Origin: Gammaproteobacteria bacterium
GTDB taxonomy: Bacteria > Pseudomonadota > Gammaproteobacteria > Acidiferrobacterales > Sulfurifustaceae
Assembly: GCA_016199745.1 (NCBI GenBank)
Contig: JACQFZ010000044.1
Coordinates: 1 to 35,577 of the forward strand
Reading direction: 5' to 3'
Length of the DNA: 35,577 nucleotides
Position numbers and translations under genes: made by a program. This document shows, one piece after another, positions 1 through 35,577 of this stretch. Under the pieces are notes generated by a model that did no database searches, was not told the DNA's origin, and worked only from the letters and a program-made list of their open reading frames with translations. Each line of letters begins with the position of its first letter. The stretch's first letter is position 1.

Positions 1-135
1 GCCGGCCGCACTCGTCGCTTGACGGGCAGACGCCGGATACCGTGTACTTGAATTGGTTGCCGTCGTCCCAGGCAGCATAGTCGACAGAGCTATCACTTTA
101 TCGTTGGTGGAAAAGTGTCTTAACGAACGGGGCCA
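1..135 (+). mobile_element. IS3-family insertion sequence, right end only
   Basis: The left edge of the window holds the last part of an IS3-family element. Frame 3 of the plus strand encodes the typical C-terminus of an IS3 OrfB transposase, and the hydrolase gene on the other strand loses its homology abruptly near base 136. I place the right terminus at about base 135, where the sequence ends in GGGGCCA, because IS3 elements usually finish in CA. The other end and any target duplication lie outside the window, so the boundary is approximate. Seen: transposase tail and broken neighbour. Inferred: exact end and family subgroup. Confidence 0.65.
3..80 (+). CDS. IS3-family transposase OrfB, C-terminal fragment (partial at window edge)
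   Basis: The reading frame is open from base 3 to a TAG at 78-80 and reads RPHSSLDGQTPDTVY followed by ten more residues. This RPHSSLxGxTPxxxY string is the well-known C-terminal signature of rve/DDE integrases of the IS3 family (IS2/IS407-like), which catalyse cut-and-paste through a circular intermediate. Only the tail of the protein is in the window, so it cannot be told whether the full transposase is intact. The stop lies about 55 bases before the inferred end of the element, a normal spacing for this family. Confidence 0.8.
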   Translation, partial: RPHSSLDGQTPDTVYLNWLPSSQAA

Positions 136-551
136 CTTCTGATGATCCCGGTACGGCGGTAGATCGGTTGATCTTTGAAGACCTCCTTAAGCTCGGGGAG
201 GATATCGCCGTTTTGCCATTGCGCGTTCGATGTGGTGAGCAGCACCGGAATGTCCAACGCTTTCGCCATCTTCGCCAGCGATACGACGTTGCTCTTATAG
301 CCGGAGCCCTGCGCAAAGTCGCGCACGCTCGCCATTAAACCGATCTGATGATCGACGAACAGCATGATACTGTTTTGCGGCGTCGGTTTTTCGTACGCCG
401 CGTGTCCGGCCTGGCGCGCCTGTGCCGGTGTCACTTTATTGACCAACACCTTGCTAGTGACAGGGCTGACGATATCCTGCGCGTTGGCTACCGAAGAAAC
501 AGCGCCCGCTAGTATCAGCGCCGATACGAGTTTGGTGAATTTCGTTTTCAT
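136..551 (-). pseudogene. exported isochorismatase-like cysteine hydrolase, 3' part removed by IS insertion
   Basis: The gene starts at ATG 551 behind a purine-rich stretch (AGGGGAAA). The first 24 residues are a clear Sec signal peptide ending in VANA. The mature part begins like YcaC/isochorismatase-fold hydrolases: the catalytic Asp lies in the LFVDHQIGLM stretch at about residue 67, and the conserved LTTSNAQWQNG and YRRTGII follow near the end. Relatives continue with an N-A-W stretch and the TDVC catalytic cysteine. Here the frame goes straight into RSGPVR and a stop at 120-122 inside the IS. The catalytic cysteine is lost, so the product should be inactive. It lies 30 bases downstream of the reductase gene and was probably its operon partner. 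Family assignment is good; substrate unknown. Confidence 0.8.
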
Positions 552-581
552 AATGGTTTCCCCTAGAGTTATCTAACTGAA

Positions 582-1214
582 TTAAGCGCGAGCGATCCAC
601 GTTGGCGAAATGCCGGTACCGCGACCGGCGCCATAGCCGAGGTAAATATTCAAACCGGCCAACGGTTCGAGATAGCGCGCATTCTTCAAGCCGCCGGCGT
701 CTATCGATTTGAAGCCAATGCTTTCGATAAGAACTTTTGCGGTCTGCTTGGCGCGTTCGCTATCGCCGGCGTAGAACACCGGCACCGTGTTGCCACCACC
801 GAAGTCAGCGCCGTCGGCGAGCACCTGTGCGAACACTGTGTTGAATGCCTTGACGACGTCGGCCTGCGGCACCGCTTTTGCGATTTCTTCGGCGGCCGAG
901 GTGTTGTGACCGATGGTCAGGCCCATATAGTCCGCTGTCAGCGGATTGGTGATATCGATGACGACCTTGCCGGTTAGATCGCCGAGCGCGCGTAGCGCCG
1001 GTGCGGCATCTGCATAACTGGTAGCGACGATGACGACCTGCGAATTGCCGAGCGCCTGCTCGACATTCGCGGCACTGACGTTGGCGTGTGCGGCCGCCAA
1101 GGCTTGTGCTTTCGCCAAGTCTCTAGCGGTTACCCGAACCTGATGTCCCGCTTTGGCGAGTTGCTTAACGAGACCCGAGCCCATGTTGCCCGCGCCGACG
1201 ATGGTAATGTTCAT
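582..1214 (-). CDS. NADPH-dependent F420-reductase-like oxidoreductase
   Basis: A 210-residue protein with an N-terminal Rossmann fold: NITIVGAGNMGSGLVKQLA at residues 2-20 is the dinucleotide-binding glycine motif, followed by the strand and helix order of the F420-reductase/NADP oxidoreductase family (COG2085). VVIDITNPLT near residue 88 and VVKAFNTVFA near 140 are also typical. Such proteins reduce small organic substrates or cofactors with NADPH; most bacterial members act on unknown substrates and do not use F420. ATG 1214 is preceded by a strong AGGAGG site. It is the first gene of a two-gene unit with the truncated hydrolase and probably relates to redox or xenobiotic metabolism. Length is normal and no defect is seen. 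Confidence 0.85.
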   Translation of the reverse strand: MNITIVGAGNMGSGLVKQLAKAGHQVRVTARDLAKAQALAAAHANVSAANVEQALGNSQVVIVATSYADAAPALRALGDLTGKVVIDITNPLTADYMGLTIGHNTSAAEEIAKAVPQADVVKAFNTVFAQVLADGADFGGGNTVPVFYAGDSERAKQTAKVLIESIGFKSIDAGGLKNARYLEPLAGLNIYLGYGAGRGTGISPTWIARA

Positions 1215-1478
1215 GATGTTCCTCCTGTTGAGTTGACGGTGGTCCTGAACTCAGGCACGGAGCGAACGTTAAATAGATCTCTATTTGTGATAAATAACGC
1301 TAACCGAGATTAACTGTCTCGAGATTCGAGACTGAACCGTTAGAATGCCGAGAAAAACAGTCACGACGGCGGTTATCGATGCCGACAGTTTTGTCGGCAC
1401 ATGGACAATGCAGTCGTCCGCATGAAACGGGGATTAATTTCTAAGCGACCGATAAATAAAACAGGGGGAGGATTCCGT
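1215..1478. promoter_or_regulatory. divergent promoter region with three inverted repeats
   Basis: This gap separates the minus-strand reductase from the plus-strand OmpA-type gene, so both promoters should lie here. Three perfect palindromes are visible: AAATAGA-TC-TCTATTT at 1271-1286, GTCTCGA-GAT-TCGAGAC at 1316-1332, and GCCGACA-GTTT-TGTCGGC at 1381-1398. The first is AT-rich and lies about 57 bases upstream of the reductase start, a plausible place for a dimeric regulator site. The third is nearer the OmpA-type gene and could form a hairpin in its leader. No regulator gene is next to them, and the roles are inferred from symmetry only. Confidence 0.4.
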
Positions 1479-2816
1479 ATGAAAAAACACATCTTGTTCG
1501 CATTGCTGCTATTGACCTCGACGTCTAGTTATTCCGACTCGCTCGACGTCGACAGGGCCAGCGTTCTGCCGGGGCAGGATATCGGTGTTACGCTCAATGC
1601 GCCCAGCAAGCTAGATCCGCAGGCGTGGATCGGCATTGTTCCGTCGAACGTGGCGCACGGTGTCGAGCGAACGAACGACGCGAGTGATGTCGCGTATCAG
1701 TATGTGTCCGAAAAAACGAAATACACCTTCGCTGCTCCATTAGATCCGGGCACTTACGATTTTCGGTTGTCGTCGAACGGCAAAGAATTGGCCAGCGTCA
1801 CGTTCCAAGTCGTAGCGCCGGACTACAAGACAAAATTAACATTGCCAAAGAATACGTACTCGGCCGGAGAGACGACGACATTAATGTTTGAGCTGGCCCA
1901 GCCACTGCCCAAAGGAGCGTGGATCGGTCTGATACCATCGGCGGTTCCGCACGGCAGCGTAGCGACTAACGGTAAGCACTATTTGGCTTATCAAGACGTC
2001 GTTGCTGGCCTCAAAGGGACCCTGACTTTCCAGGTTCCCGAGAAAAGCGGTTCTTATGATTTCCGCTTGAATAGCTCCGACAATACCGGGATCGAGGCCG
2101 CTTCGATCACGTTCAGCGTTGGTGCCATCAAGTCGGAAGCAACACTGAAGCTGCCAAAGACACAATTTCTCCCCGGCGAACAAATCGATACGACCTTTAC
2201 CGCGTCAGAAACGTTGCCAAAAAGTGCGTGGGTCGGATTGGTTCCGTCGAAAGTGGCGCATGGGCGCGAAGATGAAAACGACAAATACGACCTACAGTAC
2301 GAATATGTCAAAAAGCGAACGTCGGGAAAGATGGTTTTTATAGCGCCATCGGAACCGGGTTCATACGATCTGCGGTTCAACGCCGATGAGAATGGCGGCC
2401 CGGAGATCACCTCGGTGACGTTCCAGGTAGGTGGCAAGCTCGACGCTGTCGGTATTGCGACGCTGCTCAAGCAGCAAGGGAAGTTGGCGTTATACGGGAT
2501 TCTGTTCGATTTCGACAAAGCCACGCTCAAACCAGAATCGTCGCAAGTGCTGAGCCAAATCGCCGAGGTATTGAAGACCCAACCGGATTTGAAGCTATCG
2601 ATCGACGGTCACACCGATAATGTCGGTAAAGCAGCTTACAACTTGCAGCTTTCGCGCAAGCGTGCGCAGAGCGTGAAGGACGCGTTGGTCCAGATCTATG
2701 GGGTGAACGCGGCGCGACTCGGGACACGTGGGTTCGGCGATACCAAGGCGCTGGCAAAAAACGATAACGAAGCAGGTCGCGCGCAAAATCGTCGCGTGGA
2801 GTTGGTTAAGCAGTAG
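1479..2816 (+). CDS. OmpA-family outer-membrane/periplasmic protein with three tandem N-terminal repeats
   Basis: ATG 1479 was chosen over the in-frame ATG 1401 because it follows GGGGGAGG and opens a clean Sec signal peptide (residues 1-19, ending SSYS). The 445-residue protein then carries three similar domains of about 95 residues (22-111, 118-214, 221-317). Each has a W-I/V-G-L/I-V/I-P-S motif (50-56, 148-154, 251-257) and a GxYDxR motif (91-97, 191-197, 294-300), suggesting beta-sandwich repeats. Residues 340-445 form an OmpA C-terminal domain with FDFDKATL, the DGHTDNVG loop and the LSRKRAQSV helix that bind peptidoglycan. There is no eight-stranded barrel, so this is a secreted wall-anchored protein rather than a classic porin. 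The ligand of the repeats is unknown. Confidence 0.85.
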   Translation: MKKHILFALLLLTSTSSYSDSLDVDRASVLPGQDIGVTLNAPSKLDPQAWIGIVPSNVAHGVERTNDASDVAYQYVSEKTKYTFAAPLDPGTYDFRLSSNGKELASVTFQVVAPDYKTKLTLPKNTYSAGETTTLMFELAQPLPKGAWIGLIPSAVPHGSVATNGKHYLAYQDVVAGLKGTLTFQVPEKSGSYDFRLNSSDNTGIEAASITFSVGAIKSEATLKLPKTQFLPGEQIDTTFTASETLPKSAWVGLVPSKVAHGREDENDKYDLQYEYVKKRTSGKMVFIAPSEPGSYDLRFNADENGGPEITSVTFQVGGKLDAVGIATLLKQQGKLALYGILFDFDKATLKPESSQVLSQIAEVLKTQPDLKLSIDGHTDNVGKAAYNLQLSRKRAQSVKDALVQIYGVNAARLGTRGFGDTKALAKNDNEAGRAQNRRVELVKQ

Positions 2817-2883
2817 TTAATTATTCTTCCCGGGTGCGGGGAAAGGGCATAGAACAGGATATCGGTCGTACGGCGTTAACGAC

Positions 2884-3513
2884 TTAAGTCGCAGCAGCGT
2901 CGCCCGCCAATTTCGCTATTGCCGAGTTGATATTTGCGCGCGCGCTTTGTTCGTAGCGCCGGTAGAAAAAGCCGTTCGCGTAAATGCGATCTCGGTCGAG
3001 AAAAGTTTGCAGAATTTCGATGCGCTTCTTGCGAAACAAAAACTCCGGCACCAGCGCATACTCTTTCCTGACCGATTTCTCGAATTCATCGTAGACGTTT
3101 GCCGATTCACCCAGGATCGAAAGGTCGATGTCTATAAGAAGGGCGGTATCGGCGTCGTCGGCTGCCGCCGTATGCAGCGTCGCCATAATGAGCCGATGAA
3201 CTCGCTGCGCTCGCTCTTCGGTTGCACCGTTCTTAAGAAGAAATGATCGTGCCCAGTCCGCGCTGCGGCGCTCGTTGTCGGAAGAGAGTGGTTTATAGAT
3301 TGCATCGTGGAACCAGATCGCCAATTCGATTTCGTGTATTTCCTTGGCCAGGTTTTTTACCAAGTCGAACTTGGTCAGGCAATCGTCGATGTGCGTTTGG
3401 GTGTGATAGTGCCGATGCTTTTCCGAGTAGGCGCTTTCGAGCGCGCCGTATGTTTCTGCTGACTCGTCGATATTCAGCGCCCGCATTAGCGCGCACCAGC
3501 GGTCTTGATTCAT
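2884..3513 (-). CDS. predicted HD-superfamily metal-dependent phosphohydrolase (COG4339 type)
   Basis: A 209-residue protein with the pattern of the small HD hydrolases: YHTQTHI at residues 37-43 supplies the first histidine, WFHDAIY at about 67-73 is the HD doublet, HRLIMAT follows near residue 106, and LLIDIDLSILG near residue 125 gives the last metal-binding aspartate. HD proteins hydrolyse phosphomonoesters or phosphodiesters of nucleotides; the substrate of this subfamily is not established. It ends at TAA near 2884 and lies 26 bases downstream of the cyclic-nucleotide-binding/GGDEF gene on the same strand, so the two probably share a transcript. That pairing makes a nucleotide-signalling role attractive but unproved. 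Confidence 0.8.
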   Translation of the reverse strand: MNQDRWCALMRALNIDESAETYGALESAYSEKHRHYHTQTHIDDCLTKFDLVKNLAKEIHEIELAIWFHDAIYKPLSSDNERRSADWARSFLLKNGATEERAQRVHRLIMATLHTAAADDADTALLIDIDLSILGESANVYDEFEKSVRKEYALVPEFLFRKKRIEILQTFLDRDRIYANGFFYRRYEQSARANINSAIAKLAGDAAAT

Positions 3514-3539
3514 TCGTTCGGCCTTGGCACTCGGGTGTT

Positions 3540-4640
3540 CTACACGACCTCGCTCAGTTGGTTGCCGCCGAGTTTCAACGATTTGCGAACCAGCGCTTCG
3601 GCATTATGTAGGAATTCATGGTCCTTCATTTCCTTCGTAAGCACGGTGGCGCCGAGCGAGAACGTGATGGTAATGGGTTTCTGCGATTTTGCCGACGCCA
3701 GCGAAATCGGTACCGCTTGGACCAGTCGGCTCAGTCGGTTGGCCAGCTGACGCGCCGCCTCGAGATCGCAGTCCGGCAGAAATACGTAGATGAAGCGATT
3801 TTTATCGATTGCCAGAAGGTCGGTCGGACGCGTTTGGTCCAGCACCCAGTGACCGATCGACTGCAGCACGCGTAAGCCGGTGCCGATACCATGTTCCTTG
3901 ACGATGTGATCGAGCTTGTCGACGGCGAAGGCAGCGACCGATAGCGGTTTGTCCCCTCGCTGGTAGCGGTTCACGAGGCGTGGGAACATGGTATTCAACC
4001 AGTGTTGATTGTGCAGCAACGTGAGCTCGTCGATATAACCCGGTCGTGCGGCGCCGCCGGGTGCACGTGCGCCAACGTAGAGGCAATGGTCGTTGCGCAC
4101 GTAGCTCGCCAGCAACGAGGTATATTTGCAAGCGAACGGATGGAGGCGTTTACTGAGTTCGTCGAGGACCGCAATTTCCACAGAAATGACGTGGGAAAGT
4201 TCGGTGGCGATTACCGCATGCTCGGTCGGCTGCATGGCGAGCGCCGATCGCAAGCCGGTCGTGTGGCCGATGTCGACGATGGCTACGGGTCGCTTGTCTC
4301 CGGTCGGTGCGTAGAGTCGTAGCTGACCTTCGAGCACGAAAAAGACCTTGGTATTAAGTCGCCCAGGTGACAGCAAAACGTGGCCGGGCACGGCGTGGAT
4401 CGATTGGCTGCTGGCAGCGGTGGCGGTGAGGTCGTTGATGTCGAGATCGCGAAATAGCTCGATCGTACCGAGTTGCTCCGATTGCGCCGGTTCGGTATGG
4501 GTGAATTCGGGGATCCCGGATTCCGCCTCGCGGAACATCTCCTCGACGACGAACTCAAGATCGACTTCCCACAGTTCTACAACCTCGATACCCTCAAGTG
4601 TCGGCATCGAGCTTGGCGGCGGCGGAGGAGAATTTGCCAC
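3540..4640 (-). CDS. cyclic-nucleotide-binding domain fused to a degenerate GGDEF domain
   Basis: Residues about 55-170 have the beta-roll of a cyclic-nucleotide-binding (Crp-like) sensor: LFRDLDINDL, VPGHVLLSPG and FFVLEGQLRLY. The remainder looks like a GGDEF domain: YIDELTLLHNQHWLNTMFPR corresponds to the DxLTxLxNRR entry, and PITITFSLGATVL to the C-terminal GISxG stretch. The catalytic loop itself reads DKNRFIYVFLP instead of GGDEFxxxLP, so diguanylate cyclase activity is not expected. The protein may act as a cAMP- or GTP-responsive regulator without synthesising c-di-GMP. The start at GTG 4640 has only a weak ribosome site; ATG 4607 is an in-frame alternative. No membrane segment. Likely cotranscribed with the downstream HD protein. 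Confidence 0.75.
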   Translation of the reverse strand: MANSPPPPPSSMPTLEGIEVVELWEVDLEFVVEEMFREAESGIPEFTHTEPAQSEQLGTIELFRDLDINDLTATAASSQSIHAVPGHVLLSPGRLNTKVFFVLEGQLRLYAPTGDKRPVAIVDIGHTTGLRSALAMQPTEHAVIATELSHVISVEIAVLDELSKRLHPFACKYTSLLASYVRNDHCLYVGARAPGGAARPGYIDELTLLHNQHWLNTMFPRLVNRYQRGDKPLSVAAFAVDKLDHIVKEHGIGTGLRVLQSIGHWVLDQTRPTDLLAIDKNRFIYVFLPDCDLEAARQLANRLSRLVQAVPISLASAKSQKPITITFSLGATVLTKEMKDHEFLHNAEALVRKSLKLGGNQLSEVV

Positions 4641-4901
4641 AGTTCACCGATATAGTTTGATCTATTAAACATAAACGATAGCGCTGGTTTGGCCAGTTAA
4701 AGTTACCCATTTATTTAATGTAGAACGGATTTTTAGGGGGGCCCGGTGCGATGGAGCGTACCGGTGATCCAGTCATTTACTACTTCCAGGCGAAGCTCGG
4801 GGTGGTCGAAATAGTCGGAATTTTCTCTGTCCGGACGGGCAGTCGATGCCGGTAAATACGACGACTACAGTGAGGACGCCTGCAACACCAGCGATTGATC
4901 C
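4641..4901. other. intergenic region upstream of the exporter genes; no cargo precursor recognised
   Basis: This gap separates the minus-strand CNB-GGDEF gene from the plus-strand adaptor gene and must hold the promoters of both. Peptidase-ABC exporters normally have a nearby small gene with a double-glycine leader. I looked for one: ATG 4751 opens a 34-codon frame with no GG leader, and ATG 4848 opens a 19-codon frame whose TGA overlaps the adaptor's GTG start. Neither looks like a bacteriocin precursor. The GTGA overlap could couple translation of the short frame to the adaptor. Confidence 0.3.
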
Positions 4902-5801
4902 GTGAGCAAAATTTTCCGCCGGACCGTACTAGCAAACCAACAAGTTGCGTGGCACGAAAAAATCATATTGATTCGTCCGCTTTCGTTCGCCGTGCTCACT
5001 GGCGTTGCCGGCGTGTTTGCGATAGTCGTCATCGCTTTTCTAACGTGGGGCAGCTACACCAAGCGCAGCACAGTTGTCGGCCAGCTCGTGCCGACGGCTG
5101 ACCTTATAAAAATTTACGTGCCGCAACCGGGAATCGTCGTCGAGCGGCGGGTCAAAGAAGGGCAACGGGTTCCCTCGGGAGATGTGCTGTATGTGTTGAC
5201 CAGCGATCGAGCGAGCCTGCCCAGTGGCAAGAACGATTCAGCGACGCATCCGCAAAAAAGCCGCGCTCGACTGCAAACCCAAGAACGCGATCGCATCAGT
5301 ATGGCGCGAGAGTTGGCGTCACAACAGATCGTTATCACGGCACCGGCTGCCGGTACGGCAACGGCGGTTATCGCCAACGTTGGCCAGGTGGTCGACACCA
5401 GCAAACCATTAATGAGCCTCATTCCGCTCGGCGGCGAGTTGCGCGCCGAGTTGTATGCGCCCAGTCGCGCGATTGGATTCGTCAAACCTGGCGACCACGT
5501 ACGGCTGCGTTACCAGGCCTATCCCTACCAAAAGTTCGGTCAACAAGAAGGAACGGTTGAAGCGGTGGCGCAGACGGCGTTTCCCAACAACGAGCTCGTC
5601 GGCGTGGGCAATGCGGTCGCCGGCAACGGCGAGCCGTCGTGCCGCATTACCGTCAGGCTCGCGGCGCAAACGGTAATAGCCTACGGCGCGCCGCGATCGT
5701 TGCAGGCCGGGATGCTGCTGGAAGCGGACATCCTGCAAGATACGCGTCGGTTATACGAGTGGGCGCTGGAACCGCTGTATGGTCTGTACGGAAAATTTTA
5801 A
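4902..5801 (+). CDS. HlyD-family periplasmic adaptor subunit lacking the coiled-coil hairpin
   Basis: The 299-residue protein starts at GTG 4902. It has a cytoplasmic N-terminus, one membrane helix (about residues 32-50), an N-terminal lipoyl half (LIKIYVPQPGIVVERRVKEGQRVPSGDVL, split at a normal place), the second lipoyl half (VITAPAAGTATAVIANVGQVV) and a beta-barrel domain (ELYAPSRAIGFVKPGDHVRLRYQAYPYQKFG). Typical adaptors of this family are about 400 residues because a long alpha-helical hairpin separates the lipoyl halves and reaches the TolC-type channel. Here only about 45 residues lie in that place, so the hairpin is largely missing while the frame is kept. It is followed six bases later by the exporter gene. 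Function as a TolC-linked adaptor is doubtful. Confidence 0.8.
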   Translation: MSKIFRRTVLANQQVAWHEKIILIRPLSFAVLTGVAGVFAIVVIAFLTWGSYTKRSTVVGQLVPTADLIKIYVPQPGIVVERRVKEGQRVPSGDVLYVLTSDRASLPSGKNDSATHPQKSRARLQTQERDRISMARELASQQIVITAPAAGTATAVIANVGQVVDTSKPLMSLIPLGGELRAELYAPSRAIGFVKPGDHVRLRYQAYPYQKFGQQEGTVEAVAQTAFPNNELVGVGNAVAGNGEPSCRITVRLAAQTVIAYGAPRSLQAGMLLEADILQDTRRLYEWALEPLYGLYGKF

Positions 5802-5807
5802 CGCCAA

Positions 5808-7997
5808 ATGTTAAATCCACTTTCATTCGGGGTGCGCGCCAAACTGCCGTTAATCCTGCAGACTGAGGCAACGGAATGCAGTCTGGCATGCCTCGCAATG
5901 GTAGCTGGCGTTCACGGCTATCGAACGGATCTGGCGGCGCTGCGCCGACAATACTCGGTGTCGCTCAAGGGGGCAACGCTCGACAGCGTTGTCGCCATCG
6001 CTCATCAACTCGATCTCGTCACGCGCCCGCTTAAGCTGGATCTCGGCAGCCTTAAGCAATTGCGGTTGCCGTGTATCTTGCACTGGAACTTTAATCACTT
6101 CGTCGTTTTGAAATCCGTGAGCCGACGTTCGATCGTGATTCACGATCCAGCAATCGGCATCCGTAAGCTGGCGAAGGCCGAAGTATCGAAATTGTTTACC
6201 GGTGCGGCGCTGGAACTATGGCCGAGCCCGACGTTCAAGCCGCAATCGCACAAAGTTTCGGTACCGCTTCGTGCGTTGCTCGGGCAGGTCACCGGTCAGC
6301 AGCGGTCACTGACGCAAATTCTGTTGCTGGCGTTGAGCCTGGAAGTCTTCGTGATCGTCAGTCCGTTCTTGTTGCAGTGGACTATCGACGACGTCATCGT
6401 CGCCGCCGACCGTGATTTGTTGACAACGTTGGGCATCGGCTTCGCCTTATTGATGCTGATGCAGCAAGGCGTTAGTGCCGTGCGTTCGTGGGTCTTGATG
6501 TACATGGGCACGATCCTACACATTCAGTGGCGTGCCAATATCTTTACCCATCTGCTGCGACTGCCGATGGCGTATTTCGAGAAACGACATCTCGGCGATA
6601 TTGTGTCGCGCTTCGGCTCGATCGATGCGATCCAGCGGACGTTAACGACTTCATTTATCGAAGCGGTGCTCGACGGATTGATGACTGTCGTGACGTTGAC
6701 GCTCATGTTTGTCTACAGCCCAACGCTCGCTGGGATTACGGTTGGCGCGATGACGCTGTACGGCATCGGTCGCTGGGCGTGGTTCCGGCCGCTACGTAAT
6801 GCCACCGAAGAGCAGATCATCCATGCCGCCAAGCAGCAAACGCATTTTCTGGAAAGCCTGCGTGGCGTCAGGGCGATCAAGTTGTTCCAGCGTCAAGAAG
6901 AACGCCGATCGACCTGGTTGGCGCTGCTGGTTGAGCAAATCAACGCCGATCTGCGTACGCAAAAACTCCACCTGTTACATCGCTCGCTCAATGGTCTGCT
7001 ATCTGGTCTCGAAAACATTTTGGTGATTTGGTTTGGCGCCAGATTGGTGATAGACGGGAATTTTACGGTCGGCGCCCTGATCGCCTTCAACGCTTATAAA
7101 GGTCAATTCGACACCCGGGTCAGTTCGCTGATCGATAAGATCGTCGAGTTCAAAATGCTGCAGCTGCAGGGCGAACGTCTGGCCGATATCGTGCTGACAG
7201 AAGCGGAAGCCGTACAACCGTCGGTAGCGGAGGCGAATGGGCCGCTCGAGCCGTCGTTGGAACTGATTAACGTACGGTTCCGTTATGCCGATCACGAGCC
7301 GAATGTTTTGGACGGCGTTACGCTAAAAATCGCTGCCGGCGAGTCAGTCGCTATCATCGGCCCATCCGGCGGCGGTAAAACGACATTGTTCAACCTCATG
7401 CTCGGCAGCTTGCCGCCGACCGAAGGCGATATCCGCATCGGCGGTGTCAGCATCAACCAAATCGGCACGGATGCACTGCGGCGGATGGTGGGCACGGTGC
7501 TGCAAGACGATGTGTTATTCGCCGGTTCCATCGCCGACAACATCAGCTTCTTCGATCCGAGCACCGATTCGAAACGGATCGAGCAGTGCGCGCAATTCGC
7601 CGCGATCCACGCCGATATCCAAGCGATGCCGCTGGGCTACAATACCTTGGTCGGCGATATGGGTGCAGTGCTATCCGGTGGCCAAAAGCAACGCGTGTTG
7701 TTAGCGCGCGCCTTGTACAAGCGCCCCAAGATTCTTTTCCTCGACGAAGCTACCAGTCATCTCGACATCGAACGCGAGCGACTTGTTAACGCCGCAGTGA
7801 AACGATTACATATGACGCGCATCATGATCGCGCATCGCCCAGAAACCGTCATGAGCGCGGATCGCGTGATCGTTCTGGGCGGGGGGAAAGTCGTGCGCGA
7901 GGTAGTGGTGGGAAAAGTCAAACGACCGTCGGCGGTATTGGCAACGTCGCCCGCAACCGCGCCGGCGCATGCCGCATTACAATCGGAAGAGGCCTGA
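5808..7997 (+). CDS. peptidase-domain (C39) ABC exporter, bacteriocin/colicin-V type
   Basis: A 729-residue inner-membrane ABC exporter. Residues 15-130 are a C39 protease domain: TEATECSLACLAM contains the probable catalytic Cys24, NHFVVL the His97 and HDPAIG the Asp113, so the peptidase triad looks complete. Several membrane helices follow (about 165-440). The nucleotide-binding domain has Walker A GPSGGGKTT near 517-525, LSGGQKQR signature near 621, Walker B ILFLDEATSHLD near 642 and the AHRPE switch histidine. Such PCATs cut double-glycine leaders and export the peptide through an HlyD-type adaptor. The length is normal and the gene is tightly linked to the adaptor gene. No cargo, immunity or modification gene is visible nearby. 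Confidence 0.9.
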   Translation: MLNPLSFGVRAKLPLILQTEATECSLACLAMVAGVHGYRTDLAALRRQYSVSLKGATLDSVVAIAHQLDLVTRPLKLDLGSLKQLRLPCILHWNFNHFVVLKSVSRRSIVIHDPAIGIRKLAKAEVSKLFTGAALELWPSPTFKPQSHKVSVPLRALLGQVTGQQRSLTQILLLALSLEVFVIVSPFLLQWTIDDVIVAADRDLLTTLGIGFALLMLMQQGVSAVRSWVLMYMGTILHIQWRANIFTHLLRLPMAYFEKRHLGDIVSRFGSIDAIQRTLTTSFIEAVLDGLMTVVTLTLMFVYSPTLAGITVGAMTLYGIGRWAWFRPLRNATEEQIIHAAKQQTHFLESLRGVRAIKLFQRQEERRSTWLALLVEQINADLRTQKLHLLHRSLNGLLSGLENILVIWFGARLVIDGNFTVGALIAFNAYKGQFDTRVSSLIDKIVEFKMLQLQGERLADIVLTEAEAVQPSVAEANGPLEPSLELINVRFRYADHEPNVLDGVTLKIAAGESVAIIGPSGGGKTTLFNLMLGSLPPTEGDIRIGGVSINQIGTDALRRMVGTVLQDDVLFAGSIADNISFFDPSTDSKRIEQCAQFAAIHADIQAMPLGYNTLVGDMGAVLSGGQKQRVLLARALYKRPKILFLDEATSHLDIERERLVNAAVKRLHMTRIMIAHRPETVMSADRVIVLGGGKVVREVVVGKVKRPSAVLATSPATAPAHAALQSEEA

Positions 7998-8010
7998 CTA
8001 TCGACTAAAC

Positions 8011-9033
8011 CTACCTCGTGTGCTCAACCGGCAGCACTTCGACCTTCAGCACGCTAATTCTCCGCAGCACCGTCAGTATCACCGGCGTACCGAGCGGCAC
8101 ACCGCCAAGCACGCGATGCACATTGTCGGAATGCTGCACGGTTTCATCGCCGACGGCTAAGACGATATCGCCCACGTGCAGGCCGGCGCGCGCCGCCGGT
8201 CCATCCGGCTGGATCGACATGATTTCCAACGCGTACGCTTGTTCGAGTTCGAGCGCGCGTACCAAGCGTCGATCGAGCGGCCGGCTGCGGCCGGCGATAC
8301 CGAGGTAACCGCGGCGCACGCGCCCGTGTTGCAGGATTTGCGATAGCACCCAACGGGCGGTATGTGCCGGAATCGCGAAGCCGATGCCTTGCGCCGAGGC
8401 GATGATGGCGGTGTTGATGCCGATCGCGTGGCCGCGCGAATCGAGCAGCGGGCCGCCGGAGTTGCCGGGATTGAGCGGCGCCGTGTGTTGAATGATGTTG
8501 TCGATCAGCCGGCCTTGTTCCGAACGCATGCCGCGGCCGAGCGCGCTGACGACGCCGGCCGAAACGCTCGACTCGAAACCGAGCGGATTGCCGACGGCGA
8601 TAGCGAGCTGGCCGACACGCAACCGCGTCGAGTCGCCGAGCGCGGCATACGGCAGACCCGAGGCGCGCGTGCGGATGACCGCTAGATCGGTCGCGGCGTC
8701 GCTGCCGACAACCTCGGCCGGATGCATCGCGCCATCGGTGTGGGTCGTCGTCAGATGCGTTGTGCTTTGCACAACGTGATGATTGGTCAGAACGTAGCCG
8801 TCGGGCGTGACGATAACGCCGGAGCCGACACCTTGTTGCTCACCACGGCGGGTCTTGCGGGTCACGCCAATATTGACGACGCTCGGACCGACGCTGTCGA
8901 CCACACCGACCACCGCGCGCGAATAGACGTCGAGCAGCTCGGTGTCGGTCGGCTCAACCGATCCGGCGGCGCGCGGCGGCAACGTCGTCGTGTCGTCGCT
9001 GATAAGGCGGGGTACGTGGACGTGCGTGTTCAT
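8011..9033 (-). CDS. HtrA/DegP-like serine protease with one PDZ domain, no signal peptide
   Basis: A 340-residue S1C-type protease. The trypsin-like domain (about 40-240) contains a complete triad: His86 in TNHHVV, Asp116 in ATDLAV and Ser192 in PGNSGGPL. A single PDZ domain follows (about 245-335, with the GDIVLAVGDETVQ loop). HtrA proteins normally act in the periplasm and have a signal peptide or membrane anchor. The N-terminus here is polar (MNTHVHVPRLISDDTTT) and no hydrophobic segment precedes the protease domain, so a cytoplasmic location is suggested. ATG 9033 is the only convincing start. The gene converges with the exporter gene and is probably single. Substrate unknown. Confidence 0.88.
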   Translation of the reverse strand: MNTHVHVPRLISDDTTTLPPRAAGSVEPTDTELLDVYSRAVVGVVDSVGPSVVNIGVTRKTRRGEQQGVGSGVIVTPDGYVLTNHHVVQSTTHLTTTHTDGAMHPAEVVGSDAATDLAVIRTRASGLPYAALGDSTRLRVGQLAIAVGNPLGFESSVSAGVVSALGRGMRSEQGRLIDNIIQHTAPLNPGNSGGPLLDSRGHAIGINTAIIASAQGIGFAIPAHTARWVLSQILQHGRVRRGYLGIAGRSRPLDRRLVRALELEQAYALEIMSIQPDGPAARAGLHVGDIVLAVGDETVQHSDNVHRVLGGVPLGTPVILTVLRRISVLKVEVLPVEHTR

Positions 9034-9103
9034 CGTCTAACTATTGGGGGCGCGCCGATCGATTTTCAAATACAGGCTCGTCGCGCCCGCCGCCGGCAAA
9101 GAC

Positions 9104-9685
9104 TTACTCCACTAATGGAGACGGTTGCCCGACCGATTGAGTGACGAACTCGGCGAAACCGTGAACGAACTCCTGTAACTGATCCTTCAGTTTTTCATCG
9201 ACTATTTCGCCGGCGTCGTTGAATACTTTCGACGCACGGGATACGAGCAAGCGTGCGCCAAACCAAGGTTGCATACCCAACACCCGCAGCACCGGTAACC
9301 ATGCATTCTGCGCCAGTATGGTGCCGAAACCGCCAGGCGATGCGCCGATGACGGCAACCGGGCGATCACCGAATACTCGAGGAATATCGGCCGGTGGCCG
9401 CGACAGCCAATCGATCGCGTTCTTGAAGACGCCGGGTATCCCATTGTTATATTCCGGCGTTACCAACAGCAGTCCATCCGCTGCGGCAATCTGGTCTTTC
9501 AGTTGCGTCACCACGCGCGGAATACCGTCGCTCGCTTCGACATCGCCGTCGTACAGCGGGATACCTTTGATTGTCGCGATTTCCAGCCGGGATCCCGGCG
9601 GGGTAAATGCGGCGGCAGCGCGTAGCAACGCTTTATTGTACGAACCGGCGCGTAAGCTGCCGGCAATTCCAACGATCGTCGTCAC
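9104..9685 (-). CDS. NAD(P)H-dependent FMN reductase (flavodoxin-fold quinone/azo reductase)
   Basis: The 193-residue protein has the family hallmarks: GIAGSLRAGSYN at residues 6-17 binds the FMN phosphate, and VTPEYNNGIPGVFKNAIDWL near residues 75-94 contacts the flavin ring. GASPGGFGTILAQ near residue 114 is also conserved. These cytosolic enzymes reduce FMN, quinones, azo dyes or chromate with NAD(P)H and protect against electrophiles. ATG 9685 follows GGAGG. A perfect palindrome lies just upstream and pirin is divergently transcribed about 340 bases away, a common pairing in redox-stress loci, although here a MITE separates the two. Confidence 0.88.
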   Translation of the reverse strand: MTTIVGIAGSLRAGSYNKALLRAAAAFTPPGSRLEIATIKGIPLYDGDVEASDGIPRVVTQLKDQIAAADGLLLVTPEYNNGIPGVFKNAIDWLSRPPADIPRVFGDRPVAVIGASPGGFGTILAQNAWLPVLRVLGMQPWFGARLLVSRASKVFNDAGEIVDEKLKDQLQEFVHGFAEFVTQSVGQPSPLVE

Positions 9686-9706
9686 GGAGGTCCTCCTGGT
9701 GGCCGG

Positions 9707-9725
9707 CTATCTAAGCGTTAGATAG
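9707..9725. promoter_or_regulatory. perfect inverted repeat upstream of the FMN reductase
   Basis: CTATCTAA-GCG-TTAGATAG is an 8+8 palindrome with a 3-base spacer, 22 bases before the FMN reductase start. A site in this position is most likely an operator that overlaps or follows the promoter, for a dimeric repressor or activator (TetR-, HxlR- or LysR-like). No such regulator gene is adjacent. Seen: the symmetry. Inferred: the role. Confidence 0.45.
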
Positions 9726-9784
9726 GTAGACGCTAATCATTGTTCTATTTTATTTGCGCCGTAAATACTTAAATGGCTGTAGTC

Positions 9785-9991
9785 CAATGGGACTTACTTA
9801 ACGCAAAAGCCGAAATGCATCAGCCGCCACACCCTCCCCCTCAGGGGGAGGGCTGGGGTGGGGGTGGGTTTTTTGCGGTAGCGATCGCAACCCACCCCCA
9901 TCCTGTCCTTCCCCCTGAAGGGGAAGGGACCTGCTAATAAATTCGGGGTAGGTCAGTTTAGTAACATAGTCGAGTTAAGTAAGTGCCGTTC
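9785..9991. mobile_element. 207-bp MITE (copy A) with 18-bp terminal repeats and 10-bp target duplication
   Basis: The ends are inverted repeats related to GAATGGCACTTACTTAAC: the left end (9785-9802) differs at two bases and the right end (9974-9991) at one. The flanks are a perfect direct repeat, GGCTGTAGTC, at 9775-9784 and 9992-10001, as expected for a target duplication. Inside are three GC-rich hairpins (9832-9852, 9859-9900, 9907-9927) and no coding frame. A second copy lies at 28075-28280 in the opposite orientation. It fills most of the 338-base gap between the FMN reductase and pirin genes and separates pirin from any shared promoter. The transposase that moved it is not in the window. 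Confidence 0.8.
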
Positions 9992-10023
9992 GGCTGTAGT
10001 CGTTAATCGCTGGAGCGAGCGCC

Positions 10024-10896
10024 ATGAAAAAGGTACGGAGTATTCATCGCCGTGGGGAAAGCCACTGGGTCGGTGACGGTTTTCCCGTGCATTCCATATT
10101 TAGCTACCGTGACCTCGGCGCCGAGCTCACGCCTTTTCTGCTGCTCGATCACGTCGGCCCCGCCGAATTTGCGCCGACCGGCAAAGCGCGCGGCGTCGAT
10201 TGGCACCCGCATCGCGGATTCGAAACGGTGAGCATCGCCTACGAAGGCGAGGTCGACCACGAAGATACCGCCGGTAATCGCGGCAGTATCGGCGCCGGTG
10301 ATGTGCAATGGATGACCGCCGGTGCCGGCGTGTTGCACAAGGAGCTGCATGGTCGTGACTTCGCACGCCGCGGCGGGCGGTTCGAGCTGTTGCAGCTTTG
10401 GGTGAACCTGCCGGCGAAATCGAAGATGACCGCGCCTGCTTACCAGACGCTGCTCGCGCGCGACATTCCGGTGGTCGAGTTGCCGGCGAACGGCGGTTCG
10501 GTACGGGTCATTGCCGGTCAGTTCGGATCGGCCAAAGGACCGGCACGGACGTTCACGCCGATCAATCTGCTGGATGCGCGTTTGCGCGCGGGCCATCGTC
10601 TGCGTCTAAATTTGGTCGATGGCTATACCGGCGCGTTGTTCGTTATGAAAGGCAGCATCAACGTAAACGGTAGCGAGTCGGCGAACGAAACCGAGCTCGT
10701 TATCTTCGATCGTGCCGGTGACGAGGTTGTGATCGATGCTGAAGTGGACGCAACGATCTTCGTGATGAATGGCCAACCCATCGACGAGCCGATCGTCGGT
10801 CACGGGCCGTTCGTCATGAACACACCGGAGCAAATCGCCGAAGCGTTTGTCGATCTTCATCACGGCCGGCTGGGGGTTGTTACCGCTTTGCCGTAA
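10024..10896 (+). CDS. pirin-family protein
   Basis: A 290-residue bicupin typical of bacterial pirins. The N-terminal cupin (residues about 30-150) contains DWHPHRGFETVSIAYEG, which gives two metal-binding histidines, and AGAGVLHKELHG with a further histidine and glutamate. The C-terminal cupin (about 175-280) ends in FVMNGQPIDEPIVGHGPFVMNT, the usual conserved block. Bacterial pirins bind Fe or other metals; some have quercetinase activity and others modulate enzymes under redox stress. ATG 10024 follows GGAGCG. The gene starts 22 bases after the MITE target duplication, so its promoter may be supplied by, or altered by, that element. It ends just before a bidirectional hairpin. Confidence 0.92.
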   Translation: MKKVRSIHRRGESHWVGDGFPVHSIFSYRDLGAELTPFLLLDHVGPAEFAPTGKARGVDWHPHRGFETVSIAYEGEVDHEDTAGNRGSIGAGDVQWMTAGAGVLHKELHGRDFARRGGRFELLQLWVNLPAKSKMTAPAYQTLLARDIPVVELPANGGSVRVIAGQFGSAKGPARTFTPINLLDARLRAGHRLRLNLVDGYTGALFVMKGSINVNGSESANETELVIFDRAGDEVVIDAEVDATIFVMNGQPIDEPIVGHGPFVMNTPEQIAEAFVDLHHGRLGVVTALP

Positions 10897-10902
10897 CTGA
10901 AT

Positions 10903-10928
10903 TTCCCCTCTCCGAGAGGAGAGGGGAA
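10903..10928. terminator. bidirectional hairpin terminator between pirin and the SnoaL-like gene
   Basis: TTCCCCTCTCC-GAGA-GGAGAGGGGAA forms a perfect 11-bp stem with a four-base loop. It lies between the ends of two converging genes, seven bases after the pirin stop. There is only a short T/A flank, so it may work as a weak intrinsic terminator in both directions or as an RNA 3'-end stabiliser. Confidence 0.6.
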
Positions 10929-10936
10929 TGCGACTG

Positions 10937-11803
10937 CTAGAACTTACCGTTGCCGTTCTTCCACTCGGTCCGTGGCGGAATGGTTTCCAGCGTGTCCCAA
11001 TGTTCGGCAAGCTTGCCATTCTCCACGCGGAACAAATCATAGAACGCCGTGTGTCGACCGCCGAAGTTGCCTTCACCGACGACAAGCACGAAGTTGCCTT
11101 CGCCGAGAACTTTGTGGATGCGCTCGTACTTCACGGCGATGCCTTGCTTGGCCAAATATTGCAATCCTGCCACTAGTCCGGACGGTTTATCGGCGATCTG
11201 CGGGTTGTGCTGAATGTAGTTGTCGCCGTTGAAGTAGCTGCTGAACTTATCCATCCGACCGTTGACAAAAATGTCGTCGACGAATGCCTGCACCAGTTTC
11301 TTGTTCGCCTCGGTCTTGCCTAAGTCGGTGATCTGCGTTGCCCCATCGATCATCGCATGACCGCTTGGGTTCGGCGTCGCCGGTGTTTCTTGCAGATTGT
11401 CCCAATGCTCGTCGATTTTGCCGTCGACGTAGTGGAAGACGTCGAAACCGATCTTGGGCCCAAAGAAATTGTAATCCGTATGCGTGAAGACATAGTCGCC
11501 GTCCTGGAACACCCGTACCGTGTTTACCTTGCCCGAGCCCGGCGGCAATTGCTTTACCGCCGCCTGTAGGCCGGCGATGCCGTCGCTCAAGGCGAGGTTG
11601 TGTTGCTTGTAGCGACCGGCAATGGCCGCCGGTTTAGGATCGCCGGTTTCAACGCTTTTCAAAAAATCGACGGACTGCTGTTTGTAATCGACGGACATGG
11701 GTTTCTCCGAAGGGTTGGTTGTCGAATGGGTCGTACAGGCTGCAAGAACCAAGGCACCGAGTGTCGTGCCAATGGTCAATCGCCGAGAATGGCTGAAGGT
11801 CAT
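10937..11803 (-). CDS. lipoprotein with two SnoaL-like (NTF2-fold) domains
   Basis: ATG 11803 was chosen because it follows GAGGA and opens a signal peptide with a lipobox (LVLAAC near residue 21). The further upstream in-frame start would bury the signal. The mature protein has two related NTF2/SnoaL-like domains (about residues 38-150 and 165-285); each ends in a similar stretch, GKIDEHWDNLQETP and GKLAEHWDTLETIP. This matches the predicted SnoaL-like aldol-condensation/polyketide-cyclase-type proteins (COG4922). Catalysis is not established for exported members. It is transcribed divergently from an AraC-type regulator 130 bases away, which probably controls it. Confidence 0.82.
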   Translation of the reverse strand: MTFSHSRRLTIGTTLGALVLAACTTHSTTNPSEKPMSVDYKQQSVDFLKSVETGDPKPAAIAGRYKQHNLALSDGIAGLQAAVKQLPPGSGKVNTVRVFQDGDYVFTHTDYNFFGPKIGFDVFHYVDGKIDEHWDNLQETPATPNPSGHAMIDGATQITDLGKTEANKKLVQAFVDDIFVNGRMDKFSSYFNGDNYIQHNPQIADKPSGLVAGLQYLAKQGIAVKYERIHKVLGEGNFVLVVGEGNFGGRHTAFYDLFRVENGKLAEHWDTLETIPPRTEWKNGNGKF

Positions 11804-11932
11804 CGTTGGGTCCTCTATCGAAATTGTTGTGAAAGACGGTCGGGCGTTACGCGACGATGGCAATATTGCGTCGCGCCGTAGCGGCGATCGAGGTAGATTT
11901 GCGGTTAAGAATGGTAGAAAACGGACACCTTA

Positions 11933-12838
11933 ATGAGTGCTAAGAAACGCGCCGACGGCAAGATCGTCATCGCACCCTATCGGCCGGCGGCTAACTATGG
12001 ATTGGATCTGGAAATCTTTCCGGCTTCCGTGCTCCAGCGGAAGGCGAGCGTTGCCTATCTGCGTATTGCGAAACGCATCGAATTTCACCTGCTGATCTTC
12101 GTCACCGGCGGTCAGTGCAGCATCATGGTCGATTTCGAATCGATCGCGTGTAAGCGGGGTTCGTTGCTCATGTTGCAGCCGGGACAAGTGCATCGGTTCG
12201 ATGCGACCGCTACTTGGAACGGCTGGATTGTTATCTTTCGTCCAGAATTTCTAGAGCCGAAAGAAACGACGATTCCGATCGGCGAATGGGAGATTTTTCA
12301 GCAGCTCGATGAATTACCCATGGCACTGGTATTGAACGCCAGCGAGCAACAAGCAGTCGCGGAGAGCGTTACGCGCATGTTTCAAGATGCGCAGTTGAAC
12401 GCCAGCGCCGGTATTCGCCACGCGCTGTTACGGAACCAACTGCACGCGCTACTGATTCGCCTGCATCTTGTCCAAGGGCGCCGTAGCAAAACTGCGCACA
12501 TCGCCCCGGTGCTGCTGCAACGCTTTAAGCAGTATCGCCTGGCGGTAGAACGGGATTTCCCGCAGCGCCATCGGGTAGCGGACTATGCGAAGCGTCTAGG
12601 GTGTTCCGAAAAGAGTCTCGGCCGCGCGGTGTTGGAGGCGGCCGGTCAGAGTGCAAAAGCGTATTTGTCGCAGCGCATCGCGTTGGAAGCCAAGCGGCTG
12701 TTGGCGCATACCGGTTTGCCGATATCGGTCATCGCCGACCGACTCGGTTTCGATGAGGCGACCAATTTCATCAAGTTCTTCCGGCGCGAAGCCGGTTGTG
12801 CGCCAGGCGATTTTCGGAGCCAGTACGCTGGGCGTTGA
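11933..12838 (+). CDS. AraC-family transcriptional regulator
   Basis: The 301-residue protein has an N-terminal AraC-type cupin sensor (about residues 20-110, with FHLLIFVTGG and LLMLQPGQVHRF) and a C-terminal double helix-turn-helix. The first HTH is around RVADYAKRLGCSEKSLGRAV, and the second is the highly conserved PISVIADRLGFDEATNFIKFFRREAG near residue 260 onward (shown split by function: IADRLGF then FFRREAG). Such proteins usually act as ligand-dependent activators. The gene is divergent from the SnoaL-like lipoprotein gene, and the 130-base gap is the likely control region. The start ATG 11933 has no strong ribosome site but gives the normal length. Confidence 0.88.
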   Translation: MSAKKRADGKIVIAPYRPAANYGLDLEIFPASVLQRKASVAYLRIAKRIEFHLLIFVTGGQCSIMVDFESIACKRGSLLMLQPGQVHRFDATATWNGWIVIFRPEFLEPKETTIPIGEWEIFQQLDELPMALVLNASEQQAVAESVTRMFQDAQLNASAGIRHALLRNQLHALLIRLHLVQGRRSKTAHIAPVLLQRFKQYRLAVERDFPQRHRVADYAKRLGCSEKSLGRAVLEAAGQSAKAYLSQRIALEAKRLLAHTGLPISVIADRLGFDEATNFIKFFRREAGCAPGDFRSQYAGR

Positions 12839-12893
12839 CCGCGTCGCGGACGAAAATGCGATGCCTTGGCAATCGAAGAAGGTAGGTCGTGGG

Positions 12894-12916
12894 ATTCCCC
12901 GCTTACGCGGGGATGA
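12894..12916 (+). terminator. GC-rich hairpin after the AraC gene, dispersed-repeat type
   Basis: CCCCGC-TTAC-GCGGGG (12897-12912) lies within the imperfect palindrome ATTCCCCGCTTACGCGGGGAT. It follows the AraC gene by about 55 bases and has a GAAAAGGTTTT tail, so it may terminate transcription. Very similar GGATTCCCCGC..GCGGGGAT units are common dispersed repeats in proteobacterial genomes. A single unit is present, so it is not a CRISPR array. Confidence 0.4.
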
Positions 12917-12973
12917 AAAGGTTTTGTAGGCGATTACACCGCCGCCGATTTATTTCGTTTGCCGTCGACCCAA

Positions 12974-13708
12974 TTATTTTTTAACGCGTTGTTTGCGGTA
13001 TTCGCCCCGATGCAACCGACGGTCTTCATTTTTGAAGCGCTTGGCCTTTTTTGCCGAGCCGAATATCTGCGTGACGGTCGTGCCCTTGCGCACGATCGAG
13101 TAACCGCCGGAAAGAATTTGGAACGGACGCGTGACTTTCTTGAGGTGATCGAACTGTGCGGAATTTGCCTTGCGGAATATTTCGAAGTAGGCCGGATAAA
13201 CGAAGTCGCTCATGGCAATGCCGTCTATTAGAAATTCCTCCTCCTCGACGGCGTCGCACATCTCGTAGGCATAAAGCGTGTTGTTCGGTCCGTCGGACCA
13301 CAGATTAATCGCCGGGTCGACCAGCATTTCCGCTAGTTCGTGGCAGGCGGTCACGCTCACCTTTTGCTGATCTTTCAAGGTGGTTTTGACGAATATCTTC
13401 GATAGCGGCAAACCTTTTTTCGTCAGGTCGTGATAACCGAGAGCGTTGGCGGCATCGGCGTCGTCAAGGAACGCCATGGTCCAGGCGCCGTCGATGGGCT
13501 TGGTCGTGTTGACCAGTTTCGCCGGCGTGCCCCACACCGGCACGAATATATTATCGAGGAATTTTTGGAGGGCCGGGATCAGTTTATTGAAATTGACACC
13601 GAGATCGACAGTTGCTTTGTTAATGCAGGCAATGGTCGGTACTTGGCCGTGATCGAACGCGGCCATAATGATTTTATGTTTTGATTTACGGATCTTGGAT
13701 GCTGCCAT
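12974..13708 (-). CDS. predicted zincin-like protein with an HExxE motif
   Basis: ATG 13708 was chosen over an upstream in-frame start because it directly follows AGGAGGACAG, a strong ribosome site. The 244-residue protein has no signal peptide. Its most notable stretch is VTACHELAEMLVDPAIN: His123, Glu124, Glu127 and Asp131 make an HExxExxxDP pattern rather than the usual HExxH. A further YEMCDAVEEEE block with Glu149 and Asp152 follows. This arrangement resembles a group of uncharacterised proteins with HExxE...DP signatures that are thought to be zinc hydrolases. A protease role is plausible but unproved. It stands alone, with lysine-rich ends. No neighbour suggests a substrate. Confidence 0.6.
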   Translation of the reverse strand: MAASKIRKSKHKIIMAAFDHGQVPTIACINKATVDLGVNFNKLIPALQKFLDNIFVPVWGTPAKLVNTTKPIDGAWTMAFLDDADAANALGYHDLTKKGLPLSKIFVKTTLKDQQKVSVTACHELAEMLVDPAINLWSDGPNNTLYAYEMCDAVEEEEFLIDGIAMSDFVYPAYFEIFRKANSAQFDHLKKVTRPFQILSGGYSIVRKGTTVTQIFGSAKKAKRFKNEDRRLHRGEYRKQRVKK

Positions 13709-14018
13709 GTACTGTCCTCCTAATTGACGTGAACTGTTTTTTTGAAATATTTCGTAGAAGCCATCTCGAACTTTAGTCACCGCTGATGGCGGCGCTTCAT
13801 GCTCCCTTTGGGTAACGAACAAAAAAGCGGCGCTCGGTATTTGCGACGGTCTTTAGTTGCCGAGCGCTAACCGTCGAGCAGTGTAGAGGCGTCGACCCAG
13901 AGTTGTCATGAAATAGATCGCGTATTTCTCCGCGTCCGGCGGAATTTTGTCGCTGCGAAGCGAAATCGAACTCAGCGCCCGCAGGATTAGTAGGTGAATG
14001 AACTAACTATTCCATCTC

Positions 14019-14534
14019 TTAAGCAACGATCCAGCGCAGCAGCAAAAACATCGCCACACTGAACAGGGCGAGGAGCATAGCGCCCGCGAGTACCAGCAAT
14101 AGACCGAACAGTCGGCTCGATCGTTCGGCCTTGGTCGGCCGATCGAGCCAATCGTTGAGCAGCCGTACGTTGCGCTGATTCGCTTTCCACGCCACATCGA
14201 ACACATCGCCGGCGAACGGGATCGCGCCGACCACGCCGTCGACGCCGACGTTAAACGCCATGCGCATCAGCACGATCTTCGGTGCGCCGAGGCGCGCCGC
14301 CTCGCCGATGATGTAGCTTGATAGCAGCGCACCGATGAGATCGCCGAGAATCGGCAAGAGACCGATTAAAGCGTCGACGCCGATCGTCAATCGCGTTCCG
14401 GGGATCGCGATCGAGCTGTCCAACAGCCATGCCAGCTGACGCAGTCGCTCGCGTGTCTTATGAATGCTTATATCCTCCACGGCCTGGACGTTGCCGGAGG
14501 AATCGACGGTGATGACGCGTGATGATTTAGGCAT
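14019..14534 (-). CDS. DUF4112 membrane protein
   Basis: A 171-residue protein with the DUF4112 core: LAWLLDSSIAIPGTRLTIG followed by DALIGLLPILGDLIGALLSSY (split here by function) at residues about 34-75, and GAIPFAGDVFDVAWKANQRN around residue 108-127. The core contains two hydrophobic hairpins with conserved glycine, proline and aspartate, and a strong membrane helix lies at residues about 145-168. The family is widespread in bacteria and has no known function. ATG 14534 has no strong ribosome site. The gene is isolated on the minus strand between the zincin-like gene and a MITE. Confidence 0.85.
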   Translation of the reverse strand: MPKSSRVITVDSSGNVQAVEDISIHKTRERLRQLAWLLDSSIAIPGTRLTIGVDALIGLLPILGDLIGALLSSYIIGEAARLGAPKIVLMRMAFNVGVDGVVGAIPFAGDVFDVAWKANQRNVRLLNDWLDRPTKAERSSRLFGLLLVLAGAMLLALFSVAMFLLLRWIVA

Positions 14535-14576
14535 GCCCGGTTTGACGGGGTCGCGGGCGAAAAAATTCCGCGTCCC

Positions 14577-14759
14577 TTAGAGAATCCGCGAACCGCGCAT
14601 AAAGCGTAACTTGCGCCCGAAACGATGATTCTCGCCGTCGACGCTTAATATCAGCGCTTCGCCCGGGAATCGCAGGGTATCGACCAGGCGTTTTTGTACC
14701 GCGGCGGTACGACGCTTGCTAGAGAATCGCCACCAGGCTGGTTGATTTCGAACCGGCAG
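14577..14759 (-). other. possible 3' remnant of a gene (no start recognised)
   Basis: A minus-strand frame is open through here and ends at TAG near 14577. Its last 45 residues (RRTAAVQKRLVDTLRFPGE, then a basic tail) look protein-like, but the open frame only gains a start by running back into the 95-bp MITE, where a TTG is the first possible codon. This suggests either a chance frame or a gene cut by an old rearrangement. I do not recognise the family. Confidence 0.2.
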
Positions 14760-14815
14760 AAGCGGACGATTGCCGAGGTGAACCGACGGCAGGGACTTAG
14801 TGAAGACAATAATAA

Positions 14816-14910
14816 GAGACGGTAACAAAATGAAATAGCTTCAACGTAGTCGTCCCCTCCCCCTGCGGGGGAGGGAGTTAACGTGCCAACGTTCATTTTG
14901 TTACCGTCTC
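14816..14910. mobile_element. 95-bp MITE with 19-bp perfect terminal inverted repeats and TAA duplication
   Basis: The left end GAGACGGTAACAAAATGAA (14816-14834) is repeated exactly in inverse orientation at 14892-14910. Both sides are flanked by TAA (14813-14815 and 14911-14913), which fits a 3-bp TNA target duplication as known for part of the IS5 family. The interior carries one GC-rich hairpin around 14854-14876 and no coding capacity. It lies 38 bases upstream of the FAD monooxygenase gene and could affect its promoter. The ends and duplication are seen directly; the link to IS5-type transposases is inferred. Confidence 0.8.
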
Positions 14911-14948
14911 TAAGTAGTTATCTGCAAGCGCCTGAACCTTAAAAACAA

Positions 14949-16211
14949 ATGACTTCTTACAAATTCGCCATCGTCGGCTGCGGTATGGCTGGGCTCAGTG
15001 CCGGCATGTTGTTGGCAAAGGCGGGGCACGAGGTGACGATCTTCGAGCGGTTCGAAGAAGCGAAATCGATCGGTGCCGGTATATTGCTGCAGCCGTCGGG
15101 CTTGATGGCGCTAGACCGGCTAGGTTTGCGCGAAGCGATCGAGACGAAAGGCGCCCGTATCGACGCGCTGGTCGGTACCACTCGCAGCGGTCGGCGCGTG
15201 ATGGATGTACGCTACGCCGACGCCTGGCCGGGAAGTTACGGCATCGGCATCCATCGAGGAAATCTATTCCGTACGCTCTACGACAGCGCCGTCGCTGCCG
15301 GCGTGGGCGTGCGTTGCGGCGTAAACATTGTCGGTGTTCAGCAAACAGGTGCCCAGCGATACGCCTGCCAAACCGACCGCGGCGAAATTCTTTCCGACTA
15401 TGATGCAGTGATCGTCGCTAACGGCACGCAATCCGCGTTGCGTACTTGTTTGCGGGTGCAGCAACGCAATATTCCGTATCCATGGGGCGCGTTGTGGGCC
15501 ATTTGTGCCGATCCCGAGCGGCGCTTCCAAAATACACTCGCGCAACGTTACGAGCGTGCGTCGGTCATGATCGGTGTGCTGCCGAGCGGCTTACATCCGC
15601 AAACCGGTGTGCCGTGTGTCAGCTTCTTTTGGAGCGCGCGCACGCAGGACGCGGCCAAGTGGCACGAGCAAGGTTTGGCGGCGTGGAAAGCCAAGGTACT
15701 CGGCTATTGGCCGGAGCTAGATGGCTTGCTCAGTGCCATCGGTGATGTATCCGACCTAACATTTGCCACCTACGGCGATGTGTTGATGCGCGAGTGGCAC
15801 GACGGCGCCATGCTTTGTATCGGCGACGCCGGGCACGGCATGAGTCCGCAATTAGGTATGGGCACGAATCTCGCGTTGATCGATGCTATCGTGCTCGCCG
15901 ATTGCCTGCAGCAGACTGCCAGTTTGTCGGAAGCGTTCAGGTGTTATAGCCGCCAACGCCGCGCCCACTTGAAGTACAACCAGCTGGCGAGTCGTTGGCT
16001 AACACCGTTTTTTCAATCCGATAGCCGCATCGCGGCGCTGATCAGAGACGTGGCTTTCCCGCTGTTTAATAAAATTCCTTTTGTATACCAGCAGGCGTTG
16101 CGCACGGTGGCGGGGGTTAAAACCGGGTTGATGTTCGATAAACCGCCGATGGGTTTTTCCAAGCCGGTACCCCCCAGCTCGTCGATCAAGTTATTAAAGA
16201 CGCCGGAGTGA
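14949..16211 (+). CDS. FAD-dependent aromatic-hydroxylase-type monooxygenase
   Basis: A 420-residue group A flavoprotein monooxygenase. The FAD-binding Rossmann motif is at residues 6-20 (AIVGCGMAGLSAGML), followed by FERFEEAKSIGAGILLQPSG. The second nucleotide motif is CIGDAGHGMSPQLGMG near residue 290, where GD contacts the ribityl chain. Relatives hydroxylate or epoxidise aromatic and polyketide compounds with NAD(P)H and O2, such as PqsH/UbiH-like and FAD-dependent oxidoreductases. There are no signal peptide or strong membrane segments, although the C-terminal half is hydrophobic. ATG 14949 lies after an AT-rich stretch behind the 95-bp MITE. No partner reductase or pathway gene is adjacent, so the substrate is open. 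Confidence 0.85.
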   Translation: MTSYKFAIVGCGMAGLSAGMLLAKAGHEVTIFERFEEAKSIGAGILLQPSGLMALDRLGLREAIETKGARIDALVGTTRSGRRVMDVRYADAWPGSYGIGIHRGNLFRTLYDSAVAAGVGVRCGVNIVGVQQTGAQRYACQTDRGEILSDYDAVIVANGTQSALRTCLRVQQRNIPYPWGALWAICADPERRFQNTLAQRYERASVMIGVLPSGLHPQTGVPCVSFFWSARTQDAAKWHEQGLAAWKAKVLGYWPELDGLLSAIGDVSDLTFATYGDVLMREWHDGAMLCIGDAGHGMSPQLGMGTNLALIDAIVLADCLQQTASLSEAFRCYSRQRRAHLKYNQLASRWLTPFFQSDSRIAALIRDVAFPLFNKIPFVYQQALRTVAGVKTGLMFDKPPMGFSKPVPPSSSIKLLKTPE

Positions 16212-16270
16212 TTAGAAGCTATCTCAAACTATTCCTTCACTAATTTTCGTCTGCCATAACGGGGGCAAGT

Positions 16271-16320
16271 GTTATTCCCTCCCCCGCGCTGTTGCGGAGG
16301 AGGGCTAGGGAGGGGGTAAT
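16271..16320. repeat. GC-rich imperfect hairpin repeat between converging genes
   Basis: CCCTCCCCCGC-gctgtt-GCGGAGGAGGG with a further GGGAGGGGG arm forms a strong imperfect stem. It lies about 60 bases after the monooxygenase stop and 25 bases past the cupredoxin stop, so it may end both transcripts. The same CCCTCCCC/GGGGAGGG composition recurs in the MITE copies and in other gaps of this window. Confidence 0.45.
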
Positions 16321-16343
16321 ATCAATCCGACCTCATCTTTTTG

Positions 16344-16754
16344 TTAGTTAGTTGCCGTCAACGTGGTATGCATTCCCATTTGGTAATGTCCTGGATTATT
16401 GCAAATTAGCACGTAATGCCCAGCCGCCAACTTGGCTGTCAGCTTTTGGCTTTTGTCGGTAGCCAGATCGCTGACTTCTCCCATGCTTTTAAACTTACGC
16501 TCAGGCACGCGATCGTTTTTGACTGGCAATTTATCTTCGGCCACAGATGTTTTAAGCACGACCATTTCATGCAGCACTTTTGTCGTCGATGCATTAGTGA
16601 CTTCGAAAGTTACTTTTCCCGCTTTAACGGTATTCGTGTCGAGCTGGATGGCGTTATCGAGTAGCGTGACTTTGATTATCTGCGCGAAACTAACGCTGGG
16701 GGCCAAGCTAACAGTGGCAATAAAAAAGTATGTGGCGATGCGAGAGAATGACAT
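16344..16754 (-). CDS. periplasmic cupredoxin (plastocyanin/azurin-like)
   Basis: ATG 16754 follows AAAGGA and opens a signal peptide ending in VSFA at about residue 24; an upstream start would add a non-hydrophobic leader. The 136-residue precursor contains a type-1 copper site: the first histidine in VLHEM near residue 75, then the loop CNNPGHYQMGM with Cys, His and Met near residues 117-127. These small periplasmic proteins carry electrons or buffer copper. No cytochrome or copper-efflux gene is next to it, so the partner is unknown. Length is normal for the family. Confidence 0.85.
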   Translation of the reverse strand: MSFSRIATYFFIATVSLAPSVSFAQIIKVTLLDNAIQLDTNTVKAGKVTFEVTNASTTKVLHEMVVLKTSVAEDKLPVKNDRVPERKFKSMGEVSDLATDKSQKLTAKLAAGHYVLICNNPGHYQMGMHTTLTATN

Positions 16755-16959
16755 GTGCGATCCTTTTAATTGAAAGGGGTCGTCGATATTCGCAACGGAC
16801 AATGTTGCGTATCAATGGGCCGGTTGGTTGAGAGGCTAACCATTTGGCGCTCCAAGTGTATAGCAAGTTATGCCGGGTAGATCAGCCGTAAATATTTGAA
16901 ACGTCGGCGCATAGTTTTCACCGAAGCGAATACTTACCCGTTTTTATCGAGACCTAAGA

Positions 16960-17193
16960 ATGCAGAAATTGCCTAAACAGTTTACCGCTATCCTATTTGC
17001 CTTCTACATGTCTGCCATCATGGCGTTTCTCATGTGTTTGGCGATTACGTTGATCAATACCGGCTACGGCGGCAATTTTTTCACGCGCGCCATGCAGGCG
17101 TATCTTGTGGCCATGCCTATGGCGTTTGTCTGCGTCCTGATAGTGCGGCCATTGGTTATGCAGCTTGTCGGTTGGACCGTCGAAAAACATTAA
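16960..17193 (+). CDS. DUF2798 small membrane protein
   Basis: A 77-residue protein with two membrane helices (about residues 10-32 and 46-66). The order FTAILFAFYMSAIMAFLM and AYLVAMPMAFVCVLIVRP, with PLV near the end, matches DUF2798, a small inner-membrane family of unknown function. ATG 16960 is preceded only by a weak GAGA. No close neighbour in operon spacing. Confidence 0.8.
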   Translation: MQKLPKQFTAILFAFYMSAIMAFLMCLAITLINTGYGGNFFTRAMQAYLVAMPMAFVCVLIVRPLVMQLVGWTVEKH

Positions 17194-17356
17194 TAATATT
17201 GCGATCCGTGTTAAGAACCGCACGATAAAACCAGCATAAGTGCCGAATTTCCGACGTATCGTCCCGATTAAGAAAGAGCACGCCGCAGATAAGCGGACGA
17301 GACGCTAATTCGAATGGTGTCGAGCGGGCGTTGGCGGCGCGTCTATGCTTTGTCTT

Positions 17357-18514
17357 ATGTCCGAAATCATCGACCCGGCCAAAGCATCGCGCTTGCGCGA
17401 GGCGTTGATCACACTGACGGCGATTCACTATATCGAGGAGCAAGCGCTGCTCGATGCCGCGCAATTGGCCGACGCCAAGCAAAGTCTGCAGGCGCTTTTT
17501 CTGCGTACCAGCGGTGCCGAAACGATGTTGCGCCGGCTGATCGAGTTGCTGAAGATCAAACGTAATGTGCAGAATACGTTCTCGAAAATCTCCGGCACCA
17601 TCGGCGCCGTTCGCCGCAGCGTGGCAACGATGGGCGAACGCGTCGACAACTTGCGTCGGCTTATCCAGCGCTCGCCGGTCAGCGCCGAAGCGCATGCGGA
17701 GTTTATCGGTCCGTTTCTGTCGTTCTCGATGTTGTTCCTGAAGAAGATCAACGCTTTCGAGAAAGCGTTCCAACAATACTTGGCCGCACGCGAGCAAGAA
17801 GCGCGTGCTCAAACCATCTTTCGGCTCGCGCACGAATCGCGCGAGCGGTTACGGCAACGATTGACCGGCAACCTCGCGCAATCGGATGGCACGGTCGAGA
17901 ACCGAATTAGGGGTGAGCTTTCGACATCGCTAAATTATGGAGAGGCGGAAGCGGGCAAGGATAAGGCAGAGCGGCAGGCGTTCGCTGCCGAAGCGGAAGT
18001 GCAGGCACAGCTCAAGGAAATCCATGTCATATGCCAAGCGGCGGCGGAACCGGCGAAGCGTGATAAAAGGGTTGCCGTCTTACCCGAACAGGATCTCTAT
18101 GTTCTATTCGGTGTGTTAGAGGCGCTCGAGTCCGATGTTAGTTCCATCAAGGAACCCGTACGTGAGTTGCTCAAGCTTTATCAGCACGCCGACGGGATGT
18201 TCCAACTCGACTACATGCGGCTCAAGCAAGCGTTACAACGTTTGGGCGACGGCAGCGGCGCTTATTTTCAGGCGAAGGAAGAAGATCGCGACATTACTTC
18301 CAAGCGCGAAAAGTTGCGCAAGATCGAGACGATGATTCAGTTTCTCGAGCGAGTGGCGCAGCTGACGACGGCGAAGGAATTGGACACCTTTCCCAAGTTT
18401 TCAAAAGCCTTCTCCGATACTATCGCCGAGCCGCGCGCGCCGTGGGCGCACTCGGCCGAGGATTCGTTACCCGCCAAAGTGCGGGCCGAAGCGGACCTCA
18501 GTACCTGGCTCTAA
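17357..18514 (+). CDS. coiled-coil protein of unknown function
   Basis: A protein of about 385 residues, rich in Glu, Arg, Lys, Leu and Ala, without signal peptide or membrane helix. It should be largely alpha-helical and coiled coil, with heptad-like stretches near residues 15-110, 160-240 and 295-345. ATG 17357 (MSEIIDPAKASRLREAL) is preferred over ATG 17345, but neither has a clear ribosome site. I recognise no domain. It is flanked by a DUF2798 gene 160 bases upstream and azlC 180 bases downstream, neither of which indicates a role. It could be a structural or scaffold protein. Confidence 0.6.
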   Translation: MSEIIDPAKASRLREALITLTAIHYIEEQALLDAAQLADAKQSLQALFLRTSGAETMLRRLIELLKIKRNVQNTFSKISGTIGAVRRSVATMGERVDNLRRLIQRSPVSAEAHAEFIGPFLSFSMLFLKKINAFEKAFQQYLAAREQEARAQTIFRLAHESRERLRQRLTGNLAQSDGTVENRIRGELSTSLNYGEAEAGKDKAERQAFAAEAEVQAQLKEIHVICQAAAEPAKRDKRVAVLPEQDLYVLFGVLEALESDVSSIKEPVRELLKLYQHADGMFQLDYMRLKQALQRLGDGSGAYFQAKEEDRDITSKREKLRKIETMIQFLERVAQLTTAKELDTFPKFSKAFSDTIAEPRAPWAHSAEDSLPAKVRAEADLSTWL

Positions 18515-18694
18515 TCTTCCGACCGTCGACATTCGCCAGCGATCGTCGGCACATCTCGCGGTAGTATGTCGACTAAAAAAATGGGGCGCCACCTGAGTGC
18601 AGTATTCCTTTTTTATTTTTTCGGCACCGGCGACGGCCACGTGTCGCGTTACCGATTACCTTTGGCACCGACCGGCACATAAGTTGGCAAATCG

Positions 18695-19393
18695 ATGTCT
18701 ATGCCTATGACCGTACCGCGCGCCGCTTTCCGTGCGGGAGCGTATGCTCTATTGCCCGGCGTTCTTAGCGGTATACCGTTCGGTCTCATCGCCGGCGCCG
18801 CGGGCCGAGCGGCCGGGTTGTCGCTGCTCGAGATCATGGCGTCGTCGATTCTCATCTTTTCCGGTATTGCCCAGTTGATCATCTATCAACTGTTCCGCGA
18901 CGGTACACCGATCGTCGTCATCCTCCTTACCGCATTCATCGTCGGTTTACGGCTCGTCATGTACAGCGCCGCCTTAGCGCCGCACTTCGAGCACGTGAGC
19001 GCACGCTGGAAAATCGCGCTCGCGTACTTCAGCACCGATCACGGCTTTGCCGCGACGATGGTGCAGCGGAGCAAGAGTAAAGGTACGACTTATCAAGAAT
19101 GGTTCCACTTAGGCGGCGGCGTTGCCCAGTGGGTACCGTGGCAACTTTGCGTGGTGCTCGGTGCACTCGTCGGCGGCCGCGTTCCGCCCAGCTGGTCGCT
19201 GGATTTTGCGGTACCGCTTTCTTTCCTCGCCATGCTGGTGCCTGTCGTCAAAGATCGCGCCACGGTAGTCGCCAGTATTACCGGCGGCAGTGTCGCATTG
19301 TTGGCGGTGGGATTACCGTTTCGGTTGAGTCTGATCGTCGCTGCCGTTGTCGGTATTACCGCGGGATACCTCGTCGACCGACGCGCAAAATGA
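18695..19393 (+). CDS. azlC: AzlC-family branched-chain amino acid exporter, large subunit
   Basis: A 232-residue inner-membrane protein with about six helices. GVLSGIPFGLIAGAAGRAAGLSLLEIMASS and FSGIAQLIIYQL (split motif stretches at residues about 20-70) are the conserved AzlC entry, and YFSTDHGFA near residue 110 is typical. Together with AzlD it exports branched-chain and other amino acids (also called YgaZ). The stop codon overlaps the start of azlD, which marks a two-gene operon. Several in-frame ATGs cluster at 18695-18710, and the first is used here; the ribosome site is weak. Confidence 0.9.
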   Translation: MSMPMTVPRAAFRAGAYALLPGVLSGIPFGLIAGAAGRAAGLSLLEIMASSILIFSGIAQLIIYQLFRDGTPIVVILLTAFIVGLRLVMYSAALAPHFEHVSARWKIALAYFSTDHGFAATMVQRSKSKGTTYQEWFHLGGGVAQWVPWQLCVVLGALVGGRVPPSWSLDFAVPLSFLAMLVPVVKDRATVVASITGGSVALLAVGLPFRLSLIVAAVVGITAGYLVDRRAK

Positions 19394-19704
19394 AAATCTG
19401 GCTCGTTATCTTAGGCGCAGGCGCGATTACCTTCGCGTTGCGACTGTCGTTTCTGTATCTGCACGGCCGGGCGCGCGTGCCGACTTGGTTCACTCGTTCA
19501 CTTCGGTATGTGCCGGCGGCCGTGTTGGCTGCCATTGTCTTGCCCGGTATCGCCATGCCGCACGGCATGATCGACATGTCGTTCGCGAACCCGCGCCTGC
19601 TGGCCGGCATCGCTGCCGTCGTTGCCGCCTGGTGGTCGGGCAATGGGTTGGTCACTATGTTTGTCGGCATGGGGTCGTTGTGGTTGTTGCAGCTGTGGTT
19701 TTAG
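19390..19704 (+). CDS. azlD: AzlD-family branched-chain amino acid exporter, small subunit
   Basis: A 104-residue protein with about four short membrane helices. VILGAGAITFALRLSF and LRYVPAAVLAAIVLP are conserved in AzlD/YgaH, the small partner of AzlC. ATG 19390 overlaps the azlC stop (ATGA), so the two are translationally coupled. Length is normal. A large inverted repeat 19 bases after the stop probably ends the operon. Confidence 0.9.
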   Translation: MKIWLVILGAGAITFALRLSFLYLHGRARVPTWFTRSLRYVPAAVLAAIVLPGIAMPHGMIDMSFANPRLLAGIAAVVAAWWSGNGLVTMFVGMGSLWLLQLWF

Positions 19705-19722
19705 TCACCAGATATTTGCATG

Positions 19723-19776
19723 TAGGGTGCGCCCTGCGCACCGTTTTATGTTGATCGGTACGCAGGGCGCACCCTA
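19723..19776. repeat. dispersed palindrome, TAGGGTGCGCCCTGCG type; likely terminator of azlCD
   Basis: The 16-base arms TAGGGTGCGCCCTGCG (19723-19738) and CGCAGGGCGCACCCTA (19761-19776) are perfect inverted copies separated by 22 bases. The symmetry continues outward as TGCAT and ATGCA with one extra base. Units of the form TAGGGTGCGC..GCGCACCCTA are widespread intergenic elements in proteobacteria. Its place after azlD suggests a terminator or mRNA 3' stabiliser role. Confidence 0.6.
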
Positions 19777-19819
19777 ATGCATTAGTTTGCAGTCGCCTAT
19801 CGTGGATGAGCAGGTGGAT

Positions 19820-20590
19820 ATGAAGCCCACTCAACTAAACGTCAATAGAAAAGCGCGAAGCCGCCGGCGATCTATCGAGATCGTTTGCGGCATCGCGATG
19901 CCGGTAATGTTTGCGGCGACGGCAAATGCAGCAGTTGCGGATGACGTTGGGCGGGTGCGAGCCGTCATCCTATCTAGTCGTCACATGGGCGCCCATGGCA
20001 TGGGCTACAACGCTGACTCGCTAAATGAACTGGCAAAGAAATTATCGGTCAGCGATATTCAGATAATTCTTACGATCTATTCCAATTCCAATTCCCATTT
20101 GGGCATGGCGGCAGGCGCGCAATTCGCGCTGGCATCGCAGTGTCGGGACGGATTAGAAGCGGTAACACGGACCGTAAAAGACGGAACGTTTATGCGTAGC
20201 GGATTTAAAAGTGTCGATTTTACCGACGCGCAAAATATCTTGGGTCTCATCGCTAAGTTTGATCGATGCGATGCAAGCACCCAGCAAGATGCCGTGAAGA
20301 GTCAGGCGATGATAGAAGAATTCACTAAAGCCGATTACGCGCGCCGGCGGGACGCCGCGATTAAAGAACAACGCGAGGACGCCAGGATACAAGAGAACAG
20401 CTTGAAGCTGTTGGCGCCGAGCGCCGATAAACCGCTGACATTGTCCGAGCGCGAAGAGGTTTTCCACCGGTCGGTTAAAGCGATGGGACTTGATGGCCCG
20501 AGAACGCCGGACCAGGAAGAGATGGTAAAAAGGATGTACGACGCCATGGTGTTACAGCATAAAGGCGACGCCAATAATTCGAGGCAGTAA
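19820..20590 (+). CDS. exported protein of unknown function
   Basis: ATG 19820, after CAGGTGGAT, gives a 256-residue protein. A basic N-terminus (RKARSRRRS) is followed by a hydrophobic stretch ending in ATANAAVADD, a plausible Sec or lipoprotein-free signal with cleavage after ANA near residue 39. The mature part is polar and mainly helical; two cysteines (CRDGLEA and FDRCDAS) may form a disulfide. The C-terminal third is charged and coiled-coil-like. I recognise no domain. It has no operon partner; the next gene lies 150 bases away. Confidence 0.6.
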   Translation: MKPTQLNVNRKARSRRRSIEIVCGIAMPVMFAATANAAVADDVGRVRAVILSSRHMGAHGMGYNADSLNELAKKLSVSDIQIILTIYSNSNSHLGMAAGAQFALASQCRDGLEAVTRTVKDGTFMRSGFKSVDFTDAQNILGLIAKFDRCDASTQQDAVKSQAMIEEFTKADYARRRDAAIKEQREDARIQENSLKLLAPSADKPLTLSEREEVFHRSVKAMGLDGPRTPDQEEMVKRMYDAMVLQHKGDANNSRQ

Positions 20591-20743
20591 GCCGGCTGTC
20601 CCTCGGCCAATCGCGGGCATTTACTTATTAGGGAATTTCCATTGAACTACGGTTCGGCACGGGGATTATCGCCGTTACGCTTTGATCCCTTAATGGGTGC
20701 CAACACATAAGTTCTCACCGCACTAAAAAAGAGGAGGAAGGCG

Positions 20744-21229
20744 ATGTCCAATCAATACGAACCACCGCAGGCGCACTTGGAAGACGTTACACCGGCAGGT
20801 AGCTCGATTACCGGCCCAATGATAGAGGCCCTGCGTGGCACCAAAACCTGGGTGTCGCTGATCGGAATCTTGTTACTGATTAGTGCGGGATTCCTCGTGT
20901 TGGGTGGGATAGGAATGGTGTTGGGCAGCGCCGTGATCGGTGCTAGTGGCGGCCAAGGTGCGCCGCCGGCGGTGGTGTTTGTTGGGATTGGTTCGATGTA
21001 TGTGGTTTTTGCCGCCTTCTACATTTTTTTAGGCATGTATCTCGTTAAGTATTCTTCCGCTATCTCACGCTTGGTCAGCAGCGGCCAGGCCGGAGACATG
21101 GAAGACGCGCTGAATTATCAGCGCAAGTTCTGGAAACTCGCCGGCGTTTCGGCCTTGGTCATGTTGGTCGTTATGGTGCTGGGCATTATCGCTGCTATCG
21201 CGGTTCCTGTGCTCATGATGGCGCATTGA
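20744..21229 (+). CDS. DUF5362-like membrane protein
   Basis: A 161-residue protein with a polar N-terminus (PPQAHLEDVTPAGSS) and three to four membrane helices (about 38-65, 72-98 and 130-158). The order TKTWVSLIGILLLISAGFL followed by a central LGMYLVKYSSAI loop and a final hydrophobic segment resembles DUF5362 proteins, which have no known function. ATG 20744 follows GAGGAGGAAGG, a very strong ribosome site. It ends before a clear terminator, so it is probably monocistronic. Confidence 0.7.
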   Translation: MSNQYEPPQAHLEDVTPAGSSITGPMIEALRGTKTWVSLIGILLLISAGFLVLGGIGMVLGSAVIGASGGQGAPPAVVFVGIGSMYVVFAAFYIFLGMYLVKYSSAISRLVSSGQAGDMEDALNYQRKFWKLAGVSALVMLVVMVLGIIAAIAVPVLMMAH

Positions 21230-21265
21230 TCGCGGCGCTCAGTATTTTTTAGATCGTTTCTGTTT

Positions 21266-21303
21266 AAGGGCCGAGCGATCGAGCGTCATCGCTCGGCCCT
21301 TTT
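21266..21303 (+). terminator. intrinsic terminator after the DUF5362-like gene
   Basis: AAGGGCCGAGCGAT (21266-21279) pairs perfectly with ATCGCTCGGCCCTT, leaving an eight-base loop and ending in a short T run at 21300-21303. It lies 36 bases after the stop codon and is the clearest intrinsic terminator in the window. Confidence 0.85.
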
Positions 21304-21405
21304 AGCGAAAGCTGCGGTGCTTTACGTGTCGGCGCGGAACTTTCGCGACGCTTCGACCGCGGCCAGCCAAAAAGCCGGGGGCGATGTTCTGGTATTATCG
21401 CCCTC

Positions 21406-22332
21406 ATGCAAGCCATCATCTCCATATCGAATCTCTCCAAAACCTACGCCTCTGGATTTAACGCGCTCAAAAGCGTCAATCTCGCTATTCGCCGCGGCGA
21501 GATCTTCGCGCTGCTAGGGCCGAATGGCGCGGGCAAAACCACGTTAATCGGCATCATCTGCGGGATTGTTAAGCCGAGTGGTGGGACCGTCGTCGTCGAT
21601 GGTCACAATATCCTCACCGATTACCGCGCCGCTCGCGCCAAGATCGGTCTCGTGCCGCAGGAACTGACGACCGATGCCTTCGAAACGGTGTGGAACGCGG
21701 TGTCCTTCAGTCGCGGATTGTTCGGCAAGCCGGCAAACCCCGGCCACATCGAAAAAGTACTGAAAGACCTATCGTTGTGGAACAAGAAAGACAACAAGAT
21801 CATGACGCTGTCGGGTGGCATGAAGCGTCGGTTGCTCATCGCCAAAGCACTGTCGCATGAGCCGCAAGTATTGTTTCTCGATGAGCCGAGTGCCGGCGTC
21901 GACGTCGAGCTCCGGCAGGATATGTGGCAAATGGTGCGCTCGCTGCGCGCCAGCGGCGTGACCGTTATTTTGACCACGCATTACATCGACGAGGCCGAAG
22001 ATATGGCCGACCGGATCGGTGTCATCAGCAAGGGCGAGATCATCGTCGTCGAAGATAAAGTCGAACTGATGCGCAAGCTTGGCAAGAAGCAGCTGACGCT
22101 CCATCTGCAAGATCCGCTCGACCGCATCCCACCGGCACTCGCGGCTTACCCATTGCAATTGGCCAACAATGGCGTCGATCTGATTTACACCTACGATGCA
22201 CAGGTCGAAAAAACCGGCATCGTTCCCTTGCTCAAAGATCTCAACGACGCCGGCATTTCGTTCAAAGACCTGCAGACGACGCAGAGCTCGCTCGAAGATA
22301 TCTTCGTCAGTCTCGTGAGGAACGATAAATGA
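21406..22332 (+). CDS. ABC-2 type exporter, ATP-binding subunit
   Basis: A 308-residue ATPase of the DrrA/YadG type. Walker A is GPNGAGKTT near residues 38-46, the signature LSGGMKRRL is near 135, Walker B is [12 protein letters not shown] near 155 and the switch region [14 protein letters not shown] is near 187. The C-terminal 85 residues form the usual extension of export ATPases. It energises the permease encoded immediately downstream, with which it overlaps by four bases (ATGA). Such pairs export drugs, polysaccharides or lipids; YadGH is a close type. The substrate cannot be told from sequence. Confidence 0.9.
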
Positions 22333-23090
22333 ATGTCCATGCGGTCCGTGCAATTTACGAATTCGAAATGGCCCGTACCCGGCGCACGTTGTTGCAGAGC
22401 ATCGTCTCGCCGGTGATTTCGACGGCGCTGTATTTTGTCGTCTTCGGTTCGGCAATCGGTTCGCGTATTCAGCAGGTCGATGGTATCAACTACGGTGCCT
22501 TCATCGTGCCCGGACTTATTATGTTGTCGTTGCTGACGCAGAGCGTCTCCAACGCGTCCTTCGGTATTTACTTTCCGCGGTTTACTGGCACGATTTATGA
22601 GCTGTTGTCGGCACCGGTTTCCTATCTCGAAATCGTGCTGAGCTACGTCGGCGCCGCCGCGACCAAGTCGATCATTCTCGGTCTCATTATCCTCGCGACC
22701 GCCGGCTTTTTCGTGCCGCTGCATATTGCTCATCCGGTGTGGATGACAGTGTTCCTGCTGCTCACCGCGGTGACCTTCAGTCTCTTGGGTTTCATCATCG
22801 GCATCTGGGCTGATGGTTTCGAGAAGCTGCAACTCGTGCCGCTGTTGATCATTACACCGCTGACCTTCCTTGGTGGCAGCTTTTATTCCATTAATATGTT
22901 GCCGCCGTTTTGGCAGACGGTCAGCTTCTTCAACCCAGTGGTCTATCTGATCAGCGGCTTCCGTTGGAGTTTTTATGGGATTGCCGACGTTAGCGTCGGC
23001 GTCAGTCTTATTATGACGATGGTGTTCTTGGCGGTATCGCTGGCAACTGTGGCGTGGATCTTCAAAACCGGATATCGACTCAAGAATTAG
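22329..23090 (+). CDS. ABC-2 type exporter, permease subunit
   Basis: A 253-residue inner-membrane protein with six helices. The [19 protein letters not shown] stretch (about residues 26-44) and the conserved [12 protein letters not shown] segment near residue 97 are typical of ABC-2 membrane subunits (YadH/DrrB type). Start ATG 22329 overlaps the ATPase stop, so the two subunits are made together. A hairpin two bases after the stop ends the operon. Confidence 0.9.
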
Positions 23091-23092
23091 CC

Positions 23093-23121
23093 GACCGCGC
23101 CATGATGAACATGGCGCGGTC
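23093..23121 (+). terminator. intrinsic terminator after the ABC-2 exporter operon
   Basis: GACCGCGCCATG-atgaa-CATGGCGCGGTC is a perfect 12-bp stem with a five-base loop, starting three bases after the permease stop and followed by a short TTCGTT stretch. The next gene is 230 bases away. In between, 23122-23354, I see no convincing gene. Confidence 0.75.
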
Positions 23122-23354
23122 TTCGTTATTACTCGTTGTTCCCTGCCGACATCCCCGAAAGATTCAAATAATCCTCGCTCGTCGATTGTCGGCCCGAGGG
23201 CCGAGTACCGCTGTTGCCTAATATCCTTTCCCTCGTGCGTTTTGATATGGGTCGCGATGCCGTACGCCACAAAATACCGAAAACCGGGAACTTTTCGGCG
23301 TGCTCGCGCCAATAAGCATTACTAACTCGGGCGAACATATTTCGGAACTCTGAT

Positions 23355-23951
23355 TTGCAACTTACTAATGCAGACTTGGTGCAACGGGTACGGAGGGGCG
23401 ATGAGGCCGCGTTTACCGTTCTTTATCGATCTTATTTTCACAAGATATATCGGTACGCGTTATTGATGAGCGGTTCCGATGCCTTGGCGTCGGACGTGAC
23501 GCAGGATGTCTTCATGTTGTTGATCGAACGAGACGTCAACTATGACCCGCAGCGCGGCACACTTGGTGCGTATCTGTACGGTATCGCCCGCAATCAATTG
23601 CTGCGGGTGGCGCGCGAACGGCGTTTTTTGTTGCCGTTGGCGGAAGAGGCGGATGACGATGCCGCACTGGCGCAAGTAAGTGTCGATGAGACTGCGGACG
23701 TGACTCGCATCGCGATCACCGCCCAGACCAGCGAGCGCGTGTGGCGCGCGGTGATGGCGCTGCCGATCAACTACCGTGAAGCGGTAATTCTCAACGACTC
23801 GTCGATGGCAACACCATTCGACACACGGTTCAGACGGCGATGTTTCGTGATCGCGACGGTCGTATGCGCCGCGAGCAACTACGGGACCTCGCGCCGGCGT
23901 CGACGAATGCAAAAAAACAACCGTTATTGGTGTTCATTAACGATCCGCTGA
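23355..23951 (+). pseudogene. ECF sigma factor, region 4 lost by deletion
   Basis: From TTG 23355 the frame encodes a good ECF sigma factor: region 2 spans residues about 10-75 (AAFTVLYRSYFHKIYRYAL, then SDVTQDVFMLLIE), with the linker and the start of region 4 up to VWRAVMALPINYREAVIL near residue 145. In relatives this continues into the region-4 helix-turn-helix that reads the -35 box. Here the homology stops at about 23795 and the frame runs into low-quality arginine-rich sequence. At the same point another frame picks up a different protein (next entry). The simplest reading is a deletion that fused the two genes and removed region 4 and any anti-sigma gene between them, so promoter recognition should be lost. 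Confidence 0.7.
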
Positions 23952-24414
23952 CGCGCGAGAATTACGTGCTCAATACTCGCGAGCGTATCGCCTATCGGGT
24001 TCGGTTACCTCAGGTCATACGGCTGAGGGACTCCGCTGATGCCGAAGATGGTGCCGGCGTCGCGCCGCTTCCCGGCGAGGAAGCGGAAATACTCGTACAC
24101 AAGATGCCGAAACCGCAGACGACGTCGTTAGGAACACGCGTGCTCGCCGGCGTCAAAGCCGAGGGATCGCGTTCCACGGTGACGATTCCCGCGGGAGAAA
24201 TCGGCAATGCGCGCCCGATTGTTATTGAATGGGGCGCTGGTACTCGCCCGAATTACAAACGGTGGTGATGGCGAAGCACAAAGACCCGATGATAGGTGAG
24301 ACCCTCTACCAGCTTTCGAATATCAAGCGCGAAGCGCCGCCGGCACAACTGTTCTCGGTACCTTCGAACTATCAAATCAAAGAAGGCCCGGCGCTGCCGC
24401 CTGCACCTCAGTAG
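23804..24414 (+). pseudogene. remnant of an exported protein gene, 5' part deleted and one frameshift
   Basis: In the frame that starts around 23804 the sequence DGNTIRHTVQTAMFRDRDGR is followed by REQLRDLAP, LLVFINDPLTRENYVLNTRER and a Pro/Arg-rich part up to about 24225. This matches exported proteins often encoded near ECF sigma/anti-sigma genes, whose N-terminal part reads like a signal and LADGN-type repeat. The expected C-terminal block (RWYSPELQTVVMAKHKDP, then GETLYQLSNI and the LFSVPSNYQI end) is present, but in another frame from about 24230 to TAG 24414. So the gene lacks its start and carries a frameshift. Function of the family unknown. Confidence 0.6.
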
Positions 24415-24454
24415 CGTTTACAAAAGAGTTCGCGATCTCTCGCGCTTGCTGTCC

Positions 24455-25456
24455 TCAGGCGTTGAGACTCGTCATCACCGACGCCGGATAGCGCGTGCCC
24501 GCCACCGGTTGCGTGGCAAGGAGGCTGGCGAGCCGTTGCTGCTCCGACTCGGTGAGGTGGATGTGACTGGCGGCGGCGTTTTCCTCCAAGCGGGCGATGC
24601 GCCGCGTTCCCGGAATCGGGACGATATGTGGGCTGCGGTGCAATAACCAGGCGAGTGCGAGCTGCGCCGGCGTGTGTCCTCGGGCTTGGGCGATCTCGGT
24701 AACGGCGTGCACCAGCGCCAAATTGATGGGCAAGTTTTCCGACTGGAAGCGCGGATTCTGCCGGCGCCAGTCGCTGGTATCGAGATCATTCGCGCTCTTG
24801 ATTTCGCCGGTAAGAAAGCCGCGACCGAGCGGGCTGTAAGCGACGAAGCCGATACCAAGTTCCGCGCACACCGGTAGCGCATCGTTCTCGACGTCGCGAC
24901 TCCAGAGCGAATACTCGCTTTGCAACGCGGCAATCGGATGAATCTTGGCGGCGCGCCGCACGGTAGCGCCCGACGCTTCCGATAGACCCAGGTAACGCAC
25001 CTTGCCCGCTTTCACCAGTTCGGCCATCGCGCCGACGGTTTCTTCGATCGGTACTTTCGGATCGACCCGATGCTGATAGTAGAGATCGATATGATCGACG
25101 CCCAAACGCTGCAGACTGGCATCGCACGCTTGTCGCACGTACGCCGGTCGACCATCGATGCCGAGGAACGCGCCATCGGCGGCGCGCACATTGCCGAATT
25201 TAGTGGCGAGCACGATTTCATCGCGGCGCTGACGTAGCACCTGGGCCAGCAAGCGTTCGTTGGCGCCGCCAATGCCGTACATATCGGCGGTGTCGAGAAA
25301 GTTCACGCCGATGTCGATGGCGCGATGCAGTACCTCGAGCGAGGTTGGGTCATTAGCCGGCCCGTAAAAGTCGGACATACCCATACAGCCGAGACCGATG
25401 GCGGAAACTTCCAGTCCGTGAGTACCGAGTTGCCGACGAGGGATGTTGCGATTCAT
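24455..25456 (-). CDS. aldo/keto reductase
   Basis: A 333-residue (beta/alpha)8 reductase of the AKR family, closest to the YajO/AKR13-like group. The catalytic tetrad is visible: Asp and Tyr in FLDTADMYG near residues 52-60, Lys in VLATKFGN near residue 84, and His in YYQHRVD near residue 127. The NADPH-binding end is [19 protein letters not shown] near residue 275. Such cytosolic enzymes reduce aldehydes and ketones, including toxic ones. ATG 25456 follows AAGGAG. An AraC-type regulator is divergent 176 bases away and very probably controls it. Confidence 0.92.
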
Positions 25457-25632
25457 GTGTTTGCTCCTTACTTTGAGGAATTACTGTGGGCGAAGTCTAG
25501 GAATCGATGGTGACCCAGCGTTAGCCCATTTCTGGTCGATTCTTGCCTGATCCTGTAAATCCTTTGCCCTGATGCCGACACGACAATGCTGGAGTGCGAT
25601 AATTCGCCGCGTACCCTCAGGAACGAAAAGCC

Positions 25633-26562
25633 ATGCTGGAGAATGTGTTAGCCGCTCCGCCCGAGCTCGCGCCGGCCGATACGCGGCAAGCCGAGCTAAT
25701 CGATTTGGTTGCTCGATTCGCGCCCAGCGATGGCCGGCACTACACGGCGATCACGCCGCTGCAATTGATCCGCGCCAGCGAACCGCGCCAGCATCTATGT
25801 TCCGTGTACGAGCCAGGCTTAAGCCTGGTCGTGCAGGGGCGCAAACAGGTATCGCTCGCCGGCGAAGTATTTCCGTATGACCCGCAACGTTTTCTAATTA
25901 TTTCGGTAACCCTGCCCGTGATCGGGCATGTGCTCGAAGCCACTCCCGAGCGCCCATTTCTATGCGCCCGCCTCGACATCGACCCGCGCGAGATCCGCAG
26001 TTTGATGCTGGCCGCCGGTGTGCCCGAGCGCAAGGACGTCGCCACCGAACGGGGCCTGCACGTGGCGCTCGCGTCGGACACGTTACTGGATGCGGTGCTG
26101 CGTTTGTTGCGGCTGTTATCGAGCCCGAAGGATGCGCCGGTATTGGCGCCGTTGGCGCTGCGCGAAATTTTTTATCGCGTGCTGATGGGCGATCTGGGGC
26201 CGGTATTGCGTGAACTGGCCGTCGCCGACGGTCAAACGCAGCGCATTGCCCACGTTATCGACTTGCTCAAACAACGTTATGCCGAGCCGATCCGCATCGA
26301 TGAGCTGGCCGGAAGGGTGCACATGAGCCCATCCAGTCTGCACCACCACTTCAAGGCGGTGACGGCCATGTCGCCGCTGCAATTCCAGAAACAGCTACGT
26401 CTGCACGAAGCCCGCCGGTTGATGCTGGCCGAGGGTTTGGAAGCCGCCGTTGCCGGCCATCGCGTCGGTTACGAGAGCCCGTCGCAGTTCAGCCGCGAAT
26501 ACCGGCGTCTGTTCGGTGCACCGCCGCGACAGGAGATTACGCAAATGCGCAAGGGCGGATAG
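25633..26562 (+). CDS. AraC-family transcriptional regulator (AraC_N type)
   Basis: A 309-residue regulator with the AraC-type N-terminal domain (CSVYEPGLSLVVQGRKQV near residue 57) and a C-terminal double HTH: IRIDELAGRVHMSPSSLHHHF near residues 222-242 and GYESPSQFSREYRRLFG near 275. This domain layout is typical of regulators that sit divergently next to a reductase and activate it in response to electrophiles or aldehydes. The 176-base gap to the aldo/keto reductase should hold the shared operators; I could not pick out a convincing operator by eye. ATG 25633 gives the family's normal length. Confidence 0.9.
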   Translation: MLENVLAAPPELAPADTRQAELIDLVARFAPSDGRHYTAITPLQLIRASEPRQHLCSVYEPGLSLVVQGRKQVSLAGEVFPYDPQRFLIISVTLPVIGHVLEATPERPFLCARLDIDPREIRSLMLAAGVPERKDVATERGLHVALASDTLLDAVLRLLRLLSSPKDAPVLAPLALREIFYRVLMGDLGPVLRELAVADGQTQRIAHVIDLLKQRYAEPIRIDELAGRVHMSPSSLHHHFKAVTAMSPLQFQKQLRLHEARRLMLAEGLEAAVAGHRVGYESPSQFSREYRRLFGAPPRQEITQMRKGG

Positions 26563-26633
26563 GGGGAATTAATTTCGCGCCGGCCGTAAAATTCGCCGTC
26601 GCGCCACTAAAAATATAACGGGAGGAAAGCATC

Positions 26634-26699
26634 ATGTTGAAAATATTTTTTGGTCACCGGCAGGTGACTGCCGTGTTGGTTATCACTGACGAAGTGTAA
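26634..26699 (+). CDS. possible small ORF/leader peptide (21 residues)
   Basis: ATG 26634 follows GGGAGGAAAG, one of the strongest ribosome sites in the window, and opens a 21-codon frame (MLKIFFGHRQVTAV and seven more residues) ending in TAA. It lies 42 bases before the membrane-AraC gene. The coding sequence contains GTCACC-GGCA-GGTGAC, a six-pair hairpin, which suggests a leader peptide or a structured 5' element controlling the next gene. It could also be the stub of a larger gene. Whether it is translated is not known. Confidence 0.4.
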   Translation: MLKIFFGHRQVTAVLVITDEV

Positions 26700-26741
26700 A
26701 AGTTTGCACCCAAGCAACCTGTCGAGCTGTCGCTTATCAAT

Positions 26742-27929
26742 ATGATCCAAGAAATTCCACAAAACATTTTTGTCCCGCATCTCGACCTTGCGAGCACGTT
26801 ATTGCTCGTTGCCGCCGCTCAAGGATTGTTTATGGTGCTGTTGTTGTCATCGGTCAGCGACGCCAACCGGCAGGCCAATCGTTATTTGTCGCTATTGTTG
26901 GCGATATGCTCGGTTAGTTTGATCGGCGGATTCATGGAGGTGACGAACTACTACCTGGTGTATCCGCAGTTGATCGGCTGGGAATTCCAGAATCTTTTTT
27001 TGTACGGCCCGCTGTTCTACTTGTACGTGTGCTCCTTGACGTCGCTGTCCGCTGTGCCGTTCACTCGGAAAACGGCGCTGCATTTTTTGCCGTGTATGAT
27101 TTTCGTTGTTTACTTGATTCCGATTTACCTCGCCGACGGCGAAACCAAGGCGGTGATGTGGCGCCAGGTGACACAGGGACACCCGTCACCGGGCCAGGAT
27201 GTTGTGTTTTGTCTCGCGACGGTTCAACTAACTGCCTATGGGGTCGTGTCGTACGTGACTCTGGGCCGATACAACCGGCGTATCCGTGATCAGTTTTCCA
27301 GCATCGAGCGGATCAACCTTGCCTGGTTACGGCGACTGCTCATCGCTTTCGCGTCGGTGGTCGGGTTATTCACTGTCTTCTGGTTCATGCCGCTATCGGC
27401 GGCTCATTGGTACCAGCTGAACTATTCGGCGAACTTATTGTTGGCCGGCGCCATCTATGTGTTCGGTTTTTGGGGGACGCGCCAACCGCGAATTTTCCAG
27501 CGGGCGCTGGTACCGGCAGCGACGGTGGCTGTAACTACGGTCAGTAAATACGAACGTGGCCTGGATACGGAATCTTCCGCCGTGGTTTATCGCGAGATTG
27601 TTGCGGCGATGGAGGGTGCGCGGCTGTATACGAACAATGAGCTGTCCCTTAGTGATCTCGCTCAGCAGCTGGGAATATCGACGCACGTATTATCACAAGC
27701 GATCAATCAGCATTCCGGAGCTAACTTCTACGATTTCGTTAATCGCTATCGCGTCAACGAAACCAAGCGGGGTTTAGCCGACCCGGCACAGGCGAATCGT
27801 ACTGTGCTCGATATCGCTCATGATGCCGGTTTCAATTCCAAATCGGCTTTTTATGCCGCCTTCAAACGAGAGCTCGGCCTAACTCCACTGCAGTATCGTC
27901 AACAAGAGCTTGTTTTGCCCGCCTCATGA
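26742..27929 (+). CDS. membrane-anchored AraC-family regulator
   Basis: The 395-residue protein joins a hydrophobic N-terminal half to an AraC DNA-binding domain. About seven membrane helices are predicted (residues about 17-37, 45-65, 78-98, 107-127, 152-172, 190-212 and 222-244). The C-terminal domain has NNELSLSDLAQQLGISTHV and, near residue 345, VLDIAHDAGFNSKSAFYAAF, then FKRELGLTPLQYRQ, the usual second HTH. Proteins of this build sense signals in or across the membrane and regulate nearby genes. Its targets are uncertain; the small ORF and hairpin upstream may control its translation. Confidence 0.85.
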   Translation: MIQEIPQNIFVPHLDLASTLLLVAAAQGLFMVLLLSSVSDANRQANRYLSLLLAICSVSLIGGFMEVTNYYLVYPQLIGWEFQNLFLYGPLFYLYVCSLTSLSAVPFTRKTALHFLPCMIFVVYLIPIYLADGETKAVMWRQVTQGHPSPGQDVVFCLATVQLTAYGVVSYVTLGRYNRRIRDQFSSIERINLAWLRRLLIAFASVVGLFTVFWFMPLSAAHWYQLNYSANLLLAGAIYVFGFWGTRQPRIFQRALVPAATVAVTTVSKYERGLDTESSAVVYREIVAAMEGARLYTNNELSLSDLAQQLGISTHVLSQAINQHSGANFYDFVNRYRVNETKRGLADPAQANRTVLDIAHDAGFNSKSAFYAAFKRELGLTPLQYRQQELVLPAS

Positions 27930-28074
27930 AGTGCCGCGTCCGGTCTGATCGGGACAGACGCCAAACCGCCGCAGCGTGTTCAACATCGTCCTCGGGATGC
28001 AGCGTTGTGCATCGAAACGAGGACAGTCATCAATGGCGCCACCTTAACGATTTTCAAGTAACACCCCATTACCT
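27930..28074. other. gap after the membrane-AraC gene, no gene seen
   Basis: First part of a 516-base stretch without a gene (27930-28445). Here I see no convincing coding frame or clear terminator. The remainder consists of MITE copy B and a related repeat, listed separately. Confidence 0.4.
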
Positions 28075-28280
28075 GAATGGCACTTACTTAACCGAACGAT
28101 GACTAAATTAACCCACCCCGAGCTTATTAGCGGGTTCCTTCCCCTTCAGGGGGAAGGACAGGATGGGGGTGGGTTTGTAGTCGCTACTGCAAAATACCCA
28201 CCCCCCCCCCGGCCCTCCCCCTGAAGGGGAGGGAGTATCGGCGGATAGGCTTCGGCTTTTGCTTAAGTTAAGTGCCATTC
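28075..28280. mobile_element. 206-bp MITE (copy B), inverted relative to copy A
   Basis: Read on the minus strand, this interval matches copy A (9785-9991) along its whole length, including the three GC-rich hairpins and the AGCAAAAGCCGAA motif near one end. Its right-hand end on that strand is the best-preserved terminal repeat, GAATGGCACTTACTTAAC (28075-28092); the other end (28263-28280) is slightly diverged. No perfect target duplication is seen (CCCATTACCT versus CCCTATTGCC), which suggests an older or rearranged insertion. It lies upstream of the MipA/OmpV-like gene. Confidence 0.75.
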
Positions 28281-28289
28281 CCCTATTGC

Positions 28290-28436
28290 CTCTTATTCCC
28301 TCTCCCCCGTGCTTTTCGGGGGAGAGGGTTAGGGAGAGGGGGTGAAAGTAAAGCCATCGATACTTCACGCACCCCTTTCCCTCGCCCTCTCCCAGCAAGC
28401 GGGGAGAGGGGATATTCACTTAAGGTAGTGCCATTG
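28290..28436. repeat. further GC-rich hairpin repeat ending in a MITE-like terminal repeat
   Basis: Directly after MITE copy B is a second block with CCCTCTCCC..GGGAGAGGG hairpins (around 28298-28340 and 28378-28410). It ends at CACTTAAGGTAGTGCCATT, which is a diverged copy of the MITE terminal repeat. No matching left end is present, so it may be a truncated relative into which copy B inserted. It ends 10 bases before the MipA/OmpV-like start and supplies the upstream region of that gene. Confidence 0.5.
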
Positions 28437-28445
28437 AGGACATTT

Positions 28446-29183
28446 ATGTCTTTCCGTATTTTTTGTTGGATCTTGGGTGCGGTCGTGTCGCTGGTTGCCG
28501 GTGACGCTTGGGCCGACTTGCCGAATGAAATCGCCGGCGGTGTGCAATTCGAAACGTCGGAGTACCGCAACGGCGATGACCGCGTTAACCCGTTTCTGTC
28601 AATCGACTATGGCCGTTGGTTCCTGCATGGGGCAGATCTCGGCGCTCGGATATGGCGGGAAGACGCGCAATCGTTGGCGTTCGGTATCGCGTGGGTCGAC
28701 GCTGGCTTCGATTCGGCCGATCCGGGCTTCGAAGGGATGCGGACGCTGAACTCTCGTACCTACCTGAACGTCTTATGGCACTACCGCGGCGACCGCGGCG
28801 GTTGGGAAATGCACGCCGAAGCCGGCGCCGACGTATCGGGCAACAGCGATGGCATAAAGGCCGATGCTGGCGTCGGTTACGGCTGGCGGCTGGGCGATAT
28901 CGTGCTCACGCCGCATGCCGGTGGTACCTGGCTCGACAAGCGCGAGACGCGTTATCGCTATGCGGTCTATGCCAACGAGGCGACCGCCGCGCGAACCGCC
29001 TACGAGCCGAGCGCTGCGTTCTCTCCGTACTTTGGCCTGAACGCGCTCTGGCTTTTCACCGAGCGCCAAGGCTTACGTGCCTCGTTCGAGGCACGGCAAC
29101 TCGACGACACGATCCGCGCCAGCCCATTGGTCGATACGCGCTGGCAACACAAGCTGGCGTTGATGTACGGCTATTCGTTCTAG
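28446..29183 (+). CDS. MipA/OmpV-family outer-membrane protein
   Basis: ATG 28446 follows GAGGACA and opens a signal peptide (residues 1-23, ending AWA) before ADLPNEIAGGVQFETSEY. The 245-residue protein has alternating hydrophobic/polar stretches and aromatic girdles, and it ends in YGYSF, the C-terminal aromatic residue needed by the BAM complex, as in MipA/OmpV-type barrels. These proteins scaffold peptidoglycan synthases or sense envelope or osmotic signals. Family assignment is moderately sure, and a general autotransporter-free beta-barrel remains possible. Confidence 0.6.
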   Translation: MSFRIFCWILGAVVSLVAGDAWADLPNEIAGGVQFETSEYRNGDDRVNPFLSIDYGRWFLHGADLGARIWREDAQSLAFGIAWVDAGFDSADPGFEGMRTLNSRTYLNVLWHYRGDRGGWEMHAEAGADVSGNSDGIKADAGVGYGWRLGDIVLTPHAGGTWLDKRETRYRYAVYANEATAARTAYEPSAAFSPYFGLNALWLFTERQGLRASFEARQLDDTIRASPLVDTRWQHKLALMYGYSF

Positions 29184-29227
29184 CGGCCGCATCGACAAAC
29201 CCGGTTCAAGCGTTCGAGGTCGTCATC

Positions 29228-30433
29228 ATGTGTCAATCTAAGGTATGTGCTGTTTGTAGCCCGGAGGGAGGCGCGACGCGCCGTAATCCGGGGAACGTGG
29301 CCCCGGATTACGCTTCGCTTCATCCGGGCTACAGGTCGCTGAGATGGCTTGTCGTTGCACTGTCGATGGCGGGCCTGATCAGCGCATGCGCAACCTCGTC
29401 GTCGACTCCCGTCACGATTTTAGCCACATCGCCAGCGAACGATTGGAAGGAGTCGGCGCCGGCCACTCAGGGAATGGACACCGACATACTGGCGAAACTG
29501 CAACAGCATTTGCGCGAACATGCACCGCACATCCGTAGCGTCGTCGTCGTCCGCCATAACTCCTTGGTGTTCGAGCAATACAACCACGGATTAAGCCGCG
29601 ATGATCTCCATGAGGTGCACTCGGTCACAAAGAGCGTTACCTCCGCGCTTATCGGCATCGCCCTCGAAAAACATTATTTGCACGACCTCGATCAGAAAGT
29701 CGTCGACTTCGTGCCCGAGCTCGCCGAGGTCGCCCGTGACCCAAAGGCCCAGGACATCACACTCCGGCACTTACTGACAATGACCTCCGGCTTTAAAAAT
29801 AAGGAGCAATCGATCGATGACTGCCTGCATTTTAAACTCAGCTCGTGTTCGACCGACATGCTTGATCTATTTCATGATGACCTGATCAAGTTCGCTATTA
29901 AGCGGCCCATCGTTTCTGTACCCGGGCAAACCTTTAATTACGATTCGTTTGCCGCACATTTGTTATCCGTGATCCTGACCCGCGCCACCAAAATGAGCAC
30001 GGCGAAGTTCGCCGAGCAGTATCTATTCGGCCCCTTAGGCGTCTCCCGCTATCGCTGGCCGACCGATCATCAGGGTTACCACGATGGCGCTTTTGGCTTG
30101 GAGCTCACGACACGCGACATGGCGAAGCTCGGGCAACTTTATCTCAATCACGGCGTCTGGAACGGCCGGCAAATTATTCCGTCGGACTATGTCGCTGCTT
30201 CCACCCGCAAGCAAACCGCCGGTGGCTGGCCGGCCGGGGCCGACTATGGCTATCTTTGGTGGGTGACACCGCCGACCGACAACGTGGCCGCCTATTTCGC
30301 CAACGGCAAAGGTGGGCAATACATTATGATTGTGCCAAGTCTGGATCTGGTCATCGCCATCACCTCCAACCAAGGACCGCAGCGCACCACCGGAATCGTC
30401 AGAGAATTCATTCTTCCCGCTACCGCACGATGA
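29228..30433 (+). CDS. serine beta-lactamase-like lipoprotein (class C/PBP fold)
   Basis: The 401-residue frame contains the beta-lactamase/esterase motifs: SxxK in HSVTKSV near residues 131-137, a YxS/YxN-like FNYDS near 238, and a GKGGQYIM stretch in place of KTG near 367. Such proteins hydrolyse esters or amides or bind peptidoglycan peptides; they are often not antibiotic-resistance enzymes. The N-terminus is unusual: a good lipoprotein signal (LSMAGLISAC) begins only around residue 40, after a tract encoded by a dispersed palindrome. ATG 29228 follows GAGGT and is the likely present-day start. An original start nearer the signal peptide may have been displaced. Confidence 0.8.
   Translation: MCQSKVCAVCSPEGGATRRNPGNVAPDYASLHPGYRSLRWLVVALSMAGLISACATSSSTPVTILATSPANDWKESAPATQGMDTDILAKLQQHLREHAPHIRSVVVVRHNSLVFEQYNHGLSRDDLHEVHSVTKSVTSALIGIALEKHYLHDLDQKVVDFVPELAEVARDPKAQDITLRHLLTMTSGFKNKEQSIDDCLHFKLSSCSTDMLDLFHDDLIKFAIKRPIVSVPGQTFNYDSFAAHLLSVILTRATKMSTAKFAEQYLFGPLGVSRYRWPTDHQGYHDGAFGLELTTRDMAKLGQLYLNHGVWNGRQIIPSDYVAASTRKQTAGGWPAGADYGYLWWVTPPTDNVAAYFANGKGGQYIMIVPSLDLVIAITSNQGPQRTTGIVREFILPATAR
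29255..29333. repeat. dispersed palindrome (GTAGCCCGGA..TCCGGGCTAC type) inside the lipoprotein start region
   Basis: The outer arms TGTAGCCCGGA and TCCGGGCTACA are complementary, and a second pair (GTAATCCGGGG and CCCCGGATTAC) lies inside. The element is a well-known kind of intergenic repeat in proteobacteria, with the CGCTTCGCTTCATCC core. Here it falls between the start codon and the signal peptide of the beta-lactamase-like gene, where it is translated as about 27 extra residues without breaking the frame. Confidence 0.75.
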
Positions 30434-30487
30434 ATGGACCCGGCGATCCAACGATGATCGACTTTAAAAAATAGGGGAGAAAAAACG

Positions 30488-30838
30488 ATGAAAAAAATGT
30501 TACCGCTCATTATCGCCGTCAGTTTGCTAACCGGTTGCGCAACATCAAATAAAATCGATGCCATCCGCGAGGTTGTCGATAGTGGACAGATCCAGGGGAT
30601 GGATCGGGCAACGCAATTTCAATATTCCGCGGCATTCCCGTTCGCCATGTCCGGCAGCCATCCGGGACCTTATCGATCGATCGATGGACTTAACATTTCG
30701 GTCGAGACCGGTAGATATAAGGGCAAAGACGCGACGATTTTTGTCGGTCAATCGCGGCGCACAAATCGATGGGAGGTTTTTGGTGTGATGGTTGAAGAAG
30801 AGGGTGTATGGCGTGCGGTTCCCATGCTCACGAAATAA
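30488..30838 (+). CDS. small lipoprotein of unknown function
   Basis: A 116-residue protein with a lipoprotein signal: a basic start, hydrophobic core and lipobox LLTGC at about residues 14-18. The mature part has a short helical stretch and then a compact region (FVGQSRRTNRWEVFGVMVEE) that looks like a small beta domain. ATG 30488 follows GGGGAGAAAA. It lies 54 bases after the beta-lactamase-like gene and may be cotranscribed with it. I recognise no family. Confidence 0.65.
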   Translation: MKKMLPLIIAVSLLTGCATSNKIDAIREVVDSGQIQGMDRATQFQYSAAFPFAMSGSHPGPYRSIDGLNISVETGRYKGKDATIFVGQSRRTNRWEVFGVMVEEEGVWRAVPMLTK

Positions 30839-30859
30839 AAAACGTCCTCTACGTGCGAG

Positions 30860-33007
30860 CTACGCCTCGACGCGGTACCGCGGGTCCATCACAGTGGAAT
30901 AAATGAGGTTGAGCAAATGCATCTTGCTCATTGGCTTGAGCATGAACAAATTTGCCCCCGCCTCGGTGACCTTGCTTTGGTACTCCAGCACACCGTGACT
31001 GGAATGAATGCAGACGTTTACCGAGTTACCGCTTTCGCGCAGCCGCTTGACCGCTTCGAACCCGCTCAGCCGGCCCTTGCCGAAATTGACGTCCATGATG
31101 ACGATATCGAAATGCCCGGTCGCTAATGTCTCTAGCGCTTTCTCGGCGCTATTGACGAAAACCAACTGCACGTGAGATTTAAGCGACGATTCCTCTACAT
31201 GAGATTCCAGTACCCGCTGGTACAGCGATTCATCGTCCGCCACCAGCACCTTCACCGGTTTGGACGATTGCCGCGCGATATCCATGATCCGCTCGGCGAG
31301 TTTGGTTTCGTTGCTAGGAATGGTCGATGGCTCATATCGATGAGCCTCGATGATTTGCAGAGCAGCGATGATGTCGCTGCTGCCGGCAGGCAAGGCGCCG
31401 GCATTACGTTCCGACAAAACATCGGCCATGGGCAATGTGAAGACAAACTCGGTACCCATTTCTTGCGAGGAACGACAGCTGACGTCGCCGCCGTGATCGA
31501 TGACGAGCTTGCGTACGATCGCCAGTCCTAAGCCGACGCCGCTGTGTTTTCCCTCCGTAAAAAAGGCGTCGAAGATCTGTTCGCGTTTTTCCTCCACGAC
31601 GAAACTGCCGCTGTTGCCTATTACGACTTCGATCATCGGCGGTGATCGATCAGGAAATTCGCGAGTTTTGAACCATAGCTCGCTGCTGGGGCGCATGGCT
31701 TCAATCGCGTTGAAGGTGATGTTCGAGAAGATCCGCGAGACTTTTATGGGATCGACGAGGAGGGCATGGTGATGCTTGAGCGCATAACGAAACTTGATAT
31801 CGCGGCGCACATATATTCTAAAAGCGTCGTTAAGAGTCGTCTGAATCAACGAAGACAGATGCACGATTTCCTGGTTCGGCTGCTTGGTACTGCCCACTTC
31901 CATGATGTCGCGAATCAGCCCTTCGGCCGATAGCACGGCCTTATCGATTTCCGGTGCGAGCTTGCGAAGTAACGCATTAGCGCTGGCAGGATCTTTCGCG
32001 TTGCGCGTCAGGTGCACCAGCCCCTTTAACATGGCGAACGGTTTTCGTACGTCATGCGCGAGCATCTGCGTCGTTCGGCCGATGGCCGCCAAGGTCGATT
32101 GTTGCAATAGCTTCGCCTTTAATTCTCGTTCGTATTTTATGTAGCTCTCGAACGATTCTTTCAGCATCGCTAGCTCGTGATGCTGTGTATAGCCGGGCGC
32201 CTTATCCATTTGCTGGCTCACGTAATGTGTGAGATTGGTGATGGGCTTTACAATGCGCGAACGCATCAAGTACAAGCCAGCCATCGTCGCAATCATTAGA
32301 ACGATGACTAACACGATAAGGTAGGGGACGTACTGCCAGGGACTCACTGCATTATCGTTGTCGATTTCGAGATCGATACCGGATATGGACGGTTGGGTGG
32401 AGATCTTATCGATCCTAATGGGATCGCCTAAGGATTTCCGCCAAGGCGAAAGATCTATCTCTAATACAAGGAAACCTTTCAGTTTTGCCGATGGCCCCGG
32501 AAACTCTTGGTCATCATAGGCGATGGGACGGTAATAGCGCAGTGTGTTCTGGTCGACTAGAGAAAACCCGTAGTCGTTGGCCTTATCGTGTAGATATTTT
32601 TTTTCGTCTGGTGGGAAGGAAAATATTCTGGCCGACCTCTTATCTAGAATAGTAAAGGATAAAATTTCAGGCGCCTTTGCCTTCAGCGACGAAATTCGTC
32701 CATAGAGCAAGTTGCCGGTCATTGGCTGTACCGATTCCGCTATAAAGATAAAGTCATTCAGCTCTCGGCTGGCTAGCAAAATCTCGGCAATTGCTTCAAT
32801 GCTTAACATCTGACTGTTGAGGGCGATCTTTGCCTGGTCGAGTCTATGCTGCACTCGTGCCTGATCGATTTGGCCCAGATAAGAATTCATTTGTACCAAG
32901 ATAAGCGCGGCAGCGATTGCCACCGGTATCCAGGAGCAGATCAATAAAATAAATAGCGCGTCGTGGTTAAATCTACGGCGCATAACGAACAGATCGCCAC
33001 CATTCAT
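30860..33007 (-). CDS. membrane hybrid histidine kinase with C-terminal receiver domain
   Basis: A 715-residue protein. Membrane helices at about 16-38 and 228-248 frame a periplasmic sensor of about 190 residues. A HAMP-like segment and coiled coil follow. The kinase has its phospho-acceptor at His318 (LAHDVRKPF), N box at FSNITFNAIEAM (Asn433) and GVGLGLAIVRK near 490-500. The G1 box reads VIGNSGSF where an aspartate is usual (VxDxGxG), so nucleotide binding may be altered. Residues 585-715 are a receiver with DD at 591-592, phospho-acceptor Asp639 (IVIMDVNFG), Ser669/670 and Lys691. The start overlaps the end of the binding-protein gene (35 bases from ATG 33007; 11 bases from ATG 32983, which is also possible). 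No output domain follows, so the receiver must pass the signal to another protein. Confidence 0.85.
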   Translation of the reverse strand: MNGGDLFVMRRRFNHDALFILLICSWIPVAIAAALILVQMNSYLGQIDQARVQHRLDQAKIALNSQMLSIEAIAEILLASRELNDFIFIAESVQPMTGNLLYGRISSLKAKAPEILSFTILDKRSARIFSFPPDEKKYLHDKANDYGFSLVDQNTLRYYRPIAYDDQEFPGPSAKLKGFLVLEIDLSPWRKSLGDPIRIDKISTQPSISGIDLEIDNDNAVSPWQYVPYLIVLVIVLMIATMAGLYLMRSRIVKPITNLTHYVSQQMDKAPGYTQHHELAMLKESFESYIKYERELKAKLLQQSTLAAIGRTTQMLAHDVRKPFAMLKGLVHLTRNAKDPASANALLRKLAPEIDKAVLSAEGLIRDIMEVGSTKQPNQEIVHLSSLIQTTLNDAFRIYVRRDIKFRYALKHHHALLVDPIKVSRIFSNITFNAIEAMRPSSELWFKTREFPDRSPPMIEVVIGNSGSFVVEEKREQIFDAFFTEGKHSGVGLGLAIVRKLVIDHGGDVSCRSSQEMGTEFVFTLPMADVLSERNAGALPAGSSDIIAALQIIEAHRYEPSTIPSNETKLAERIMDIARQSSKPVKVLVADDESLYQRVLESHVEESSLKSHVQLVFVNSAEKALETLATGHFDIVIMDVNFGKGRLSGFEAVKRLRESGNSVNVCIHSSHGVLEYQSKVTEAGANLFMLKPMSKMHLLNLIYSTVMDPRYRVEA

Positions 33008-34040
33008 TAAGACGGGCGTGCACTGGCGAGGACGGAGGCATTAGCATGACGGGCCTGTTTTGTTGTAAATTTTTTGTCACCTCCTCATATATCTCCTTTG
33101 TTGGTGGCAACAAGCCAGGCGTATGGTTCCGGTAAGGCGAGAAGTACTGATTAGAACTCATATTCAGTTCCGTACTCTTCTTGTCAGTCAATGTTTCTAC
33201 GTATTTGACTAACGTACCGAGAGGTACTTTCCGATCCTTTCTTTTGATGATGCAAACTGAGTCGTAACCAATAACTGGTCTAGAAGGAACCTTGGCTCGT
33301 AAGGATGGATGCTTCGCTAGATGCATGAATGCTGCACCGTGCCATGCGTAAGCGGCGATCTTCGGATGTTTTAGTAGATCATCTAATGCGGAGACAAAAT
33401 CACCCGGTTCAAGTCCTTCAATTTGCGAAAACTTCGCGTTCGGGCAGTTCGATAAGATGTCGAAAATATTGCCGCCGACATAGTCATCCGGTGACTTACC
33501 GCAGACTTTATTTGAATCACCGATTAGGCGCGCAGCCGTTTCGTACGGATCATCGACGACGGCTATTTTGTATCCTTGCTTTTTAAGAGCCACGAGCTCC
33601 TGCAAACTGCTGGGTACATTCGGTGTTTGCTCTTTTTCTGCAACGAATACCGTGGTCAACCAAAAATACGGTAAGCAATGCGGCATAGCGTCGGTGAATA
33701 ACGGCAGATAATCCCGCTTTTTCGCTGTGCGCCGGAACTGATTGGTTTCAATCAACCCCTGTTTGATCAAGTAGGGCAATGCAAAATTGGAAACGATTGC
33801 CACATCGAAATCGTGTTGCCGAGCAGATAGACGCGATATCGCTACTTCGTTGCTGATATAAGTGGTCGTTTTAGTTTGATAACCAAAATCAGCCAATCGT
33901 TCCGTTACAGCAGGCGCTATATAGTCCCACCAGTTGTATAGGTGTACCGGCGCCGAAGGGGGGCCTGCATATTCCGCAAACCCAGGAAACGAGCAAAAGA
34001 GCAGTGTTATCGCCACAAGCGATTTGGATGCAATTTTCAA
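32973..34040 (-). CDS. polyamine-type periplasmic solute-binding protein
   Basis: A 355-residue precursor with a signal peptide (residues 1-22, ending GFAEYAG). The mature start, LYNWWDYIAPAVTERL, is strikingly like the putrescine-binding proteins PotF/SpuD (YNWSDYIAP), in which the Trp and Asp bind the ligand's amino groups, and SNEVAISRL then a FDVAIVSN stretch correspond to the next conserved blocks. So a putrescine, spermidine or related cationic ligand is likely. The start is TTG 34040, overlapping the acyltransferase stop (TTGA), so translation is coupled. No permease or ATPase gene is present in the operon; the next gene is a histidine kinase, which suggests a sensory rather than a transport role. 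Confidence 0.82.
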   Translation of the reverse strand: MKIASKSLVAITLLFCSFPGFAEYAGPPSAPVHLYNWWDYIAPAVTERLADFGYQTKTTTYISNEVAISRLSARQHDFDVAIVSNFALPYLIKQGLIETNQFRRTAKKRDYLPLFTDAMPHCLPYFWLTTVFVAEKEQTPNVPSSLQELVALKKQGYKIAVVDDPYETAARLIGDSNKVCGKSPDDYVGGNIFDILSNCPNAKFSQIEGLEPGDFVSALDDLLKHPKIAAYAWHGAAFMHLAKHPSLRAKVPSRPVIGYDSVCIIKRKDRKVPLGTLVKYVETLTDKKSTELNMSSNQYFSPYRNHTPGLLPPTKEIYEEVTKNLQQNRPVMLMPPSSPVHARLNEWWRSVRYAP

Positions 34041-34717
34041 TATTGTTTCCTCTTTCGAAGATCACTCTTAATCCAAAGTGACATTTTATTAGGCACATAA
34101 CAGACCGACCCGTCTTTCATTCGAGTGGGCCACCAGTATGCGAATTGAATGTTAGTACGCCTATAGCCAAATCGTCGCCACAATGGACCTGGCTCTTTGT
34201 AGTCGCGCGGTTTTCGAGGATCATGATCCTCCCGTATTATTGTCGCAAGGCACATATGATCGTATCCCCATTCGATTGCCTGGGATTCGATCTGCTGATT
34301 AAAACGAGAAAGAATGGTATGGCCTCGGAATTCTGGTGCAATAGCAGCTTCGCTCCAATAGTAGAAGTCCGATGGACGACAACCATTCTGTATGAACATC
34401 GGCTCATCATCATCCAAAACCTCTGCAGCACTCATTAATGGAAACGCGGTTGTAAAACCTGCTGGTATATTGCCGTAGTATGCTACAACGATGATCGTAT
34501 GCTCACTTTGGGATAGTTCTTCAGCACACTGTCTCTCATACAGGTTTTCGCGGCGTCCTTCGTACAAATATGGGTAGTCACGAAAATTCTGGGTTCGCAT
34601 TGCGTTAAGTGGCTCAATAAGATCCGCAGTGTTTCTGCCGATGAATGTTTCATATTCAAATTCGTCTCGATAGGGGGCAGGCCGAACGACGGCGTCGTAT
34701 CGGGAAACAATTTGCAT
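34037..34717 (-). CDS. GNAT-family N-acyltransferase
   Basis: A 226-residue protein with a GNAT fold. After an N-terminal region with LYEGRRENLYERQ comes VVAYYGNIPAGFTTAFPL (strands 3-4) and then AAIAPEFRGHTILSRFNQQI, which corresponds to the acyl-CoA-binding motif A with a somewhat degenerate loop. The C-terminal part, GPLWRRFGYRRTNIQFAYWW, and a final NKMSLWIKSDL resemble the GNAT group whose members also occur joined to a nitrilase domain (YhcX type). It transfers an acyl group from CoA to an amine; the amine is unknown. The next gene encodes a polyamine-type binding protein, so a polyamine is a reasonable but unproved substrate. Confidence 0.78.
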   Translation of the reverse strand: MQIVSRYDAVVRPAPYRDEFEYETFIGRNTADLIEPLNAMRTQNFRDYPYLYEGRRENLYERQCAEELSQSEHTIIVVAYYGNIPAGFTTAFPLMSAAEVLDDDEPMFIQNGCRPSDFYYWSEAAIAPEFRGHTILSRFNQQIESQAIEWGYDHMCLATIIREDHDPRKPRDYKEPGPLWRRFGYRRTNIQFAYWWPTRMKDGSVCYVPNKMSLWIKSDLRKRKQY

Positions 34718-34735
34718 GTGTCAGTGACCTACGGT

Positions 34736-35033
34736 TCATATAGTTATCCGTTGGCCCTCGCCAGCTGTGGCTCGGACATGCATTCCGTTGCCGACGACAG
34801 CTCCATACTCGATCAACTCTCGCAGAAAGCAGTGCGAACGGATCAAGGGTTCGGGATGCCAGGGGTACGCCGTCGAGGCGATCCTTAGCGCGTTCGTGAT
34901 AGGGGCGCCACGTTGGTTAAAAAATACGTAGCGAGAAAAAGTAGCGATAGGCGGAGGTATTTGGCGGGGACTCGACGCGACGAAGGTCGGTGTCCCAAGC
35001 ATCGTCGTCAACGACCGACTGCTTTTGCTTCAT
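34736..35033 (-). CDS. small unknown gene at the head of the signalling operon, with an apparent one-base slip
   Basis: ATG 35033 follows AGAGAGGA and starts a 38-codon frame (MKQKQSVVDDDAWDTD and 22 more residues) ending in TAA at 34917-34919. The stop lies in a run of six T. One T fewer, or a +1 slip at UUU-U-AAC, joins it to a second open frame (NQRGAPITNALRIA onward) that ends at 34736, 19 bases before the acyltransferase start. The joined product would be about 98 residues. Without the slip the second part could start only at a TTG near 35011. The family is not recognised. Possible readings: sequencing error, a recent mutation, or programmed frameshifting. Confidence 0.5.
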
Positions 35034-35272
35034 AGAGCATCCTCTCTGATTTTGCGGGTTCCTCCTGCGGCAGGAGGGGGCATGTATCCGGCTGCCTATA
35101 GTAATGCAACTTTTGGCGTTAAGCTCTCAGGCGGCTTCCGGGGAGCTCAGCCAGCGATGACATGCCCTAATCCTGCCCAGTTTAATGGGTAGACGACCGC
35201 GTTAATGGTCTGTTAGAAAGTATCCGCCGGTGCAACGCCGGCGATTCGGTAAACAACGACACAGGGAGGAAA
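35034..35272. promoter_or_regulatory. leader/promoter region between the signalling operon and the right-hand elements
   Basis: No gene is visible here. Hairpins: CCTCCTG-CGG-CAGGAGG at 35061-35077, CTGCCCA..TGGGTAG near 35170-35195, and GCCGG-TGCAACG-CCGGC near 35225-35243. The first lies 28 bases upstream of the operon's first start codon and may form in its leader RNA. The second and third precede the small ORF at 35273 on the plus strand and may be part of its leader. None matches a riboswitch that I can name. Confidence 0.3.
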
Positions 35273-35359
35273 ATGTCGATCGCATTTTTTAATCCGCAAA
35301 CACAATCGATACAAGCCGACGCGCTGCGTTATCGGCCGCGCGTTTCCGTTTGTCGGTAA
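35273..35359 (+). CDS. possible small ORF (28 residues)
   Basis: ATG 35273 follows GGGAGGAAA, a strong ribosome site, and opens a 28-codon frame (MSIAFFNPQTQSIQADALRY and eight more residues) that ends in TAA at 35357-35359. It has no signal peptide, double-glycine leader or known motif. A second start with nearly the same leader (GGAGGGAGC-ATGTCGATC) follows at 35425, so the two may be copies of one upstream region. The frame could be a real small protein, the truncated start of a larger one or a chance frame. Confidence 0.35.
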   Translation: MSIAFFNPQTQSIQADALRYRPRVSVCR

Positions 35360-35439
35360 GAATCGAGGCTACGTTCAATTCGAAAACATAGCGTCATCAC
35401 ATCAACAACAAACATGGAGGGAGCATGTCGATCTTCTTA

Positions 35440-35577
35440 GTGCGACACGAGGCTGTGTCGTGAAGTTGTTTTCCCAAGGAGGGAGAAAACCACCGGTGTC
35501 ACCCGGTGACGCTAGGGATCTGAATCAAGAGCGATCCTAACAATGTAACAAAGCGCGCGGTACGGCGCGGGGCGGTA
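35440..35577 (+). mobile_element. probable 5' end of a group II intron (runs off the window)
   Basis: The sequence from 35440 begins GTGCGACAC-gaggct-GTGTCGT-GAAGT, the common 5' start of bacterial group II introns (GUGCG, then a stem-loop and AAGU). It is followed by a chain of stems: GTTTTC..GAAAAC (35466-35490), CACCGG..CCGGTG (about 35492-35509) and AGGGATC..GATCCT (about 35513-35538). The dense structure and lack of coding fit domain I. It would interrupt a gene that starts at ATG 35425 (MSIFL). The reverse-transcriptase ORF and 3' end should lie beyond the window. Alternatively ATG 35425 starts a short frame reading MSIFLVRHEAVS, which vaguely resembles the RHG motif of histidine phosphatases, but it stops after 12 codons. 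Confidence 0.5.

Follow-up and report, generated by a model that had tools for sequence, protein, structure and literature searches.

The window, that is, the whole stretch of DNA analysed (contig JACQFZ010000044.1, 35,577 nt; C44 below), contains the following features, given with the evidence for each; C2, C48, C55, C67 and C70 denote other contigs of the same genome.

30860..32983, minus strand: hybrid histidine kinase, 707 aa (Pfam, paralog, refined start)
32318..32878, minus strand: extracytoplasmic sensor of the kinase, PAS/Cache-like fold weakly predicted (hydropathy, AlphaFold2 model, fold comparisons)
32973..34040, minus strand: PotF/PotD-type periplasmic binding protein, 355 aa, TTG start, altered pocket (PDB profile search, NCBIfam, pocket mapping, paralog)
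34037..34717, minus strand: GNAT-like protein, diverged, 226 aa (Pfam just below cut-off, tblastn, alignment, paralog)
34718..35423, minus strand: leader upstream of the acyltransferase gene (comparison with the C2 leader, hairpin script)
34917..35033, minus strand: proposed small gene, 38 aa plus stop, unsupported as a conserved gene (Pfam, NCBIfam, comparison with C2)
35424..35577, plus strand: dispersed repeat at the contig end

Three of the four coupled minus-strand genes claimed in an earlier note proved to be real and overlapping, but the small gene had no counterpart in a paralogous operon found on C2. As that note had read, the TTG start of the binding-protein gene (34040-34038) lies within the TGA stop of the acyltransferase gene (34039-34037). 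It is preceded by a ribosome-binding site, AGAGGAAA, and the C2 copy has an identical AGAGGAAA and TTGA junction. The kinase ORF is open from 33007, which would yield 715 aa, but the true start is most likely the ATG at 32983, which is common to the two copies and yields 707 aa. In both copies the kinase gene thereby overlaps the stop of the binding-protein gene by 11 nt, which bears out the overlap described before. The C2 operon, with equal junctions, consists of a broken acyltransferase gene, a binding protein with 74% identity and a kinase with 68% identity. Because gene order and junctions recur there, the co-location of the genes is, by this comparison, more than chance. Synonymous sites are saturated between C44 and C2 (pS 0.75 and 0.77), whereas pN is 0.14 for the binding protein and 0.19 for the kinase; since pN is low under such saturation, both proteins are, on this measure, under constraint.

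Neither copy of the operon has a Pot permease beside it, on C44 up to the contig end, and tblastn with PotH and PotI as queries detected none anywhere on C44 or C2. An ordinary Pot importer operon was rejected because no permease lies beside either copy. The earlier statement that permease and ATPase are both missing holds for the permease, but PotG-like ATPases are present in the window, although the nearest (21415-22068) is 8.8 kb from the operon. A Pot-like ABC operon on C70 is unlinked and has its own binding protein. Elsewhere, PotG/H/I were found within 1.5 kb at 23 of 29 sampled PotF-like loci. At one of the 29 (L032), the PotF-like gene is followed by a dCache-GGDEF-EAL receptor, forming a pair of the NspS-MbaA kind, which suggests from gene content that this family is used for sensing elsewhere. 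Pfam shows dCache, HAMP, GGDEF and EAL domains in the pair of this kind labelled L141, from a genome of the same class. Searching the 1.5-kb flanks of the 29 loci by phmmer, with two kinases of the HisKA type as queries, detected no kinase. This check detects the kinases of L098, L096 and C55, misses the HisKA_2 kinase of L111, and was the sole kinase check for the 23 loci with Pot genes. For the six loci without Pot genes, a Pfam scan of 17 flank reading frames showed no kinase and one dCache protein, which turned out to be the GGDEF-EAL receptor. A search for the gene order in other genomes had been proposed. A homologous sensor was found in 0 of 368, 0 of 56 and 0 of 397 genomes other than the source genome (overlapping samples), and scans of genome contigs returned no relative. 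In these samples the sensor thus has no independent conservation.

In a PDB profile search, residues about 30-175 of the binding protein matched PotF/PotD-type chains with E values of 6e-8 to 1e-3, which agrees with the relationship first read from its PotF-like YNWxDYIAP start. The NCBIfam PotD/PotF models gave E values of about 1e-4 and 21 bits, far below their cut-offs of 582 and 636; the protein is therefore, as judged by these profiles, a distant PotF/PotD relative and not an equivalog. It reaches no cut-off of the Pfam solute-binding families, and its C2 paralog scores 16.2 bits (cut-off 27). The ligand residues of PotF were mapped with the roles given in PMC8666671, where, in the part of that paper available to us, the acid at position 247 is described as coordinating the first amine and as present in at least 96% of the PotF set. 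W37, D39, S85, E185, W244 and D278 are retained in both copies, while D247 (residue 236 of the window protein) is changed to A, S38 to W and F276 to G. The comparison took in 35 PotF-like proteins, from the 29 loci in genomes and from four on plasmids; 26 of them have D or E at position 247. Position 314 is S in one alignment and a gap in the other and was left unused; it falls in the poorly aligned C-terminal half, which also includes position 348. As aligned, the aromatic clamp and the distal acids are preserved and the acid for the N1 amine is gone in both copies. Loss of the D247 amine site and of S38 from a pocket that keeps its clamp and distal acids suggests a ligand with one free amine, either an N-acylamine or an omega-amino acid; the loss of D247 would be as compatible with an omega-amino acid, for instance GABA, as with an N-acylated amine. 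Structure prediction for the binding protein from its single sequence gave an unusable model (pLDDT 38). Plasmid origin was not supported, all 36 plasmid records that match the binding protein being less than 60% identical; among four such records examined, two were Pot importer operons and none had an annotated adjoining kinase. Viral origin was likewise unsupported, with no relatives in scans of viral sequences.

The acyltransferase-like protein falls just under the Pfam GNAT cut-off (19.3 against 20.7 bits). By tblastn it matches plasmid proteins down to E 3e-18, most of which are annotated as GNAT or acetyltransferase. The CoA-binding loop of GNAT enzymes carries the motif R/QxxGxG/A, which is absent from both copies: at the RGxGxG position, the alignment has RGHTIL in the window and RGYPIL in C2, versus RGRGFG, RGRGYG and RGRGLG in three paralogs (GNATb) of the same genome. 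The C2 protein is 48-49% identical and interrupted by a TGA. Conservation behind this TGA is no lower than before it, so the stop is either recent or a sequencing error. There was no indication of export for any product of the acyltransferase. The GNATb proteins adjoin SnoaL/ketosteroid-isomerase-like and carbon-nitrogen hydrolase genes, and GNATb genes flank the C2 operon on both sides.

Pfam places a HATPase_c domain at 31424-31753 and a receiver (Response_reg) at 30902-31249 of the kinase gene (approximate spans from Pfam residues); the HisKA match, at about 31892-32080, is below cut-off (21.4 against 26.9 bits). No output domain was found by Pfam, which shows kinase and receiver domains instead of GGDEF-EAL. 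Hydropathy indicates that the 707-aa form spans the membrane at about residues 12-37 and again at about 222-240, with ~185 periplasmic residues between the two segments. Pfam and hydropathy together thus agree with the earlier description of a large periplasmic sensor and a receiver without output domain. The AlphaFold2 single-sequence model of the sensor is weak (pLDDT 57, pTM 0.53). Its best fold comparisons were WalK (Z 7.5) and TlpA (Z 7.2), in a range that the tool calls common, and it had no Foldseek match at E ≤ 0.001. The G1 box of histidine kinases has the motif DxGxG but appears as NSGSF and NSHSF in the two copies, so autokinase activity is not assured. By alignment, both copies have the receiver acid pocket, the phosphoacceptor aspartate and the lysine. 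Transfer from a hybrid kinase to a regulator usually requires an HPt domain, and none was seen in the operon. The altered G1 box, the interrupted C2 acyltransferase, the CoA loop missing from both copies and the lower G+C (46-51% versus 55% for the contig) would be expected of a decaying duplicate in which the signalling genes are in slow loss, the GNAT is inactive and kinase activity is doubtful. We regard such decay as improbable, given the constraint on binding protein and kinase, the equal conservation behind the TGA and the intact receiver residues.

The window, which stops at the contig end upstream of the operon, contains no ANTAR regulator, as expected from the earlier remark that an output regulator is missing, but a plausible candidate lies beside the C2 copy. 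There, 425 nt upstream of the operon, is a response regulator with a receiver and an RNA-binding ANTAR domain, both above Pfam cut-off (Response_reg and ANTAR), whose best solved relatives are the response regulator 6wsh, which we take to be EutV, and the putative antiterminator 1s8n. A close paralog is encoded on C67. A C55 regulator, with 46% identity to that of C2 and an ANTAR match below cut-off (22.1 against 27.3), is followed on the same strand by an ABC_sub_bind protein and a kinase; by their arrangement these form a regulator/binding-protein/kinase operon. The ANTAR regulators had a match in 18 of 368 other genomes, and the 18 loci were inspected for neighbours. No PotF-type or C55-type binding protein was seen there, in a crude check whose ORF picking missed the regulator itself in 6 of the 18. 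One of the loci (L116) adjoins a nitrate-type binding protein.

LuxP, TorT and XylFII are binding proteins of families other than PotF/PotD. We know of no coupled acyltransferase or ANTAR regulator in LuxP-LuxQ, TorT-TorS or XylFII-LytS, nor of a binding protein in the EutW-EutV system. The first three systems likewise combine a binding protein with a kinase that has an extracytoplasmic sensor (PMC6321045, in the part available), an arrangement present here as coupled genes in two copies. The EutW-EutV type resembles C2 in its REC-ANTAR regulator and histidine kinase (PMC3369931, as far as excerpted). The leader element to which EutV responds is a double hairpin. A simple script requiring a total stem of at least 9 pairs found no such ANTAR double hairpin (A1/G4 hexaloops) in the C44 or C2 leader; as positive control it found one upstream of an nrtA-like gene on C48 (shuffle mean 0.01). 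In NspS-MbaA of Vibrio cholerae and Sinorhizobium meliloti, a PotD/PotF-type periplasmic protein signals, as here proposed, to a membrane receptor encoded by the adjacent gene and not to a transporter (PMC9993111, from the portion consulted). MbaA, however, has GGDEF-EAL domains, whereas the present operon has a hybrid histidine kinase and a pocket without the D247 acid.

Pseudomonas aeruginosa PA0602 and PA4985 (SBP_bac_8) are, as here, predicted polyamine binders encoded near sensor kinases (AgtS and AruS). The excerpted text of PMC11113362 reports GABA and 5-aminovalerate as the real ligands (PA0602 binds both but not putrescine), and states that no contact with the kinases was found. Overlapping genes and a GNAT, present here, go unmentioned in that text. 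Its conclusion for both pairs would, if transferred to C44, mean that an orphan solute-binding protein only lies beside the kinase and serves as an amine buffer or hands the amine on to a transporter encoded elsewhere, while the kinase senses a ligand of its own through its PAS/Cache-like domain. The unlinked C70 operon could supply such a transporter, and the weak sensor model resembles ligand-binding PAS/Cache domains, but the C70 operon includes a binding protein for that transporter, the 11-nt overlap of the pair has been retained despite saturated synonymous divergence, and C55 offers a third such pairing, in which a binding protein from a different Pfam family accompanies a kinase and a regulator of the same subfamily. 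On balance we consider the orphan reading rather unlikely, though a real contender.

The same data bear on the purpose of the ligand. An environmental amine or omega-amino acid (GABA, 5-aminovalerate or an agmatine-like compound) might switch on its own catabolism, with the GNAT-like protein as a metabolic or detoxifying enzyme and not a signal synthase. The ligands of PA0602 favour such nutrient sensing, as do the metabolic setting of the GNATb genes, on both sides of the C2 operon, and the inputs described, in the literature seen in part, for the characterised ANTAR regulators AmiR, NasR and EutV, namely amides, nitrate and ethanolamine. Against this, no catabolic enzyme or importer was recognised beside either copy, the neighbours being partly profile-scanned. 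We hold nutrient sensing to be a credible account that nonetheless falls short of an even chance. It is compatible with the explanation preferred below and differs from it in the purpose of the ligand.

Taken as a whole, the operon looks like an unusual amine-sensing system and not a nutrient importer. The earlier proposal that the binding protein may feed the kinase gains from a pair that occurs twice without permease, from relatives that mostly accompany transporters and from the altered pocket. In our preferred explanation, a three-component amine sensor of binding protein, hybrid kinase and GNAT-like protein with REC-ANTAR output, the PotF/PotD-derived periplasmic protein would capture a small ligand and control the kinase sensor instead of feeding an ABC importer, because the genes are coupled, the pair recurs and a transporter is absent. 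The ligand would probably have one free amine and an uncharged or acidic other end, as in an N-acylated amine or omega-amino acid. The kinase would most likely signal to the C2 REC-ANTAR regulator or its C67 paralog, giving an RNA-level output; no target RNA of the regulator was found. The co-transcribed GNAT-like protein, a putative catalyst, would probably modify the ligand or a related metabolite. We judge this explanation, taken entire, to be evenly poised between right and wrong. That the acyltransferase makes the ligand is unproven, as is self-sensing, because the CoA motif is absent, the C2 copy is broken and the similar P. aeruginosa proteins showed no kinase contact. A closed circuit, in which an exported N-acylated amine made by the GNAT reaches the binding protein, the kinase and finally REC-ANTAR antitermination, is in our view highly improbable. 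If true, it would unite a binding protein, a kinase and an antiterminator with a signal synthase of their own; we know of no described system of this kind, and none appeared in the literature searched. Annotation often treats polyamine-type binding proteins as components of importers. This duplicated, constrained and transporter-free case, with its altered pocket, overlapping kinase gene and nearby ANTAR regulator, offers a testable instance of one that may have become a sensor. Loss of the D247 acid is a pocket feature to seek in other PotF-like proteins, and the ANTAR link, if true, would join periplasmic ligand sensing with RNA-level control.

Neither Pfam nor NCBIfam gave the small ORF (34920-35033 plus stop) a match at E ≤ 1, and its best match on the whole of contig C2 had E 0.46. 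A conserved small gene in the operon was rejected for want of a C2 counterpart. AGAGGA precedes its ATG, and the ORF may encode a leader peptide. The C44 and C2 leaders share three short, weakly similar and nearly collinear stretches; a scan for sigma-70 promoters was negative in both, and neither the window nor L008 and L009 of C2 had an Rfam match at gathering threshold. Terminator-like sites showed no excess in the C2 leader (1 versus 0.7 in shuffles), while the C44 leader has five (0.9 in shuffles), two of them inside the contig-end repeat. A link of the signalling genes to T6SS cargo in an hcp neighbourhood was dropped, since C2 carries none of the 18 hcp matches of the genome. The repeat itself (35424-35577) starts, at two other copies, in the 3′ tail of an hcp-like ORF, and it is because this dispersed repeat breaks the assembly that C44 ends upstream of the operon.

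The pair of binding protein and hybrid histidine kinase, with its coupled GNAT-like gene, is real, duplicated and constrained, and the operon is most likely an amine-sensing three-component system. Its genes are:

34037-34717, minus strand: GNAT-like gene
32973-34040, minus strand: binding-protein gene
32983 (start) to 30860 (end), minus strand: hybrid kinase gene, its start set by comparison with the copy on contig C2

The earlier note had described four packed minus-strand genes with coupled starts. We confirmed in the window the TTG start of the binding protein within the GNAT stop and the kinase ATG within the end of the binding-protein gene, so that the packing stands for these three genes. 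The fourth, a small gene of 38 aa, had no match in Pfam or NCBIfam and no counterpart on C2, and was excluded from the system for these reasons. The G+C content of the operon is 46-51% vs. 55% for the contig, and this lower value fits acquisition of the operon from elsewhere.

The window is one entire contig (C44) of a 72-contig assembly, and the second copy of the operon is found on C2 of the same genome. There the order is GNATb (a related acyltransferase), response regulator, GNAT, binding protein and kinase, with another GNATb gene ~2.3 kb further on. The two copies are 74% identical in the binding protein, 68% in the kinase and 48% in the GNAT, and the DNA common to their leaders amounts to only three short, weak and nearly collinear stretches (E 0.04, 0.15, 1.9). 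Synonymous sites are saturated between the copies (pS 0.75 and 0.77) with pN of 0.14 (binding protein) and 0.19 (kinase), and both copies retain the AGAGGAAA...TTGA junction as well as the 11-nt overlap at the kinase start; the binding protein and kinase are therefore evidently under constraint in each copy. The C2 GNAT gene (L008:17357-17980) has a TGA after 132 codons, at a site occupied by tryptophan in the window copy. Since the remainder is conserved no less than the part before it (pN 0.25 behind vs. 0.33 ahead of the TGA), the TGA probably either arose recently or is an error in the sequence.

The sensor part of the kinase had no match in overlapping sets of other genomes drawn from the class (368), the order (56) and a phylum sample (397). 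Scans of genome contigs with the GNAT and binding protein, and of viral contigs with the binding protein and the kinase, returned no relatives; among 60 relatives including its own genome, the GNAT query matched in its own genome only. Positions 35424-35577 of the window are a dispersed repeat; four other contigs (C40, C72, C38 and C27) end in copies of 95-98% identity, and C38 has a further, 86% copy in its interior. At C38 and C27 the start of the repeat falls within the 3′ tail of an ORF that Pfam identifies as Hcp, a tail that the window apparently shares, and all five contigs run into the repeat from the same side. Because the upstream side of C44 ends in this repeat, any linked regulator lies out of view. 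Hcp (type VI secretion) profile matches numbered 18 on 14 contigs of the 4.26-Mb genome, two being pieces of one place on contig C64.

The regulator on C2 is a REC-ANTAR protein (ANTAR Pfam score 32 bits, cut-off 27.3) whose best solved relatives are 6wsh, a response regulator that we take to be EutV, and 1s8n, a putative antiterminator. Four ANTAR matches were found in the genome, three of them over the cut-off. The regulator on contig C67 is a paralog, 73% identical to that of C2; the one on contig C55 is 46% identical, with an ANTAR match below the Pfam cut-off. On one strand of C55 (L060, 1069-4550), an ABC_sub_bind binding-protein gene comes 351 nt after this regulator gene and overlaps by 4 nt the kinase gene behind it. 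This is a second kind of binding-protein/kinase/ANTAR operon in the genome, and the arrangements on C2 and C55 thus place the regulator subfamily twice with such a pair, with two Pfam kinds of binding protein. The fourth, NasT-like regulator, on contig C48, adjoins a nitrate-type ABC operon. The leader upstream of the nrtA-like gene there (L062, 6022-6191) carries a clear double hairpin of the ANTAR type with AACGGC in both hexaloops, at a site where Rfam at its gathering threshold matched nothing. This positive control was the sole find; the operon leaders of C44 and C2 contain no such double hairpin. On C67 (L061, 3797-7610), two CsrA genes, one with two CsrA stretches, lie on one side of the regulator; its other side has an hcp gene together with a gene for a Tse2-like ADP-ribosyltransferase. 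An Rfam group II intron match (7473-7550, minus strand) falls inside the hcp reading frame.

That no permease accompanies the operon, as had been claimed, holds for both contigs: on either C44 or C2, queries with E. coli PotG/H/I matched no permease, and ABC ATPases only at a distance or weakly. A Pot-like operon carrying its own binding protein is located elsewhere in the genome, on contig C70. As a control set, we examined the 1.5-kb flanks of 29 PotF-like loci from other genomes, and at least one of PotG/H/I was present in 23. A match to the window kinase or the C55 kinase occurred at 0/29 loci in a test that detects HisKA-type kinases and is blind to the HisKA_2 type, a blindness that weakens the case for a sensing role; a Pfam scan of 17 flank frames at the remaining six loci showed no kinase. 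That case is strengthened by one of these six, L032 (L141 6843-10404, G186:C133, same class), where the gene of a dCache-HAMP-GGDEF-EAL receptor lies 34 nt behind a PotF-like binding-protein gene, the NspS-MbaA make-up in another genome; its binding protein is clearly SBP_bac_8, unlike that of the window. Among known kinds, NspS-MbaA and the LuxP/TorT/XylFII systems come closest in logic to the window system. The strongest caution against a binding protein that feeds the kinase comes from PMC11113362, in which binding proteins encoded near the kinases AgtS and AruS did not contact them. Literature searches at the level of result lists and the openings of abstracts showed neither a system of ANTAR regulator, kinase and binding protein nor one of polyamine-type protein, kinase and GNAT.

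The binding protein matches PotF/PotD-type structures across residues about 30-175. We placed it in an alignment alongside PotF of E. coli and PotF-like proteins and took residue roles from PMC8666671, which gives S38, D39 and D247 as the N1-amine site, W37, W244 and F276 as the aromatic box, and S85, S87, A182, E185, D278 and L348 as the distal site. Both copies retain W37, D39, W244, S85, E185 and D278, change S38 to W, D247 to A, F276 to G and S87 to F, and have D at position 182, the PotD-like state according to that paper. Identity to PotF is 19% overall, and the W244-x-G-247 stretch aligns free of gaps. A triple N1-site change including D247S abolished putrescine binding, according to PMC8666671. 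On this alignment the ligand probably carries a single free amine, with which either an N-acylated amine or an omega-amino acid would be compatible. The latter also fits because PA0602, a predicted polyamine binder, binds GABA and 5-aminovalerate and not putrescine or spermidine (PMC11113362).

In the kinase, the receiver and ATPase domains were clear in Pfam and HisKA fell under the cut-off. The sensor had no Pfam or PDB sequence match at E <= 1, and its single-sequence model was weak (pLDDT 57). Structural matches to this model with Z up to 7.5, values that are common, were mostly extracytoplasmic PAS/Cache sensors, and Foldseek gave zero matches at E <= 0.001; as modelled, the sensor looks like an extracytoplasmic PAS/Cache-like domain. 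The ATP-binding G1 box (NSGSF/NSHSF) appears to deviate from the usual motif, and kinase activity is therefore not assured.

Together with its C2 copy, the window GNAT makes up a subgroup adjacent to the GNATb proteins. The RGxGxG loop is kept by GNATb and absent from this subgroup, which may use CoA differently or may have lost catalysis. The earlier note suggested that the operon may both make and sense its signal; the GNAT could possibly be a signal synthase, and a self-sensing circuit has a low probability. In Ruegeria and Aquicella, relatives of GNATb have ketosteroid-isomerase-related and carbon-nitrogen hydrolase genes as neighbours; in the window's own genome, on contig C50 (L010, 8844-10830), the neighbours are a SnoaL-like and a hydrolase gene. 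In Sphingobium only the isomerase-related gene is present, the hydrolase being missing, and the Azospirillum neighbourhood is different. The trio of SnoaL/ketosteroid-isomerase-like, GNATb and carbon-nitrogen hydrolase genes recurs in alpha- and gammaproteobacteria (L010, L042, L043, L044).
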